DNA of 64,000 nucleotides, from assembly GCA_000497835.1 (NCBI GenBank), contig KI547170.1, positions 1-64,000 of the forward strand, in the 5' to 3' direction. Origin of the DNA: a gamma proteobacterium L18 (lineage in GTDB: Bacteria; Pseudomonadota; Gammaproteobacteria; Pseudomonadales; Pseudomonadaceae). Made by a program: the position numbers and the translations under genes. This document shows positions 1-64,000 of the stretch, in pieces. Under the pieces are notes generated by a model. That model saw only the letters and a list, made by a program, of their open reading frames with translations, had not been told where the DNA came from and did no database searches. Numbering within the stretch: the first letter of the stretch is position 1; every line of letters begins with the position of its first letter.

Positions 1-9
1 GAATTCCGA

Positions 10-42
10 AACCCCCAGCTGCCACGCAGCTGGGGGTTTTGT
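10..42 (+). terminator. Rho-independent terminator of an upstream gene outside the window
   Basis: A GC-rich inverted repeat (AACCCCCAGCTG, 5-base loop, CAGCTGGGGGTT) is followed directly by TTTT. It most likely ends a rightward gene lying before position 1. The arms also read as a hairpin on the other strand. Confidence 0.75.
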
Positions 43-99
43 CGTTTAAGCCCCCAACAAGCCGCCCTGTAGCCGCTGCCGCCAGGCTACAGCGGCACT

Positions 100-134
100 A
101 AAAAAACCCCCGGCTGCCGAGGCAACCGGGGGTT
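100..134 (-). terminator. Terminator of the leftward T6SS operon
   Basis: On the minus strand a hairpin (AACCCCCGGTTGC paired with GCAGCCGGGGGTT, imperfect near the loop) is followed by a run of seven T. It lies about 20 bases after the stop codon of the tagQ-like gene. That is where transcription of the leftward T6SS operon should end. Confidence 0.8.
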
Positions 135-152
135 GGTCAAACCAGCCTCAGA

Positions 153-1067
153 TCAAGCCTTGCAGCTGTCCGGCGCCCAGTCACCCATGTCAGGGCTGCT
201 GCACACCTTGGCCATCAGGCTCTGGCCGTTAGCAGCCACCTGCTTGGCTTCAACCTGCTTGGTCTGGGCCTTCTGCAGGCTCTTCTCGGTGCTTACCGCT
301 TCAGTCGGCACGTTGGCAGGCTTCTTCACCTTGACCTTGGTCTTGGTTGGCTTCACCGAGGTACTCTCTGCGGTAGCAACAGTCACTACGTCCTGACGCT
401 GCACACCGACTTGCTGCAGGTCCTTCTCATACGCCTGGGAGTAAGAGTCGACGTCCTGGGTGGCCTTGCCATTGGCGGCGACGATCAGTTGGTTGCTCTC
501 ACGCAGACCCGAGACGATCTCGGCCAAACGGCGACGGCCTTCGGCGTCATTGATGGTCTTGGCCTTGCGCGCCGAGATCAGGCGATCGAATTCAGCCTGG
601 TAGCAGGTCTGGGAAGCCTTGGCGTAGGCAATATTGCGATCAAGGGACTGGGTGCTGCCATCCAGGTCAGAGGCGTACGAACCAATGCGCTGTTTGTCAT
701 CGGTAATCTGCTTCTGCTTCTCGGTGTAGTAGCCCACCGCACCGCCCGCCAGGGCACCGCCGGCAACGCCAATGGCAGCGTTACGGCCCATCTTGTCCTT
801 GTCACCGGCCAGCGCGCCCGTCACGCCGCCCAGCAGGCCGCCAACCACGGCACCGGTGGCTACCGACTTGGTGACATCCGAATTGGTGCTGCGCAGGTGC
901 TCTACTGGCTCGTAGCAGGTCGGGTAGAACTCGACCTTGGTGGTCTGGGCCACTTTGGAGGTTGGGGCACTGGCACAGCCACCCAGCACCAGAGTGAAGC
1001 TGGTGGCGATCAGCAGGGCACTGCGGCGCGCACCGGCGGCCGTGAACGTGTTGAGGGTCGAACGCAT
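153..1067 (-). CDS. tagQ: TagQ-like outer-membrane lipoprotein of the T6SS threonine-phosphorylation pathway
   Basis: Predicted 304-residue lipoprotein. The N-terminal signal ends in a lipobox (VLGGC, lipidated Cys about residue 31). A glycine-zipper stretch follows at about residues 65-110 (repeated GxxxG), then a charged helical region and a Lys-rich tail. In P. aeruginosa, TagQ is the outer-membrane lipoprotein that tethers TagR and helps switch on the PpkA kinase. The identification rests on position (last gene after tagT-tagS-tagR), lipidation and size, because the sequence itself is low in diagnostic motifs. The ATG at 1065-1067 was chosen because it starts the signal peptide and has AGGAAGAGA upstream. 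An in-frame extension further upstream would place charged residues before the signal peptide. Confidence 0.72.
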   Translation of the reverse strand: MRSTLNTFTAAGARRSALLIATSFTLVLGGCASAPTSKVAQTTKVEFYPTCYEPVEHLRSTNSDVTKSVATGAVVGGLLGGVTGALAGDKDKMGRNAAIGVAGGALAGGAVGYYTEKQKQITDDKQRIGSYASDLDGSTQSLDRNIAYAKASQTCYQAEFDRLISARKAKTINDAEGRRRLAEIVSGLRESNQLIVAANGKATQDVDSYSQAYEKDLQQVGVQRQDVVTVATAESTSVKPTKTKVKVKKPANVPTEAVSTEKSLQKAQTKQVEAKQVAANGQSLMAKVCSSPDMGDWAPDSCKA

Positions 1068-1154
1068 GATAAGTGTCTCTTCCTTTGGTTTATCTATCCT
1101 GGCTGGGCTGCCACCATGGCTGCCCGCCCTTGTTCGCTCGCTCGTCATCCAGGT

Positions 1155-2858
1155 TTACTTCTTCCCGGACTGGGCGAGCAGTTCCTTCAAAATCACCTCT
1201 GGGTCGGCCCGTTGTTGCTTACGGTAAGTGCCGACATGGGTGACGAACAATGTGGCGCGTGCTACCAGGCTCTTGCCCAGTACCGGCTTGCGCCCCAGTT
1301 CTTCCTTGACTCGTTGAAACTGCGCCTGGATCACCGCGTCGGTATAACGGGTGCCCGTCGCCAGGTTGTCGATGTAGATCGCCACGGCGCCATCCAGGGC
1401 GCTGCGGCCGTTGTCGATGGCCGAGCCGATCAGGTCGGCGCTGGCCTGGTCTTTCATGGCCAGGGCCTTGTCCCGCGTGGTGCGCAGGTTGGTCAGGCGG
1501 ATGTTGTAGTTGTTGATGGTCTCGGCCACCAAGGCTGACGACTGGATCAGGTTGCCCGCCGCTTCCTCGCGTTGCTTGGCGATCAGGGAAACGTTGCGCT
1601 TGAGCTCTTCGTTGACCAGCCCCAGCTCCGATTGCAGGCGCGGGTCGACACTGGCGGCGATGATGCTGTCCAGCCGCTTGGTGGGGTCCTGGGCGTCATC
1701 GATGGCGTCGGTCAGGGAAGCCAGGCGGCCTTCCTTCTGCCACTGGTTGAACAACTCGCTGTAACGCGAGCGCGGGGCCGCCAGGGCACCCAGGGCGACA
1801 CGGAAGCCGGTGGTCTCGTTGCGTTGTTCGGTGCCGTCGGCAGCGAATAGCGGGTACTCGCGGCGCATGCCGGTGAACAGGGTCATTTCCCCTTCCAGAT
1901 AGTTGCCACCCTTGACCACAAAACCACCGTAGGTGCCCTGGCGGCGTCCGGCGCTGACCAGTTGGAAAGATTCCTGGACCATCTCGGCGGCATTGCCGAT
2001 CACATCGAACAGGCCGATCGGATTAGGCAGCTTGGTGCCAATGGGCATCAACCGTGCCCCTTGGCCCGTGCCTCCAGCCACCTGGCTGAACACGGCGTAG
2101 TCGGCCAGCGGCGCGTCCTCGTCGCTGCCCTCGGCATGCCGGGGGAACAGACGCCCTTCCAGTTCCTGGCGGCTGACCGCCTGGCCGCCCCGCGCCGCAT
2201 ATTCCCACTCGACTTCGGTAGGCAGGCGCACGAAGCCCAGGCCGCCATCCTCGGCACTGGTGCCGCGGCCGCTGACGGGCAGTAACTCGCGGTGGTATTT
2301 CATCAGCCAGGCGCTATAGACCGCAGCAAAGCGCTCGGCCTCGAAGTGCGACAGGCTGACCTTCGGCAGCCGCCCGGTCATGGCCGTATCAGCTTCGCAG
2401 GCCGGGGCCGCTTCGCCGCTGGCCAAGGATTGCGCCTGGGCCATGACTTGGGCGTACTGGCGTGCGGTGACCTCGTACTTGCCGATGAAATACAGCATCG
2501 GCTTGAGCGGGTTGCCCGGGCCGCCCTTGGGCAGCAAGGGGGACAGTATCTTGCGCCAGTCTGCCGCCAGATCATTGAGGGTGAACTGACCGTTGATGTA
2601 GTCGCGACGGTAGCCGGAAATGAACGACTGCTTGTAGCCTGCTTCGCCTTCGCTGAAGGGGTAACCGAGGTTGATCTCGCGGTCATCCAGCGGCCCGTTG
2701 GCCAGTACGTAGACGTAGCGGAACACCATCTCGCCGTCACACGGCAGGGGCAGGCTGACGTCATCGGCCAGCGGCTTGGGGTTGTCGAACTTGTTGTCTT
2801 CGGCCACGGCCAGCGAACTGGCGGCCAACAAGGCAGCGCATGCCCAGTGTCTAAACAT
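1155..2858 (-). CDS. tagR: TagR-like periplasmic FGE-sulfatase-fold activator of T6SS kinase
   Basis: 567-residue exported protein with a Sec signal peptide (about residues 1-19, ending AVA). A formylglycine-generating-enzyme-like domain follows, recognisable by FIGKYEVTARQYAQV, LPTEVEWEYAARGG, GLFDVIGNAAEMVQ and a terminal GFRVALG motif. The last 200 residues are helical. TagR in P. aeruginosa acts in the periplasm upstream of PpkA and needs TagQ for membrane association. It is not a true sulfatase-modifying enzyme. The ATG at 2856-2858 has an AAGGAA ribosome site 7 bases upstream and overlaps the end of tagS by 8 bases. A longer open frame upstream merely runs through tagS in another frame and was not used. 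Confidence 0.85.
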   Translation of the reverse strand: MFRHWACAALLAASSLAVAEDNKFDNPKPLADDVSLPLPCDGEMVFRYVYVLANGPLDDREINLGYPFSEGEAGYKQSFISGYRRDYINGQFTLNDLAADWRKILSPLLPKGGPGNPLKPMLYFIGKYEVTARQYAQVMAQAQSLASGEAAPACEADTAMTGRLPKVSLSHFEAERFAAVYSAWLMKYHRELLPVSGRGTSAEDGGLGFVRLPTEVEWEYAARGGQAVSRQELEGRLFPRHAEGSDEDAPLADYAVFSQVAGGTGQGARLMPIGTKLPNPIGLFDVIGNAAEMVQESFQLVSAGRRQGTYGGFVVKGGNYLEGEMTLFTGMRREYPLFAADGTEQRNETTGFRVALGALAAPRSRYSELFNQWQKEGRLASLTDAIDDAQDPTKRLDSIIAASVDPRLQSELGLVNEELKRNVSLIAKQREEAAGNLIQSSALVAETINNYNIRLTNLRTTRDKALAMKDQASADLIGSAIDNGRSALDGAVAIYIDNLATGTRYTDAVIQAQFQRVKEELGRKPVLGKSLVARATLFVTHVGTYRKQQRADPEVILKELLAQSGKK

Positions 2859-4032
2859 CGCGAATTCCTTCAGCAGCCTGCAGACGCGTTCCCCGCCAGC
2901 CGCCGGCCGTGGCGGCCAGCAGGCTGACCAGCACAACCGCCAGCATGGCAATGGCCAGGTGGCCGGGCAGCAGATGGCTGGCCAGTTGATTGAAAATCCG
3001 GTTGAGCAGCGTCGCCCCCAGCGCATAGACCAGCGCCGCCATCGCTGCAGCGCACAAGGCGCCGTACAAGGCCTGGCACACCACGAAGGCCAACAGCGAC
3101 ACAGTCTTGAAGCCCAGCAGGCGCAGTACCGACAGCGCCCGTTGCTTGCGCTCCACTGCCGCCAGGGTGCCCGCGGTGATGGCGGCAAATGCACCGGCAC
3201 ACGCCAGCCCGGCGATCAGCCAGAACACGGTGGTCAGGCTCCGGTTCAGCGTTTGAACCTGCTGGATCGCCGCCGCCTGGGTGGCCACGGCCAATCCTTG
3301 CTGGCTGAAGTACTGCCGCAATGGCTCCACATCGGCCAGCCCGCGCGCGTACAACCGGAATGCCGGGTAGGTGCGCGCCTGTGTCGGCGCGCTGCCAGGC
3401 CAGCCGAGGCCGACAACCTGGCGCCCGTCGCGGTAATCCTCGGCTGCTTCGAGCAGGGCCAATGGGGCAAACAGGGCATCGCGCGGGAAGGCTTCGATCG
3501 GCAGGATGCCGCGTACCTTCACCGTCAGGCGTCGCACCTGCACCTGGCCGGCGTCCTGGCGGGTAATCAGCGTCTCGATGTCCTGTCCTGGCCGGGCCCC
3601 CAGCTTTTGCGCGGCAGTCTGGCTAAGCAGTACGTCCAGCAAATCAGCGGGGGCCGCAGCCGCACCCAGTAATGGATCGCCCGAAGCCGTGGGGATCATT
3701 TCCACGGGCATTGGCTTGCCTTGGGTATCGAGCAAGTCTGCCGTGGCCGCGATCTGCCGCGTACGAGGCAACGCAAAGGCCACGTCAGGCCGCGCTGCCA
3801 ATGCCGCAATATCCGCAGCGCTGAACCGCCCGCCCGCCAAGGGGATGACCTCGCGCACCGTCGGGTCTTGCTCCAGCCGCTGGCTCAAGCCGCCAATCAG
3901 GCCGAACTTGAGCCCGAACAACAGCAGCAACGGCGCGATAACCGCCACCAGCGCCAGCACCGCGCACAGCGACAACCGCCACTCATCGCGCCAGTCGTCC
4001 CAGGCGAGCCCGGCAATCAAGGCGACGCGCAT
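2851..4032 (-). CDS. tagS: TagS-like FtsX-family permease of T6SS signalling ABC complex
   Basis: 393-residue inner-membrane protein with the FtsX/LolE-type layout. One membrane segment lies near the N terminus (about residues 20-45). A large periplasmic region follows, then three C-terminal membrane segments (about 270-290, 320-345, 355-380). With TagT it forms an ABC complex in the inner membrane of the PpkA activation pathway. The ATG at 4030-4032 overlaps the tagT stop (TGATG), which indicates translational coupling. A TTG one codon upstream is a less likely start. Confidence 0.85.
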   Translation of the reverse strand: MRVALIAGLAWDDWRDEWRLSLCAVLALVAVIAPLLLLFGLKFGLIGGLSQRLEQDPTVREVIPLAGGRFSAADIAALAARPDVAFALPRTRQIAATADLLDTQGKPMPVEMIPTASGDPLLGAAAAPADLLDVLLSQTAAQKLGARPGQDIETLITRQDAGQVQVRRLTVKVRGILPIEAFPRDALFAPLALLEAAEDYRDGRQVVGLGWPGSAPTQARTYPAFRLYARGLADVEPLRQYFSQQGLAVATQAAAIQQVQTLNRSLTTVFWLIAGLACAGAFAAITAGTLAAVERKQRALSVLRLLGFKTVSLLAFVVCQALYGALCAAAMAALVYALGATLLNRIFNQLASHLLPGHLAIAMLAVVLVSLLAATAGGWRGTRLQAAEGIRDV

Positions 4033-4736
4033 CAAGGGCCCACCAGGCGGGCCGTCACGCCACCGTCGCTGTCGCGTGTCGATTGCAGGTGCAGCACGGG
4101 CAGACCGCAGCGGCTGGCCAGATCCAGGTCATGGGTGGCAACCATGCGTGCAGCGCCTTGCGTAGTGGCCTGCGCCAGCAGCAATTGCATCACCCGTTCA
4201 GCGTTGATGGGGTCCAGGGCGGCGGTGGGCTCATCGGCCAGCAGCAGACGAGGCCCATGGGCCAGGGCACGGGCGCAACTGGCCCGCTGTCGTTGGCCCA
4301 CCGACAGCTGCGCAGGCTTCTTGTCCAGCTGCTCGGCAATGCCCAACGCCTCGGCCAGGCGCTCGACGCTGCCGTCATCAGGCAACCCCAACAGTGCCCG
4401 CGGCAGCCCGATATTGCGGCGCACCGTGGTGAACCCCAGCAAGCCGCCGGTCTGCAGCACGTAACCCAAGTAACGGCTGCGCAAGCCGGCCAGGTAGTCC
4501 TGGCGATTGTTGCGCCAGGCGCTGGCCACATCTTCACCGCAAAAGTGAAAACGCCCGGCCTGCTGCGGCGCCGCCACCAAGGCCAGCAGGTCAAGCAGGG
4601 TGCTCTTGCCGCAACCACTGGGGCCGACCAGCGCGTACTGCTGCCCCGCAGCCAGTTGCAGCCGCTCCACCTCCAGGCTGTAGCGCTGGGCGCCTTCGCC
4701 CCGCGTGATGCGTACCTCGCGCACGTCCAGCATCAT
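4032..4736 (-). CDS. tagT: TagT-like ABC transporter ATPase of T6SS signalling complex
   Basis: 234-residue ABC ATPase of the LolD/MacB class. Walker A GPSGCGKST is at about residues 38-46, the signature LSVGQRQ at about 144-150, Walker B LLLADEP just after, and an H-loop histidine in VATHDLDLA. It pairs with the TagS permease encoded next. In P. aeruginosa TagT has ATPase activity and is needed for PpkA-dependent T6SS firing after membrane perturbation. The start overlaps the kinase stop codon (ATGATG with TGA inside), so the genes are translationally coupled. A second ATG one codon in is equally possible. Confidence 0.88.
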   Translation of the reverse strand: MMLDVREVRITRGEGAQRYSLEVERLQLAAGQQYALVGPSGCGKSTLLDLLALVAAPQQAGRFHFCGEDVASAWRNNRQDYLAGLRSRYLGYVLQTGGLLGFTTVRRNIGLPRALLGLPDDGSVERLAEALGIAEQLDKKPAQLSVGQRQRASCARALAHGPRLLLADEPTAALDPINAERVMQLLLAQATTQGAARMVATHDLDLASRCGLPVLHLQSTRDSDGGVTARLVGP

Positions 4737-7615
4737 GGCAGCGTCGACAAAGGAACACGGTAAAGCGCGTCACCCGGCTCGGCGTCGCCGAAGCGCACCC
4801 AGTTGGCCAGGTCGTTGTGGAAGGTTTCATACAGCTGGATTTTCGATTCCAGCTCGTCGATGAAATCCTGCTGCTCAGCCACCGACAGCGACAGCCACAG
4901 GTCCTGGGTCATGGTCAGTGCCTTGCTGCGGTAAGGCAGGCCCTGCAGGTACTCGCCCAGTACGCCACCCTCGGCCAGATTGCCGCCGCTGCGCAGGGCC
5001 GAGGGGTCGCGGCTCATGTAGGCACTGGCGCTGGCGATTTCCTCGAAGAAATCCTTGGGTGACGTCTGGGTCTTGCGCGCCGCATCGACGATCAGCTTCA
5101 GCGACTGCTGCAGGTCGTTGAGCTGCAACTTGGTCAGCAGTACGCAAACCTGGAAGGCGGGCAGGGCAGGGTTGGTCAGGTCGCGGTCGGCCGTCCAGGC
5201 GCTGACCAATTGCGGTGCCCGATTGGCTGCGCGGTGGCCCAGAAAATCCATGTGCATGGCGTAGCCGATGGCCGCCGACTTGTCGCTCAGGCTTGGTGCC
5301 TTGGCCAGCAGTGGTACTGACGGTTGCTCCGTGCGCACCTGGTGGACCAGTTGCGCGAACACCGAGCCGATCTCACCTACGCGCTCGCCAAAGCGCTGCA
5401 CGTCGCCGCCGGGGATGGGCACATACAGGTCGCCGATCTGCGGGTTGCTGTCGGCGGTCAGCACGCGGTATTGCTGCTCGGCGGAGGCATGGTTCTTTTT
5501 GCCGGCATCAGTGCGCAAGTGCAGGGCGAAAATCTTGATCTGCTTGTTCAGCGCAGCCTGGCGTACCTCGGCCTCGTTCATGTGCGTACTGCTGAGCGGG
5601 TCGGCCTTGCGCAGCGCGCCGGCGTCGCTGACCAGCAAAATCAGACGCCCGCCATAGGGCGACCAGTCCATGCCCTGTACTGCCTGCATCACCCCGGCAA
5701 ACGCATCTTCATTGAAGGATTGGCTGGACACGTCGGTCGCCTTGACCTGGCGCGCCAGTTCCAGGAACCGTTCAGGGGCGCGACCCTGGTCCAGCGGGAT
5801 CAGCGTCTTGGTCAGGTACTGCAGGCCTGGCGTTTTCTCGACGTTGTTGCGGAAACCGACCATGCCGAAGCTGACGTTATCCAGTTCACCACGCTGGGCA
5901 ATCTGGCTTTGCAGCTGATGCACCACCTCCGTGACCTGGTCGATATAGGGCTGCATCGACACCGAGGTATCCACCACCAGCACTACCGCCGTGCGAAACG
6001 CATCGGTCGAAGCTGCCGGTGCAGGGCCTTGGCCGCTGCTGCCCGGGTCGATCGAGGCGACGTTCAGCAACTGCACCGGCTGGCCGTTTTCGTCGAAGCT
6101 CTCGCGGGCATCGAAAATCGGCAGCAGGTAGAACTTGTCCTGTGGGATTGCACTGGCGCCAGGCTCCAGGGCCATCACCAGCTTGCCATCGCCCTGGCCG
6201 GCCCGCGCCTGATCGAGGGCGCGGTGCGCCGCAGCAGGGTCGGCCAGCAAGCGCTCGACGCTGGTAGCGTCGTGCAGGAACATCACTGGGGCACGCCCGG
6301 AGCGCTCGGTGAACTTGAGTACAAGGCTTTGCTTCCAGTCGCTGACCTGATCAGCGGCCAGCCAGCCGTCGCTCTGGCCCGCCGTGCCAGCACCCACGCG
6401 CAACCACTGGGCACCGTCCACGGTTTTGCGCTGGTATACGTACATCACCGAAAACGCCGGCAGCGCCTTGCCTGCCTTGGCGCCCGGCGTGTCGGCCAGC
6501 CTGGCGTCCGGTTTGCTCAGCACACGCTGGAATAAGGTTTTCTTGCCGGGCATCAACAAGGGCCGGGTGCCGCCATCCTGTTCGGCGGCAACGTTTGCGA
6601 CGGGCGGCGATGTTGGCGTCTGCGCTGCCGGGGCGGGCTTGGCCACCGACTTGTCACCTGCCAGCAGCGCATAGCCGCCACCGCCCATGGCCAGCAACAC
6701 GGCCACGGCCAACGCGCTGAGTGCCAGCACAGGGCGTCTTTTCACCGGCGCCTGGGGCACCGCCGCGGTTTTTTCCAGGGATACGGGGGCTACCACCGGC
6801 CTGATCCGTGTGGCCTCGTCGTTGCCCTCCAGGCTATCCAGTGCCTCCAACAGCGCCTTGGCGTCGGGGAAGCGGTCAGCGGGTTCCTTGGCCAACAACT
6901 GCGTCAGGATCGCCTGATAACGCCCCTGGGTGATTGGCAGCTCTGGCAACGGCTGGGTCAGATGGGCCAGCGCCGTGGACAGGGCATCGGTGCCCACGTA
7001 GGGCAGCTTGCCGGCCAGCAGTTCATACAGCACCACGCCCAGCGCATAGAGGTCGGCACGGCCGTCGATTTCCTGGCCGCGGGCCTGCTCGGGGCTCATG
7101 TAGCTGGGCGTGCCCACGGCAAAGCCGGCCTGGGTGAACTGCGTGCGGTCGTCCAATGCCTTGGCGATGCCGAAGTCCGACAACACCGCCGTGCCATCGG
7201 CGCGGAACAGGATGTTGGCCGGTTTCACATCGCGATGCACCAGCCCCTGGGCGTGGGCGTAGCCAAGCGCCGAGGCGATCTGGCGCAGGTACACCAGACC
7301 CTGCTCAGGGCTCAGGCCCTGGGCCAGGCGCTCCTTGAGGGTGCCGTTGGGCAAGTACTCCATGGCCATGTAGTACAGCTCGCCGACATTGCCGATGTCG
7401 TGGATGGTGACCGTATTGGGGTGCGTCAGGCGGGCCAGGGTGCGGCCTTCGCGCAGGAAGCGCTCGCAGAAGGTGGCGTCGGCCGCCAGGGTCGCGGCCA
7501 TGACCTTGAGCGCCACCTTGCGCTCCAGCGACCGCTGGGTGGCCAGGTACACGGTGGCCATCGCGCCTTCGCCGATTTCGTCGTGGATGTCGTAGCCAGG
7601 GATGTTGATGTGCAT
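4733..7615 (-). CDS. ppkA: PpkA/Stk-type transmembrane Ser/Thr protein kinase with von Willebrand A domain
   Basis: 960-residue kinase that activates the T6SS by phosphorylating the FHA scaffold. A Hanks kinase domain occupies residues 1-265: glycine loop GEGAMA 15-20, catalytic Lys 37, HRDVKPAN 127-134, DFG 147-149 and SPE 174-176. All catalytic residues are present. A Pro-rich linker and one membrane segment (about 295-318) lead to a periplasmic part. This contains an SH3-like stretch (about 360-430) and a VWA domain whose metal-binding DTSVS motif is at about 549-553. The layout matches P. aeruginosa PpkA (kinase inside, VWA outside). The gene lies 14 bases downstream of pppA and overlaps tagT. 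Confidence 0.93.
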
Positions 7616-7629
7616 GGGGTCGAAGTTCT

Positions 7630-8358
7630 TCAGCTGGCCTTGATGACGACGGCAGTAATGTTGTCGGGGGCGCCACGGGTCAGGCCCAGGTGAATCAGGC
7701 TGCGCACCACGGTGTAGGCGTCGCTATGGCACAGCACGTCGCGGATCTCATGGTCTTCGGCGGTCTTGTTCAGGCCGTCGCTGCACAGCAGATAAGTGTC
7801 GTCCGGCAGGATGTGCAGGAACGCGCTGTCCAGTTCCAGCTGGTTGGCCACGCCCACGGCGCGGGTGACGATGTTGGAGCGTGGGTGCAGGCGCGCTTCG
7901 GCCTCGTTGAGCAGGCCGCTGTCCACCAGTTCCTGGACGTAGCTGTGATCTCGGGTAATGGCGGTCAGTTGCCCGCCGCGCAGGCGGTACAGGCGACTGT
8001 CGCCGGCCCACAGGCACATGCCTTGGGTGCCGCGCATCGCCAGCACCACCACGGTACTGCCCATCATGGCCACGCCTCGCAATTGCGCCTGGTCACGCAC
8101 CTGGGCATTCACTTCGACCAGGGCGTGACGCAGCGCATTGCTGTACGCCGGCAGCGACGGGCTGCCTGGGATACGGCGCAGCGCATCGACAATCAGGCTG
8201 CTGACGTAGTCGCCCGCAGCGTGCCCGCCCATGCCGTCTGCCACTGCCCACAGGCCGCTGTCGGGCATGTCCAGGCACGCATCCTCATTGATCTGGCGCA
8301 CCATGCCCACATGGCTGTGGCTGGCGCTGTGCAAGTTGCGCACGGGAGCGGCGGCCAT
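7630..8358 (-). CDS. pppA: PppA/Stp-type PP2C protein phosphatase
   Basis: 242-residue cytoplasmic metal-dependent Ser/Thr phosphatase that reverses PpkA action on the FHA protein. PP2C motifs are intact: an early NEDACL, VADGMGGHAAGD with metal-binding Asp, WAGDSRLY, LLCSDGL and the C-terminal DNITAVV. Its start overlaps the tagF stop by one base (TAATG), consistent with one transcript. The kinase-phosphatase pair beside tagF is the standard arrangement of T6SS clusters under threonine-phosphorylation control. Confidence 0.93.
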   Translation of the reverse strand: MAAAPVRNLHSASHSHVGMVRQINEDACLDMPDSGLWAVADGMGGHAAGDYVSSLIVDALRRIPGSPSLPAYSNALRHALVEVNAQVRDQAQLRGVAMMGSTVVVLAMRGTQGMCLWAGDSRLYRLRGGQLTAITRDHSYVQELVDSGLLNEAEARLHPRSNIVTRAVGVANQLELDSAFLHILPDDTYLLCSDGLNKTAEDHEIRDVLCHSDAYTVVRSLIHLGLTRGAPDNITAVVIKAS

Positions 8359-9014
8359 TACAGCGGCCCTCCCTGGCTTTGGAGGAAGCGGGTGAACACG
8401 TCGCTGCCGGGCATGCCGCTGCAGCGCAGCAGGCCGGGTGCCACCCGCTGCGAGCCGTTACCCCACCACAGGCTGGCATCGGTGCAGGCCCAACGGCCCA
8501 GCGCTGCCTGACGGGCCTGGGGCGTGTCGGTGTGGCTGCGTTGCAGGCCGGCGAAATCGTCGTCGGGCAGGGCTGCTGCCGTGGCCAGGCCGGGCAAGGC
8601 GGCCAGGGCGCTCTCGAAGTGGGGCAGGTCGGCCTGAGGTTCAAGTGTCGCCAGCAGGGCGTCTTCAACACGCTCGAACCAGTCCTGCGGCCCGCCTACC
8701 ACGCTGGTCAGATCGCAGCCATGCGGCAGTGTGACGGCCACGGTCAGGGGGAAGTAGCGGCCTACGCGATCGACACTGGGCATCAATACGCCCGCCATCG
8801 CCTGGCTGCCACACACACCGGGCGCCAGCAAGAAACGCCACAGCGGGCTGATCAGGTAAGCGTCCAGCCAGGCTGGGCCCAGTTGTTCATGACTGGCGCG
8901 CAAACCTGCGGCCAACCACGTGTCCCATGGGTGAATGAAGGTTGGCGGCAGGTCGCGGCTGACGAAATCACCGCGGCTGGCCAGCTTGCCGTAGAAGCCC
9001 ACCACCTGGCTCAT
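8358..9014 (-). CDS. tagF: TagF, T6SS post-translational regulator (DUF2094)
   Basis: 218-residue cytoplasmic protein with the TagF opening (FYGKLASRGDF, then a Trp-rich segment including HPWDTWLAAGL) and PLTVAVTLP about a third of the way in. TagF represses T6SS firing post-translationally, and the kinase pathway relieves or bypasses this. The ATG at 9012-9014 overlaps the tssM stop (ATGA). A longer frame upstream only reads through the end of tssM. No PppA fusion is seen. Some other bacteria carry TagF and PppA as one protein, whereas here they are separate. Confidence 0.9.
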   Translation of the reverse strand: MSQVVGFYGKLASRGDFVSRDLPPTFIHPWDTWLAAGLRASHEQLGPAWLDAYLISPLWRFLLAPGVCGSQAMAGVLMPSVDRVGRYFPLTVAVTLPHGCDLTSVVGGPQDWFERVEDALLATLEPQADLPHFESALAALPGLATAAALPDDDFAGLQRSHTDTPQARQAALGRWACTDASLWWGNGSQRVAPGLLRCSGMPGSDVFTRFLQSQGGPL

Positions 9015-12000
9015 AGCCGCTCCGGCAGGCTGAAGCCTGCTACCAGACGGTTGTTGAACGGGTTGAAGGCGCTGTTGGCGCGCAGTTCGTAGGAGATGCT
9101 GGCGCCGTCGACGCGCAGGCGCAGGGTGAAGCGGTCGGGCGAGCCGGCGTTGCTCAGGTCGGACTGCTGCAGCAGGCGGAACCAGGCCCACGGGCCGTCC
9201 AGGGTCATGCCCGAGCGGCCACTGGCAGCAGGCGGCTCGATGGCCAGGCGTACCACGCCAACGCTGTTGGGGTTGGGCCATTGCAGCGCTACCGGGCGGC
9301 TGGGCCCATGGTCGTAGCTGATCTGTTGACCGTCCAGGTCCAGGTTGAACTGGGTGACGCTGCTGTCCATGGCCACCGGCTTGAGCTCGAAGCGCACCAC
9401 CGGCTGGGTACCACCGGCACGGAAGTAGGCGTCGCGGATCGACGCGGCGCGCTGGAAGGTCTGCAATATCGCCGGTGTAATGCCCAGGCGCTGTGCCGCA
9501 CCCGGTTGCCAGCGCCAGGTGGCGGCCGACGTATCGACGTAGGGTTGCAGATACTTGCGGAAGTAGCTGTCCATGACGCCACCCACGCCGAAGAACTGGC
9601 CGAAGTCATCCAGCGTGGCATCGCGGCTGCTGCCCGACACCAGCGGGTAGCGCCCGGCCAGCGACTGGCGGTAGACGTTCACCACCTCGCTCAGCCAGGC
9701 GGCGTTGAGCTGGTTGCGCACCCCGCCCATCATGCTGTTGGTGGTGGCGCTGACCACCGATTTGACCAGCCCCTGCACCACTGGCGGCTGACGCTCAGCC
9801 GTCAGGCTGACCCGCGCGGCGGCTGCGCTGGCCTGGTTCTTGGCTTCGCCCAGCAGCGCATCGCCGCTGGCGCCGACCATGGCGCTGACTTGCACGTAAA
9901 GGGCGTTGAGGTCGGCGAGCAGGCCATCGATGGCGGCGGGGTCGCCGTCACCCTTGCCCACCAGCGCATTCAGGTCGGCAAAGTGCGCGGTCACCGGGTC
10001 ATCCACGCTCTGCGCCTCGGGCGCGGCGGCAGGCGCCTGGCCTACCAGCGAGCCGAGTTTCTGTTTCAGCTTGTCGACGTTGTTTTCCACTGGCGCCACT
10101 TGCGCAGCGACGGCTTTGTCGAGGTGCGCCAGGTCGGTTTCACGGGCCACGGCCTGCAGCAGCTTTTTCAAGGGCGAAGTCGGGCCGGAGATAACCCGCA
10201 GCACATCGGCGGCCTGAGCGGTGTTGGTGATTGCCACGAAGTCGATGTCGGCCAGCAGGGCATCCCACTGGCGGATATAGTCCTGCCAGTACAGGCGCCG
10301 TACTTCGGCAGCGAGTGTCACCGCGTCCTGCTGCTGCCCCTGATCCAGGCCCAGTACCCATTGCTCTTCGGCCAGGGCAGTGGATTGGCTGAGGCTGCCC
10401 AGCAGGAACGCCTGCTGATAGCCCTTGGCAGTGAAGAAACCACTCAGTGGATCGCCCAATGCCTTGCCGCTTTTGCGCACCATGACCAACGCGGCATCGC
10501 GCCCGGCAGCGTCGCTGATGCGGAAGTCACTGACACCGGCCGGCAGTTTCTGACGTTTGACCCGGTCGTAGACGCGTTGCGCCACCGGCACCTGCTGCAA
10601 CTGGCGGCGTTGATCGTCGATCAGGCGTTCATCCAGGCGGGCGGCAGGCGGCTGGCGTTCGAACAGGGCCTGCAAGTGCTCGTTGAGCGCCTGGCGTTGC
10701 TCGGGGGCCAGGTCGCGGGGCAGGTGTTGCTCCCAGTCCAGGCTGATCCAGGCCTTGATGAAGGCGGGATCATAGTGGTCGTGGTCAGCCAGCATCAGAT
10801 AGGCTTTGAGGCCTTCGTAACGGAAATCGGAGTTGCCGCCGCCACGCAGTTGTTCCTCGACGCGGCTTACCAGCCGGGGCGCAAAGACTGCCACCAGCAG
10901 CTTGCGGTACAGGCTGCCCGCTTCGCTTTCCAGCATGTCCCCCTGGTAAAGGCCCAGGCCCTGGGCCCAATGGGGCGGGTCATCGGCCAGATGGCGCGTG
11001 GCGTTGAGCAACGGCAGCACCGACAGCACTTCGCGTTGTGCGGGCGTGAGCGCTTGCACGGCCTGGCCCAGGGGTTCGACCCGTTGATCGACCTGGGCGA
11101 TGTAAGCCTGGTTGGCGCGGTAGCTGGCAATCCACAGCCCGCCGACAATCAGCAGCAATGCCACGCTGGCGACCAAGGTGCCGGCCGCCAGCCATTTGCG
11201 TCGGCGTTCCACCGCCGGGTTGGTGCCCACCAGGCCGCGCTCGGCGAAGGCCACGTCGGTGAACAGACGCTGGATGAAATAACTGCGCCCGGTGCCGGTC
11301 TGACGCGCCAGGTGCTGGCGGTCCAGGTTCATGCTTTGAGCCATGGCGCCGATCAGGCGGTCGATAGGGCTGCCTTCCTGGGTGCCGCTGGTGAAATACA
11401 CGCCGCGCAGCAACACGCGCTGCTCAAAGGGGTTGGGGCGGAACACGGCCTGCAGGAAGCCATTGAGGGTTTCTTTCAGGGCGCCGAACTGTTGCGGGAA
11501 ACCATAGATCAGGTCGCGCCGCGTCGGGTCGCGCTCCTGTTGCAGGCGCTCCACCAGGCGCTGGTTGAGGCGCAATTCCAGCGCCTCGAACTCGCGGTCC
11601 AGGTTGGCCAGGGGGCCATCACCCTGGTTGCCATCGTCCAGCGCGAAGGTGGTGCCCCACACCTGGGTGCGCTCTTCCTTGCTCAGGTTGTCGAAGAACT
11701 CCATGAAACCGGGCACCAGATCAAGCTTGGTCAGCGTCAGATAGATCGGCAGACGCACCCCCAGCTGGGTGTAGAGCTCTTGAATGCGAGTGCGGATGGC
11801 GGCGGCGTGGGCGGCGCGCTCGGTCTCGCTGGCCAGCAACAGGTCGGACAGGCTGATGGCGATGAAGGCGCCATCCACCGGCCGCCGGGGGCGCTGGGTT
11901 TTCAGCAGGTCGAGGAAACCCAGCCAGGCGGCCTTGTCGACACTGGCGTGGCTGTCCTGGGTGGTGTAGCGGCCGGCGGTGTCCAGCAGCACGGCCTGGT

Positions 12001-12511
12001 CGGTGAACCACCAGTCGCAGTTGCGCGTACCGCCCACTCCCTGCACGGCGCCGGCGCCCATGTGCGCAGCCAGCGGGAAGTTCAGGCCGGAGTTGAGCAG
12101 CGCGGTGGTCTTGCCCGAGCCGGGTGGGCCGATGATCACGTACCAGGGCAGTTCGTACAGGCTGCGCTTTTCGTCACCGCCCAGGCGCGCTTTCTTGAGC
12201 AGCGTCAGGGCTTCGGCCATGCGAGCCCTGAGGGTGGCGAGCTCTTCGGCGGTGGCCACGCTGGCCGGGTCTGGTGGGGTATCGGCAGCCAAGCTGGCCA
12301 GCACGCTCGCCGCCTGACGACGTGCCTGTACGATGCGCCAGATACGGTACGCCAGCCATGCTGCGAACAGCAGCACGATCAGCGCCCAACGCCGACCTTC
12401 GGGCACCAGCCCATCGAGCAGCGGCCCGACAAACCAGATCACCAGGCTCAAGGCGAGCAGGCCCAGCACCGGAATCACCCAGCGCACTACAAACGCAAGC
12501 ACGGCCTTCAC
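9011..12511 (-). CDS. tssM: TssM (IcmF) inner-membrane complex protein
   Basis: 1166-residue membrane-complex scaffold. Two N-terminal membrane segments (about residues 8-30 and 42-60) flank a short loop. A cytoplasmic NTPase-like domain follows, with an intact Walker A GPPGSGKT (about 128-135) and LLDTAGRYTT. A third membrane segment lies at about 448-468, then a long periplasmic region ending in a beta-rich domain that binds TssJ in the family. Some TssM proteins have lost Walker A. Its presence suggests nucleotide binding. The gene overlaps tssL and tagF by ATGA junctions. Confidence 0.95.
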   Translation of the reverse strand: MKAVLAFVVRWVIPVLGLLALSLVIWFVGPLLDGLVPEGRRWALIVLLFAAWLAYRIWRIVQARRQAASVLASLAADTPPDPASVATAEELATLRARMAEALTLLKKARLGGDEKRSLYELPWYVIIGPPGSGKTTALLNSGLNFPLAAHMGAGAVQGVGGTRNCDWWFTDQAVLLDTAGRYTTQDSHASVDKAAWLGFLDLLKTQRPRRPVDGAFIAISLSDLLLASETERAAHAAAIRTRIQELYTQLGVRLPIYLTLTKLDLVPGFMEFFDNLSKEERTQVWGTTFALDDGNQGDGPLANLDREFEALELRLNQRLVERLQQERDPTRRDLIYGFPQQFGALKETLNGFLQAVFRPNPFEQRVLLRGVYFTSGTQEGSPIDRLIGAMAQSMNLDRQHLARQTGTGRSYFIQRLFTDVAFAERGLVGTNPAVERRRKWLAAGTLVASVALLLIVGGLWIASYRANQAYIAQVDQRVEPLGQAVQALTPAQREVLSVLPLLNATRHLADDPPHWAQGLGLYQGDMLESEAGSLYRKLLVAVFAPRLVSRVEEQLRGGGNSDFRYEGLKAYLMLADHDHYDPAFIKAWISLDWEQHLPRDLAPEQRQALNEHLQALFERQPPAARLDERLIDDQRRQLQQVPVAQRVYDRVKRQKLPAGVSDFRISDAAGRDAALVMVRKSGKALGDPLSGFFTAKGYQQAFLLGSLSQSTALAEEQWVLGLDQGQQQDAVTLAAEVRRLYWQDYIRQWDALLADIDFVAITNTAQAADVLRVISGPTSPLKKLLQAVARETDLAHLDKAVAAQVAPVENNVDKLKQKLGSLVGQAPAAAPEAQSVDDPVTAHFADLNALVGKGDGDPAAIDGLLADLNALYVQVSAMVGASGDALLGEAKNQASAAAARVSLTAERQPPVVQGLVKSVVSATTNSMMGGVRNQLNAAWLSEVVNVYRQSLAGRYPLVSGSSRDATLDDFGQFFGVGGVMDSYFRKYLQPYVDTSAATWRWQPGAAQRLGITPAILQTFQRAASIRDAYFRAGGTQPVVRFELKPVAMDSSVTQFNLDLDGQQISYDHGPSRPVALQWPNPNSVGVVRLAIEPPAASGRSGMTLDGPWAWFRLLQQSDLSNAGSPDRFTLRLRVDGASISYELRANSAFNPFNNRLVAGFSLPERL

Positions 12512-13788
12512 TCGACCCCCTCCGCAAACACAGTGATTTCGACCCGGCGATTGCGCGCGCGGCCCTCGGCGGTGGCGTTGGACGCCAGCGGCTCGGTATC
12601 GCTACGGCCTTCGGCGCTGAAGCGCTCCGCCTGGCCGGTACGGGCTGCCAGCAGTTGCCGCACTTGCTCGGCACGCGCCTGGGACAGCTTCCAGTTGGAC
12701 GGGAAGCGCAGCGTGGCGATGGGCCGGTTGTCGCTGTGGCCGGTCACCAGCACGCGGCCTTTGACCTTGCCGATGGCCTCGGCAATGCGCAGCATCAGTG
12801 GCTGGAAATCATCCTTGATGCTGGCGCTGGCGGACGGAAACAGCTCGTCGCCGCGAATGGTGACGATCGACCGGTCGACCGCATCCTCGACAGCCACGCG
12901 GCCAGCGCGAACGTCTTCGGCCAGGAAACCGGCCAATCGCGGTCGCTCAATGATCTTCGGCTGCTGCGCCGGGCGGTCGATGGCTTGCACGGGAATCTCG
13001 CCCAGGGCGTGGATATGGCGGAACACTGGCTCTGCATCGGCCGCCAGTTTCAGGCGCAGGCCTACCAGCAACAGCAGCAGCAAGGCGGTGACGATGGCCA
13101 GGCCGACCCAGGGCGGCAGGAACTGCGCCAGGCGATCGCGGGCCACGGGCGTGCCGCGCCAGTGCGGCGACAGTTCGCGCTCATGTTCGCCGCGGGCCGT
13201 ACGGATGGCGGCGCTGGTACGTTCGCGCAGGGCGTCCAGTTGGCTGCGGCCATCGGGCAGCACGCGGTAGCGGCCTTCGAAACCCAGGCACAGGCACAGG
13301 TACAGCAACTCCAGCAGATCGAGGCGCTCGCGGGGGCTTTGCAGGCAGTGGTCCAGGAGTTGGAACACCTTCTCGCCGCCCCAGGCTTCGTTGTGCACGG
13401 TGATCAGCAGGCTTTGCTTGCCCCAGTCGCTGGCGCTGCCCCATGGCGTGCTCAACACCGCTTCGTCCAGCGCGGTGCATAACACATAGCGCGCCAGCAG
13501 CACGTCGTTGCGCGGTACACCGGCCGCCTGCGCACGTTCCTCGAACTGGCGCAGGCAGGTCAGCAGCTGCGCCCGCAGGCTGGCGGGGGCAGGATGGGCG
13601 AGGGTGCTGCGCAGGCGGGTCAGCAGTGCCAGCAACGGGCCGGCGGCCTGCTCCAGCGGGTTGAGGCCCTGCCTTTGGGCATTGAGTACCGGCGCGCTGG
13701 GCACTTGCAGCGCCGGCGGTTCCGGATTGCCGGCCGGTGCGCTGCGGCCACCGGGGCGCGGCATGATCATGGTGCGATCGTCATGCAT
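12508..13788 (-). CDS. tssL: TssL (DotU) with C-terminal OmpA-type peptidoglycan-binding domain
   Basis: 426-residue evolved TssL. A Pro-rich N terminus precedes the DotU cytoplasmic domain (about residues 45-240). One membrane segment (about 220-245) follows, and then a periplasmic OmpA/MotB domain with GHSDNRPI, LSQARAEQV, a second GRSDTEPL and EGRARNRRVEI. The latter residues are the peptidoglycan-binding signature. This tail anchors the membrane complex to the cell wall, so a separate TagL is unnecessary. A second ATG at codon 7 is a possible alternative start. Confidence 0.94.
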   Translation of the reverse strand: MHDDRTMIMPRPGGRSAPAGNPEPPALQVPSAPVLNAQRQGLNPLEQAAGPLLALLTRLRSTLAHPAPASLRAQLLTCLRQFEERAQAAGVPRNDVLLARYVLCTALDEAVLSTPWGSASDWGKQSLLITVHNEAWGGEKVFQLLDHCLQSPRERLDLLELLYLCLCLGFEGRYRVLPDGRSQLDALRERTSAAIRTARGEHERELSPHWRGTPVARDRLAQFLPPWVGLAIVTALLLLLLVGLRLKLAADAEPVFRHIHALGEIPVQAIDRPAQQPKIIERPRLAGFLAEDVRAGRVAVEDAVDRSIVTIRGDELFPSASASIKDDFQPLMLRIAEAIGKVKGRVLVTGHSDNRPIATLRFPSNWKLSQARAEQVRQLLAARTGQAERFSAEGRSDTEPLASNATAEGRARNRRVEITVFAEGVE

Positions 13789-13794
13789 GGCCGC

Positions 13795-15129
13795 TTATCC
13801 TCGAATCGCCCAGAACGCCAGGTCCAGCCCGGGGAACTGGCCGGCGATATGGAAGGCAAAGCCGCCCGATTGGCGCAGTTGCTGCCAGTGCTCGCTGCCA
13901 CGGTCCAGCTCGTAGTAAGTGGAACCGGCGTGGTACGGCAGTTGGCGCGGCGCCACGGGCAACGGCAGCAGGCCGATACCTGGCAGTTGCAGATTAACCA
14001 GGTCGCGAATGTGCTCCACCGAGCCCACCTTGCTCTGCTGGGCAAAACGCCCGCGCAGGGTCTCGCCCGGTACGTCGGCGCGCACCACCAGGATGAAGCT
14101 GGCGTTGTCGATCAGGGTGCGGTCGGCCAACATGGCCACGTGCACGCCGTAGGCTTTTTCGACAATCGGGATAGGTGTCGCCTTGCTGTCCATCAGCATC
14201 GACAGGGCCGCGCGCAGGGCCTGCATCACTGGCTCGAAGCTCAGCGCCAGGTTGTCATGCTGGTACAGCGGGAAGTCGTCCGGGCGCCGCGCTTCGCTGG
14301 CGAAGGTGGCGAACTCTCCGGCCAGGCTCAGCAGCTCGCTGAACAGGCGCTCGGGGTGCAACGGGCTCAGTCGCGCCAGGTGGGCAATCAGCGGCTGGGC
14401 GCGGTTGACCAGTTGCAGCAGCATGAAATCGGCGATCTCGGAGGCGCCGCCCGCGTTGCTGGCCACCACGCGGCCCGCCAAGGCTTCCGCGCGCTGGTGC
14501 AACAGGCCCAACAGCTCCCGGGTAAAACCGCTGAGCACGTTGCTGGCCGCCACGTCGAGCAGGGGCGGGACGTAGCGCTCATCGAGTACCAGGGCACGGT
14601 CCGAACGCTTTTCCACCACCCGCACCACCCCGATGGCGGCATGGTCGTCCAGGCCGTCCTGAGGGGTCAGCAGGCGCAAGGCACGGCTGCCCACGGCCAC
14701 CGGCGCGCGGTTCTCGAAGGGTGAGTTGTCGTCGCGCACTTCGCGCACCTGGCTCTGGTAGCGTGCCGCGCCCACCGGTTCGCCGTCTTCGGCGGTGTCC
14801 CGCACACCGGCGCGCTTGAGGGGCAGGGCCAGGTACACCAGGCCGTCACGCACGTGCTCGTTAATCTCCAGTGGCGCGGGTGCCGGGTCGTCGGCCGGGA
14901 TGTTGAACGGCGTGCCATCGGGCAGCAGGCCGCGGGCGCTGAGAATCGCCAGCTTGCCCTGGCCCAGCAGGGCCTGGTCGATCAGCAGTTCCGAGAAACC
15001 CCAGCTGCCGGCCACGAACGGTCGGCTACGGGCATCGATCAGGGTTTCCAGGTAGCGATCGTGCTGCTGGAAATGCTGCGGGCGCAGGAACATCCCCTCC
15101 GACCAGACCACTCGATTATTCCAGGACAT
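13795..15129 (-). CDS. tssK: TssK baseplate-membrane complex adaptor
   Basis: 444-residue cytoplasmic protein that trimerises and links the TssEFG-VgrG baseplate to the TssJLM membrane complex. The opening MSWNNRVVWSEGMFLRPQHF is the family hallmark. The ATG at 15127-15129 was chosen over a TTG two codons upstream because it starts this conserved opening and has GGAGAG 6 bases before it. Six bases separate it from tssL. Confidence 0.95.
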   Translation of the reverse strand: MSWNNRVVWSEGMFLRPQHFQQHDRYLETLIDARSRPFVAGSWGFSELLIDQALLGQGKLAILSARGLLPDGTPFNIPADDPAPAPLEINEHVRDGLVYLALPLKRAGVRDTAEDGEPVGAARYQSQVREVRDDNSPFENRAPVAVGSRALRLLTPQDGLDDHAAIGVVRVVEKRSDRALVLDERYVPPLLDVAASNVLSGFTRELLGLLHQRAEALAGRVVASNAGGASEIADFMLLQLVNRAQPLIAHLARLSPLHPERLFSELLSLAGEFATFASEARRPDDFPLYQHDNLALSFEPVMQALRAALSMLMDSKATPIPIVEKAYGVHVAMLADRTLIDNASFILVVRADVPGETLRGRFAQQSKVGSVEHIRDLVNLQLPGIGLLPLPVAPRQLPYHAGSTYYELDRGSEHWQQLRQSGGFAFHIAGQFPGLDLAFWAIRG

Positions 15130-15143
15130 GGGCAACTCTCCGG

Positions 15144-15629
15144 TTAGGGGGTGACGACCGCAGCGCTACGCACCGCGCTCACGTCGAGGCTGATCTGCCA
15201 TTCGCCGCCTGCACCGGGCGACACCGTTATCACGTCACGCCACAGCGCCTGGTCCAGCGCCCGGTAGCCCACCACCAGGCCCAGTTGACGGGTGGCCGGG
15301 TTGAGCTCGCGCACCACTTGGCGGTACTCGCCGGGCTGCACCAGTACTTCGTCCTGGTCCAGCAGGTCGGCACCCAGCGTGGCCTGGGCGCGGTCGGCCA
15401 AGGCGAAATAGTCGGCGCGGTTGAATAGCGCGGCATTCTTCAGCTCAAACAAGCGCACCCGCACCGGCGCAGGGCGGCCGTCCGCGCCGGGGTTGAGCCC
15501 GGCGATGGATTGCAGGTGCAGTACCAGGGGCGCGGCGCGCTTGTCGGCGACGGCGGCGGGCGCCGGGTCCTTGGCACAGGCCGCCAGCAGCAGGGTGGCT
15601 GCAACGGCCAGAAAAACGCTGATCCTCAT
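15144..15629 (-). CDS. tssJ: TssJ outer-membrane lipoprotein
   Basis: 161-residue lipoprotein with a signal peptide ending in a clear lipobox (LLAAC, Cys about residue 18). Ala at +2 predicts outer-membrane sorting. The mature part has the TssJ beta-sandwich pattern: VRLFELKNAALFNRADYFAL, then DQDEVLVQPGEYRQV. It caps the membrane complex by binding the periplasmic end of TssM. It lies between tagH and tssK in the leftward operon. Confidence 0.93.
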   Translation of the reverse strand: MRISVFLAVAATLLLAACAKDPAPAAVADKRAAPLVLHLQSIAGLNPGADGRPAPVRVRLFELKNAALFNRADYFALADRAQATLGADLLDQDEVLVQPGEYRQVVRELNPATRQLGLVVGYRALDQALWRDVITVSPGAGGEWQISLDVSAVRSAAVVTP

Positions 15630-15676
15630 CCTTTGTCCTCAATGACAGCTACGTATCCGTGTGTTCCTGGTGTTGC

Positions 15677-16966
15677 TTACCGTCGCCGCAGCCGGCTGAT
15701 GTGTTCCTCGTAGGCGCGGCTGAATTCGCGCCCGAACAGGTCCTGGAAATCGTCTTCGGCTTCATTGGCGATTTGCTGGTAAAGCTCGGTGAATTGCTGC
15801 CAGTAACGCGCCTGCCGCGATCCGGCCAGCAGCGCTGCCAAGCCACCAGGGCTGTCCAGGCGGGCCTCCAGGGCGGCAGGCTCGAAGCGTTTGAGCAGGT
15901 GCCCGATAGCGGCCTGCACCCCGGCCATCACCGCCAGCTGGTGGGCACGCAGGTCCTCGAAACTGTCGGCAATGGCCTGGTCGGGAGCCATGAACGCCTG
16001 GTTGCCATGGCGTAGCAGCAGCAACAGGGCTTCATCGGCATTGGGTGCGAACTTGAGCGGGTTGTTTTCCAGCGGCTGGATCAGCGTCTGCTGCATGCGG
16101 AATTCACCCTTGAGGCTGGCGCGGGCACGCAGCACATCGATCAAACCTTCGACCATCAGGCGATAGCTGCGCCCCAGGCTTTCCATCTGGGCGGCTGCCT
16201 GAGCGGTGTCGATGCGCAGGTGGCCAAGGCCGGCTCCGCGCAGGAACGCCTGCAGCAGGTCGTCATTGGCAATGGGCACGGGTGCAGCGGCGACCGGCGC
16301 GGGCTCTTCGACGGGGGCGGCGGGGGCAGGCTGAGCTGTGCCCGGCAAGTCCCAGTCAGCGGGAATCAGAGCGGCAGGCGCCTGGTCGACCGTCGGCGCA
16401 GGCGTCGGCATCGGTGCCCGGAAGTCATGCTGCTGGGCCGGTACGTGGTCCGGTTGGGTCACGGGTGCAACCGGCGCTGGCGCCAGAAAATCGAACAGAT
16501 CGGGCAGGGTGTCACTGGCGGCAGCATGCTCGAACCGGGGAGGCACGCGAACCGATGCTGCCGGTGGCGGGTGGGCCCCCATCAGGGCCTCGAAACTGAC
16601 CGCCTCACTGCCTGGGGTGGCATTTCTGACGTCGATTGCCAGGCTGTCATCGAGCTTGGCGAGTATTTCGTAATCACCAATGCGGATAACTTCGCCGTCG
16701 TTTATTCGCTCGCTGTTTCCTCTACGCAAACGGATAGATGAAGTTACAAACTCAACTCCATTTGTACTGTTGTCAGTCAGAAAGTAAGTGCCATCCCGAT
16801 ACTGGATAGTGCAGTGGCTAGATGATATCAAGCGCTCAGGGTCCGGTAATATCCAGTCATTGTTTTGTGCGCGGCCAATATTCAGGACGCCACTCTCCAA
16901 GGTCATTTCCGAACATTGCCCGGGCGTGATCTTGTGATAACTGGTGATAATTAACCGTAGTGGCAT
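15677..16966 (-). CDS. tagH: TagH/Fha FHA-domain scaffold protein
   Basis: 429-residue cytoplasmic protein. The N-terminal FHA domain (about residues 20-95) has the phosphothreonine-binding residues: GRAQNND, SSSHC and the DNSTNG loop. A Pro/Ala-rich linker (about 125-230) follows, then a C-terminal TagH-type helical domain. Phosphorylation of Fha by PpkA promotes assembly of the apparatus and PppA reverses it. This is the first gene of the leftward operon and diverges from tssA. Confidence 0.92.
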   Translation of the reverse strand: MPLRLIITSYHKITPGQCSEMTLESGVLNIGRAQNNDWILPDPERLISSSHCTIQYRDGTYFLTDNSTNGVEFVTSSIRLRRGNSERINDGEVIRIGDYEILAKLDDSLAIDVRNATPGSEAVSFEALMGAHPPPAASVRVPPRFEHAAASDTLPDLFDFLAPAPVAPVTQPDHVPAQQHDFRAPMPTPAPTVDQAPAALIPADWDLPGTAQPAPAAPVEEPAPVAAAPVPIANDDLLQAFLRGAGLGHLRIDTAQAAAQMESLGRSYRLMVEGLIDVLRARASLKGEFRMQQTLIQPLENNPLKFAPNADEALLLLLRHGNQAFMAPDQAIADSFEDLRAHQLAVMAGVQAAIGHLLKRFEPAALEARLDSPGGLAALLAGSRQARYWQQFTELYQQIANEAEDDFQDLFGREFSRAYEEHISRLRRR

Positions 16967-17296
16967 TTTGGCTCCCTGCTGCCATGCGCTATAGATCCGT
17001 CCATCGCGTGGATGCGCATTTCATGGCTGAATAGTCGCGTTTTACAGCGAATTCAGGCCACGTTTGTCTAATTTCGGGTCGTCTTTCCCTTCGCTCCCCG
17101 GAGACCCGGTAGTAGCGAGGCGCCATAGCTTACCTTGACAAGGCCTATTAACTACACCAAAAATGTCGGACTTTCTACAATTGAGTAGTGGCTCGATGAT
17201 ATCGTCGAGTTCATTTGGCGGTGGAACAGTTCGAAATCGATACTGGAACTTCCGTGCCATGTCCCGTCCATCTGCGGGCGATAAGGAGATCAAATC
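16967..17296. promoter_or_regulatory. Divergent promoter region between tagH and tssA operons
   Basis: 330 bases without a gene. Both T6SS operons must be driven from here. A TTGACA hexamer at 17135-17140 faces tssA, with only a weak AT-rich match 18 bases downstream. An AAGGAG ribosome site at 17283-17288 serves tssA. No convincing sigma-54 site (GG-N10-GC context) was found. The spacing suggests room for a regulator, but no operator was recognised. Confidence 0.5.
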
Positions 17297-18310
17297 TTGG
17301 TGGATGTTGCCTGCCTGCTCACCCCTGTTTCCGAGGATTCGCCTTGTGGCGAAGACTTGGAATACGACCCGCAGTTCCTGCACTTGGAACGGGCCGCTAT
17401 CGGGCAGCCGGAACGCATCATGGGCGACGCGGTACTTGCCGCCGAACCCCCGCAATGGCGTGAAATAAGCCAGCTTAGCGAACAGCTTCTACAGCGCAGC
17501 AAAGACCTGCGAATCTGCCACTTCCTGCTGCAAGGTGCGCTTGCCGTCGAAGGCCTGCGCGGCCTCGCCGATAGCCTGCTGCTGGTGCAGCGCCTGCTGG
17601 AAAATCATTGGGCCGGGTTGCACCCATTGCTCGACGCCGACGATGATAACGACCCCACACTGCGCCTCAACGCCCTGGTCGGGCTGGCGAGTGAAACAAC
17701 CCTGAACCTGCTGCGCGACACGCCCCTGATTCGCTCGCGAGCCTTCGGCGCCATCAGCCTGCGCGCCGCGGCCAACGCCAGTGGCCTGCAGCATTTCCAG
17801 GGCGAAAGCCTGGGCGGTGACCAACTGCGTGGCGCATTGCAGGACTGCGACCCCCAGCAACTGGAAGCCACCCGCCAAGCCTTGGACGAAGCCCGCCAGG
17901 CGCTGCTAGGCATCGAAGAGCAGGTGGCGGCCCAATTGGGCGTGGGGCAAGGCGTGGACCTTGGTGCCCTGGACCGTCCGCTGAAATTGGCCCGGCAGAT
18001 CCTGGGCAGTGCGCAGTCAGCCGAAGGCGATGACGCTGCACCGACAGGGGCGGACGAGGAGCCTGCGCAGGTCCACCACCTGCCCACGCCGCCGCGCAGC
18101 AGCGGCCAGATCGACAACCGTGACGATGTACTGCAAAGCCTGCAGCGCATTCTTGATTACTACGCCCGCCACGAGCCCTCCAGCCCCGTGCCGGTATTGC
18201 TCAACCGCGCCCGGCACCTGGTCAGCGCGGACTTTGCGGCGATCGTGCGCAATCTGATACCCGACGGCATGTCCCAGTTCGAAAACTTGCGTGGTCCCGA
18301 CGCCGAATAG
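17297..18310 (+). CDS. tssA: TssA baseplate/cap protein
   Basis: 337-residue protein with the ImpA N-terminal domain (LLTPVSEDSPCGEDLEYDPQF at the start). A variable middle follows, then a short C-terminal conserved hairpin ending VRNLIPDG. TssA proteins of this short class guide tail-sheath assembly from the baseplate or cap. The start is most likely TTG at 17297, with AAGGAG 8 bases before it. A GTG one codon later is the alternative. First gene of the rightward operon. Confidence 0.92.
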   Translation: MVDVACLLTPVSEDSPCGEDLEYDPQFLHLERAAIGQPERIMGDAVLAAEPPQWREISQLSEQLLQRSKDLRICHFLLQGALAVEGLRGLADSLLLVQRLLENHWAGLHPLLDADDDNDPTLRLNALVGLASETTLNLLRDTPLIRSRAFGAISLRAAANASGLQHFQGESLGGDQLRGALQDCDPQQLEATRQALDEARQALLGIEEQVAAQLGVGQGVDLGALDRPLKLARQILGSAQSAEGDDAAPTGADEEPAQVHHLPTPPRSSGQIDNRDDVLQSLQRILDYYARHEPSSPVPVLLNRARHLVSADFAAIVRNLIPDGMSQFENLRGPDAE

Positions 18311-18397
18311 CGTCGCGACCCCGTCGTACAGTCAGTGGCCGGCTGCCCAGGCAGGCCATGACCTCAACACGTCGCCCAGGCGACAAGGAGGAGCAAC

Positions 18398-18913
18398 GTG
18401 GCCACTACCAGTTCCCAGAAGTTCATTGCGCGAAACCGCGCCCCCCGTGTGCAGATCGAGTACGACGTCGAGTTGTACGGTGCCGAGAAGAAAGTCCAGC
18501 TGCCCTTCGTCATGGGTGTCATGGCTGACCTTGCCGGCAAGCCCGAGGAGCCGCTGGCGCCGGTGGCCGAGCGCAAGTTCCTGGAAATCGATGTCGACAA
18601 TTTCGACTCGCGCCTCAAGGCCATGAAGCCACGCGTGGCCTTCCACGTGCCCAACGAACTGACCGGTGAAGGAAACCTGAGCCTGGATATCACCTTCGAA
18701 AGCATGGACGACTTCAGCCCGGCCGCCGTGGCGCGCAAGGTCGATGCCCTGAACAAGCTGCTCGAAGCCCGCACCCAGTTGGCCAACCTGCTGACCTACA
18801 TGGACGGCAAGAGCGGCGCCGAGGAAGCCATCATGAAGGCCATCCAGGACCCTGCCTTGCTCGCAGCCCTGGCCAGCGCGCCCAAGCCAAGCGATTCCGA
18901 GCCCACCACCTGA
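18398..18913 (+). CDS. tssB: TssB (VipA) contractile sheath small subunit
   Basis: 171-residue sheath protein with the typical N terminus (IARNRAPRVQIEYDVE) and LPFVMGVMADLAG motif. It pairs with TssC to form the contractile sheath that ClpV recycles. The start codon is GTG at 18398 with a strong AAGGAGG site. 14 bases separate it from tssC. Confidence 0.97.
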   Translation: MATTSSQKFIARNRAPRVQIEYDVELYGAEKKVQLPFVMGVMADLAGKPEEPLAPVAERKFLEIDVDNFDSRLKAMKPRVAFHVPNELTGEGNLSLDITFESMDDFSPAAVARKVDALNKLLEARTQLANLLTYMDGKSGAEEAIMKAIQDPALLAALASAPKPSDSEPTT

Positions 18914-18927
18914 TCAGGAAGATCCCC

Positions 18928-20421
18928 ATGTCCGAGTTGATGAAAGACAGTCAGCCGCAACCGGCGGTGACCGAGCAGGCCAACGAGTTCGCCTCCTTGC
19001 TGCTGCAAGAATTCAAGCCCAAGACCGAGCGCGCCCGCGAAGCCGTCGAGACGGCGGTACGGACCCTGGCCGAACAGGCCCTGGCCCAGACCAGCCTGGT
19101 GTCCAACGATGCCATCAAGTCGATCGAATCGATCATCGCCGCCATCGACGCCAAGCTCACCGCCCAGGTCAACCAGGTCATCCACCACCCCGAATTCCAG
19201 AAGCTGGAAAGCGCCTGGCGTGGCTTGCATTACCTGGTCAACAACACCGAATCCGATGAGCAACTGAAGATTCGCGTGCTCAACATTGCCAAGCCGGAGC
19301 TGCACAAGACCCTGAAGAAATTCAAGGGCACGGCCTGGGACCAGAGCCCCATCTTCAAGAAGATGTACGAGGAAGAATACGGCCAGTTCGGCGGCGAGCC
19401 CTATGGCTGCCTGGTGGGCGACTACTACTTTGACCAGTCGCCGCCCGACGTCGAGCTGCTGGGCGAGCTGTCCAAGGTCTGCGCGGCCATGCACGCGCCG
19501 TTCATTGCCGCCGCCTCGCCAACCGTGATGGGCATGGGCTCGTGGCAGGAACTGTCGAACCCGCGTGACCTGACCAAAATCTTCACCACCCCCGAATACG
19601 CCGGCTGGCGCTCGCTGCGTGAGTCCGAGGATTCGCGCTATATCGGCCTGACCATGCCGCGTTTCCTGGCGCGCCTGCCTTACGGCGCCAAGACCGATCC
19701 GGTGGAGGCGTTCGCCTTCGAGGAAAACACCGACGGCGCCGACAGCAGCAAATACACCTGGGCCAACGCTGCCTACGCCATGGCAGTGAACATCAACCGC
19801 TCGTTCAAGTACTACGGCTGGTGCTCGCGCATCCGTGGCGTGGAGTCGGGCGGCGAAGTGCAGAACCTGCCGGCGCACACCTTCCCCACCGATGACGGCG
19901 GCGTGGACATGAAGTGCCCGACCGAGATCGCCATCTCCGACCGTCGCGAAGCCGAACTGGCCAAGAACGGCTTCATGCCGTTGTTGCACAAGAAAAACAC
20001 CGATTTCGCCGCTTTCATCGGCGCCCAGTCGCTGCAGAAACCGGCCGAGTACGACGACCCTGACGCTACCGCCAACGCCAACCTGGCGGCGCGCTTGCCG
20101 TACCTGTTCGCCACCTGCCGGTTCGCCCATTACCTGAAGTGCATCGTGCGCGACAAGGTCGGCTCCTTCAAAGAGAAGGACGAGATGCAGCGCTGGCTGC
20201 AGGACTGGATTCTGAACTACGTCGATGGCGACCCGGCGCACTCCACCGAAACCACCAAGGCCCAGCACCCGCTGGCGGCAGCCGAGGTGGTGGTGGAAGA
20301 AGTGGAAGGCAACCCGGGTTACTACAACTCCAAGTTCTTCCTGCGGCCGCACTACCAGCTAGAAGGCCTGACCGTTTCCCTGCGCCTGGTTTCCAAGCTG
20401 CCATCGGCCAAGGGCGCCTGA
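18928..20421 (+). CDS. tssC: TssC (VipB) contractile sheath large subunit
   Basis: 497-residue sheath protein of normal family length. Family stretches include WRGLHYLVNNTESDEQLKIR, a region around DFAAFIGAQSLQKP and the C-terminal FLRPHYQLEGLTVSLRLVSKLP. It forms the TssBC sheath around the Hcp tube. It is followed by a hairpin before hcp. Confidence 0.97.
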   Translation: MSELMKDSQPQPAVTEQANEFASLLLQEFKPKTERAREAVETAVRTLAEQALAQTSLVSNDAIKSIESIIAAIDAKLTAQVNQVIHHPEFQKLESAWRGLHYLVNNTESDEQLKIRVLNIAKPELHKTLKKFKGTAWDQSPIFKKMYEEEYGQFGGEPYGCLVGDYYFDQSPPDVELLGELSKVCAAMHAPFIAAASPTVMGMGSWQELSNPRDLTKIFTTPEYAGWRSLRESEDSRYIGLTMPRFLARLPYGAKTDPVEAFAFEENTDGADSSKYTWANAAYAMAVNINRSFKYYGWCSRIRGVESGGEVQNLPAHTFPTDDGGVDMKCPTEIAISDRREAELAKNGFMPLLHKKNTDFAAFIGAQSLQKPAEYDDPDATANANLAARLPYLFATCRFAHYLKCIVRDKVGSFKEKDEMQRWLQDWILNYVDGDPAHSTETTKAQHPLAAAEVVVEEVEGNPGYYNSKFFLRPHYQLEGLTVSLRLVSKLPSAKGA

Positions 20422-20439
20422 TTTAACCAGACACAGCAA

Positions 20440-20460
20440 CGCGGCGCCCGGGGCGCCGCG
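20440..20460 (+). promoter_or_regulatory. Perfect GC hairpin between tssC and hcp
   Basis: A perfect palindrome has 10-base arms (CGCGGCGCCC and GGGCGCCGCG) around a single G. No U-tract follows. It could act as a partial terminator or a 3'/5' end stabiliser that sets different levels of the sheath transcript and the hcp transcript. Hcp is usually needed in large excess. The role is inferred. Confidence 0.5.
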
Positions 20461-20491
20461 TCATCGCCACTAACGCATTCCAGGAGGAATC

Positions 20492-20980
20492 ATGGCAGTA
20501 GACATGTTCATCAAGATCGGTGATATCAAGGGCGAGTCCCAGGACACCGCCCACAAGGACGAAATCGACGTGCTGTCGTGGGGCTGGGGCCTGTCCCAGA
20601 GCGGCTCCATGCACCTGGGCAGCGGCGGCGGTGCCGGCAAGGTCAACGTCCAGGACCTGACCTTCAACAAGTACTTCGACAAGTCGTCGCCGAACCTGAT
20701 GATGGCCTGCTCCAGCGGCAAGCATTACCCCGAAGCCAAGCTGGTGGTACGCAAGGCTGGCGGCGACAGCCAGGTTGAGTACATCGTCATCACCCTCAAG
20801 GAAGTGCTGGTGTCTTCCATCGGCACCGGTGGCACCAATCACGATGACCGCCTGACCGAGACCATCACGCTCAATTTCGCCCAGGTACTGGTCGACTATC
20901 AGCCGCAGAAAGCCGATGGCACCAAGGACGGTGGCCAGATCAAGTACGGCTGGAACATCCGTCAGAACGTCAAGATCTGA
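20492..20980 (+). CDS. hcp: Hcp (TssD) inner-tube protein
   Basis: 162-residue Hcp of normal length. It opens MAVDMFIKIGDIKGES, with DVLSWGWGLSQSG at about residues 29-41 and LTETITLNF near the C terminus. It forms hexameric rings stacked as the tube and is exported on firing. A very strong ribosome site (AGGAGGAATC) precedes the ATG, in keeping with high expression. The tssC-hcp gap of 70 bases is among the longest in the operon and holds the hairpin described separately. Confidence 0.97.
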   Translation: MAVDMFIKIGDIKGESQDTAHKDEIDVLSWGWGLSQSGSMHLGSGGGAGKVNVQDLTFNKYFDKSSPNLMMACSSGKHYPEAKLVVRKAGGDSQVEYIVITLKEVLVSSIGTGGTNHDDRLTETITLNFAQVLVDYQPQKADGTKDGGQIKYGWNIRQNVKI

Positions 20981-21048
20981 TGCCCCTCGGCAGCGCCGCC
21001 CTGGCGCCGCTGCCGTTCGTTTGCCCTTGCCCCTTCGGTGCCTGAACC

Positions 21049-21570
21049 ATGGCCACGCCTTCCAATGTCCTCAACCCGCGCGAGCGCTTGCAGCCTTCGC
21101 TGCTCGACCGTCTGAGCGATGACCGGCCAGGAGTGCTGCAAGAGGCACCCGAACAGCGTGCGCTGTCCCTGGGCCAACTCAAGGAGTCGGTACTGCGCGA
21201 CCTGACCTGGTTGCTCAACAGCACCTGCCTGCTGGACGCCGACGCCAGCCAGAACACCCCGGCCGGCTCCTCGGTGATCAACTACGGGCTGCCGGCGCTG
21301 GCGGGCAACAGCGCGTCCAACGTCGATGTGGAAGCACTGGAACGCGTGATCCGGCAAACCATCATCACCTTCGAGCCGCGCATCCTCGCCGCCAGCGTGC
21401 GGGTCAAGGCCTGCATGGCCCCTGGCGAGATGAACCACAATGGCCTCAGCTTCGCCATCGAGGGTGACCTGTGGGCGCAGCCGGTGCCGTTGCGCTTGCT
21501 GCTGCAAACCGACCTTGACCTGGAATCGGGGCACGTGCGCGTGGTGCACGCCGAACGGAGGCGTCCATGA
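21049..21570 (+). CDS. tssE: TssE, gp25-like baseplate protein
   Basis: 173-residue gp25-fold baseplate protein. It shows the typical N-terminal [21 protein letters not shown] and the helix-strand end [16 protein letters not shown]. It nucleates sheath assembly with TssFGK. The ATG overlaps nothing upstream, and the stop overlaps the tssF start (ATGA at 21567). Confidence 0.94.
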
Positions 21571-23426
21571 ACCCGCGTCTGCTGGAGTTCTACAACCAGG
21601 AGCTGCAACACATCCGCGACGGTGCGGCCGAGTTCGCCCAGCAATACCCCAAGATCGCCGGGCGGCTGTCGCTCAGTGGCATCGAATGCGCCGACCCGTA
21701 TGTCGAGCGCCTGCTGGAAGGGTTCGCCTACCTGACCGCGCGGGTGCAGTTGAAGCTGGACGCCGAATACCCGACCTTCACCCATAACCTGCTGGAAGTC
21801 GCCTACCCGCACTACCTGGCACCGACTCCGTCGATGACCGTGGTGCAGATGAACCCGGACACCGAAGAAGGCTCGCTTGCCGCAGGCTTCACCTTGCCGC
21901 GCGGCACCGCCTTGCGCGCCACCCTTGGGCGCGACAGCCAGACGTGCTGCGAATACCGCACCGCCCACGCGGTGACTTTGTGGCCGGTATCCCTGGCGCA
22001 GGCCGAATACTTCGGCAACCCGCAGGCGGTGCTGGGACGCCTGGCGGCCAGCGAACCCCGTGCCCGTGCAGGCTTGCGCCTGACCTTGCGGGTAGGCGCC
22101 GAGCAACGCTTCAGCGAATTGGGCCTGGATGAACTGCCGCTGTACCTGCATGGCGCGGGCGAGCAGCCGTCGCGCCTGTACGAGCAGTTGCTGGGCAACG
22201 CCTGCGCGGTGTTTGTCCGCGAGCCGGGCAGCGACCGGGTCGAACGCCTGCCCGCCGATGCCTTGCGGCCCCGCGGCTTTGATGACGCCGACGCGGCCTT
22301 GCCCGTGGTGCCCCGGGCATTCCAGGGGTATCGCCTGCTGCAGGAATATTTCGCCCTGCCGCAGCGCTTTCTGTTTGTCGAATTCAGTGGCCTGCAACGC
22401 TCCGTGCGCGCCTGCCAAGGCTCGACGCTGGAAGTGATCGTGCTGTTCAACAGTGTCGACAAGGCGCTGGAAGGGCAGGTGGATGCCGGGCATTTTCGAC
22501 CCTACTGTGCCCCGGCCATCAACCTGTTTCCGCGCCGCCTGGACCGCATTCATCTGTCGGACCGGGTCAACGAGCACCACGTGATCGCCGACCGCACCCG
22601 GCCAATGGATTTCGAAGTGCATTCGCTGACCGAACTCAGCGGCCATGGCACCGGGCCCGATCAGGCGTTCCTGCCGTTCTATGCCGTGCGCGACCCGTCG
22701 CGCTACGGGCGGGACCAGGCGTATTACATCGTGCGCCGCGAGCCGCGGGTGCTGTCCAGCAACCAGCGGCGCAGCGGCCCACGTTCCAACTACGTGGGTA
22801 GCGAAACCTTCATCAGCCTGGTGGACGGCGGCCAGGCGCCCTATCGGCATGACTTGCGCCAGCTGGGTGTTGGCGCGCTGTGCACCAACCGCGACTTGCC
22901 ACTGTTCATGAGCGTGGGCAGCGGCAGCACCGACTTCACCCTGTCCGACAGTGCCCCGGTGCTGTCGGTGCGCTGCCTGGCCGGCCCCAGCCGCCCGCGC
23001 GCCAGCCACGCCCATGACGGCAAGGCCTGGCGCCTGATCAGCCAGCTGTCGCTCAACTACCTGTCTTTGTGCGAACAGGGGCAGGGCGCGGCAGCCTTGC
23101 GCGAAATGCTGCGCCTGTACGGCGATGACAATGATCCGGCCTTGCAACTGCAGATCGAAGGCCTGCGCGACGTCAGCGCCCGTCCGTGCACCCGACGCTT
23201 GCCCATGCCCGGCCCCATTGTGTTTGGCCGTGGCCTGGAAATAACCCTGACGTTCGATGAAAACGCTTTTCGTGGCGCGGGTGTGTTCTTGCTGGGCGCC
23301 GTTTTTCAGCGCTTTCTGGCCCGCTACGTGTCCATCAACAGCTTTACCGAGACGGTGCTCAAGACCACCGAACGCGGCGAGATCATGCGATGGAAAGCCC
23401 AGCCCGGCTGCCGGCCCACCCTGTGA
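21567..23426 (+). CDS. tssF: TssF baseplate wedge protein
   Basis: 619-residue protein of normal family length. It has the family opening [32 protein letters not shown] and [14 protein letters not shown]. It forms the baseplate wedge with TssG, TssE and TssK. Its 3' end overlaps tssG by 37 bases, a common arrangement for this pair. Confidence 0.96.
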
Positions 23427-24430
23427 ACAGCCAACCGGCCATGCAGGCGGCTCCCTGGGAATTCGATTTTTTCCAGGCGCTGCGCCGTCTCCAGTGCGAA
23501 ACCCCCGAGTTGCCACGGCTGGGGCACTCACGTCGCTTGAGCGAGGACGCCCTGCGCCTGGGCCAGCGCGCCGACTGCACCTTCGCCCCGTCCACCCTGG
23601 CGGCACTGACGCCGGGCGAGGACGACCGCGCGCCGCGTCTGGAGCAGTTTTTCTTCGGCCTGGGCGGCCCCAACGGGCCCATGCCGTTGCCCATGACCGA
23701 GTACGTGCGCGACCGCGAACGCAACCAGGGCGACAGCACCACCAAGCATTTCCTGGACATGTTCCATCATCGCTTGCTGAGCCTGTTCTACCGCGCCTGG
23801 GCGGAAGCCCGGCCAACCGCCAGCCACGACCGCCCCGACGACGATTACTGGTCGGCACGCCTGGCGGCCCTGTGCGGGCGCGGCATGGACAGCCTGCAGG
23901 GCCAGGGCCCGATCGCCGACAACGCGGCGCTGCACTACAGCGGCCATCTGGCGGCCCAGACGCGCTACCCCGACGGCCTGCGCGCCATTATCAGCGAGTA
24001 CTTCGGCGTGTCGGTGGCGGTCGAGGAATACGTGGGCCAGTGGCTGGCGCTGCCGGACCGCAATCGCCTGGGCATCGAACACTGCCGCCTGGGCGAGGAC
24101 CTGTGCTTGGGCAGCCATGTATGGGACCGCCAACACAAGTTCCGCCTGCGCCTGGGGCCGCTGTCACTGGCGCGCTACATGGCCCTGCTGCCCGGTGGCC
24201 AGCTGTTCGTCGAACTGGCCGCGTGGGTGCGTGAGTACCAGGGCGAAGAACTGGACTGGGACCTCAATCTGGTGCTGGAGCAGCAACAAGTGCCCCCTCT
24301 CGGCCTGGGTGGCGACAGCCGCCTGGGCTTCAACACCTGGCTTGGCCGGCCCGGCGCGGACGCCGCGGACCTGCTGCTGTCACGGCATTACGCCGAACCT
24401 CACATTGCAAAGGATTCCAATCATGGGTGA
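23390..24430 (+). CDS. tssG: TssG baseplate wedge protein
   Basis: 346-residue protein with WEFDFFQALRRLQC near the N terminus, FFGLGGPNGPMPLPMTEYVRDR about a quarter in, and FLDMFHHRLLSLFYRAWAEARP. All three are TssG signatures. It overlaps tssF at its start and clpV at its end (8 bases). A later start codon inside the overlap (Met at residue 18) is possible. Confidence 0.95.
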   Translation: MESPARLPAHPVNSQPAMQAAPWEFDFFQALRRLQCETPELPRLGHSRRLSEDALRLGQRADCTFAPSTLAALTPGEDDRAPRLEQFFFGLGGPNGPMPLPMTEYVRDRERNQGDSTTKHFLDMFHHRLLSLFYRAWAEARPTASHDRPDDDYWSARLAALCGRGMDSLQGQGPIADNAALHYSGHLAAQTRYPDGLRAIISEYFGVSVAVEEYVGQWLALPDRNRLGIEHCRLGEDLCLGSHVWDRQHKFRLRLGPLSLARYMALLPGGQLFVELAAWVREYQGEELDWDLNLVLEQQQVPPLGLGGDSRLGFNTWLGRPGADAADLLLSRHYAEPHIAKDSNHG

Positions 24431-27089
24431 AATCAGCCGCGCCGCCTTGTTCGGCAAACTCAACAGCGTGGCCTACAAGGCCATCGAAGCGGCGACGGTG
24501 TTCTGCAAGTTGCGCGGCAACCCCTACGTGGAACTGGCGCACTGGTTCCACCAGTTGCTGCAACTGCAGGACAGCGATCTGCATCGCATCATCCGCCAGT
24601 TCAACCTCGACCCGGCCCGCGTGGCCCAGGGCCTGACCGAAGCGCTGGATCGCCTGCCGCGCGGTTCCACCTCGATCACGGACCTGTCATCGCAAGTGGA
24701 AGAAAGCGTGGAACGCGGCTGGGTGTACGGCAGCCTGATGTTCGGCGAAAGTCAGGTGCGCAGCGGCTATCTGCTGATCGGCATCCTCAAGACCCCCAGC
24801 CTGCGCCACGCCCTGCTGGGCCTGAGTGCCGAATTCGACAAGCTCAAGGTTGAAAGCCTGACCGAACGCTTCGACGAATACGTGGGCGACTCCCCGGAAA
24901 ATGCCCTTCCGGCCACCGATGGTTTCACTGCCGGCGCCGTTCCCGGCGAGGCCAGCGGCGCCCTGGCACCCAGTGCAATGGGCAAGCAGGAGGCGCTCAA
25001 GCGCTTCACCGTCGACCTGACCGAGCAGGCACGCAGCGGCAAGCTCGACCCCATCGTCGGTCGTGATGACGAAATCCGCCAACTGGTGGACATCCTCATG
25101 CGCCGCCGTCAGAACAACCCCATCCTCACCGGCGAGGCCGGGGTCGGCAAGACGGCCGTGGTCGAGGGCTTTGCATTGCGCATCGTCGCCGGTGACGTGC
25201 CGCCAGCGCTCAAGGACGTCGAGCTTCGCAGCCTGGACGTCGGCCTGCTGCAAGCCGGTGCCAGCATGAAGGGCGAGTTCGAGCAGCGCCTGCGCCAGGT
25301 CATCGAAGACGTGCAGGCCTCGCCCAAGCCGATCATCCTATTCATCGACGAAGCCCACACCCTGGTTGGTGCCGGTGGCGCCGCCGGCACCGGCGATGCT
25401 GCCAACCTGCTCAAGCCAGCGCTGGCCCGCGGCACGCTGCGTACCGTGGCTGCCACCACCTGGGCGGAGTACAAGAAGCACATCGAAAAAGACCCGGCCC
25501 TGACCCGTCGCTTCCAGGTGGTACAGGTGCCTGAGCCCACCGAGGCCAAGGCCTTGCTGATGATGCGCGGCGTGGCCTCGACCATGGAAAAGCACCACCA
25601 AGTGCAGATCCTCGATGAGGCGCTGGAAGCGGCGGTCAAGCTGTCCCATCGCTACATTCCTGCGCGGCAGTTGCCGGACAAGTCGGTCAGCCTGTTGGAC
25701 ACCGCCTGCGCCCGCGTTGCCATTAGCCTGCACGCGGTGCCTGCCGAGGTCGACGACAGCCGCCGGCGCATCGAGGCGCTGGAAACCGAGCAGGCGATCA
25801 TCGCCCGCGAGCACGCCATTGGCGTCGAGATCGCTGCCCGCCAGGCAGCGGTGGACGATGCGCTGGGCAGCGAGCGCGCCCGGCTGGCGGAGCTGGAAGG
25901 GCGCTGGAATGACGAGAGGCAGTTGGTCGACGAGCTGCTGATGCTGCGCGCCAGCCTGCGCGAAAACCTGGGGGCGGTCGAGGGCAGCGAAGACCACGAA
26001 CAACGCGCACAACTGCGCGACGTGCAGCGGCGCCTTGGCCTGCTGCAGGGCGAGGCGCCGCTGATCCTGCCCACCGTGGACTATCAGGCGGTGGCCGCCG
26101 TGGTTGCCGACTGGACGGGCATCCCCGTGGGCCGCATGGCCCGCAATGAAATCGAGACCGTGCTCAAGCTCGACCAGCTCATGGCCAAGCGCATCATCGG
26201 CCAGGACCATGCCCTGAAGATGATCGCCAAGCGCATCCAGACCTCGCGCGCCGGCCTCGACAACCCCAGCAAACCCATTGGCGTGTTCATGCTGGCCGGT
26301 ACCTCCGGCGTGGGCAAGACCGAAACCGCGCTGGCGCTGGCCGAGGCGCTGTATGGCGGCGAGCAGAACATCATCACCATCAACATGAGCGAGTTCCAGG
26401 AAGCGCACACCGTCTCCACCCTCAAGGGCGCGCCGCCCGGCTACGTCGGCTACGGCGAGGGCGGTGTGCTGACCGAGGCCGTGCGCCGCAAGCCCTACAG
26501 CGTGGTGCTGCTCGATGAAGTGGAAAAAGCCCACCCCGATGTGCACGAAATCTTCTTCCAAGTGTTCGACAAGGGCGTGATGGAAGACGGCGAAGGCCGG
26601 GTCATCGACTTCAAGAACACCCTGATCCTGCTGACCACCAACGCCGGCACCGAAATGATCGCCGGCCTCTGCCAGCCTGGTCGTGCGGTCCCCGACCCCG
26701 ACGACATCGCCAAGGCCCTGCGCCAGCCGCTGCTGCAGATCTTCCCGCCGGCGCTGCTGGGCCGGCTGGTGACCATCCCGTATTACCCGCTCAACGACGA
26801 CATGCTCAAGGCCATCACCCGCCTGCAGCTGGACCGCATCAAGCGCCGCGTGGAGTCCACCCACAAGGTGGCGTTCGATTACGACGACGCCGTGGTCGAC
26901 CTGATCGTGTCGCGCTGCACCGAAAACGAAAGCGGTGGACGCATGATCGACGCCATCCTCACCAACACCCTGCTGCCGGACATGAGCCGCGAGTTCCTGA
27001 CCCGCCTGCTTGAAGGCCAGCCACTGGCCGGCGTACGCATCAGCGTGCGCGACCAGGCCTTGCAGTACGACTTCGGTAGCGCCCACTGA
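24423..27089 (+). CDS. clpV: ClpV (TssH) AAA+ sheath-disassembly ATPase
   Basis: 888-residue ClpB-like unfoldase that recycles contracted TssBC sheath. The N-domain is at about residues 1-160. AAA1 has Walker A GEAGVGKT at 237-244 and Walker B LFIDEAHTL. A coiled middle domain (about 430-530) follows, then AAA2 with Walker A GTSGVGKT at 626-633 and VVLLDEVEKAHPDV. The ATG at 24423 was chosen for the conserved N terminus (ISRAALFGKLNSVAYKAIE). The open frame extends upstream through tssG but does not match the family there. Confidence 0.96.
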   Translation: MGEISRAALFGKLNSVAYKAIEAATVFCKLRGNPYVELAHWFHQLLQLQDSDLHRIIRQFNLDPARVAQGLTEALDRLPRGSTSITDLSSQVEESVERGWVYGSLMFGESQVRSGYLLIGILKTPSLRHALLGLSAEFDKLKVESLTERFDEYVGDSPENALPATDGFTAGAVPGEASGALAPSAMGKQEALKRFTVDLTEQARSGKLDPIVGRDDEIRQLVDILMRRRQNNPILTGEAGVGKTAVVEGFALRIVAGDVPPALKDVELRSLDVGLLQAGASMKGEFEQRLRQVIEDVQASPKPIILFIDEAHTLVGAGGAAGTGDAANLLKPALARGTLRTVAATTWAEYKKHIEKDPALTRRFQVVQVPEPTEAKALLMMRGVASTMEKHHQVQILDEALEAAVKLSHRYIPARQLPDKSVSLLDTACARVAISLHAVPAEVDDSRRRIEALETEQAIIAREHAIGVEIAARQAAVDDALGSERARLAELEGRWNDERQLVDELLMLRASLRENLGAVEGSEDHEQRAQLRDVQRRLGLLQGEAPLILPTVDYQAVAAVVADWTGIPVGRMARNEIETVLKLDQLMAKRIIGQDHALKMIAKRIQTSRAGLDNPSKPIGVFMLAGTSGVGKTETALALAEALYGGEQNIITINMSEFQEAHTVSTLKGAPPGYVGYGEGGVLTEAVRRKPYSVVLLDEVEKAHPDVHEIFFQVFDKGVMEDGEGRVIDFKNTLILLTTNAGTEMIAGLCQPGRAVPDPDDIAKALRQPLLQIFPPALLGRLVTIPYYPLNDDMLKAITRLQLDRIKRRVESTHKVAFDYDDAVVDLIVSRCTENESGGRMIDAILTNTLLPDMSREFLTRLLEGQPLAGVRISVRDQALQYDFGSAH

Positions 27090-27091
27090 CC

Positions 27092-29038
27092 ATGTTCTTC
27101 AGCCAAAGCTCGCGCCTGGTCCAGGTCTACAGCCCCCTTGCCGACAATGTCCTGCTGCTCAAGGACATGGGCGGCGTGGAGGAACTGGGGCGCCTGTTTG
27201 CCTATGACCTGCAACTGACCTCCCAGGACCCGGCTATCAACCTCAACCTGCTGTTGGGCAAACCCATGGCCCTGGGCCTGCAGCTGGACGACGGCAGCAC
27301 TCGGTACTTTCATGGTGTGGTGTCGCGTTGCAGCCAGGTCAACGGCCGTGGCCAGTTCGCCAGTTATCAGGTCACCCTGCGGCCTTGGCTGTGGCTGCTG
27401 ACGCGCACCTCCGACTGCCGCATCTTCCAGCACATGACCGTGCCGCAGATCGTCAAGCAGGTATTCCGCGACCTGGGCTTTTCCGACTTCGAAGACTCAC
27501 TGACCCAGGCCTACCGCGAGTGGGAATACTGCGTGCAGTACCGGGAAAACAGTTTCGACTTCGTCAGCCGCCTGCTGGAAAAGGAAGGCATTTATTACTA
27601 CTTCCGCCACGAAAAAGACCGCCACGTGCTGGTGCTGGCCGACGCCTACGGTGCCCACCTCAACGCGCCGGGCTACAGCGTGGTGCCGTTCTACCCGCCC
27701 GATGGCCAGCAGCGCGAACGCGACCATTTGTTCGACTGGCGCCTGGCGCAAGAGGTGCAGTCCGGCTCGGTGGAGCTCAACGACTACGACTTCCAGCGCC
27801 CCAGCGCGCGCATCGACGTGCGCGCCGAAGTCCCGCGTCCGCATGACTACGCCGACTACCCGCTGTACGACTACCCCGGCGCCTACGTGCAAAGCCAGGA
27901 CGGCGAGCATTACTCGCGCACCCGCGTACAGGCCTTGCAAAGCCTGCACGAACGCATCGAACTGACCGGCAACGCCCGCGGCCTGGGCGCCGGCCACCTG
28001 TTCACCTTGAGCAACTTCGCCCGTCAGGACCAGAACCGCGAATACCTGATCGTCGCCAACCGCTACCTGATTACCCAGGAAGACCTGGAAACCGGGCAGG
28101 GCGCCAGCCAACTGCAATTCGAAAGCCACCTGAGCTGCATCGACGCCCAGCAGATCTTCCGCCCGCTGGCGGTCACCCACCGCCCCATCGTGCGCGGCCC
28201 GCAGACCGCCGTGGTGGTGGGCCCGGCCAACGAGGAAATCTGGACCGACCAATACGGCCGCGTGAAGGTGCACTTCCACTGGGACCGCCACGACCAGTCC
28301 AACGAAAACAGCTCGTGCTGGATCCGCGTGTCACAGGCCTGGGCCGGGAAAAACTGGGGCTCCATGCAGATCCCGCGCATCGGTCAGGAAGTGATCGTCA
28401 GCTTCCTGGAAGGCGACCCCGACCGCCCGATCATCACCGGCCGCGTGTACAACGCCGAACAGCCTGTGCCCTACGACCTGCCGGCCAATGCCACGCAAAG
28501 CGGCACCAAAAGTCGCTCAAGCAAGGGCGGCACGCCGGCCAACTTCAATGAAATCCGCATGGAGGACAAGAAGGGAGCGGAGCAGCTGTTTATCCATGCC
28601 GAGCGCAATCAGGACATCGAGGTGGAGAACGATGAGACGCATTGGGTGGGGCATAACCGTACCAAGACGGTCGATTTCAGCGAAGTCGCCACCATCGGTG
28701 AAAACCGTGTGCGGGCCGTTAAGCACAACGACGTGCTGATGGTGGGCGCCACCAAGAAAGACAGTATCAGTGTCAGCTACCTCATCGAAGTGGGCCAGAA
28801 CCTGCGCCTGGTATGCGGTGAAAGCGTGCTCGAACTCAACGCCAGCGGCCAGATCAACCTGACCGGCAAAGCCATCAACTTCTTCGCCAGCAAGGACGCG
28901 CAGTTCAACACCGGCGGCAACCTCAACCTCAATATCGGCGGCGAAGCCGGTGCCACCCCGGACGGCCAAGGCGTCAAGGGCAGCATCGACAGCAACGTGG
29001 CCGCCATGTTTCCCAAGCCCCAAGGCAGTGGCTCATGA
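27092..29038 (+). CDS. vgrG: VgrG (TssI) spike protein
   Basis: 648-residue trimeric spike with gp27-like and gp5-like parts. It includes the family stretches VQYRENSFDFVSRLLEKEGIYY, VKVHFHWDRHDQ, CWIRVSQAWAGKNWG and GRVYNAEQPVPYDLP. The C terminus is a DUF2345-type/beta-helix needle without an added effector domain. It begins 2 bases after clpV and overlaps the chaperone gene (ATGA). It is the expected carrier of the downstream PAAR-Rhs effector. Confidence 0.96.
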   Translation: MFFSQSSRLVQVYSPLADNVLLLKDMGGVEELGRLFAYDLQLTSQDPAINLNLLLGKPMALGLQLDDGSTRYFHGVVSRCSQVNGRGQFASYQVTLRPWLWLLTRTSDCRIFQHMTVPQIVKQVFRDLGFSDFEDSLTQAYREWEYCVQYRENSFDFVSRLLEKEGIYYYFRHEKDRHVLVLADAYGAHLNAPGYSVVPFYPPDGQQRERDHLFDWRLAQEVQSGSVELNDYDFQRPSARIDVRAEVPRPHDYADYPLYDYPGAYVQSQDGEHYSRTRVQALQSLHERIELTGNARGLGAGHLFTLSNFARQDQNREYLIVANRYLITQEDLETGQGASQLQFESHLSCIDAQQIFRPLAVTHRPIVRGPQTAVVVGPANEEIWTDQYGRVKVHFHWDRHDQSNENSSCWIRVSQAWAGKNWGSMQIPRIGQEVIVSFLEGDPDRPIITGRVYNAEQPVPYDLPANATQSGTKSRSSKGGTPANFNEIRMEDKKGAEQLFIHAERNQDIEVENDETHWVGHNRTKTVDFSEVATIGENRVRAVKHNDVLMVGATKKDSISVSYLIEVGQNLRLVCGESVLELNASGQINLTGKAINFFASKDAQFNTGGNLNLNIGGEAGATPDGQGVKGSIDSNVAAMFPKPQGSGS

Positions 29039-29469
29039 CTTACCGTACCCACGAACTGCAGTTCCAGCTTCCCGATGCCCAGGCGCAGGATGCCTCCATC
29101 AACATCCTCAAATTCGCGGCCCTGGGTACCTCGCTGATCATCAGCCGCAGCGTGCTGACCGAGGGCGAAACCCTGCAGAGCAATTTCGAAGGCCAGCTGC
29201 AGCGCATGCAACAGCAAATCCAGGACTTGCGCTTCCAGCCTCCAGTGGCTGTGCAGGTAGGCCCGGCTGGGGGCGTGCCCGCCTTCGAACTGCAAAGCCA
29301 ATTCAGCAAAGGCGCTGAAAAGGTATTTCAGTACCAGTTGGCGCTAGTGGTGCCGGGTACCCGCCAGATGCTCGCACTCAGCTATGTGAAGCCGCAGCCC
29401 CTTGGCGATGCAGAGGCGGCGCACTGGGCGGCGATCAAGCAGACGCTCGTGCTTCAGCCGACCTCCTGA
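29035..29469 (+). CDS. DcrB/DUF1795 Eag-type chaperone for the PAAR-Rhs effector
   Basis: 144-residue cytoplasmic protein of the DcrB/DUF1795 family. Eag chaperones of this family shield the N-terminal membrane segments of prePAAR effectors and help load them onto VgrG. No signal peptide is visible, as expected for an Eag rather than for exported DcrB. It lies between vgrG and the Rhs gene, overlapping vgrG by 4 bases and ending 2 bases before the Rhs start. This is the canonical place for an effector-specific chaperone. Confidence 0.88.
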   Translation: MTYRTHELQFQLPDAQAQDASINILKFAALGTSLIISRSVLTEGETLQSNFEGQLQRMQQQIQDLRFQPPVAVQVGPAGGVPAFELQSQFSKGAEKVFQYQLALVVPGTRQMLALSYVKPQPLGDAEAAHWAAIKQTLVLQPTS

Positions 29470-29471
29470 TC

Positions 29472-32400
29472 ATGTCTGACGCCTTGTGGGCCGCTCGCCA
29501 GGGCGACGCCCTGATGCATTCGTCGATGATGGCGGACATCCTCGGTGGGGTGCTGGAGGTGGCGGCCTACGCTGCCATCGGTGCGTTGGCGACGGCTGCG
29601 GTGGTGGCCGCCACCGGTATCACGGTTGCCACCGGCGGCCTGGGTGCCTGTGTGTTCGGCGCGGTCATGGGGGTGGCCGTGGGCATGGGCATGAGTGCCA
29701 CCGGGCTCGACAAGGGGCTGACGAATCTATGTGATGGCATCTCCAACGCCCTGTTTCCGCCGGTCGTTGCTGCCAACATCCTCACCGGGTCCGGCAATGT
29801 GTTCATCAATGGCAAGCCGGCTGCCCGGGCCGCCGGCAAGCTGGGCAGCCCCGCCGAGGCTGCCGGTACGGATACCGCTGCACCCCAGCCCGAGGCAGGC
29901 AGCTTCCTGGACATGGCCAAGGGCTTTTTCTCACAACTGTGGCAGCCCACGGTGGCCATGGCTTCGCCCCTGGCCGTGCCCTGTCCGGACGATATGGTCA
30001 TCTGCAGCAAACACCCACCCGGTGCGCCGCAGTTCCTCGCCGAAGGTTCGAGCAAGGTCAGCATCAATGGGCAGCCGGCGGTACGCAGTGGTGATCGCAG
30101 CACCTGCGAAGCCACGGTCGTCAGCAGCGGCCTGATTTCCTCCAACGTGCGCATCGGCGGTGGCTCAGTGGTGGTGCGCGACATCCGCAGCGGCAAAACG
30201 CCCGGCGTAGGCCTGGCGATCAGCGTGCTGCTGGCATTGCGCGGCGGCAAGGGCAAGTTTTTCAGCCGCCTGCCGTGCATGGCCCTGGGGATGGTGCGCG
30301 GGTTTGTCGTCGATCAGGCCATTGGTGCGGCGGCCAACGCCATCATCGGCTCGCCCCATCCGGTGCATGCGGCCACGGGCGCCAAAGTGCTCAACGGCGA
30401 TGACGATACCGATTTCGTCCTGCCAGGCATCATGCCGTTGGCATGGCGACGCTTCTACAGCAGTGCCGACTTACGCCGGGACGGCCTGTTTGGCGCGGGC
30501 TGGAGCGTCGAGTTCGAGGTGCAAGTCGACGTGCTGGCGCATCCCGAGGGTGGCGATCAGCTGATCTACACCGATGAACAGGGCCGGCGCATCGAGATGG
30601 GCTCGATCCCCCTTGGCAGTGCGGTGTTCAGCGCCGGCGAGGGCCTGAGCGTACGCCGGCATACAAGCGGTCAATTGCTGATCGAAAGCGTGGATGGCCT
30701 GTACCGTTTGTTCGAGCCCGTCAGCCCTTCCTTGCTGCGACTTTCGCAACTGGGCGACCGTAACGACAACCGCCTGTACATGACCTACGACGACCTTGGC
30801 CGGTTGGCGCGTATCCACGATGATCGTGAAGTGGTGCAGGCCGAACTGCTCTACGACGCGCAATGGCCGCGCCGCGTGGCGGCCGTGGATCGCGTCTGGC
30901 CAGACCACAGCCGCGAGCGTTTGGCATCGTACCGTTACGATCACGCTGGCGACCTGGCGGCAGTCATCGATGCCGAGGACCGTCAGGTACGCCACTTCGC
31001 CTACGACGGCGGCCGGCGCATGGTCGAGCACCAACTGCCCACCGGCTTGCGCAGCTTCTATGAATGGGCGCATTTCGCCGACGGCGACTGGCGTGTGACG
31101 CGCAGCTGGACCGATGACGGTGAGCACTACCAGTTCGACTACGACCTGGACCTGGGCCTGACCGTCATCACCGATGGGCTGGGCCGCCGCAGCACACGCC
31201 AGTGGAACCCGCAGTTCCAGATCATTCGTTCCACGGACAACCTCGGGCAGGCATGGCACTTTGACTGGAGCGACGAACGCCAACTGCTGGGCGCCGTCGA
31301 CCCCAAGGGCGGGCAGTGGAGCTTCGCCTATGACGAATCCGGCAACCTTGCCGCTTCCACCGATGCCCTGGGGCAAACCCAGAGCACCACGTGGCTGGAC
31401 ATCTGGTCGTTGCCGCTGGCCGAAACGGACGCGGCGGGCAACAGCTGGCGCTACCGCTACGATCCACGTGGCAACCTGATCGAAGAAATCGACCCCTTGG
31501 GCCATGCCACTCGCTACCGCCATGATCGTCATGGGCAGGTGGTGGAAATCATCGATGCAACCGGCAAGTCCAAGAAGCTGCGCTGGAACGATGCCGGGCA
31601 GATCATCCAGCACGTGGACTGCTCGGGCTACCCCACGGAGTTTTCCTACGATAGGCGTGGGCATCTGGACGCTGTCACCGACGCCCTGGGCGAAAGCTCC
31701 CTGTACCACCACGATGCCTTGGGTCGCCTCATCCGCAGCGAATTGCCTGACGGGCGCAGCGAACACTTCCTGCGTGATGCCAGCGGCCAGTTGCTCGCCT
31801 ACACCGACCCTGCTGGCCACACCACCCGTTACCAACGAGACAGTCGAGGCCAGGTACGCCAACGCCTGGATCCTCTCAATCGCCGGGTGCAATTCAGCTA
31901 CGACGCTTACGGCCGCCTGCAGGCGCTGACCAACGAAAACGGCGAGAGCTACCGTTTCACCTGGGACGACGGTGACCGCTTGATCGAACAGCAGGACCTG
32001 GACGGCAGCGCCCGCCGTTACGGTTACGATGCGATGAACAGCGTCGTTGCCGTGCAGTATTGCCCGGCTTCGCACGGCACGGGCCTGACGCTGGTTCAAG
32101 AGGCTGCGCCTGTATTTCATTGGCTGCAGCGTGACGCCATCGGCCAACTGCGCGCCAAACTCACCGACGATGGCCGCACCGCCTACGCCTACGACCCTGT
32201 CGGCCAACTCACCGAGATTGGCTTCACCGGTTGGGACGGCAGCGAACAGACCTTGAGCTTCGCCTATGACGCCCTAGGCCAGTTGCTGGAAGACACCAGC
32301 GCCGCCGGCACCTTGCAGCATCACTACGACGAACTCGGCAACCTCATCCAGACCCAGCTGCCGGACGGCCGCTGGCTCAACCGCCTGTACTACGGCAGCG

Positions 32401-33860
32401 GCCACCTGCACCAGCTCAACCTCGACGGTCGCGTGATCAGCGACTTCGAGCGCGACCGCCTGCACCGCGAAGTGCTGCGCACCCAAGGCCAACTCGACAC
32501 CCGCAGCGACTACGATCGCAGCGGCCGTTTGCTCAGCCGCAAACGCCGGGTAAGCAACCTGCCGGCCGTGCTGCCGGCACCGGTACAGAAGCGCTACGAA
32601 TATGACCCCAGCGACAACCTGATCGGCCGTTTCGACCAGCAAAACGATGAGCGCCGCCAAGACCTGCTGCACTACGACGCCACTGGCCGAATCATGGCCG
32701 CCCAATCCGGCGCCCGCACCGAAACCTTCGCCTACGACGCGGCCGCCAACCTCCTCGACGGCCCGGCCGTGGGGGCTGGACTGGTGGTGCACAACAAGCT
32801 GCTGACCTATCAGGACAGACGCTACCGCTACGATGGCTTCGGCCGGCTGATCGAGAAGCGCAAGGGCAGCCATGTGGTACAGCAGTTCAGCTATGACGCT
32901 GAGCATCGGATCAAAGAGATTCGGACCCAGGATGGGCACCGCGAGACTGTTTTGCGCATGACGTACGATCCGCTGGGTCGGCGGATTGGCAAAAGCGAGC
33001 ATGACGCCAAGGGCTTTCCGCTGGGTGAGGCGCGGTTTGATTGGGATGGCTTGCGGCTGCTGCAGGAGCATCGCCACGGCCACAGCAGCCTCTATCTCTA
33101 CTCCAGCGAAGGCAGTTACGACCCGCTCGCGCGGGTCGACGGCATTGGGCCCGAGGCGCGGATTCGCTATTACCACAACGACCTGAACGGGCTGCCTGAA
33201 CAACTGACCGAAGCGGACGGCCATACCGTGTGGCGGGCCAAGTATCAGGTGTGGGGCAACACGGTCGAGGAGGTGCGGGAGCCGTACTACATTGAAGAGC
33301 AAAACCTGCGGTTTCAGGGACAGTACCTGGACCGGGAGACGGGGCTGCACTACAACACGTTTCGGTTTTATGATCCGGATGTGGGGCGGTTTGTTTCGCC
33401 GGATCCGATTGGGTTGTTGGGTGGCAATAATTTATATCGGTACGCCCCCAATCCAATTGAATGGCTAGACCCTCTTGGACTTAGTTGCAACACAGATGCG
33501 AAGAAACTAGCCTCTAATCTTGGTGCGAAACCGATGGGCGGCGGCCAGTACGACGCCCATCATATTGTCATGTCTAACTCAAAAGATCATCGTATGATAG
33601 CTTTGAGAGCTCAGATGGAAGATCTTAAAATAGACATAAATGACAAGAGAAATGGCATATGGCTTCCGAATACACATGCTGACCGGGCACCGGGGAGCCT
33701 TGAGACCTTACATAAGGGGCAAGGCGTACATGGCATTTCTTACAAGCAACATGTATTTGATACTCTGTCCGGGAAAACCACTAAAAAAGATTTTTTGAGT
33801 GCTCTTAGTGCTCTGAAGTCAGAACTTAGTACAGGCAAAACTTTTCCACTAAGGAGGTAG
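29472..33860 (+). CDS. prePAAR/PAAR-Rhs effector with C-terminal AHH-type nuclease domain
   Basis: 1462-residue T6SS effector. Residues 7-16 read AARQGDALMH, matching the prePAAR motif AARxxDxxxH. Hydrophobic Ala/Gly-rich segments (about 22-85) form the membrane-translocation region. PAAR sequence lies at about 175-245. YD/Rhs repeats run from about 300 to 1290 and end in the core closure around DPDVGRFVSPDPIGLLGG and the DPLGL motif. The variable toxin begins after DPLGL (about residue 1338, base 33483). It is 125 residues long, carries AHH at 1362-1364 and RNGIWLP, and fits the AHH branch of the HNH/endonuclease VII superfamily, so it is predicted to cut nucleic acid. The toxin DNA is visibly AT-richer than the Rhs core. 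Confidence 0.93.
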   Translation: MSDALWAARQGDALMHSSMMADILGGVLEVAAYAAIGALATAAVVAATGITVATGGLGACVFGAVMGVAVGMGMSATGLDKGLTNLCDGISNALFPPVVAANILTGSGNVFINGKPAARAAGKLGSPAEAAGTDTAAPQPEAGSFLDMAKGFFSQLWQPTVAMASPLAVPCPDDMVICSKHPPGAPQFLAEGSSKVSINGQPAVRSGDRSTCEATVVSSGLISSNVRIGGGSVVVRDIRSGKTPGVGLAISVLLALRGGKGKFFSRLPCMALGMVRGFVVDQAIGAAANAIIGSPHPVHAATGAKVLNGDDDTDFVLPGIMPLAWRRFYSSADLRRDGLFGAGWSVEFEVQVDVLAHPEGGDQLIYTDEQGRRIEMGSIPLGSAVFSAGEGLSVRRHTSGQLLIESVDGLYRLFEPVSPSLLRLSQLGDRNDNRLYMTYDDLGRLARIHDDREVVQAELLYDAQWPRRVAAVDRVWPDHSRERLASYRYDHAGDLAAVIDAEDRQVRHFAYDGGRRMVEHQLPTGLRSFYEWAHFADGDWRVTRSWTDDGEHYQFDYDLDLGLTVITDGLGRRSTRQWNPQFQIIRSTDNLGQAWHFDWSDERQLLGAVDPKGGQWSFAYDESGNLAASTDALGQTQSTTWLDIWSLPLAETDAAGNSWRYRYDPRGNLIEEIDPLGHATRYRHDRHGQVVEIIDATGKSKKLRWNDAGQIIQHVDCSGYPTEFSYDRRGHLDAVTDALGESSLYHHDALGRLIRSELPDGRSEHFLRDASGQLLAYTDPAGHTTRYQRDSRGQVRQRLDPLNRRVQFSYDAYGRLQALTNENGESYRFTWDDGDRLIEQQDLDGSARRYGYDAMNSVVAVQYCPASHGTGLTLVQEAAPVFHWLQRDAIGQLRAKLTDDGRTAYAYDPVGQLTEIGFTGWDGSEQTLSFAYDALGQLLEDTSAAGTLQHHYDELGNLIQTQLPDGRWLNRLYYGSGHLHQLNLDGRVISDFERDRLHREVLRTQGQLDTRSDYDRSGRLLSRKRRVSNLPAVLPAPVQKRYEYDPSDNLIGRFDQQNDERRQDLLHYDATGRIMAAQSGARTETFAYDAAANLLDGPAVGAGLVVHNKLLTYQDRRYRYDGFGRLIEKRKGSHVVQQFSYDAEHRIKEIRTQDGHRETVLRMTYDPLGRRIGKSEHDAKGFPLGEARFDWDGLRLLQEHRHGHSSLYLYSSEGSYDPLARVDGIGPEARIRYYHNDLNGLPEQLTEADGHTVWRAKYQVWGNTVEEVREPYYIEEQNLRFQGQYLDRETGLHYNTFRFYDPDVGRFVSPDPIGLLGGNNLYRYAPNPIEWLDPLGLSCNTDAKKLASNLGAKPMGGGQYDAHHIVMSNSKDHRMIALRAQMEDLKIDINDKRNGIWLPNTHADRAPGSLETLHKGQGVHGISYKQHVFDTLSGKTTKKDFLSALSALKSELSTGKTFPLRR

Positions 33861-33862
33861 GT

Positions 33863-34462
33863 GTGAACGAATCGATATTGGAGTTCGAAGTCAAGCGCAT
33901 GTTGGAAAGGATGGAGGATGAAAACTTCACTTCGCGCATGGTTTCAAATTTTGAGTCATTATCTTTTGATGAAGAATTTTGGTCGCGGGGGCCAGCTTAC
34001 GTCCTGCTTCCGTACGGGTTGGAATTAACGGGCTACCCACCTGCCAAAAAGTTTTCTAAACGCCTAAAGGGCGATAAAAATCTACACCACTATAAGGTCT
34101 CGGGTGGCAATGTTGTCAGCGCCGTTTCTCTAAATGAAAAAGGCTGTGTCGTTGATGTGGAAGTTTTTTTTCAAGAGTCTGAGAAGTGTTTTTCTATTCG
34201 ATTTGACAACGATCATCTTCCAGTCAGTTCGACTGAGCTGTACACGCTTGAGGGTAAGGTCGACTTCGCCATCAGGGTGGATATAGATGGTGACTATTGG
34301 GCGTACAAGTATTTTTATGAGGGCGGAAAGGTAGTTAAGATGCTAGCCAATGCATCCAATAGCCCGCCGAACATTGAGATATACGTAGAGTACGAAATTG
34401 AGAAATTGTCAGGTCTTTATTTTTTGAAAGACGCTCGTAAGGTTTACTTGTACGGAGGGTAG
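33863..34462 (+). CDS. Putative immunity protein for the Rhs AHH toxin
   Basis: 199-residue acidic cytoplasmic protein with no signal peptide and no recognised domain. It starts with GTG 2 bases after the Rhs stop codon, with an excellent AAGGAGGT site (33851-33858) lying inside the end of the Rhs gene. The spacing and low GC match the toxin tail, as expected for a toxin-immunity unit exchanged together. The function is inferred from position only. Confidence 0.75.
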   Translation: MNESILEFEVKRMLERMEDENFTSRMVSNFESLSFDEEFWSRGPAYVLLPYGLELTGYPPAKKFSKRLKGDKNLHHYKVSGGNVVSAVSLNEKGCVVDVEVFFQESEKCFSIRFDNDHLPVSSTELYTLEGKVDFAIRVDIDGDYWAYKYFYEGGKVVKMLANASNSPPNIEIYVEYEIEKLSGLYFLKDARKVYLYGG

Positions 34463-34514
34463 GGTAGCTTTTCTACTACGAAGGGGGGGCATCAGGTCAA
34501 CAGGCTTTGTGTAA

Positions 34515-34861
34515 CCCTTCGATTATCCTCGCCCGCAACAATACCATACTGCGCACGCGAAAGAGAACAGCCTGCGTAAGGATATTGAAATCATGGTGTT
34601 GGTGTTGGTGTTGGTGTTGGTGTTGGTGCTGATGGTGCGGAGAATGGTGTGTTTCTTCCGAATCGACACAATATGGATAATAGTGCGCCGGGTATATTGC
34701 ATAACGGAAGGCACCCCAATTCTTATGTGGTCGCTGTCAATGATATTATCATTGCCGCGGATGGGGCCGGGGGGCAAGCTGTGTTGAAATCACTCGGCGG
34801 TATTCGAGAACAGCTACTTTTCAGCGGCAGAAATGCGAAATGGTCCGACCTTTTTACTTGA
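34515..34861 (+). pseudogene. Orphan, frameshifted AHH-type Rhs toxin tail
   Basis: Reading 34595-34861 gives GVGVGV..ADGAENGVFLPN, then RHNMDNSAPGILHNGRHPNS and an end WSDLFT-stop. NGVFLP followed by RH/NS residues is the C-terminal signature of AHH nucleases found behind Rhs proteins. Upstream, frame 34515-34594 reads ENSLRKDIEIM and joins the tail only if one G is restored near 34595. No Rhs core and no start codon with a ribosome site precede it. It is best explained as a displaced former Rhs C-terminus. It ends 7 bases before the next gene, the normal toxin-to-immunity distance. Confidence 0.7.
34595..34630 (+). repeat. GGTGTT hexanucleotide tandem repeat
   Basis: Five exact GGTGTT units and one GGTGCT. 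In the orphan toxin frame they encode Gly-Val repeats. The tract lies exactly at the frame break of the toxin remnant. Slippage in such a tract changes length by whole codon pairs, so the frame break itself needs a separate 1-base event. Confidence 0.9.
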
Positions 34862-34868
34862 GGTTTTG

Positions 34869-35408
34869 ATGAGTAAATTTTACGTGCTTGTGCAGGATGA
34901 CAAGTTTAAATCGCTTTTGGATTCCCCGAACTCTCTCGGACTTTATGACTTATCTGTTGCCCTTGCGTATGGTGAGGCGGCTGTAGATGAGGAGGCCGGG
35001 GTCTACGATCTGGTTTACAATACCGAGCACAAGAGAGGGAAATCTCCATCTGATGTTTTTACGTATTTTCGTCCTGTTATTATTTTCTCTCGGAAGGTCT
35101 ATGATGGGTTGGATTACTTGAAGAAGTTTCCAGAGGTACGTATAAATAGTCCGGTAAAAAGTCATGTTGCAATATTCATTGATACTTTGTTGGTAGGGAT
35201 TTTTGATAGGCAGCGCTCTAAGTATGATGAGTGGCCTGATGGTTATGTTGTCTATGATTTGGTGTTGCGCGATATGGATGATGTTACTTGTAATATATTC
35301 AGGGTGGCGGAATCGCCAAAGGTGGTAGTGGTCTCGCAAAAATTTAAGGATGATGTGGAGTCGATGAATGTCAAAGGGTTTTCATTTCGAGAGTTGAAAA
35401 TTTCTTAA
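34869..35408 (+). CDS. Putative immunity protein of the orphan toxin tail
   Basis: 179-residue cytoplasmic protein opening MSKFYVLVQDDKFKSLL, rich in Asp and Val. It resembles in style the DUF1629-like immunity proteins that follow Rhs and contact-dependent toxins, but no motif is decisive. The ATG at 34869 has GAGG 5 bases upstream and directly follows the toxin remnant. An upstream ATG at 34833 would overlap the remnant and lacks a ribosome site. The low GC matches the neighbouring toxin/immunity DNA. It probably still protects against kin that carry the matching toxin. Confidence 0.65.
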   Translation: MSKFYVLVQDDKFKSLLDSPNSLGLYDLSVALAYGEAAVDEEAGVYDLVYNTEHKRGKSPSDVFTYFRPVIIFSRKVYDGLDYLKKFPEVRINSPVKSHVAIFIDTLLVGIFDRQRSKYDEWPDGYVVYDLVLRDMDDVTCNIFRVAESPKVVVVSQKFKDDVESMNVKGFSFRELKIS

Positions 35409-35432
35409 TGTATTTGATTCGGAATGCGAGAC

Positions 35433-36464
35433 ATGATTTTTTCTAGGATTGTAAAGCGCTGGTGTGTGCTGTGTTTCGTATGGCTGATGCTCTTGCTGCC
35501 AAGCCTTGGGTATGCCGATCAGCCAGTTAGTCAGTGTCCCTCTAATGATTTTAATCAATTCCTAACCGCCTTCTCCACCAACACAACCCTCCAAACCAAC
35601 TACCACCAACACTACATCCGCAAACTCACCCTACTCAAATCCCCCTCCGGCCCCCTGCTTCCCTACCAGCCAATGGTGGACTCCCGCGCCCTGCATTACC
35701 CCCTGATGCCTGCCGCCGAGCCATCCGTGACGTCAGTCGTCATCAGCCCGGACGGCAACTCAGCCACCTACACCGACAAACGCGGCGGGTTGGGCAACAT
35801 CAAGATCTACACGTTCCAGCACAGCAACACCTGCTGGCTGCTGTCAGGCATTGAAGACTGGTCCGTCCGGGATGCCCAACTGACCCTGCCCGACAGACCC
35901 GGCATGTCCCCCGTCGAGCAGCGCTGTGCGGCCCGAGCAGAGTTGTATGGTCAGCTTGGGAGCCCCGAACGTTATCCACTGACGACCGAGTTTTTTCAGG
36001 CGTCCATGGATTACCTTGTCTGCGCAGCCGCATCCGGGGACCCGGCGTCGAGTTATGGTGCCGCAGGCCTGGGGCTTTCGGGCATGGCGGCGTATCCGGG
36101 CTATGCCGAGACGGAGCGGCTTTTCAAGGCGGCGGCCAAGAGCATCCCGGATGCCACCTTGGCGCTGGCCACTTTCTACTGCGATGGGGGCGATACGCCG
36201 CGTGAAGGTGTATGCGTTGCGCCGCAGAAAGCGCAGGGGGTGCTGGAAGCAGCGGCAATGTCCGGAAGCGCGAGAGGGTTTCACGATCTAGCCGAGGCGC
36301 TCGGGGCGGGCGACCTGATTGCGAAGAACCCGCCACGCGCTTTGGCGTGCTACCGGGCAGCGTTGCAGGCAGGTGATGCCGAGGCCCAAGTGTCCATTGA
36401 CCGGCTGTTGTCCCGCGGTGTGAAGGACGATGCATCGGTACCCTGCCTGACAGCGAACCCGTAG
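35433..36464 (+). CDS. Exported Sel1-repeat protein, mosaic gene
   Basis: 343-residue protein with a signal peptide (hydrophobic core WCVLCFVWLMLLLPSL, likely cleavage after GYA). A middle domain of unknown type has Cys residues. The C-terminal half carries Sel1-like helical repeats (AAASGDPASSYGAAGLGLSG, then AAMSGSARGFHDLAEALGAGD). Sel1 proteins are protein-protein scaffolds, and some act as periplasmic immunity proteins for T6SS phospholipases. The first 150 bases are AT-rich like the immunity genes and the rest is GC-rich like the core, with the change near 35590. An ATG at 35424 is an alternative start. The function is unknown. Confidence 0.75.
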   Translation: MIFSRIVKRWCVLCFVWLMLLLPSLGYADQPVSQCPSNDFNQFLTAFSTNTTLQTNYHQHYIRKLTLLKSPSGPLLPYQPMVDSRALHYPLMPAAEPSVTSVVISPDGNSATYTDKRGGLGNIKIYTFQHSNTCWLLSGIEDWSVRDAQLTLPDRPGMSPVEQRCAARAELYGQLGSPERYPLTTEFFQASMDYLVCAAASGDPASSYGAAGLGLSGMAAYPGYAETERLFKAAAKSIPDATLALATFYCDGGDTPREGVCVAPQKAQGVLEAAAMSGSARGFHDLAEALGAGDLIAKNPPRALACYRAALQAGDAEAQVSIDRLLSRGVKDDASVPCLTANP

Positions 36465-36551
36465 CCGCTGCCGAAGGCTGCGCTGGCCCTATGCCTCACT
36501 GCATATCTCCAGCGCACATGGGGATCAGCGCAGCCTGTCGGCAGCGGCTAC
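36461..36551. repeat. Paired REP-like inverted elements
   Basis: Arms GTAGCCGCTGCCGAAGGCTG and, inverted, CAGCCTGTCGGCAGCGGCTAC flank about 45 bases. The left arm covers the stop codon of the Sel1 gene. A related single copy is at 41128-41150. This is a bipartite REP/BIME-type element and a likely transcript-end stabiliser. Confidence 0.7.
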
Positions 36552-36622
36552 AGGGCTGACCGTGCACCCGGCGCATGGGGTAAACTCCCCACCCCGCGAC
36601 ACGGAATTCGCCTCTCCCCATC

Positions 36623-37825
36623 ATGCCCCTATCCCTCGTCCGCCTGGCCCTGGCCACACTGCTGCTTACCATCGCCCAGGGCTGCTCACGTCCGCCGGTG
36701 GTGCTGCCCAACGACGCCTATATCTGGCAACGCCAATGGACGCCCGCGCTGGTAGCCGCCGTGCAGTCCAACACCGACATCATCAGCCACTGGCGCGTGC
36801 TGGCGGCGCAGGCCGATGCCAACGGGCAGTGGCAAACCACGGCGCCGGACTGGGCTGCGCTGGCGGCCAGCGGCAAACCGATTATCGCGGTCATACGCAT
36901 CGACGGCCAGCTCGCCAGGTTCGATGAGACCGTCCTGCTGCAACAGGTCGAAAGTACCCTGCAGACGTGGCGGGCCAGCGGCGTCCCGTTGGCCGGGATA
37001 GAAATCGACCATGACTGCGCTACTGCCCGGCTCCCAGCCTACGCTCACTGGCTGGCCAGCCTGCGCGCCACGCTGCACGGCAACGAACATCTGTCGATCA
37101 CCGCCTTGCCCACCTGGCTGAACAGCAATGCACTGGACGGCGTGCTGGCGCAGGTCGACGAAGCGGTGCTCCAGGTGCACGCCGTGCAGAACCCCAGGGT
37201 AGGGCTGTTCGACTCGCAGGCAGCACGCACCTGGCTCGACACTTTCGCCGCCCATATGCACAAACCCTGGCGCGTGGCGTTGCCCGCCTATGGCAGCCGC
37301 GTGGCCTGGGACCGTGACGGCCGCGTGATCAGCATCGAGAGCGAGCGCGCCATGCTGGTCACTGGCATGGAGTCCCACGAGCTGATGGCCGACCCGCAAA
37401 ACCTTCAGGATTTTACCCGCCAGCTTGCCGCTGACCCGCCCCAGGGCCTGGCCGGCATCGTCTGGTTTCGCCTGCCTACCGAGCAGGACGCCCGCGCCTG
37501 GAGCCCGGCGACCTGGCGCGCGGTGCTGACGCATGCGCCGATCGACCCGGTCATCTCCGCGCAACTGCGCAGCACCGATGACCCGCAGTTGTTCGATCTG
37601 GTGCTGGCCAATACCGGTGTGGGCGACGGCACGCCGCCGCCCACGATAAAAGTCTCGGGGCGTTGCGCGGCAGCGGACGCCATCAATGGTTATTACATGG
37701 AGCGCCAGGCCGATGGCCTGCTGTTCCAGGCGCGCGAACCCGGGCTGCTGCGGCCCGGCCGGCAGCGCCCTATCGGTTGGCTTCGTTGTGAACAAGGAAA
37801 GGAATCGCTGCATGTGGAATCGTAA
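36623..37825 (+). CDS. DUF3142-like lipoprotein
   Basis: 400-residue predicted lipoprotein (signal ends IAQGC, Cys 21). It has features of the DUF3142 family: IWQRQWTPALVAAV near the N terminus, IEIDHDC (acidic and His residues in a TIM-barrel-like strand) at about residues 128-134, and LSITALPTWL. A glycoside-hydrolase-like barrel is suggested but no enzyme activity is known to me. The stop codon overlaps the next gene by 14 bases, so the three genes 36623-40554 form one operon. Confidence 0.72.
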   Translation: MPLSLVRLALATLLLTIAQGCSRPPVVLPNDAYIWQRQWTPALVAAVQSNTDIISHWRVLAAQADANGQWQTTAPDWAALAASGKPIIAVIRIDGQLARFDETVLLQQVESTLQTWRASGVPLAGIEIDHDCATARLPAYAHWLASLRATLHGNEHLSITALPTWLNSNALDGVLAQVDEAVLQVHAVQNPRVGLFDSQAARTWLDTFAAHMHKPWRVALPAYGSRVAWDRDGRVISIESERAMLVTGMESHELMADPQNLQDFTRQLAADPPQGLAGIVWFRLPTEQDARAWSPATWRAVLTHAPIDPVISAQLRSTDDPQLFDLVLANTGVGDGTPPPTIKVSGRCAAADAINGYYMERQADGLLFQAREPGLLRPGRQRPIGWLRCEQGKESLHVES

Positions 37826-40199
37826 AAAGCTGGCGGCAGTCATCGCCGCCGCCTTGTCGACCGGTACCGTGGCCGTTATGGCCTGTGGGCCGTTCTTTCC
37901 GCTGCAGGTACTGGATGATCGTGCACAGGCGTTGGCGTCGCCGCCTGGCAACTCGTTCGCCTTCGAGGCGACGCACTGGATTACACCTGCGGATGCGCTC
38001 AAGGCCAATGAGCGCGACAACAACCCTTATGGCGAACCCGTCACCCCGGACAAGCCTGATCAGGCTTCGTTGCCCGCAGCGCAATGGGCCGCCCTGCAAG
38101 CGATGCGCCAGGCCGACAGCGACAGCGGGGCGTATGCCTTGGGCAGCACACTGCCGCCTGCCTTGCGCCTGTACACCACCGGCGCGGTGGATCTGAAAGC
38201 GGCGCAACACTGCGCGGCAGAGGCGCAAGGTTGCGTTGATGAATTGCAGGCCCTTGCCGCCCAGCGTTTCCAGGCGGTGCTGGACCTGCCTGCCGAGCAG
38301 GGCGCGGCCCGCTCGGTGTGGGCCGCTTATGCGTTGGGTCGATTGCATGCCGAGCGTGGCGAGCAAGCCGCCGCAGCCGAGGCCTTCAAACAAGCCCGCA
38401 CCCTGGCAATCGCTGGTGCTTCCGACCCTTGGGGCCTGGCGGTGAGCAGTTACGGCGAAGAAGCCCGCCTGTATCTGGTAAGCGCCCAGCAACGCTGCGA
38501 TTACACCGACTTCACCAACGGCACCGAATGCCCCAACGGCATCACGCCCGCCAACCTGCAGCGCGCCATCGCGCTTTATGCCGAGCAGGCAGCGCGTGGC
38601 TCGGACATCGGCCTGCAGTCGTTGCGCATCCTTGCCGAGTGGCTGCTGGGCGATGGCGATACGGCGGCGTCGGTGATCGATGATCCCTTGAGCCAGCGGC
38701 TGTTGGTGGCGTATGCCATCGGGCGAGCAAGTGATGTGCTGGGCGAAAACGCCGACACCCCCGCCGACTACACCAGCAACGCCGTGCTGAAGACCTTGGT
38801 CGCGGCGATCCGCAAAAAGGATCTACAGCAAGTGCAAGGCGCCGACCGCCTGGCCGCGCTGGCCTACCGCGTGGGCGATTACGGCATGGCCCAGGCGCTG
38901 GTCGACAAGCAGTCCAGCGCCCTGGCCGGCTGGGTGCGGGCCAAGCTGGCCTTGCGCGAGGGCAACACGCCCGCCGCCGCGCAGGCCTATGCGCAGGCGT
39001 CCCAGTCGTTCCCCACGCTGGATAACAGCGTCGAGCCGGTAGTGGGCGCGCAGATCAAGGGCGAGCAGGGCGTGCTGACCCTGTCGCGTGGCGATTACGT
39101 GCAGGCGCTGGATCAGTTCTACGTGGCGGCGCAGATTGCCGCTGGTGGCAGCCAATACAGCGGCGGTGATTACTACGGTGACATGGCCTACGTGGCCGAA
39201 CGCGTGCTTACTGTCGATGAGCTCAAGGCTTACGTTGACCAGCATGTGTCCGCCTCCGCTCCCCCGGTCACGCCTGCCGGGTTCAAGGACTTCAGCCTGC
39301 AGGCGTTTTCCACCTGGAGCACGCAGAACGCCTACCCGCACTTCACCCAGGGCGACCGTTTGCGCTCGCTGCTGGCCCGGCGGTTGGTGCGTGAGGGGCG
39401 TGTGCAGCAGGCGCTGGCCTACTTCCCCGAGGACAGCGACCCGCGCAACGTCGACACCGCCTACGATCAGAACACCGAAAAATCCTACCTCGCCACCACC
39501 ACCGCCCGCAGTTGGGCCAAGGCCTATGGCGATGCCCTGGAGGATGCCCAGCACGCCTGGCGCGACACCACCCGCGCCCGCGCCTGGTATGCGGCCGCCA
39601 CGCTGGCGCGGCAGCACGGCATGGAAATCATGGGCTACGAACAGGCCCCGGACTTCGCTGAGTTCGGCGGCGCGTTCACCTATGGCGCAGGCCGCTACAG
39701 CTACCCTCGTAATGGCGCCGACGGTAAACCGCTGCCCCGCGATACCGCCGAGCAGCGCGCCGTTTCCAACCTGCCAGGGCCGCTAGTCAGCGACGGTGAG
39801 CGTCAGCGCTATGCCGCCACCGAGCCGCAGCCGCAACGCTTCCACTACCGCTATGTAGCCGTGGAACATGCGCTGAAAGCGGCGGACAACGTGCCTGCAC
39901 GCTCCCAGGCCTTTGCCGCAGTGCTGTGCCAGGCCACGCACTTCGTGCAGAACGATCAGGAACGGGCGGAGAAGGTATACCTGCGCTACGTCAAAGAGGG
40001 CGCCGCCGTGGCCTTTGCCGAGGATTTCGGCCACCAGTGCGTGGAGCCTGACTTCGATGCGGCGGCGCGTTTCCCGTATGTGCATGCGTGGCGGGATGCG
40101 CGGTCGTGGTTGCGGCAGTATCGCTACGCCGTGATCGCCGTGCTGGTGCTCGGTGGTGCAGGGCTGATTGCCTGGCGAGTTCGGCGCAAAAAGGCCTGA
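37812..40199 (+). CDS. Large exported protein with C-terminal membrane anchor, unknown function
   Basis: 795-residue protein. An N-terminal export signal ends near MACGPFFPL; Cys 25 could be lipidated, but the box VMAC is not canonical. The body is Ala-rich and helical with TPR/Sel1-like periodicity (DRAQALA, AAEAFKQARTLAIAGA, AAQAYAQASQSF, RVQQALAYF). One membrane segment lies at the C terminus (VIAVLVLGGAGLIAW), followed by a positive tail RVRRKKA. It should sit in the periplasm anchored to the inner membrane. The ATG at 37812 has GGAAAGGAAT upstream. An earlier frame start would lie deep inside the lipoprotein gene. I do not recognise the family. Confidence 0.75.
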   Translation: MWNRKKLAAVIAAALSTGTVAVMACGPFFPLQVLDDRAQALASPPGNSFAFEATHWITPADALKANERDNNPYGEPVTPDKPDQASLPAAQWAALQAMRQADSDSGAYALGSTLPPALRLYTTGAVDLKAAQHCAAEAQGCVDELQALAAQRFQAVLDLPAEQGAARSVWAAYALGRLHAERGEQAAAAEAFKQARTLAIAGASDPWGLAVSSYGEEARLYLVSAQQRCDYTDFTNGTECPNGITPANLQRAIALYAEQAARGSDIGLQSLRILAEWLLGDGDTAASVIDDPLSQRLLVAYAIGRASDVLGENADTPADYTSNAVLKTLVAAIRKKDLQQVQGADRLAALAYRVGDYGMAQALVDKQSSALAGWVRAKLALREGNTPAAAQAYAQASQSFPTLDNSVEPVVGAQIKGEQGVLTLSRGDYVQALDQFYVAAQIAAGGSQYSGGDYYGDMAYVAERVLTVDELKAYVDQHVSASAPPVTPAGFKDFSLQAFSTWSTQNAYPHFTQGDRLRSLLARRLVREGRVQQALAYFPEDSDPRNVDTAYDQNTEKSYLATTTARSWAKAYGDALEDAQHAWRDTTRARAWYAAATLARQHGMEIMGYEQAPDFAEFGGAFTYGAGRYSYPRNGADGKPLPRDTAEQRAVSNLPGPLVSDGERQRYAATEPQPQRFHYRYVAVEHALKAADNVPARSQAFAAVLCQATHFVQNDQERAEKVYLRYVKEGAAVAFAEDFGHQCVEPDFDAAARFPYVHAWRDARSWLRQYRYAVIAVLVLGGAGLIAWRVRRKKA

Positions 40200-40200
40200 T

Positions 40201-40554
40201 ATGCGAGTGCTGATCAACCTGGCCTGTCACGGCTGCGCGATGCTTGCCTACGTGCTGTTGTGGACCTATAGCTTCAGCCTGTACCGGCACTGGGGTGGCG
40301 TGATTACCCGGGGCATCGACATAGGCATGGCATCGCGGCTGATTTTTTACGTGGTGGTGGCGATCAACGTGGTGGTCGCTGTGGTGCCGTCCAGGCGGGT
40401 GAAGTACGGCCTGGCCGGGTTGGCGGGGGCGCTGATCCTGGCTTACCTGCTACCGGACTACCCCTTGCGCGCGCCGCTGTTTGCGGTGCTCGCGACAGGC
40501 ACCACCGGCCTTGCCGTCTGGTGCTCGGAATTCAAGCCCTTGCCCAGGCATTAG
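40201..40554 (+). CDS. Small membrane protein, unknown function
   Basis: 117-residue hydrophobic protein with about four membrane segments (LACHGCAMLAYVLLWTYSF, LIFYVVVAINVVVAVV, GLAGLAGALILAYLL, LFAVLATGTTGLAV). The ATG lies 2 bases after the stop of the preceding gene, indicating co-translation with the anchored TPR-like protein. Earlier in-frame starts lie inside that gene. No family recognised. Confidence 0.72.
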   Translation: MRVLINLACHGCAMLAYVLLWTYSFSLYRHWGGVITRGIDIGMASRLIFYVVVAINVVVAVVPSRRVKYGLAGLAGALILAYLLPDYPLRAPLFAVLATGTTGLAVWCSEFKPLPRH

Positions 40555-40569
40555 GTACCACCCGTCATT

Positions 40570-40646
40570 GTGGGACCGGGCGAAGCTCGGGAAGGGGCAA
40601 GCCGGGAAACCGAGTCGTTCGCTTCCCGAGCTTCGCCCGGTCGCAC
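40570..40646. repeat. Paired REP element (CCGGGCGAAGCTCGGGAAG family)
   Basis: Inverted arms GTGGGACCGGGCGAAGCTCG and CGAGCTTCGCCCGGTCGCAC flank 27 bases. The same element recurs, with arms in the opposite order, at 46130-46194. It lies just after a gene end. Confidence 0.85.
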
Positions 40647-40748
40647 ATTTCGTCCCGCTACAATCTCCATCTAACCGCTCGTGGGGTTAAGTGGTGCACC
40701 AATAGTATGATAATATGTGCTGGCCACTCAGTCTTCCAAGGTGAAATC

Positions 40749-40994
40749 ATGGCCACTGTTCGCAAAACCATCACTCTGACCGACGCCCAAGACAATTGGA
40801 TAAAAGCTCAGATTGATTCGGGACTGTATACCAACGACAGTGAATGCATCCGTGACCTGATCCGTCGAGAACAGGAGCATCGCTTCAGTCTCGAAGCCAT
40901 TCGCGCCGCTTTGATTGCCGGCGAGGCCAGCGGTGAGCCACGTCCTTTCGATGTCGAAGCGTTCAAGCAGGGAATGATAAACAGGCATGCCTGA
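40749..40994 (+). CDS. parD: ParD-family antitoxin
   Basis: 81-residue ParD/CC2985-type antitoxin. The ribbon-helix-helix part is residues 1-45 (ATVRKTITLTDAQDNWIKAQ, NDSECIRDLIRREQE) and the toxin-binding tail ends FDVEAFKQGMINRHA. It would bind ParE and repress its own promoter. The ATG at 40749 starts the domain; an upstream in-frame extension runs into a REP element and is rejected. Its ParE partner next door is broken, so it is an orphan unless it neutralises other ParE toxins. Confidence 0.88.
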   Translation: MATVRKTITLTDAQDNWIKAQIDSGLYTNDSECIRDLIRREQEHRFSLEAIRAALIAGEASGEPRPFDVEAFKQGMINRHA

Positions 40995-41123
40995 GTATCG
41001 CCTTACGCCAGCGGCTATTTCCGACCTTGAGGATATTTGGCGCTACACCGCGCAGATCATACGATTTACCCCAAGGTACAGACTTACCTGCACAAAGCAA
41101 TGGATGCGCCCCGCCACCTCTGA
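40987..41123 (+). pseudogene. parE: parE toxin with internal deletion
   Basis: The frame from 40987 (overlapping parD by 8 bases) reads MPEYRLTPAAISDLEDIWRY, the normal ParE N terminus, for about 23 codons and then loses the family pattern. From 41055 a different frame reads DHTIYPKVQTYLHKAMDAPRHL-stop. Its end MDAPRHL is the classic ParE C terminus. About 50 middle codons are missing and the two ends are out of frame, so no toxin can be made. Total length is 137 bases against about 290 for an intact gene. Confidence 0.85.
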
Positions 41124-41205
41124 TCCATAGCCGCTGCCGCAGGCTGCGCTGGCCCTGTGCCTCGCTGAAGACCTTCAGCGTACTTGAAGAGCAGCCGCCA
41201 CAACG

Positions 41206-41240
41206 CAAAAAGCCCCGGGGCGCTAACCCCGGGGCTTTTC
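41206..41240 (-). terminator. Terminator behind tRNA-Arg
   Basis: Strong hairpin with arms AGCCCCGGGG and CCCCGGGGCT (41211-41236). It is flanked by A5 on the left and TTTTCTTTT on the right, so it can work on both strands. It lies 7 bases beyond the 3' end of the leftward tRNA gene. Confidence 0.8.
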
Positions 41241-41247
41241 TTTTATA

Positions 41248-41324
41248 TGGCGCACTTGGCGGGATTCGAACCCACGACCCCTGCCTTCGGAGGGCAGTAC
41301 TCTATCCAGCTGAGCTACAAGTGC
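41248..41324 (-). tRNA. tRNA-Arg(CCG)
   Basis: On the minus strand the acceptor stem GCACTTG pairs with CAAGTGC. The D-arm is GCTCAGCTGGATAGAG, the anticodon arm CTGCC-CTCCGAA-GGCAG has anticodon CCG, and the T-arm contains GGTTCGAATCC. The CCA end is encoded (TGG at 41248-41250). Total length is 77 bases. It decodes CGG and is a common integration site. Confidence 0.96.
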
Positions 41325-41673
41325 AACGCGGGCGCCATGATACCCATCTGAGGGGTGGGCGTCTATGCGGTGATGTGTGGATGATTTCGCACAGTTTGCG
41401 CTGCAACCCCTACGTCAGTCTGAAAAGTGCACCGTCTGGGGGAATTTTGTTCTTTTTTCCGAACAGCCTATTGTCCTTTACCCCCATTGCTCCTAGGATT
41501 CGTTTGAGATTTCAAACGCTCCTCAGTCCGGTGCTGCGCTCGCACGGGTAATATCCTGTGCGCATTTGGTGTTTTGCCCGGCGTATGATTTCCTGACGGC
41601 AGTTCCACCAGGAACGCCTAACCAACATCAACAATTTGCCCCGTGTATGCACGGTGCTGTTAAGGAAGCCGAC
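41325..41673. promoter_or_regulatory. Upstream region of gabD with inverted repeat
   Basis: 349 bases without a gene. The tRNA-Arg promoter should lie at the left end, facing left. The gabD promoter should lie toward the right. A perfect inverted repeat CGTTTGA-GATT-TCAAACG at 41501-41518 is a candidate operator. GGAAG ahead of the ATG is the ribosome site. No clear -35/-10 pair or sigma-54 site was identified. Confidence 0.45.
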
Positions 41674-43116
41674 ATGCAGCTTAAAGACGCTCAGTTGTTC
41701 CGCCAACAAGCCTACCTCGACGGTGTTTGGGCTGACGCGGACAACGGCCAGACCATCAAGGTCACCAACCCGGCCACGGGAGAAGTCCTGGGTACCGTGC
41801 CCAAGATGGGCGCCGCTGAAACCCGCCGCGCCATCGAGGCTGCCGACAAGGCGCTGCCGGCCTGGCGTGCACTGACCGCCAAGGAGCGCTCCAACAAGCT
41901 GCGCCGCTGGTTCGAACTGATGATCGAAAACCAGGACGACCTGGCCCGCCTGATGACCCTGGAACAGGGCAAGCCACTGGCCGAAGCCAAGGGCGAAATC
42001 GGCTACGCCGCCTCGTTCATCGAGTGGTTCGCCGAAGAAGCCAAGCGCGTCTACGGTGACACCATTCCTGGCCACCAGCCAGACAAGCGCCTGATCGTCA
42101 TCAAGCAGCCAATCGGCGTTACCGCGGCCATCACCCCGTGGAACTTCCCGGCTGCCATGATCACCCGTAAAGCCGGCCCGGCCCTGGCCGCTGGCTGCAC
42201 CATGGTGCTCAAGCCTGCTTCGCAAACCCCGTACTCCGCCCTGGCCCTGGCCGAACTGGCCGAGCGCGCCGGCATCCCTAAAGGTGTGTTCAGCGTAGTT
42301 ACCGGCAGCGCCGGCGACATCGGCAGCGAACTGACCGGCAACCCGATCGTGCGCAAACTGTCGTTCACCGGTTCGACCGAAATCGGTCGCCAGCTGATGT
42401 CCGAATGCGCCAAGGACATCAAGAAAGTGTCCCTGGAGCTGGGCGGCAACGCGCCGTTCATCGTGTTCGACGACGCCGACCTGGATAAGGCCGTAGAAGG
42501 CGCGATCATCTCCAAGTACCGCAACAACGGCCAGACCTGCGTCTGCGCCAACCGCATCTACGTGCAGGACGGCGTGTACGACGCGTTCGCCGAGAAGCTG
42601 AAAGTGGCCGTCAACAAGCTGAAGATCGGCAACGGCCTGGAAGAGGGCACCACCACTGGCCCGCTGATCGACGAAAAAGCCGTGGCCAAGGTCAAGGAGC
42701 ACATCGCCGACGCCCTGAGCAAAGGCGCTACCGTGCTGACCGGCGGCAACGCAATGGAAGGCAACTTCTTCGAGCCGACCGTACTGGTCAACGTGCCGAA
42801 GACCGCTGCCGTGGCCAAGGAAGAAACCTTCGGCCCGCTGGCGCCACTGTTCCGCTTCAAAGACGAAGCTGAAGTGATCGCCATGTCCAACGACACCGAG
42901 TTCGGCCTGGCGTCGTACTTCTACGCCCGTGACATGAGCCGCGTGTTCCGCGTTGCCGAAGCCCTGGAATACGGCATGGTGGGTATCAACACCGGCCTGA
43001 TCTCCAACGAAGTGGCGCCGTTCGGCGGCATCAAGGCTTCGGGCCTGGGCCGTGAAGGCTCCAAGTACGGCATCGAAGACTACCTGGAAATCAAATACCT
43101 CTGCATTTCGGTCTGA
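41674..43116 (+). CDS. gabD: Succinate-semialdehyde dehydrogenase (NADP+)
   Basis: 480-residue aldehyde dehydrogenase, the normal length for GabD. It oxidises succinate semialdehyde to succinate in GABA catabolism. Visible are the cofactor region ITPWNFPAAMITRK, FTGSTEIG, the catalytic Glu in LELGGNAP and the catalytic Cys in NNGQTCVCANR. The ATG at 41674 has AAGGAAG upstream and begins MQLKDAQLFRQQAYLDG. An upstream ATG at 41647 is less likely because it lacks a ribosome site. It is followed by gabT after 183 bases containing a hairpin. Confidence 0.97.
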   Translation: MQLKDAQLFRQQAYLDGVWADADNGQTIKVTNPATGEVLGTVPKMGAAETRRAIEAADKALPAWRALTAKERSNKLRRWFELMIENQDDLARLMTLEQGKPLAEAKGEIGYAASFIEWFAEEAKRVYGDTIPGHQPDKRLIVIKQPIGVTAAITPWNFPAAMITRKAGPALAAGCTMVLKPASQTPYSALALAELAERAGIPKGVFSVVTGSAGDIGSELTGNPIVRKLSFTGSTEIGRQLMSECAKDIKKVSLELGGNAPFIVFDDADLDKAVEGAIISKYRNNGQTCVCANRIYVQDGVYDAFAEKLKVAVNKLKIGNGLEEGTTTGPLIDEKAVAKVKEHIADALSKGATVLTGGNAMEGNFFEPTVLVNVPKTAAVAKEETFGPLAPLFRFKDEAEVIAMSNDTEFGLASYFYARDMSRVFRVAEALEYGMVGINTGLISNEVAPFGGIKASGLGREGSKYGIEDYLEIKYLCISV

Positions 43117-43133
43117 TACGCAGCGGTATTGCA

Positions 43134-43170
43134 GCCGCCGGGGCGCGAGAGCGACGTCCCGGCGGCTTTA
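43134..43170 (+). terminator. Hairpin between gabD and gabT
   Basis: Arms GCCGCCGGG and CCCGGCGGC are followed by TTTAT. This is a short U-tract, so termination is probably partial and could reduce gabT relative to gabD. Confidence 0.55.
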
Positions 43171-43299
43171 TGCAGCACCCAAGCAACCCCTTTTCGTGGC
43201 CGGGAGGCCGTGACAGTCGATCATCGTATGCTGTCGCCGTTGACCCCCGCCGCTTGATCCTTGAACCACGCCGCCCGATGAGCGGTGAATGAGGAAACC

Positions 43300-44580
43300 A
43301 TGAGCAAGACTAACGAATCCTTGATGCAACGCCGCCAGGCAGCCGTTCCACGTGGCGTTGGCCAGATCCACCCGATCTTCGCCGAGTCGGCCAAGAACGC
43401 TACCGTCACCGACGTTGAAGGTCGCGAGTTCATCGACTTCGCCGGCGGTATCGCCGTGCTGAACACCGGTCACGTGCACCCGAAAATCATCGCCGCCGTC
43501 GAAGCTCAGCTGCACAAGCTCACCCATACCTGCTTCCAGGTGCTGGCCTACGAGCCATACGTGGAAGTGTGCGAGAAAATCAACGCTCGCGTGCCTGGCG
43601 ACTTCGCCAAGAAAACCCTGCTGGTGACCACAGGTTCCGAAGCTGTCGAGAACGCCGTCAAGATCGCCCGCGCCGCCACCGGCCGAGCTGGCGTGATCGC
43701 CTTCACCGGCGCCTACCACGGCCGCACCATGATGACCCTGGGCCTGACCGGTAAAGTCGTGCCTTACTCGGCCGGCATGGGCCTGATGCCAGGCGGCGTA
43801 TTCCGCGCCCTGTACCCGAACGAACTGCACGGCGTGAGCATCGACGATTCGATCGCCAGCATCGAGCGCGTGTTCAAGAACGACGCCGAGCCGCGTGACA
43901 TCGCTGCCATCATCCTGGAGCCGGTGCAGGGCGAAGGCGGTTTCTATGTCGCGCCGAAAGAATTCATGGTGCGCCTGCGCGCCCTGTGCGACCAGCACGG
44001 CATCCTGCTGATCGCCGACGAAGTACAGACCGGCGCTGGCCGTACCGGTACCTTCTTCGCCATGGAACAGATGGGCGTCGCGCCTGACCTGACCACCTTC
44101 GCCAAATCCATCGCTGGCGGTTTCCCGCTGGCCGGTGTGTGCGGCAAGGCCGAGTACATGGACGCCATCGCCCCGGGCGGCCTGGGCGGCACCTACGCCG
44201 GTAGCCCGATCGCCTGCGCCGCGGCCCTGGCCGTGATGGAAGTGTTCGAAGAAGAAAACCTGCTGGACCGCAGCAAGGCCGTGGGCGAGCGCCTGGTGGC
44301 CGGCCTGCGTGAAATCCAGGCCAAGCACCCGATCATCGGTGATGTGCGTGCCCTGGGCGCCATGATCGCTGTTGAAGTGTTCGAAGGCGCCGACAACCAC
44401 AAGCCGAACGCTGCTGCCGTTGCCTCGGTGGTTGCCAAGGCGCGCGACAAGGGCCTGATCCTGCTGTCGTGCGGCACCTACGGTAACGTGCTGCGCATCC
44501 TGGTTCCGCTGACCTCGCCTGACGAGCAGCTGGACAAGGGCCTGGCCATCATCGAAGAGTGCTTCGCCGAACTGGCGTAA
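43300..44580 (+). CDS. gabT: 4-aminobutyrate aminotransferase
   Basis: 426-residue class-III PLP aminotransferase. It converts GABA and 2-oxoglutarate to succinate semialdehyde and glutamate, feeding GabD. Family motifs are FAGGIAVLNTGH, TTGSEAVENAVKIAR, IIEPVQGEGGF (here as ILEPVQGEGGFYVAP), LLIADEVQTGAGRTG and the PLP lysine in TFAKSIAGGFPL. The ATG at 43300 has GAGGAA upstream. An ATG 5 codons earlier lacks one. Confidence 0.97.
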   Translation: MSKTNESLMQRRQAAVPRGVGQIHPIFAESAKNATVTDVEGREFIDFAGGIAVLNTGHVHPKIIAAVEAQLHKLTHTCFQVLAYEPYVEVCEKINARVPGDFAKKTLLVTTGSEAVENAVKIARAATGRAGVIAFTGAYHGRTMMTLGLTGKVVPYSAGMGLMPGGVFRALYPNELHGVSIDDSIASIERVFKNDAEPRDIAAIILEPVQGEGGFYVAPKEFMVRLRALCDQHGILLIADEVQTGAGRTGTFFAMEQMGVAPDLTTFAKSIAGGFPLAGVCGKAEYMDAIAPGGLGGTYAGSPIACAAALAVMEVFEEENLLDRSKAVGERLVAGLREIQAKHPIIGDVRALGAMIAVEVFEGADNHKPNAAAVASVVAKARDKGLILLSCGTYGNVLRILVPLTSPDEQLDKGLAIIEECFAELA

Positions 44581-44598
44581 GTCCCCCTCGATACACAG

Positions 44599-44628
44599 AA
44601 AAACCCGCCTCGGCGGGTTTTTTTGTTT
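44599..44628 (+). terminator. Terminator of gabDT
   Basis: The hairpin AAACCCGCC-TC-GGCGGGTTT is followed by TTTTG and further T. It lies 20 bases after the gabT stop codon. Confidence 0.9.
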
Positions 44629-44681
44629 TTGGGACGGCATCGAAACTCGGTAGCAGCAATTGCTTTGGAATGGTGTCGTCT

Positions 44682-44742
44682 GCATCGCGGCCAAGGCCGG
44701 CTCCTACGCCGACCGTGGTAGGAGCCGGCCTTGGCCGCGATG
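44682..44742. repeat. REP pair (GCCAAGGCCGGCTCCTAC family)
   Basis: Perfect inverted arms CATCGCGGCCAAGGCCGGCT... and its complement flank 11 bases. A single related arm is at 50613-50642 and a variant pair at 52194-52265. Upstream of the HDOD gene this element fills part of a 325-base spacer. The rest shows no other feature. Confidence 0.88.
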
Positions 44743-44905
44743 CAGGCGACGCAATCCATGGGCCATGCGCATTGACGTAACTGCCGCCAGGCCATGAATC
44801 CTGGCCAGGCAGAAAATGTGACGCGCAGCACGTTTTTTTCGCTGAAACCAAGCGCACCGCCCAATGTCTGGATAACCTGTAACCAATGCCTTCGGAGTAA
44901 GAGCC

Positions 44906-46114
44906 ATGAGTGCGCAGGACAGCCCGGCAATTCCACGGGTATTGATTGCCGAAGCAGACCCCTGGACCCGGGACCTGCTGACGCAAATGCTGTTGAGCGT
45001 GCGCTGTGACGCGCAACTGGACGTATGTACCGATGGCCAGGACGCCCGGCAACTGCTCATGCGCAACCCCGACCTGGTGATCGCTGCCCGCGAACTGCCG
45101 GGTTTCGACGGCCTGGACCTGCTGCGCGCCGTGCGGCAGAAAAGCCAGCGCAAGACCATCCCCTTCATCCTCATCAGTGACCGCAGTGACGTGGCCAGCG
45201 TGCGCGAAGCTGTGTCCCTGCACCCTACGGCCTACCTGTCCAAACCGTTGAACCTGGACTCGCTGAAGGAGCGTCTGCACGCCCTGTTACTGGAGGTCGG
45301 CCAGAACGTAGTGTGCGAAATACCGGCCCTGGCCCCGGGCATACGCCTGGAGGCTTACCTGGAAGAGCGCCGCCAGCACTCTGATGGCGGGCCCTTGCTC
45401 GCCGACGTGCAGGTAGCGGTCAAGCGCGCCCTGAACCCTCAAGGCCTCAATCTGCGCCAGCTGGAGGAAGAGGTACGCACCGATCCCCAGATCACTGCCG
45501 TGCTGATCGCCGCCGCCAACAGCGCCGCCCACCACCGCGATGCCCCTGCGCAGACATTGCTGCAGGCGCTCACTAAATTGGGCGCCAAGCAAAGCATGAA
45601 CCTGATCCTGGGCCTGACGCTCAAGCGCAGTGCACGGTTATCGGACCCGGAACTGTCCGGCCATGCCGAGCGCTTCTGGAGCCATTCCCTGCATGCAGCC
45701 GAATACGCCCGCACCCTGGCGCGCAACCTGGACGTGGATCAGGAGCGCTGCTATTGCGCGGGCCTGTTGCACTGTCTGGGTGACCTGGCGTTGTTGCGGG
45801 CGTTGCAGGAATGGCGGCTGGCCGGCGGTGTGCTCGAGGAGGGCGCGGTGGACAAGGCCCTGAAGGAATTCGGCGCGGCCTATGGTTCGGCCCTGCGCAC
45901 CCGCTGGCGATTGCCGCTGGAACTGCGGGAATTGATTGCCGCGATTTATCAGCTGGGGGGCGGGGTGTATGGTCGCGATACCCTGGCCATGAACCTGGCA
46001 GGGCAGCTGGCACGGCTGGAACCGGGTGAAAGCCTGGAGCCGATCGCCAATGGCAAGACCGCACGGCTATTGAAAATGAGCCTGCCCGAACTCACCCGCC
46101 TGCGTCGTAATTGA
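44906..46114 (+). CDS. Degenerate receiver plus HDOD domain signalling protein
   Basis: 402-residue cytoplasmic protein. A receiver-like domain (residues 10-130) retains acidic residues at the start (AEAD) and the switch Lys 113 (LSKPL). The phosphoacceptor position has Ala 61 in DLVIAARELPGFDG, where canonical receivers have Asp. An HDOD domain (about 165-360) follows, with CYCAGLLHCLGDLALL. HDOD proteins tune cyclic-di-GMP and motility networks by protein contacts. The receiver is therefore probably phosphorylation-independent. The gene is followed by a GGDEF gene on the opposite strand. Confidence 0.85.
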   Translation: MSAQDSPAIPRVLIAEADPWTRDLLTQMLLSVRCDAQLDVCTDGQDARQLLMRNPDLVIAARELPGFDGLDLLRAVRQKSQRKTIPFILISDRSDVASVREAVSLHPTAYLSKPLNLDSLKERLHALLLEVGQNVVCEIPALAPGIRLEAYLEERRQHSDGGPLLADVQVAVKRALNPQGLNLRQLEEEVRTDPQITAVLIAAANSAAHHRDAPAQTLLQALTKLGAKQSMNLILGLTLKRSARLSDPELSGHAERFWSHSLHAAEYARTLARNLDVDQERCYCAGLLHCLGDLALLRALQEWRLAGGVLEEGAVDKALKEFGAAYGSALRTRWRLPLELRELIAAIYQLGGGVYGRDTLAMNLAGQLARLEPGESLEPIANGKTARLLKMSLPELTRLRRN

Positions 46115-46129
46115 GTTTGGCGGCGACTG

Positions 46130-46194
46130 CTTCCCGAGCTTCGCCCGGTCCCACAGGGGGGGGCAATCTGTGGGACCGGGCGAAGCTCGGGAAA
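46130..46194. repeat. REP pair (same family as 40570-40646)
   Basis: Arms CTTCCCGAGCTTCGCCCGGT and ACCGGGCGAAGCTCGGGAA are inverted around a G-rich loop. It lies between two convergent genes, where it may act as a bidirectional transcript end. Confidence 0.85.
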
Positions 46195-46209
46195 AGGCCA
46201 ACGCGAATC

Positions 46210-47202
46210 TCAGCCTAGAACAATCTGATTCTTGCCCTGCCGCTTGGCCTGGTACATCGCCGCATCTGCCCGCGCAAACAGGGTATCGAGCAACTCATCC
46301 CCCTCGGTCAGCCCCGTCAACCCCTGGCTGACCGTCACCCCGTACACTTCGCCTTCATGGTTGAAGCTCAACCGCTGAATCTCACGCTGCAACCGCTCGG
46401 CAATCTGCCGCGCCACTTCCGGCGTGCAACCGGGGAACACCGCCGCAAACTCTTCACCACCAATGCGCCCGAACAGATCGCCCCGGCGCAACACCGAACG
46501 GCCCGTTTCGGCAATGCGTTGCAGCACCACGTCACCTTCCTGGTGCCCGTAGGTGTCGTTGATCACCTTGAAGTCATCGATATCAAGCAACAAGAACGAG
46601 AAGTTCGAGCTTTGCAGGCGCGCCTGTTCGAATTCACGGTGGGCGCACTCGAAGAAGTGCCGACGGTTGCTGCTCTGGGTCAGCACGTCGATGGTCGCCA
46701 ACCGTTGCAGCTCACTTTCCAGGTGTTTCTTCTCGGTGATGTCTTCGGCAATGCCGACCACGATCACGCGCTGGTCTGGGCTGGTCTGCTGGTTGATAAA
46801 GCACTTGTCGCTGAGCCAGCGCACCTGGCCATCGGCGCTGATGATGCGGTACTCGCGGTCTTCCACGGCGCCTTTTTCCAGCACTTCGGCCAGGCTGCGC
46901 TCGGCATAGTCCAGGTCGTCGGGGTAGATGCTGTCGCGCCATTCGTTGTAGTCGGCCAGCAACAGGCCGGCGGAGCGTCCGAAGATGCGCTCGTAGGCGG
47001 GGCTGACGTAGATCATGCGCTGGGCTTCCCAGTCGAAGGCCCACAACACCGCATTGACGCTGACCAGCAGCGAGCTGAACAGCTGTTCACGTTCACTCAG
47101 CCGTGCCACTTCGCCCTGGGCGTGCATCAGCGCCAGCAGCGTCTCGGCGGCAGCCGGCATGGGGGCAAAGGCAGGTGACTGCGGTAGTTTGTTGACCATC
47201 AT
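46210..47202 (-). CDS. PAS-GGDEF diguanylate cyclase
   Basis: 330-residue soluble protein. A PAS domain (about residues 38-160) includes YVSPAYERIFGRS and IIVVGIAEDIT-like residues before a coiled linker. The GGDEF domain has LLDIDDFKVINDTYGH and an intact active site RIGGEEF. An RxxD inhibitory site (RRGD) lies five residues before it. It is predicted to make cyclic-di-GMP with product inhibition. The ATG at 47202 (or the next at 47199) was chosen; in-frame residues further upstream have no family match. Confidence 0.9.
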   Translation of the reverse strand: MMVNKLPQSPAFAPMPAAAETLLALMHAQGEVARLSEREQLFSSLLVSVNAVLWAFDWEAQRMIYVSPAYERIFGRSAGLLLADYNEWRDSIYPDDLDYAERSLAEVLEKGAVEDREYRIISADGQVRWLSDKCFINQQTSPDQRVIVVGIAEDITEKKHLESELQRLATIDVLTQSSNRRHFFECAHREFEQARLQSSNFSFLLLDIDDFKVINDTYGHQEGDVVLQRIAETGRSVLRRGDLFGRIGGEEFAAVFPGCTPEVARQIAERLQREIQRLSFNHEGEVYGVTVSQGLTGLTEGDELLDTLFARADAAMYQAKRQGKNQIVLG

Positions 47203-47347
47203 CACGAAATCTCGAATGTCACGGGGGCCGGGCCCTGGCGTGCGCACGCGCAAAGTCCCGCCGCGTAGGCGATCACTCGTAGGATTAATAATTTGTAATG
47301 AAGTTCCAAACGGCACGCCCCTTGCGAAAGCGTGCCGATGGACGGCG

Positions 47348-48532
47348 TCAGGCGGTGGCGGGGCGCAGCGAGTAGGTTTTGAGCTGGGCGGCGAAATCGC
47401 GCAGCGACTGGATACCACTGGCTTCGGCTTCGTGAATCCAGTCTTTCATGGCGGCCAGCATATCGTGGCCGTTGGAACTGGTGCGCGCCCAGATCTGTTG
47501 CAGCGCCAGGCGTTTCTCGTAGATCACCTTCAGCGCCTGGCTGTGCTCCAGCATGGTCTGGATGCGCACATGGTGGCGGTCATCCAGCAGGCTGGTTTCC
47601 CGCGACAGCAGGCGCTTGGCCCGGCGGAACTGGTAGCGCACCGAGGCATCGACGCGGGCCAGTTCCTGGGTGACCAGGGGCGCGATCACCAGCTTGCGGT
47701 ACTGAGCCATGATCTGGAAACGGTTGTTGAGGATGGCCATGGCCGTGTCCATGTCCAGATGGCCCTTGCCTTCCACGCGGTGGGCGATGGGCGCGATGCG
47801 CTGCACCTTGGCCAGGCGCAGGAACGACAGGATGCGAATCCACATCCAGCCCATGTCGAACTCCCACTTGCGCACTGACAGCTTGGCCGAGTTGGGGTAA
47901 GTGTGGTGATTGTTGTGCAGCTCTTCGCCGCCAATGATGATGCCCCAGGGCACCAGGTTGGTGGCCGCGTCACGGCACTCGAAGTTACGGTAGCCCACGG
48001 CATGGCCCAGGCCGTTGACCACGCCGGCGGCCCAGAACGGAATCCACATCATCTGGATGGCCCACACGGTCAGGCCGATGGCGCCGAAGCAGGCCAGGTC
48101 GATGCCCAGCATCAGGAACACGCCCAGCAGGCGATAGCGCGAGTACAGGTTGCGCTCGATCCAATCCTCGGGGCAGTTCTTGCCGTAGATGCGCAGGGTC
48201 TCGGCGTTCTGCGCCTCGGCGCGGTACAGCTCGGCGCCACGGCCCAGCACGGTGCCCAGGCCCTTGATCACCGGGCTGTGGGGGTCGTCCACGGTTTCGC
48301 ATTTGGCGTGGTGCTTGCGGTGGATGGCCGTCCACTCGCGGGTGTTCTGCGCCGTGGTCAGCCACAGCCAGAAGCGGAAGAAGTGTTTGAGGCCGCCGTT
48401 GAGTTCCAGCGAACGGTGGGAGGAATAGCGGTGAAGGTAGATGGTGACACTGACAATCGTCACATGGGTCATCAACAGGGTGACCGCCACCAGTTGCCAG
48501 GCTGACAGGTCGAGAAAACCGTTGTACCACAT
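47348..48532 (-). CDS. desA: Delta-9 fatty acid desaturase DesA
   Basis: 394-residue membrane desaturase that introduces double bonds into phospholipid acyl chains in an oxygen-dependent way. The three histidine boxes are present: HRYSSHR, HRKHH and HNNHH. The membrane segments lie between boxes in the standard order. The start MWYNGFLDLSAWQ and the length match DesA of pseudomonads as I remember them. An ATG 13 codons upstream would add an unlikely prefix. The gene diverges from the GGDEF-EAL gene, in the same order as around PA0286. Confidence 0.92.
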   Translation of the reverse strand: MWYNGFLDLSAWQLVAVTLLMTHVTIVSVTIYLHRYSSHRSLELNGGLKHFFRFWLWLTTAQNTREWTAIHRKHHAKCETVDDPHSPVIKGLGTVLGRGAELYRAEAQNAETLRIYGKNCPEDWIERNLYSRYRLLGVFLMLGIDLACFGAIGLTVWAIQMMWIPFWAAGVVNGLGHAVGYRNFECRDAATNLVPWGIIIGGEELHNNHHTYPNSAKLSVRKWEFDMGWMWIRILSFLRLAKVQRIAPIAHRVEGKGHLDMDTAMAILNNRFQIMAQYRKLVIAPLVTQELARVDASVRYQFRRAKRLLSRETSLLDDRHHVRIQTMLEHSQALKVIYEKRLALQQIWARTSSNGHDMLAAMKDWIHEAEASGIQSLRDFAAQLKTYSLRPATA

Positions 48533-48680
48533 AGGCTGCAGGGCCCTCGTCAAAGAAAGAAGTAACAGCATGCCGCATTATCGGCATGCTGGCAGATAAA
48601 ACCAGTCCGGCTTTTAGATAAGAGTGGCTGAATGTTTCTGCTCTATAATCCCGACTTTTCGCGTGGGCTTCGCCAATTTT

Positions 48681-50573
48681 ATGCCTGGATCTTCTCGCGG
48701 CGCCTTGCGCGCGGCCTTGCTCTACTTGCTGGCCTCGGTCGTCTGGCTGGTGCTGGCTGATCAAATATTGAGCAGCCTTTTCGATGATTCGACGCAGGTG
48801 CTGCGTTGGCAGCTGATCAACGGTTATGTCTGGGTTGCCGCCACCGCGCTGCTGATTTTCCTGGCCCGGGCCCGTCTGCTGCGCTGCTTTGGCCTGGGTG
48901 ACCAGGGCCGTATCGAGCGCGAGCGCCTGCGCATGGCGGCGGCGGTGTTCGACAGCACCCTGGAAGGCGTGCTGGTGACCAACCGGCTGGGCAGCATCGT
49001 GCACGTCAACCGCGCGTTCATGGACATCACCGGCTACCGTGAGGACGAAGTGCTGGGCCACAACCCCAGCAAATTCAAATCCGGGCGTCACGATGCCGAT
49101 TTCTACCGGCAGATGTTCCACAGCCTTGACCACCAAGGGCGCTGGAGCGGCGAGATCTGGAACCGGCGCAAAAGCGGTGAGATCTACCCGCAATGGCAGA
49201 CCATCCGCGCCATCGCCAACGACGCCGGCCACACCAGCCATTACGTGGCGGTGTTCTCCGACATCAGCGCCAGCAAGCACTCGGAGCGCGAGCGCGCCCA
49301 CCTGGTTCAGCATGACCCGCTGACCGAACTGCCCAACCGCCTGCTGTTCCACGACCGTGCCGAACAGGCCCTGGCCGCCGCCCAGGCCAACAAGCGTGGC
49401 TGCGCGTTGCTGCTGCTGGACCTTGACCACTTCCAAAGCATCAACGACAGCCTGGGCCACAGCATCGGCGACCAGTTGATCAAGGCCGTGGTGCAACGCT
49501 TGCAAGGCCTGCTGGAGCCCGGCGTGACCTTGGCGCGCATGGGCGGCGACGAGTTTGCGGTGTTGCTGGAAGACTCGCCCCAGGCCGCGCACGCGGCGAC
49601 CGTGGCGCAGGCCATCATTGATGGTCTCAAGGACCCGTTTGTGCTTGAAGGCCACACCTTGTTCATCAGCGCCAGCGTCGGCATCAGCCTGTTCCCCGGC
49701 GATGCGCCGGGCGCCGAACAACTGCTGCGCAATGCCGACTCGGCCCTGTTCAAGGCCAAGGGCAACGGCCGCGGCGGTTATGCGCTGTACACCGAAGAGC
49801 TGACCGCCCACGCCCAGCAGCGCGTGGAGATGACCGCCGAACTGCAGCGCGCCCTGGCCCAGGACGAATTGCGCGTCTACTACCAGCCGGTGCACGACCT
49901 GGCCAGCGGCCAGCTGGTGGGCGTCGAGGCGCTGGTGCGCTGGCTGCATCCCGAGCGCGGCTTGATCCCGCCGGGCGAATTCATCCCGATTGCCGAGCGC
50001 ACCGGCCTGATCGCCGACATCGACGCCTGGGTGATGACCCAATCCTGTCGGCAGATGTGCCAATGGCAGGCGCAGGGCCACGAGCTGGATTTCATTGCGG
50101 TCAACGTGTCCAGCCGCCTGTTCGGCCACCGCGAGCTGTACCAGCAGGTGGCGCGCATCCTCGCCGACACTGGCCTGAACCCGGCGCGGCTGGAGCTGGA
50201 AGTCACCGAAAGCGCCGTGATGGAAGACCCCGAGTCGGCGTTGGAACAGATGCACCGCTTGCGTGAGCTGGGCCTGCGCTTGTCCATCGATGACTTCGGC
50301 ACCGGCTATTCCTCGCTGCTGCGCCTCAAGCGCCTGCCCGTGCAGAAGCTCAAGATCGACCAGGGCTTTGTGGCGGGCTTGCCTCAGGATGAAGACGATG
50401 CGGCAATCGTGCGGGTGATCATTGCCTTGGGGCGCAGCATGGGCATGCAGATCCATGCCGAGGGCATCGAGCAGCCGGAGCAGGCGCAGTTCCTGCGCGA
50501 ACAGGGCTGCGAGCTGGGGCAGGGTTACTGGTATGGGCGCCCCATGCCTGCTGGCGATCTGTCTTTCGGCTGA
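48681..50573 (+). CDS. pipA: PAS-GGDEF-EAL cyclic-di-GMP phosphodiesterase, PipA-like
   Basis: 630-residue inner-membrane protein. Two N-terminal membrane segments (about 10-32 and 44-65) come first, then a PAS domain (about 85-200) with ITGYREDEVLGHNP. A GGDEF domain with intact MGGDEF follows, then an EAL domain with EALVRW, TESAVMEDPE, loop-6 DDFGTGYSSL and HAEGIEQPEQ. All phosphodiesterase residues appear intact. The neighbourhood (desA on one side, oscA-sbp on the other) matches PA0285/PipA of P. aeruginosa. The ATG at 48681 begins just before the first membrane helix. A GTG at 48624 is an alternative. Confidence 0.88.
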   Translation: MPGSSRGALRAALLYLLASVVWLVLADQILSSLFDDSTQVLRWQLINGYVWVAATALLIFLARARLLRCFGLGDQGRIERERLRMAAAVFDSTLEGVLVTNRLGSIVHVNRAFMDITGYREDEVLGHNPSKFKSGRHDADFYRQMFHSLDHQGRWSGEIWNRRKSGEIYPQWQTIRAIANDAGHTSHYVAVFSDISASKHSERERAHLVQHDPLTELPNRLLFHDRAEQALAAAQANKRGCALLLLDLDHFQSINDSLGHSIGDQLIKAVVQRLQGLLEPGVTLARMGGDEFAVLLEDSPQAAHAATVAQAIIDGLKDPFVLEGHTLFISASVGISLFPGDAPGAEQLLRNADSALFKAKGNGRGGYALYTEELTAHAQQRVEMTAELQRALAQDELRVYYQPVHDLASGQLVGVEALVRWLHPERGLIPPGEFIPIAERTGLIADIDAWVMTQSCRQMCQWQAQGHELDFIAVNVSSRLFGHRELYQQVARILADTGLNPARLELEVTESAVMEDPESALEQMHRLRELGLRLSIDDFGTGYSSLLRLKRLPVQKLKIDQGFVAGLPQDEDDAAIVRVIIALGRSMGMQIHAEGIEQPEQAQFLREQGCELGQGYWYGRPMPAGDLSFG

Positions 50574-50710
50574 CGCCGCCTCTGTATCGACCGCGTCGTG
50601 TGCATCCGCCGTCCGTGGTAGGAGCCGGCCTTGGCCGCGATGCGGGCGCCGCGTTGGATCAGGTACACCCCGTGCCGCCAGACGCCGCCTTCGGCAGCTG
50701 CTACACGCCC

Positions 50711-50799
50711 TGTGGGAGCGGGTTCTACCCGCGAAGAAGGTAACGCGGACATCCTGGCATACCGCGGTGGGCTTTTCGCGGGTAGAACCCGCTCCCACA
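50711..50799. repeat. REP pair (GTGGGAGCGGGTTCTACCCGCG family)
   Basis: Arms TGTGGGAGCGGGTTCTACCC and GGGTAGAACCCGCTCCCACA are inverted around 39 bases. A solitary arm of another family lies at 50613-50642. Together they occupy most of the 361-base spacer between pipA and oscA. This is the typical P. putida REP type. Confidence 0.9.
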
Positions 50800-50855
50800 T
50801 AGACAGTTGCTGCTACGGGTGATGTGGTGGTTTGATTTTTGGTTATATGGGCATT

Positions 50856-50880
50856 CTTAAATAGTATTTTTAAGTATAAC
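50856..50880 (+). promoter_or_regulatory. Candidate oscA-sbp promoter with inverted repeat
   Basis: Perfect repeat CTTAAA-7 bases-TTTAAG (50856-50874), directly followed by TATAAC (50875-50880), which can serve as a -10. No good -35 is present, which fits activator-dependent control. CysB is the expected activator of sulfate-starvation genes in this family. The site assignment is inference. Confidence 0.45.
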
Positions 50881-50934
50881 CCCGCCTATCTACTATGGCG
50901 CTCAAGGCAACTCTCACTTCCAAGGAGCATGATC

Positions 50935-51117
50935 ATGAGCGCATCTCTGCGTAGCGTCGACGGTCAGGACGAAGCAACCATTCTGCGCGAAATCCAGAGC
51001 GCGCTGCGTGACCTGCGCTTCGGCGCGGTGGAAATCACTGTCCACAATGCCCAAGTGGTGCAAATCGAGCGGAAGGAAAAATTCCGCCTGCAGAATCCGG
51101 GCAACAAGCCCAGCTAA
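50935..51117 (+). CDS. oscA: OscA-like small sulfur-starvation protein (DUF2292)
   Basis: 60-residue protein (EIQSALRDLRFGAVEITVHN, then VVQIERKEKFRL) of the YezD/DUF2292 family. OscA in Pseudomonas is co-transcribed with sbp and is needed for growth under combined sulfur limitation and chromate or oxidative stress. The ATG at 50935 has AAGGAG 7 bases upstream. It is followed by sbp after 57 bases, consistent with one sulfate-regulated transcript. Confidence 0.88.
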   Translation: MSASLRSVDGQDEATILREIQSALRDLRFGAVEITVHNAQVVQIERKEKFRLQNPGNKPS

Positions 51118-51174
51118 ATGATTCTGCTGTAAGAACGCCAACATAATAATCAAGAGTCATCCAGGAGCTTCACC

Positions 51175-52188
51175 ATGTCTATCCGTCATTACGCGCTGGC
51201 GGCGCTCGCCAGTGCGCTGTTCGCAGGCTCTGCGGTCGCCAAGGACTATGAGCTGCTTAACGTTTCCTACGACCCGACGCGCGAGCTGTACCAGGATTAC
51301 AACGCCGAGTTCGTGAACTTCTGGAAAAAAGCCCACCCCGACGACAAGGTCGACATCAAGCAGTCCCACGGTGGTTCGGGCAAGCAAGGCCGCGCCGTGA
51401 TCGACGGCCTGCGTGCCGACGTGGTGACCCTGGCCCTGGCCGGCGACATCGACGAAATCGCCAAGCTGGGCAAGACCCTGCCGGACAACTGGCAAACCAA
51501 GCTGCCGGACGCCAGCACCCCCTACACCTCGACCATCGTGTTCCTGGTGCGCAAGGGCAACCCCAAGGGCATCCATGACTGGAACGACCTGATCAAGGAC
51601 GGCGTTTCGGTGATCACCCCCAACCCGAAAACCTCGGGCGGCGCGCGCTGGAACTTCCTGGCGGCCTGGGCCTACGGCCTGAAAGCCAACGGCGGTGATG
51701 AAGGCAAGGCCAAAGCCTACGTGCAGACCCTGTTCAAGCATGTGCCCGTGCTGGACACCGGTGCCCGCGGTTCGACCATCACCTTCGTCAACAACGGCCA
51801 GGGCGACGTGTTGCTGGCCTGGGAAAACGAAGCCTATCTGGCGCTGAAGGAAGACGGTGGCAAGGACAAGTTCGACATCGTCGTGCCGTCCGTGTCGATC
51901 CTCGCCGAGCCGCCGGTGGCCGTGGTCGAGAAGAACGCCGAGAAGAAAGGCAACGAAGCCATCGCCAAGGCGTACCTGGAGCACCTGTACAGCAAGGAAG
52001 GCCAGGAAATCGCCGCCAAGAACTTCTACCGTCCGCGTGACAAGGAAGTGGCGGCCCAGTATTCCAAGCAGTTCCAGGAAGTGAAGAGCCTGGCCACCAT
52101 CGACAAGGACTTCGGCGGCTGGAAAACCGCGCAGCCCAAGTTCTTCAACGACGGCGGCGTGTTTGACCAGATCTACCAGGCGCAGTAA
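51175..52188 (+). CDS. sbp: Periplasmic sulfate-binding protein
   Basis: 337-residue binding protein with a signal peptide (cleavage after GSAVA). Family motifs are [22 protein letters not shown] (anion-binding backbone loop) and [16 protein letters not shown]. It delivers sulfate or thiosulfate to the CysTWA importer encoded downstream. Length and start are normal for Sbp, with AGGAGC before the ATG. Confidence 0.96.
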
Positions 52189-52193
52189 TTCAC

Positions 52194-52265
52194 TGGCCCC
52201 ATCGCGACCAAGGTCGGCTCCTACACAAATCGGCGTAGGAGCCGACCTTGGTCGCGATGGGGCCA
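52194..52265. repeat. REP pair between sbp and cysT
   Basis: Nearly perfect inverted arms of 31 bases (TGGCCCCATCGCGACCAAGG... and its complement) flank about 10 bases. Inside an operon between a binding-protein gene and its permease, such a hairpin typically protects the upstream message from 3' decay, giving more Sbp than CysTWA. Confidence 0.88.
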
Positions 52266-52299
52266 AACTGCATTACCAGCATTCTGACCAAGGACACTT

Positions 52300-53118
52300 A
52301 TGTCGCGTCGTATCTCCCCCGTCATACCCGGCTTCGGGCTGACGCTGGGCTACACCTTGGTGTACCTCAGCCTGATTGTGCTGATCCCGCTGGCGGTGAT
52401 GTTCGTCCACGCCGCCCAGCTCACCTTCGACCAGTTCTGGGCCATCGCCAGCTCGCCGCGCACCTTGGCGGCCCTCAAGCTGAGTTTCGGCACCGCCCTG
52501 TGCGCGGCCATCATCAACGGCATCATCGGCACGCTGCTGGCCTGGGTACTGGTGCGCTACACCTTCCCCGGCCGCAAGATCATCGATGCCATGATCGACC
52601 TGCCGTTCGCACTGCCCACCGCCGTGGCCGGCATCGCCCTGACGGCGCTGTATACCCCCAACGGCCTGGTCGGCCAGTTCGCCGAAAGCCTGGGCTTCAA
52701 GATCGCCTACACCCCCTTGGGCATCACCCTGGCGCTGACCTTCGTGACCCTGCCGTTCGTGGTGCGCACGGTGCAGCCGGTACTGGCCGACATCCCCCGT
52801 GAAGTCGAAGAAGCCGCCGCCTGCCTGGGCGCCAGGCCGCTGCAGGTGTTCCGCTACATCCTGGCACCGGCGCTGCTGCCCGCCTGGCTCACCGGTTTCG
52901 CCCTGGCATTCGCCCGTGGCGTGGGCGAGTACGGCTCGGTGATCTTCATCGCCGGCAACATGCCGATGAAGACCGAGATCCTGCCGCTGCTGATCATGGT
53001 CAAGCTGGACCAGTACGACTACACCGGCGCCACCGCCATCGGCGTGATGATGCTGGTGGTTTCCTTCATCCTGTTGCTGCTGATCAACTTGCTGCAGCGG
53101 CGCATCGAAACCCCTTGA
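52300..53118 (+). CDS. cysT: Sulfate ABC transporter permease CysT (CysU)
   Basis: 272-residue inner-membrane permease with six membrane segments. It has the ABC-permease loop [18 protein letters not shown] and the family motif [17 protein letters not shown] near the end. It pairs with CysW to import sulfate. It is followed by cysW after 14 bases containing AAGGAGG. Confidence 0.96.
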
Positions 53119-53132
53119 AGGAGGCGCTGAAT

Positions 53133-54002
53133 ATGTCTGCATCTTCAATTGCTGCTACCAGCGCCAATGCCGCCCGCCGTGGCAGCGCCTGGTCGCGCAC
53201 GGTGCTGATCGGCCTGGGCTGGCTGGTGTTTGCCGTGTTTCTGCTGTTGCCGCTGTTCATCGTGGTGTCCCAGGGCCTGAGCAAGGGTGTGGGCGAGTTC
53301 TTCACCGCGATCCTGGAGCCTGATGCGCTGTCGGCGCTGAAACTCACGGTGATCGCCGTGGTGATCTCGGTGCCGCTCAACGTGGTGTTCGGCGTCAGCG
53401 CGGCCTGGTGCGTGAGCAAATACTCGTTCCGTGGCAAGGCCATCCTGGTGACCCTGATCGACCTGCCGTTCTCGGTGTCGCCGGTTATCGCCGGCCTGGT
53501 CTACGTGCTGATGTTCGGCGCCCAGGGCCTGTTCGGCCCGTGGCTGGCCGACCACGACATCCAGATCGTCTTCGCCCTGCCGGGAATCGTGCTGGCCACC
53601 ATCTTCGTCACCGTGCCCTTCGTCGCCCGCGAACTGATCCCGCTGATGCAGGAGCAGGGCACCCAGGAAGAGGAAGCCGCGCGCCTGCTGGGCGCCAACG
53701 GCTGGCAGATGTTCTGGCATGTCACCGTGCCCAACATCAAATGGGGTCTGATCTATGGCGTGGTGCTGTGTACCGCCCGGGCTATGGGTGAGTTCGGCGC
53801 GGTGTCGGTGGTATCGGGGCACATCCGAGGCGTCACCAACACCCTGCCGCTGCACGTCGAGATCCTCTACAACGAATACAACCACGTCGCCGCCTTCGCG
53901 GTCGCGAGCCTTCTGCTGGTCATGGCGCTCTTCATCCTGCTGCTCAAGCAGTGGAGCGAGAACCGTATTAACCGCCTGCGCAACAGCGCTGCGGAGGAAT
54001 AA
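53133..54002 (+). CDS. cysW: Sulfate ABC transporter permease CysW
   Basis: 289-residue inner-membrane permease with six membrane segments. It has the EEA loop [19 protein letters not shown] and [15 protein letters not shown] motif typical of CysW. The ATG at 53133 has AAGGAGG 8 bases upstream. An in-frame start at 53115 would overlap the cysT stop and lacks a ribosome site. Confidence 0.96.
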
Positions 54003-54005
54003 TTC

Positions 54006-54995
54006 ATGTCGATCGAAGTTCGTAATGTCAGCAAGCGCTTCAACGCCTTCCAGGCCCTGAACTCCATCAATCTGGACATCCAGAGTGGCGAGTTGGTGGC
54101 CTTGCTGGGCCCGTCCGGCTGTGGCAAGACTACCCTGCTGCGCATCATCGCCGGGCTGGAAACCCCGGACGATGGCAGCATCGTGTTCCATGGCGAAGAC
54201 GTGTCGGGCACCGATGTGCGCAACCGCAACGTCGGTTTCGTGTTCCAGCACTACGCCCTGTTCCGGCACATGACGGTATTCGACAACGTCGCCTTCGGCC
54301 TGCGCATGAAACCCAAGGGCGAGCGCCCCAACGAGACGCGCATTGCCGAGAAGGTCCATGAGTTGCTGAACATGGTGCAACTGGACTGGCTGGCCGACCG
54401 CTACCCCGAGCAGCTGTCCGGTGGCCAGCGCCAGCGTATCGCCCTGGCCCGCGCCCTGGCGGTGGAGCCCAAGGTGTTGCTGCTGGATGAGCCGTTCGGC
54501 GCCCTCGATGCCAAGGTACGCAAAGAGCTGCGCCGCTGGCTGGCGCGCCTGCACGAGGACATCAACCTGACCTCGGTATTCGTGACCCACGACCAGGAAG
54601 AAGCCATGGAAGTGGCTGACCGCATCGTGGTGATGAACAAGGGCGTGATCGAGCAGATCGGCTCGCCGGGCCAGGTTTACGAGAACCCGGCCAGCGACTT
54701 TGTCTACCACTTCCTCGGCGACTCCAACCGCCTGCACCTGGGTGAGGACAATCACGTGCTGTTCCGGCCGCACGAGGTGTCGCTGTCACGTTCGGAAGTG
54801 GAAGGTCACCATGCCGCCGAAGTGCGCGACATTCGTCCGCTGGGCGCTACCACCCGGGTCACCCTGAAAGTGGAAGGCCAGCCTGACCTGATCGAGGCCG
54901 AAGTGGTGAAAGACCACGACAGCCTGACCAACCTGGCCAAGGGCGAAACGCTGTTCTTCAAGCCTAAGGTCTGGCAGAAGGTAGCCGCGATCTGA
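54006..54995 (+). CDS. cysA: Sulfate ABC transporter ATPase CysA
   Basis: 329-residue ABC ATPase. It has Walker [14 protein letters not shown]-loop FVFQHYALF, signature [15 protein letters not shown], Walker [13 protein letters not shown] and H-loop [18 protein letters not shown]-like C-terminal domain (about 240-329) includes [10 protein letters not shown]. It energises the CysTW permease. It starts 3 bases after cysW. A REP pair after its stop separates it from a convergent gene. Confidence 0.97.
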
Positions 54996-55011
54996 AAGGA
55001 TTGCATCAGTC

Positions 55012-55100
55012 TGTGGGAGCGGGCTCTGCCCGCGAAAAGAACGCCGCGTAAGGTCTGTTGTTACGCGGTGTGCTTTTCGCGGGCAGAGCCCGCTCCCACA
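55012..55100. repeat. REP pair overlapping the 3' end of the DUF962 gene
   Basis: Arms TGTGGGAGCGGGCTCTGCCC and GGGCAGAGCCCGCTCCCACA are perfectly inverted. The loop holds a second short inverted repeat (CGCGTAA/TTACGCG). The right arm codes for the last dozen residues of the leftward DUF962 protein. Confidence 0.9.
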
Positions 55101-55582
55101 TTGAACTCAATCTGTTGGTTCAGCTCTTTCCGCAACCCCAGCAGAAATCCCATCTCCGCCACCACAAACAACGGCCCCACAATCAACCCCATCACATCAT
55201 CCACAAACGCCGGCTTGCGCCCTTCCCAGTAGTGGCCGACGAACTGAATCGCCCAACCCACCACGAACAGTCCCAGCCCAGCACTCAGCCACAACGCCGT
55301 GGTCTGCACCGCCAACGCCTGCCCAGCCCACAGGCACAGCGCCAACAACACCGTCATCACCGCCCCGAACCGACGGTCCAGGCGCAGGTAAAACCACGCC
55401 GACGCCAATGCCGCGAACAGCGCCGGGCTTATCCACAAGCCGGCTGCCCAACCGCCGGGGCGTGACAACAGCACCGTGACCGCGACCACAATCAGCGGAA
55501 TGCCAATGAAATGGCTGGCGATATTGCGCGGGTCGCGGTGGTAGGCGGCGTACTGGCTCAGGTGCTGCACGAGGTTTTTCAT
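55061..55582 (-). CDS. DUF962 (Mpo1-like) membrane protein
   Basis: 173-residue inner-membrane protein with about four hydrophobic segments. The DUF962 hallmarks are YAAYHRDPRNIASHFIGIPL at residues 12-31 and FVGHYWEGRKPAFVDD in the middle. The family includes yeast Mpo1, an Fe(II)-dependent dioxygenase acting on 2-hydroxy fatty acids, and the His residues (H15, H24, FVGHYWEG) are conserved here. The last residues (after NQQIEF) are read from a REP element and are probably not functional. Confidence 0.82.
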   Translation of the reverse strand: MKNLVQHLSQYAAYHRDPRNIASHFIGIPLIVVAVTVLLSRPGGWAAGLWISPALFAALASAWFYLRLDRRFGAVMTVLLALCLWAGQALAVQTTALWLSAGLGLFVVGWAIQFVGHYWEGRKPAFVDDVMGLIVGPLFVVAEMGFLLGLRKELNQQIEFNVGAGSAREKHTA

Positions 55583-55638
55583 TGTTGTGCCCTCAGGTTG
55601 GGTGATGATTGATCATGCGCTTTCGCTGGCCCATGCTC

Positions 55639-55654
55639 TGTCGGCTAGCCGACA
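55639..55654. promoter_or_regulatory. 16-base perfect palindrome upstream of Crp/Fnr-type gene
   Basis: TGTCGGCTAGCCGACA is perfectly symmetrical. It lies 20 bases before the start of the Crp/Fnr-type gene and 57 bases before the divergent DUF962 gene. Such a site suits a dimeric regulator, possibly autoregulation. It does not match the classical Crp/Anr half-sites (TGTGA or TTGAT). Confidence 0.5.
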
Positions 55655-55673
55655 AACCCGCACGAGAGGCTTC

Positions 55674-56363
55674 ATGAACGACGTCAACGCCTGGCGCCCG
55701 CGCCTGCTGACCGGGCACTGGTTCGCGCAATTGCCACCCTCCCTTCAGGATAGTGTGCTGGCGGCCGCCCGCCTGCGCCGGGTGCCGGCCGGCGCCTGCC
55801 TGTTCCAGCGCGGCGATGCACCGTGCGGGTTGTACGCGGTGGTGGAAGGTTCGATGCGCATTGGTGCGGTGAATGCCCAGGGCAAGGAGGCCCTGCTGGC
55901 GCTGGTGGAAGCGCCGCAGTGGTTCGGCGAGATTGCCCTGTTCGACGGCCAGCCGCGTACCCATGATGCCTACGCCGAGGACGACTGCGTGCTGGTGTGG
56001 GTGCCCCAAGGCGCGCTGCTGGCGCTGTTAACGGCAACACCGGCCTGGTGGCGTGATTTTGCCCTGTTGATGAGCCAGAAGCTGCGGTTGGCGTTTGTCA
56101 TGCTGGAGCAGCAAAGCCTGCTGGCGGCGGCGCCACGTTTGGCCCATCGGTTGTTGATGATTGCCCAGGGGTACGGCGAGGTGGAGGGGGCGCGGCGGGT
56201 CATTCGGCTGGGGCAGGAGCAGTTGGCGATGATGTTGTCGCTGTCGCGGCAGACGACCAACCAGATCCTGAAGGAGTTGGAGCAGCAGGGGGTGGTGCGG
56301 TTGAGCTATGGCGAGATTGAGATTGTTGATTGGGAGGCGCTGGGTCAGGTAGCTGTGCGGTGA
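55674..56363 (+). CDS. Crp/Fnr-family transcriptional regulator
   Basis: 229-residue regulator. The N-terminal cyclic-nucleotide-binding fold (about 20-135) has LFQRGDAPCGLYAVVEGSMRI and WFGEIALFDG. It has no Fnr-type Cys cluster. The C-terminal helix-turn-helix (about 170-215) has LGQEQLAMMLSLSRQTTNQIL. The ligand is not predictable. The ATG at 55674 was chosen for domain fit. Divergence from DUF962 and a shared palindrome suggest it controls that gene. Confidence 0.88.
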   Translation: MNDVNAWRPRLLTGHWFAQLPPSLQDSVLAAARLRRVPAGACLFQRGDAPCGLYAVVEGSMRIGAVNAQGKEALLALVEAPQWFGEIALFDGQPRTHDAYAEDDCVLVWVPQGALLALLTATPAWWRDFALLMSQKLRLAFVMLEQQSLLAAAPRLAHRLLMIAQGYGEVEGARRVIRLGQEQLAMMLSLSRQTTNQILKELEQQGVVRLSYGEIEIVDWEALGQVAVR

Positions 56364-56368
56364 GTTGG

Positions 56369-56493
56369 CTGGCCTCATCGCGAGCAAGGGCTAGGCGCCC
56401 CCCTTTCTCCCACAGTATTGAGCCAACCACGGTGGATGGCATGACACTGTGGGAGAAAGGGGGGCGCCTAGCCCTTGCTCGCGACGAGGCCAG
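56369..56493. repeat. Long inverted repeat between convergent genes
   Basis: Arms of about 45 bases (CTGGCCTCATCGCGAGCAAG... with GGCTAGGCGCCCCCC and CTCCCACAGT) are inverted around some 32 bases. It lies between the Crp/Fnr gene and the leftward hydroxyisourate hydrolase gene. A related but shorter composite is at 61727-61903. Confidence 0.9.
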
Positions 56494-56503
56494 CAGCCCC
56501 AAC

Positions 56504-56899
56504 TCAGGACCCGCGGTACGTGCTGAAGCCATAAGGGCTCAGCAACAGTGGAATGTGGTAATGCTGATCCGTCTGCTTCACCTGGAAAATCACCGGTATC
56601 TCCGGGAAGAACGTCTCATGCCCCACGCGCTTGTAGTAATCGCCGGTCTTGAACACCACCCGGTATTCACCCTGCACAAACGTGTGATCGGCCGGGAACA
56701 GTTCGGCAATGCGCCCCTGTTCGTTAGTGGTGCCATGGGCCAGCATCTGCCAGTCCTTGCCCACGTGCTGCTCAAGCGTCACTTCCACGCCCGGCGACGG
56801 CACGCCGTTTTCCAGGTTCAATACGTGCACGCTCAGCGGGTTGGCCGCCATGGCCAGGCTCGACAGGGTGCTTAGGCCCAAGGCCAGCATCAGTTTCAT
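56504..56899 (-). CDS. hiuH: Periplasmic 5-hydroxyisourate hydrolase (transthyretin-like)
   Basis: 131-residue protein with a signal peptide (cleavage after SLAMA). The transthyretin-related fold follows: SVHVLNLENGVPSPGVEV with catalytic His, an RIAEL-type strand, PEIPVIFQV and the diagnostic C terminus ending YRGS. It hydrolyses 5-hydroxyisourate made from urate. The periplasmic version is the YedX/HiuH type. The ATG at 56899 starts the signal peptide. The gene shares an operon with the downstream-oriented HbpS-like gene and lies next to an HprRS-like system, as in E. coli. Confidence 0.9.
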   Translation of the reverse strand: MKLMLALGLSTLSSLAMAANPLSVHVLNLENGVPSPGVEVTLEQHVGKDWQMLAHGTTNEQGRIAELFPADHTFVQGEYRVVFKTGDYYKRVGHETFFPEIPVIFQVKQTDQHYHIPLLLSPYGFSTYRGS

Positions 56900-56910
56900 C
56901 GGTAGTTCCC

Positions 56911-57378
56911 TCAAGGGTGAATGGCCAGGCCCAGGGCACTGGCGGCAGTGGTTGCACATTGTTCGTCCTGCTCTGCGCCACCGGCCCCGGCCACGCCCAG
57001 GGCGCCCACCAGTTCGCGGCCTTCGAACAGCGGGATGCCGCCGCCCAGCAACAGCAGTTCGGGCAGGGTGTTGAGGTTGGCGGCCTCGGGGTTGTTGCGC
57101 GCCCGCTCGGCGAACAGCCGGGTCGGCGTCTTGCTGGACAGCGCGGTGTAGGCCTTGCGGCGCGCTGCGTCGGCGTTATGCGGGCCTACGCCGTCGGCGC
57201 GCTGGGCCAGGATCGGGTTGCCGCCGCGGTCCAGTACCGCGATGGCTGCGCGGCAGGGCGCTGCGTCCACCAGGCGGCGGGCGCTGGCCAGGTCCAGTTC
57301 CGGATGTTGCGGCAGGCCGGCCTGGGCCTGCACGGCGGCCAGGGTGGCGGCGCAGAACAGCAGGGGTTTGAGCGGCAT
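56911..57378 (-). CDS. Exported GlcG/HbpS-like protein (DUF336)
   Basis: 155-residue protein with a signal peptide (cleavage near VQAQA). The GlcG/HbpS fold follows: AIAVLDRGGNPILAQRADG, ARRKAYTALSSKTPT and LLLLGGGIPLF with GALGVAGAGGAEQDEQCA at the C-terminal part. HbpS proteins bind haem or sense redox stress outside the membrane, and GlcG function is unclear. It is separated from hiuH by 11 bases and is the first gene after the HprR-type box. Its likely role is in periplasmic oxidative stress. Confidence 0.82.
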   Translation of the reverse strand: MPLKPLLFCAATLAAVQAQAGLPQHPELDLASARRLVDAAPCRAAIAVLDRGGNPILAQRADGVGPHNADAARRKAYTALSSKTPTRLFAERARNNPEAANLNTLPELLLLGGGIPLFEGRELVGALGVAGAGGAEQDEQCATTAASALGLAIHP

Positions 57379-57444
57379 GGCAGGGCTCCTGTAGATAAGT
57401 GCCGCCACCTTAACCAGGCCCTGCCTGCAGAAAACCGTCGCCCG

Positions 57445-57462
57445 GATTACAACTTTGTAATG
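57445..57462. promoter_or_regulatory. HprR/CusR-type regulator box in divergent promoter
   Basis: On the minus strand the site reads CATTACAAAGTTGTAATC, a perfect ATTACA-ACTT-TGTAAT inverted repeat apart from the outermost base. It closely matches the CATTACAA-NN-TTGTAAT type of element that I recall for HprR (YedW) and relatives. It lies between the exported hbpS-hiuH pair and the response-regulator gene, where it can control both directions. Confidence 0.72.
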
Positions 57463-57514
57463 GGCAAGCGCCGCGTACAGGCCTAGCCTATGCGCAGCTC
57501 AATCGAGGTGTGCG

Positions 57515-58189
57515 ATGCATTTGCTGGTGGTGGAAGACGAAGCCAAGACCGCCCGGTTCCTGGCCAAGGGCCTGGAAGAATCGGGGTTCAGCGTGGACGT
57601 GGCGCTCAACGGCCTGGACGGGCGGCATTACATCGAGGAACAGGCCTACGACCTGGTCATCCTCGACGTGATGCTGCCCGGCCTCAATGGCTGGCAGTTG
57701 CTGAAACTGATCCGCCAGCGCGGCGACACCCCGGTGCTGTTCCTCACCGCCAAGGATGCCGTCGAGGACCGCGTGCGCGGCCTGGAACTGGGCGCCGATG
57801 ATTACCTGCTCAAGCCCTTCGCCTTCGTCGAACTGCTGGCGCGGGTGCGTACCCTGCTGCGTCGCGGCCCTACCCGCGAGGTGGAGCACTACCGCATCGC
57901 CGACCTGGAAGTGGACGTGCTGCGCCGCCGGGTCAGCCGTGGCGGCCAGCGCATTGCCCTGACCAACAAGGAATTCGCCCTGCTGCAACTGCTGGCCAGC
58001 CGCCGTGGCGAGGTGCTGTCGCGCACCCTGATCGCCTCTCAGGTGTGGAACCTGAACTTTGACAGCGACACCAACATGGTCGAAGTGGCCGTGCGCCGAC
58101 TGCGCGCCAAGGTCGACGACCCGTTTATGCCCAAGCTGATCCACACCGTGCGCGGCGTGGGCTATCAGCTGGAGGCGCCTGATGAGTGA
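57515..58189 (+). CDS. hprR: OmpR-family response regulator, HprR-like
   Basis: 224-residue regulator. The receiver domain (1-115) has acidic EDE at 7-9, phosphoacceptor Asp 51 in [10 protein letters not shown] and the Lys in LLKPFAF. The winged-helix domain (about 130-220) has [22 protein letters not shown] and the [14 protein letters not shown] recognition region with [11 protein letters not shown]. The subfamily is the CusR/CopR/HprR (heavy-metal or oxidant) group. Neighbouring hiuH and the box upstream favour HprR. It overlaps the kinase gene by 8 bases. Confidence 0.87.
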
Positions 58190-59591
58190 AATTGCCCGGG
58201 GGCCGTCGCTGGCCTGGCGGCTTGCCTTGGCCTTCGCCGCGGTGTGCGCTCTGGTGCTGAGCGTGGCCGGGGTGTTTCTGTATCGCAGCCTTGAATCGGA
58301 GCTGGTGTACCGCGACGACCAGGCCTTGCTCGGCCGCCTGGAACAGGTGCGGGCCCTGCTGCAGGACAGCGACAGCCTCGACGCCCTGCAACAGCGCCCG
58401 CGCCTGTACCAGAACATGCTCGGCAATCAGGAAAGCCTGCTGTTGGTCAATCGCGCCGACGGTACCGCGGTGATCGCCATCAATCCACGTCGGCAGAAGG
58501 TGCCCCCGGTGGCCGCCATCCCCGAGCAGCGCAGCCCGCAGCCCACGGATATCCAACGCTCTGACTCGCTTCTGCTGCTCGCCGGTGCGGCCCAAGGGCC
58601 GCGCGGCGAAGCGCTAACGGTGATGGTCGGCAAGCATCTGGCCGAGCGCGAGGCCATGTTGGCCAGCTATCGATTGCGGATATACCTGGCGGTAGGGCTG
58701 GGCGCGCTGCTGGCCTTCGCCGTGGGCCTGCTGTTGCTGCGCCGGGCCTTGCTGCCACTGCGTCACATGACCGAGACCGTGGCCGCCATCGACCTGCGCA
58801 GCCTGGACCGACGCCTGCAATTGCAGGCCATCCCCCGCGAGCTGCACGAGCCGGTGGTGGCCCTGAACGGCATGCTGGCGCGCCTCAATGACAGCTTCGA
58901 GCGCTTGTCGCAGTTTTCCGCCGACCTGGCCCACGAGATTCGCACGCCGTTGCACAACCTGCTGGGCAGCAATGGCCTGGCGCTGAACCAGCCGCGCAGC
59001 GTCGAGGAGTACCAGGAGGTGCTGGCTTCCAACCTGGAAGAATTCGAGCGCCTGAACCGCATGATCGAAAACCTGCTGTTCCTGGCCCGCGCCGATCACG
59101 GCGAGCGCCTGTTGAACCTGCAAGCGGTCGACTTGCACGCCTTGGGCGATGATTTGTGCGGTTATTTCGAAGCCCTGGCCGAAGACCGTGAACTGCGCCT
59201 GGACAACCAGTTGCACGGCACGCTGCAGGCCGATTTGCAGTTGCTGCAACGGGCCCTGGCCAACCTGCTGGCCAACGCGGTGCGCCATGCCACGCCGGGC
59301 AGCACCATCAGCCTGACGGTAGAGGGCAGCAGCCTGTGCGTTGCCAACCAGGGCGAGCCCATTGCCGCGCAGCATCTGGCGCGATTGTTCGATCGGTTTT
59401 TCCGCATCGATCCGTCTCGCGCAGAACCGGGTGACTCGGGCGGCCTGGGCCTGGCCATCGTGCGTTCGATCATGCAGTTGCATGGCGGCCAGGTCAGCGT
59501 CAGCAGTGACGAACAAGCCACGGTGTTCCGGCTGGCGTTCACACCATCCGGTCGCGGAACTGCCCCGGGGACAGCCCCGTCCAGCGTTTGA
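58182..59591 (+). CDS. hprS: Heavy-metal/HprS-type sensor histidine kinase
   Basis: 469-residue kinase. The first membrane segment lies at about 12-34. A periplasmic sensor (about 35-165) has no His/Met-rich copper motif, which argues against CusS-type copper sensing. The second segment (about 167-187) is followed by HAMP, then HisKA with His 251 in [12 protein letters not shown]. The HATPase domain has N-box [12 protein letters not shown] and G-box [12 protein letters not shown]. The cognate regulator is just upstream. The last 53 bases overlap the end of the convergent AraC gene. Confidence 0.88.
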
Positions 59592-60543
59592 ACGCGCGGT
59601 TGAAGCTGCTGGCGTCGGCAAACCCCAGCCGAAAGCCGATCTCGCCCAGCGATACCTCGACGTCGCGCAGGTAGGCCAGCGCCAGGTTCTGCCGGCACTG
59701 GTCCAGCAGCGCGTCATAGCGGCAGCCTTCGTCGGCCAGGTGGCGTTGCAGGCTGCGCAGGCTCAGGTGCATGGACTCGGCAATCTGGTCGGCCGAGGGC
59801 ACACCCTGGGGCAGGTGGTGTTCGATGGCGTTGCGCACGCGGCGCTCCCAGGTCAGTGGGTGCAGTAGCTCCAGGGTGCGGTTGAGCACGGCTTCGTTGT
59901 GTTCGGCCAGCTCCGGGTTGGCGTCGTCCAGGTGGCACTCGAAATCGGCACAGGCAAATTCCAGCCCGTTGTACGGCGCGTTGAAATGCAGGGGGGCGCG
60001 AAACACGGTGTGCCAGGGCGTGGGGTCTACCGGTGGCGGCCGCGTCAGCCACACGCCCAGCGGCGCATAGTCCCGGCCCAGGCGGTTGCGGCAAGTGCGC
60101 ACGTAGATCGCCGCAAAGGCATCGATGGCTTCCGGCGCCGGGGCGGGGGCGCCTTCGGGGATTTCCAGGCGGAACACGTAGCGGCCGTTCTCCCGGCTCA
60201 GGTGCGGCACTACGGCATCGCTGACCACCTGGTGATATCGCACGATGCGCTCGAACACTTCGCGCAAGTTCTCGCTGGCCACCAACGCGTAGCCCAGGGC
60301 GTGGAAGGTGGTGGGGCTGACGTAGCGCGACACCCGCAGGCCGATGGCCGGGTCGCCGCTGGCCTGCACCGCCAACTGCCACAGGCGCGTGGTGGCCGAC
60401 AACGGGTAGCGGGCCTTGGGGTCGTCCATGTGCTGCAGGTCCAGTCCGGCTTTTTCGCACAGCGCAGCGCTGTCCAGGCCCAGTGCGTCGAGTTGTTTGC
60501 GCAAGGCTCGGGTCCAGCTGGCAAGCGTGGTCGGTTCAGTCAT
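59539..60543 (-). CDS. AraC-family regulator (OruR/ArgR-like, DUF4880-free long form)
   Basis: 334-residue regulator with an N-terminal Arabinose_bd-type domain (about 20-210, with YPLSATTRLWQLAVQASGDP) and a C-terminal double helix-turn-helix (about 235-330). The latter shows SLRSLQRHLADEG and [22 protein letters not shown] followed by [12 protein letters not shown]. It diverges from the desaturase gene at 60645 across 101 bases and probably activates it in response to a lipid or related ligand. The ligand is not predictable from the sequence. Its 3' end overlaps the sensor kinase gene tail to tail. Confidence 0.88.
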   Translation of the reverse strand: MTEPTTLASWTRALRKQLDALGLDSAALCEKAGLDLQHMDDPKARYPLSATTRLWQLAVQASGDPAIGLRVSRYVSPTTFHALGYALVASENLREVFERIVRYHQVVSDAVVPHLSRENGRYVFRLEIPEGAPAPAPEAIDAFAAIYVRTCRNRLGRDYAPLGVWLTRPPPVDPTPWHTVFRAPLHFNAPYNGLEFACADFECHLDDANPELAEHNEAVLNRTLELLHPLTWERRVRNAIEHHLPQGVPSADQIAESMHLSLRSLQRHLADEGCRYDALLDQCRQNLALAYLRDVEVSLGEIGFRLGFADASSFNRAFKRWTGLSPGQFRDRMV

Positions 60544-60644
60544 GGCTGATGGCGCCTGAGGTCAACAGATTGGCGTCCACGGCTAGCGTTCCTTTGCAAG
60601 TTCTGGGGCACAGTCGATCCATCCAATAACAAGAGGATGGAAGC

Positions 60645-61724
60645 ATGGACCGCACTTGTGCAAGCCCCGACAGACTGAATGCACAACAACGCAGCGCGCA
60701 TATTCGCCAGGTAGTGATGGCCCGAGGCGACGAGTTGCGCCGCCGCTACCCGATACTTCAGCACCAGGACGCCATCGGCGCCAGTATCCTGGCCTTCGCC
60801 CTGGCCGGCATGATCGGCAGCGCAGCGCTCTACCTGGCGGGTTACATGGCCTGGTGGGTGTGCCTGCTGCTCAACGCCTTCTTCGCCTCGCTGACCCACG
60901 AGCTGGAACACGACCTGATCCACAGCATGTACTTCCGCAAACAGCGCGTGCCGCATAACCTGATGCTGGCGCTGGTGTGGCTGGCGCGGCCCAGCACCAT
61001 CAATCCGTGGATCCGTCGCCATCTGCACCTCAACCACCACAAGGTCTCGGGCACCGAAACCGACATGGAAGAACGCGCCATCACCAACGGCGAGCCTTGG
61101 GGCATCGTGCGCCTGCTGATGGTGGGTGACAACGTCATGTCGTCGCTGATCCGCATGCTGCGGGCCAAGACCTGGGCGCACAAATGGAGCATCCTCAAGC
61201 GCACGATGCGGGTGTACGCGCCGCTGGCGCTGCTGAACTGGGGGGCGTGGTATGTGTTTCTGGGCTTCCATGCCGCCAATAGCGTGGCCTGGCTGCTGGG
61301 GGCGCCCATCGAGTGGTCAGCCGATACCCTGGCGGTGATGCACGTCATTGACCTGGCGGTGGTGGTGATCGTCGGCCCGAATGTGCTGCGCACCTTCTGC
61401 CTGCACTTCGTCAGTTCGAACATGCATTACTACGGCGACGTTGAACTGGGCAACGTCATGCAGCAGACCCAGGTGCTCAATGTCTGGTGGCTGTGGCCGT
61501 TGCATGCGTTCTGCTTCAACTTCGGCAGCACCCATGGCATTCACCATTTTGTGGTGAAGGAGCCGTTCTACATTCGCCAGATGACCGCGCCGGTGGCGCA
61601 CCAGGTGATGGCGGAGATGGGGGTGCGGTTTAATGATTTTGGGACGTTTGCCCGGGCGAATCGGTTTACGCCCAAGTCTCAGGCCGTAGGCTCGCCTTCT
61701 GCCCAGGAGGCTGGGGCCGCCTGA
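60645..61724 (+). CDS. Membrane fatty acid desaturase/hydroxylase family protein
   Basis: 359-residue diiron membrane enzyme. The three histidine boxes are HELEHD, HLHLNHH and HGIHH, with an additional His in FVSSNMHYYGD. The hydrophobic segments are arranged as in acyl desaturases. The substrate is not predictable. The length is shorter than DesA and the sequence is clearly a different subfamily. It has a dedicated divergent AraC regulator. The ATG at 60645 has GAGGA upstream. Confidence 0.85.
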   Translation: MDRTCASPDRLNAQQRSAHIRQVVMARGDELRRRYPILQHQDAIGASILAFALAGMIGSAALYLAGYMAWWVCLLLNAFFASLTHELEHDLIHSMYFRKQRVPHNLMLALVWLARPSTINPWIRRHLHLNHHKVSGTETDMEERAITNGEPWGIVRLLMVGDNVMSSLIRMLRAKTWAHKWSILKRTMRVYAPLALLNWGAWYVFLGFHAANSVAWLLGAPIEWSADTLAVMHVIDLAVVVIVGPNVLRTFCLHFVSSNMHYYGDVELGNVMQQTQVLNVWWLWPLHAFCFNFGSTHGIHHFVVKEPFYIRQMTAPVAHQVMAEMGVRFNDFGTFARANRFTPKSQAVGSPSAQEAGAA

Positions 61725-61726
61725 AC

Positions 61727-61903
61727 TGGCCTCATCGCGAGCAAGCTTTGCTCCCACCAGTGAAACGCTTAAATCGAGTCCACACTGTGGGAGATTCTAT
61801 GGTTTTAGGCCACTCCTGAAGGCAAGCCAGCTCCCACAGTGCATAGGCAACCACCGATGTGAGCCTTGACACTGTGGGAGCAAAGCTTGCTCGCGAGAGG
61901 CCA
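61727..61903. repeat. Composite REP element between convergent genes
   Basis: Outer arms TGGCCTCATCGCGAGCAAGC... and ...GCTTGCTCGCGAGAGGCCA enclose an inner inverted pair (CACTGTGGGAG/CTCCCACAGTG). It fills the whole 198-base spacer between the desaturase and atsA. No terminator with a U-tract is seen. Confidence 0.88.
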
Positions 61904-61922
61904 TCAACCTCACCGAACATCT

Positions 61923-64000
<2,078 letters not shown>

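Follow-up and report, generated by a model that had tools for sequence, protein, structure and literature searches.

Organization of the locus

The window, i.e., the whole stretch of 64,000 nucleotides analysed here, contains a palindromic box flanked on one side by a divergent regulator/kinase pair and on the other by an operon encoding an HbpS-like protein and a hydroxyisourate (HIU) hydrolase. The features of this module are as follows:

56504..56899, minus strand: HiuH-like gene, 131 aa, probably exported 5-hydroxyisourate hydrolase
56911..57378, minus strand: HbpS-like gene (GlcG/HbpS, PF03928), 155 aa, lying 11 bp upstream of hiuH; product probably exported
57407..57412, minus strand: -10-like element TAAGGT of the hbpS-hiuH promoter, 32 bp past the 18-mer box
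57445..57462, minus strand: operator palindrome CATTACAAAGTTGTAATC, exact match at this position
57484..57489, plus strand: possible -10 element of the regulator-kinase operon (TAGCCT), read from sequence and at a distance of 21 bp from the box
57515..58189, plus strand: OmpR family response regulator of the HprR/CusR type, 224 aa
58182..59591, plus strand: HprS-type sensor kinase, 469 aa, with Met79 and Met159 at the positions of HprS Met72 and Met153

In E. coli, HprSR is known to switch on the periplasmic repair of bleach-oxidised proteins, and it also drives the hydroxyisourate hydrolase. Like the E. coli HprSR-hiuH-msrPQ system (yedVW locus), the module combines a divergent regulator/kinase pair with HiuH, a closely similar box, a -10-like element at 32 bp, and the sensor methionine positions. 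Unlike it, the module has no msrPQ, places an HbpS-like gene before hiuH, lacks a cysteine at the Cys165 position of the kinase, and has a regulator that falls below the HprR equivalog cut-off. The absence of msrPQ from the operon had been pointed out in the preliminary description, and indeed no MsrP/MsrQ relative was found at the locus. An MsrP 56% identical to that of E. coli is encoded elsewhere in the assembly (C15:118708), and the palindrome T(T/G)AC-N6-GT(A/C)A was not found in the 4.9 kb around it.

The products of the operon could be assigned to families. HiuH passed the equivalog cut-off of TIGR02962 (142.1 bits; cut-off 87.45) and matched PF00576 with 129.5 bits, while it missed that of the E. 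coli-type model NF011610 (141.9 bits; cut-off 217); it was 51% identical to E. coli HiuH, and its closest solved structure was 2igl (E 1.4e-35). Its export is predicted from a hydrophobic N-terminus read from the sequence, and its C-terminus is YRGS, with Y128, R129, and G130 shared with E. coli and with 99% or more of the 105 module proteins. A second HiuH is encoded at C13:23573 among ORFs whose translations read as allantoicase-like and purine-permease-like, and in the surrounding 10 kb no HbpS-like match and no TTACA/TGTAA box were found. The GlcG/HbpS-like protein proposed earlier as an addition to the operon proved well founded, matching PF03928 with 101.6 bits (cut-off 25) and being predicted to be exported. 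Its closest solved structures were those of Streptomyces HbpS (4bmw, E 1.9e-17; 3fpv, E 1.2e-16). In the alignment, the positions of HbpS Lys83, Asp143, and the C-terminal D/EXXE were kept in the window protein, and Asp and Arg occupied the columns of the central E78XXE81 iron motif. The cysteine pair (Cys42 and Cys141) was rejected as a mark of the module, the two cysteines being present in 6 and in 8, respectively, of 8 control paralogues. The accessible part of the open-access literature yielded no link between an HbpS-like protein and HprSR.

Operator box and promoter spacing

The box shares 16 of 18 bases with the E. coli HprR/CusR box, in agreement with the near-identity noted from the sequence at the outset. 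The spacer between hprR and hiuH in E. coli contains CATTACAAAATTGTAATG, a sequence published as a CusR and HprR box (available text of PMC9302797). The box had also been taken as a mark of HprR, a view that had to be abandoned: because CusR recognises the same sequence as HprR in E. coli, according to the accessible portions of PMC8249747 and PMC9302797, the box fits either regulator, and we ruled it out as proof of HprR. Allowing up to three mismatches, one more site was found in the window (position 47283, three mismatches), and 100 shuffles gave none. Across the whole assembly, ATTACAAARTTGTAAT with up to two mismatches was present at this site and at one two-mismatch site (C5:401186), so that the further genomic copies envisaged earlier came down to that single site, with none near the distant msrP. 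The wider pattern ATKAC-N6-GTMAT occurred at 17 sites in the assembly, and the form ATTACA-N4-TGTAAT at this one only.

The distance between box and promoter was constant. The pattern.A...T was located at +32 from the box in 102 of 102 loci (51/51, 30/30, and 21/21), the same 32-bp spacing to the -10 element was counted by hand at E. coli hiuH and cusC, and a -10-like element stood at +32 in the five Enterobacterales hprR loci read (5/5). On the other side of the box, AGGCTA, the complement of the possible -10 element of the regulator operon, was largely conserved in the consensus of 125 loci.

Distribution of the module

A close HbpS-like gene was present in 102 of 298 Pseudomonas genomes. 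HiuH was the next gene in all 102 of these loci, including the 81 with an intact regulator and kinase, and the box was kept in each of those 81. Of 132 loci examined, 130 had an HbpS-like gene together with a regulator match, and TTAC-N6-GTAA was found in 125 of these 130. The named loci were those of the best 80 out of 174 sensor relatives: all of them had the HbpS-like gene and HiuH divergent from the kinase (80/80), and none had an MsrP/Q match. An MsrP/Q match of any kind occurred in 1 of the 102 loci (L335). Five sensor-like matches outside the order (L191–L195) had no HbpS-like or HiuH match nearby.

When compared to Enterobacterales, the HbpS-like gene turned out not to be an expansion peculiar to Pseudomonas, as had been supposed, since it also lies beside the annotated hprR in all five Pantoea, Duffyella, and Chimaeribacter loci read; no msrPQ was annotated at these loci. 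The Pantoea agglomerans plasmids NZ_CP113086 and NZ_CP090208 carry hprR, the kinase, uraH, and a heme-binding protein in a divergent arrangement with a -10-like element at +32. They differ from the module in the order hiuH-hbpS instead of hbpS-hiuH and in the box GATGACAATATGGTCATC, whose half-sites are TGACA/GGTCA instead of TTACA/TGTAA. In plasmids of Duffyella gerundensis and Chimaeribacter arupi, hprR and the kinase are likewise divergent from the HbpS-like gene, with a -10-like element at +32, but no hiuH is annotated. A short 3' hiuH remnant was readable in one of these loci (L364) and more weakly in another (L367), and both kept the HbpS-like gene. The annotation of the E. coli hprSR locus includes no HbpS-like gene, and one Escherichia albertii plasmid bears an HbpS-like gene at a locus where the annotation shows no hprR within 3.5 kb. 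Searched against plasmids, the window HbpS-like protein gave no match at E 1e-15, and the Pantoea protein gave matches at 1e-8.

The kinase has been lost in 21 of the 102 Pseudomonas loci, where the HbpS-like and HiuH genes and the palindrome persist; in 17 of these 21, a stand-alone receiver is under purifying selection. Five of the 17 truncated regulators were placed in a tree and grouped together, and the 21 loci may be one clade. Another HprS-like sensor was found in 21/21 kinase-less genomes versus 11 of the 50 kinase-bearing genomes searched (out of 81). A takeover by another HprS-like kinase was considered and dropped: because the 21 loci may be one clade and neither an HbpS-like nor a HiuH match was found near the second kinases read (13 of the 21 genomes), we draw no mechanism from this finding.

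Sensor kinase and response regulator

The kinase passed the cut-off of the heavy-metal subfamily model TIGR01386 (444.4 bits) whereas its weak match to the Pfam CusS sensor domain PF21085 narrowly missed the cut-off (23.5 bits; cut-off 24.1). In a tree of 50 rows, the module fell on the HprS side, split from the copper-type kinases by a 100/100 branch. That side comprised 17 module kinases, 3 HprS, and five other kinases, four of them of the Pseudomonas Met-type, with the position of HprS relative to the module weakly supported; the opposite side comprised 14 copper-type kinases and 11 others.

We take the sensing methionines of HprS to be Met72 and Met153, and its membrane signalling cysteine is presumably Cys165. 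According to the accessible part of a review (PMC10151825), sensing in HprS is carried out by two methionines of the periplasmic loop, and a membrane cysteine is said to matter for signal transduction. In the alignment, methionine occupied the Met72 column in 40/40 module kinases and the Met153 column in 37/40, the remaining three having Ile; Chimaeribacter has Val at the latter. A further alignment gave identical counts for both columns. In a six-sequence alignment, the first methionine of the window kinase lay one column off from Met72. No cysteine was present at the Cys165 position in any of the 40 module kinases, and Pantoea, Duffyella, and Chimaeribacter have Ser there, so the membrane cysteine is not general across annotated HprR loci.

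Two invariant histidines are described as the probable copper-sensing site of CopS/CusS in the available text of PMC7763554. Their absence bore out the earlier remark that the sensor region has no copper motif: the column of CusS His42 was Glu in 40/40 module kinases, and that of His176 was Arg in 39 and His in 1. Among 84 control kinases, 54 had His in each copper column and 4 had both methionines together. Met72 alone is not diagnostic: L196, L197, L203, and L207, four controls of the copper type in which both histidines are present, also have Met in this column. A structure model of the sensor region (mean pLDDT 89.8) was uninformative in a fold search, the single match at E <= 0.001 being a WalK model and the rest weak.

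The regulator passed the cut-off of the heavy-metal subfamily model TIGR01387 (338.8 bits) and fell below the equivalog cut-offs of both CusR (NF007346; 308.9 bits, cut-off 420) and HprR (NF008567; 289.7 bits, cut-off 353). It was 60% identical to CusR and 52% identical to HprR. Because the NF008567 cut-off was missed, we filed it as HprSR-type and not as equivalog HprR. A regulator tree for placing HprR was discarded, as HprR and the copper regulators did not separate. The description of the pair as HprRS-like was borne out for the kinase, with its place on the HprS side, its methionine positions, and its missing copper histidines, and found no backing in the regulator tree.

Proposed function and alternative explanations

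The sequence evidence, which covers the order and conservation of the genes, the operator, the spacing of the promoter, the affiliation of the kinase, and the methionine positions, suggests that the locus is probably an HprSR-type switch responding to envelope oxidants; it would be an HprSR variant with an HbpS-like partner. The inducer, phosphotransfer, DNA binding, export, and the cellular roles of HbpS and HiuH are those that we infer in the following scheme. The membrane kinase would sense the oxidation of its periplasmic-loop methionines by reactive chlorine or peroxide species and, once oxidised, would phosphorylate the adjacent OmpR-family regulator. The phosphorylated regulator would bind the palindrome and activate the divergent hbpS-hiuH operon from 32 bp upstream of the -10 element, and it would probably also control its own operon. 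HiuH would clear the 5-hydroxyisourate that arises when oxidants attack urate, and the HbpS-like protein may bind, degrade, or sequester periplasmic haem/iron or act as a redox-active partner.

The module could also be a CusRS/CopRS-type system that responds to copper (or silver) and whose control over hbpS-hiuH is incidental. It resembles E. coli CusRS and P. aeruginosa CopRS in the subfamily of both regulator and kinase, whose heavy-metal cut-offs were passed, in the class of its box, and in the -10 spacing of cusC; in addition, the regulator is closer in identity to CusR than to HprR, the CusS sensor domain is weakly matched at a score below its cut-off, and copper induces E. coli hiuH via CusSR (PMC9302797, text available in part). 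However, Glu and Arg replace the copper-site histidines, the kinase stands apart from the copper clade, and the target operon consists of the HbpS-like and HiuH genes with no copper efflux or copper-binding gene, and we consider a copper response unlikely. HiuH, a member of a purine-pathway enzyme family, would also fit an operon for purine or urate catabolism under a regulator that responds to a purine intermediate and not to an oxidant, but it is the second HiuH that lies among ORFs reading as purine-type, without an HbpS-like match or box in its 10 kb, and the window kinase has HprS-type features; we regard this explanation as highly improbable.

Alternatively, the HbpS-like protein might assist the kinase as an accessory sensor, in the way that HbpS assists SenS in Streptomyces; an operon product would then feed back on the switch. 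HbpS is the closest solved relative, and HbpS-SenS-SenR of Streptomyces reticuli, described in the accessible part of PMC3754957 as a three-component redox system, similarly joins an exported HbpS-type protein to a two-component system tied to oxidative stress. The HbpS-like gene lies beside the kinase in all 80 named loci and beside hprR in the five enterobacterial ones, and it was kept where HiuH is a remnant. Nevertheless, organism and operon differ from those of Streptomyces, the central EXXE iron site of HbpS is not conserved, the HbpS-like and HiuH genes persist without the kinase in 21/102 Pseudomonas loci, the E. coli hprSR locus has no HbpS-like gene annotated, and the E. albertii plasmid gene has no hprR annotated within 3.5 kb. 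Accordingly, such a role appears rather unlikely. Quite doubtful, too, is the wider proposal that HprS-type kinases have their old, most persistent partner in the HbpS-like protein, and not in MsrPQ or HiuH, and that this protein is part of a three-component periplasmic redox sensor, in which it would take in haem- or iron-derived oxidant signals, perhaps via its conserved cysteine pair, and modulate the methionine-based kinase, convergent with HbpS-SenS-SenR. If the HbpS-like protein were such an old partner, E. coli would be a reduced case.

As some distant bacteria have this pairing too, the HbpS-like partner may be a member of the proposed oxidant response that has been overlooked. The same type of switch, the same promoter spacing, and HiuH with an HbpS-like companion in Pseudomonadales and Pantoea make this protein a concrete candidate for a second effector and indicate that envelope oxidants might have urate and haem/iron as linked targets. 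The kinase-less loci, which retain the palindrome and mostly a stand-alone receiver, offer a natural experiment in regulator decay.

Organization and conservation of the locus

The module in the window comprises four genes and a palindrome in the spacer that they share:
56504-56899, minus strand: HiuH gene, following the HbpS-like gene
56911-57378, minus strand: gene for the HbpS-like protein, at the shared spacer
57445-57462, minus strand: palindrome CATTACAAAGTTGTAATC, in the spacer
57515-58189, plus strand: response regulator gene, divergent from the HbpS-like/HiuH pair and overlapping the kinase gene
58182-59591, plus strand: sensor kinase gene, overlapping the regulator gene

A whole-assembly scan with ATTACAAARTTGTAAT at 0 or 1 mismatch returned this palindrome as the sole site. 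The likeness to the E. coli HprR element proposed in the preliminary description was borne out, the E. coli hprR-hiuH spacer holding CATTACAAAATTGTAATG. This is given as the published CusR and HprR box in an excerpt of one paper (PMC9302797), and recognition of the same sequence by both regulators, with differing affinities, is described in an excerpt of another (PMC8249747); because of this shared recognition, the box marks a class and not an individual regulator. Elsewhere in the window, a relative of the box with 3 mismatches and one clean half-site was seen at 47283-47300 (minus strand), inside the listed ORF 46210-47418 (GGEEF-like motif by eye) and possibly upstream of its true start. 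Downstream of the kinase, 59539-60543 (minus strand) reads as an AraC-type gene, which also adjoins the operon in L053 and L064, both loci without the kinase.

When the HbpS-like protein was used as query against 298 Pseudomonas genomes, some match was found in 287. The close set, by our own cut, comprised the 102 genomes with E up to 8.9e-38 (all rows of that range, the window's genome included), and the window's own locus was compared with the other 101. HiuH followed the HbpS-like gene in 102/102 loci, and regulator and kinase were intact in 81, all of which carried ATTAC-N6-GTAAT. The module is patchy in Pseudomonas, since the other 196 genomes lacked a close HbpS-like gene. Independently, the kinase sensor region was used to query named genomes and gave 174 relatives, the best 80 of which were 79 Pseudomonas and one Stutzerimonas; in each of these best 80 loci the HbpS-like and HiuH genes were divergent, and none had an MsrP or MsrQ match, in agreement with the lack of msrPQ first remarked on in the window's operon. 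Class-wide, the sensor was matched in 9 of 369 genomes (E up to 1e-6), and the module was also found in a different genus of this family and in a different family of this order (G459 and G569). Five other sensor-like loci read (L191-L195) had no HbpS-like or HiuH match. The HbpS-like frame of the G569 locus (L190) seems truncated or frameshifted towards its C-terminal end.

Promoter geometry

Loci were aligned on the box in three groups of 51, 30 and 21. On the HbpS side, the distance from the box down to a -10-like.A...T is exactly 32 bp in 51/51, 30/30 and 21/21, counts that are not independent, as the loci are related. The stricter TA...T occurs at +32 in 48, 2 and 21 loci, respectively, and the other offsets from 24 to 43 gave at most 3 matches each, except for +41 (15/51). 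The same 32 bp from box to -10 was counted by hand in E. coli hiuH (TATCCT) and cusC (TAAAGT), and also separates the box from a -10-like TATAAC in Pantoea (2), Duffyella (2) and Chimaeribacter (1). In the main group, TGACG-like half-sites, spaced by about 11 bp, can be made out by eye in the consensus between box and -10. Such an arrangement would be expected of a conserved activator-dependent promoter, with putative binding by the regulator.

Affiliation of the kinase and regulator

We take the sensing methionines and the transmitting cysteine of HprS to be residues 72, 153 and 165. In an alignment against E. coli references, the Met72 position was Met in 40/40 module kinases and the Met153 position Met in 37 and Ile in 3. 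The copper-type histidines, already reported missing from the window's sensor, were replaced throughout nearly the whole set (CusS His42 by Glu in 40/40; His176 by Arg in 39, His in 1). A second run gave identical counts for the module, and a six-sequence alignment displaced the window's Met at the Met72 position by one column. Among 84 other TIGR01386 kinases serving as controls, 54 had His in each copper column, 9 had Met in the Met72 column, 5 in the Met153 column, and 4 in both; the last comprise a module member (L217, from G459) and related HprS-like types (L258, L259, L271). Met72 alone is not diagnostic, because four of the nine Met72-column controls (L196, L197, L203, L207) are copper-type, with both histidines. 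A review (PMC10151825) assigns sensing to two loop methionines of HprS and transmission to a membrane cysteine.

In the 50-row kinase tree, a 100/100 branch unites the module kinases, HprS (E. coli, Pantoea, Duffyella) and five more, with the copper-type kinases opposite; the placement of HprS within its own side has weak support and a long branch. Against an HprSR-type switch stand the absence of HprS Cys165 from 40/40 module kinases, a match of the window kinase to the Pfam CusS sensor model just below cut-off, and the regulator tree, in which the module regulators group together (98/96) and HprR and the copper regulators are not separated. The window regulator is 60% identical to CusR and 52% to HprR. 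No copper-histidine kinase of the TIGR01386 subfamily was detected in the window's assembly at the thresholds used. The sole other over-cut-off TIGR01386/TIGR01387 pair reported there (G000:C4:421334-423353; L103, L216) adjoins ORFs read as RND efflux genes and lacks both copper histidines.

Other HprS-like systems were noticed. A second Met-type two-component system in Pseudomonas (L276-L278, L280-L285, L349, L362; families tested in L276 only, relatives by tblastn) has Met in 11/11 at the Met72 column and 10/11 at Met153. Its divergent neighbours are genes for a protein of 200 aa, a cytochrome of the b561 type and a molybdoenzyme with 29-34% identity to MsrP, and a TGACA-N4-TGTCA palindrome is visible upstream in several loci; the P. 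aeruginosa irlR region is presumably similar. A third kinase type (L279, L343-L348, L350-L361; 19 loci read) has an L,D-transpeptidase gene nearby in L279 and L359-L361. All 21 kinase-less genomes have some other HprS-like sensor, of this third type in the 13 read. A weak MsrP-like match (30%) adjoins another OmpR-type regulator at G000:C9:244329-246543 (L341).

Loci without the kinase

A kinase match was missing at 21 of the 102 close Pseudomonas loci, where the regulator was truncated (17) or absent (4). A palindrome survives in all 21: 4 have the ATTAC/GTAAT form, and in 17 at least one half-site is of the TGACA/TGTCA type. The truncated regulators (L053, L055-L059, L068, L069, L289-L291, L293, L294, L296-L298, L302) are single, stand-alone receiver domains, whose length of 116 to 127 aa varies with the choice of start. 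The motifs VED, LDVMLPG, FLTT and LLKPF, corresponding to the acidic pair, acceptor Asp, Thr and Lys, occur in 17/17. With a median dN/dS of 0.06 (133 of 136 pairs; dS between 0.05 and 3), the receivers look to be under purifying selection despite the loss of the DNA-binding domain and kinase.

HbpS-like protein and plasmid loci

The nearest solved structures to the HbpS-like protein are those of Streptomyces HbpS (4bmw, E 1.9e-17), described in an excerpt of PMC3754957 as an exported accessory to the redox system SenS-SenR. Compared with it, the central EXXE iron site is not conserved, while the Lys83 and Asp143 positions and the C-terminal acidic motif are retained. Cys42 and Cys141 occur in 105/105 and 104/105 module proteins, respectively, but among the 8 control paralogues 6 also have the former and all 8 the latter.

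Plasmid HprR relatives (E up to 1e-85) amounted to 58 records (Pantoea 37, Escherichia 17, Duffyella 3, Chimaeribacter 1). The Pantoea HbpS-like protein matched 80 plasmid records at E up to 1e-8 (Pantoea 37, Escherichia 31, Riemerella 4, Duffyella 3, Sphingomonas 2, and one each of Chimaeribacter, Acinetobacter and Ensifer); 19 Pantoea records appear in both tables, with 553-554 bp between the two matches. Of the hprR loci, five were read: the genes divergent from hprR are uraH and one for a heme-binding protein in Pantoea (2), and the latter alone in Duffyella (2) and Chimaeribacter (1). In Duffyella L364, the one of the two translated, the frame preceding hbpS ends PLLLSQYGYSIYRGS, and Chimaeribacter L367 holds a weaker version of this hiuH end; the remnants are a short 3' piece between hprR and the HbpS-like gene. 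hiuH was therefore once present there and mostly lost. The single Escherichia hprR plasmid read (CP099183.1, L365; classed as conjugative, in E. coli) carries the whole hprR-kinase-hiuH-msrPQ locus and lacks the HbpS-like gene, and in the one Escherichia albertii HbpS-like locus read the annotation shows no hprR within 3.5 kb. The HbpS-like gene is therefore a recurrent, not an obligatory, companion.

That the operon outlives kinase loss also counts against the HprSR-type switch, the case for which is built on sequence; we infer what induces the system, phosphotransfer and promoter activation, as well as export and the roles of HbpS and HiuH. The locus is best read as a probable Pseudomonadales form of HprSR whose effector set differs.
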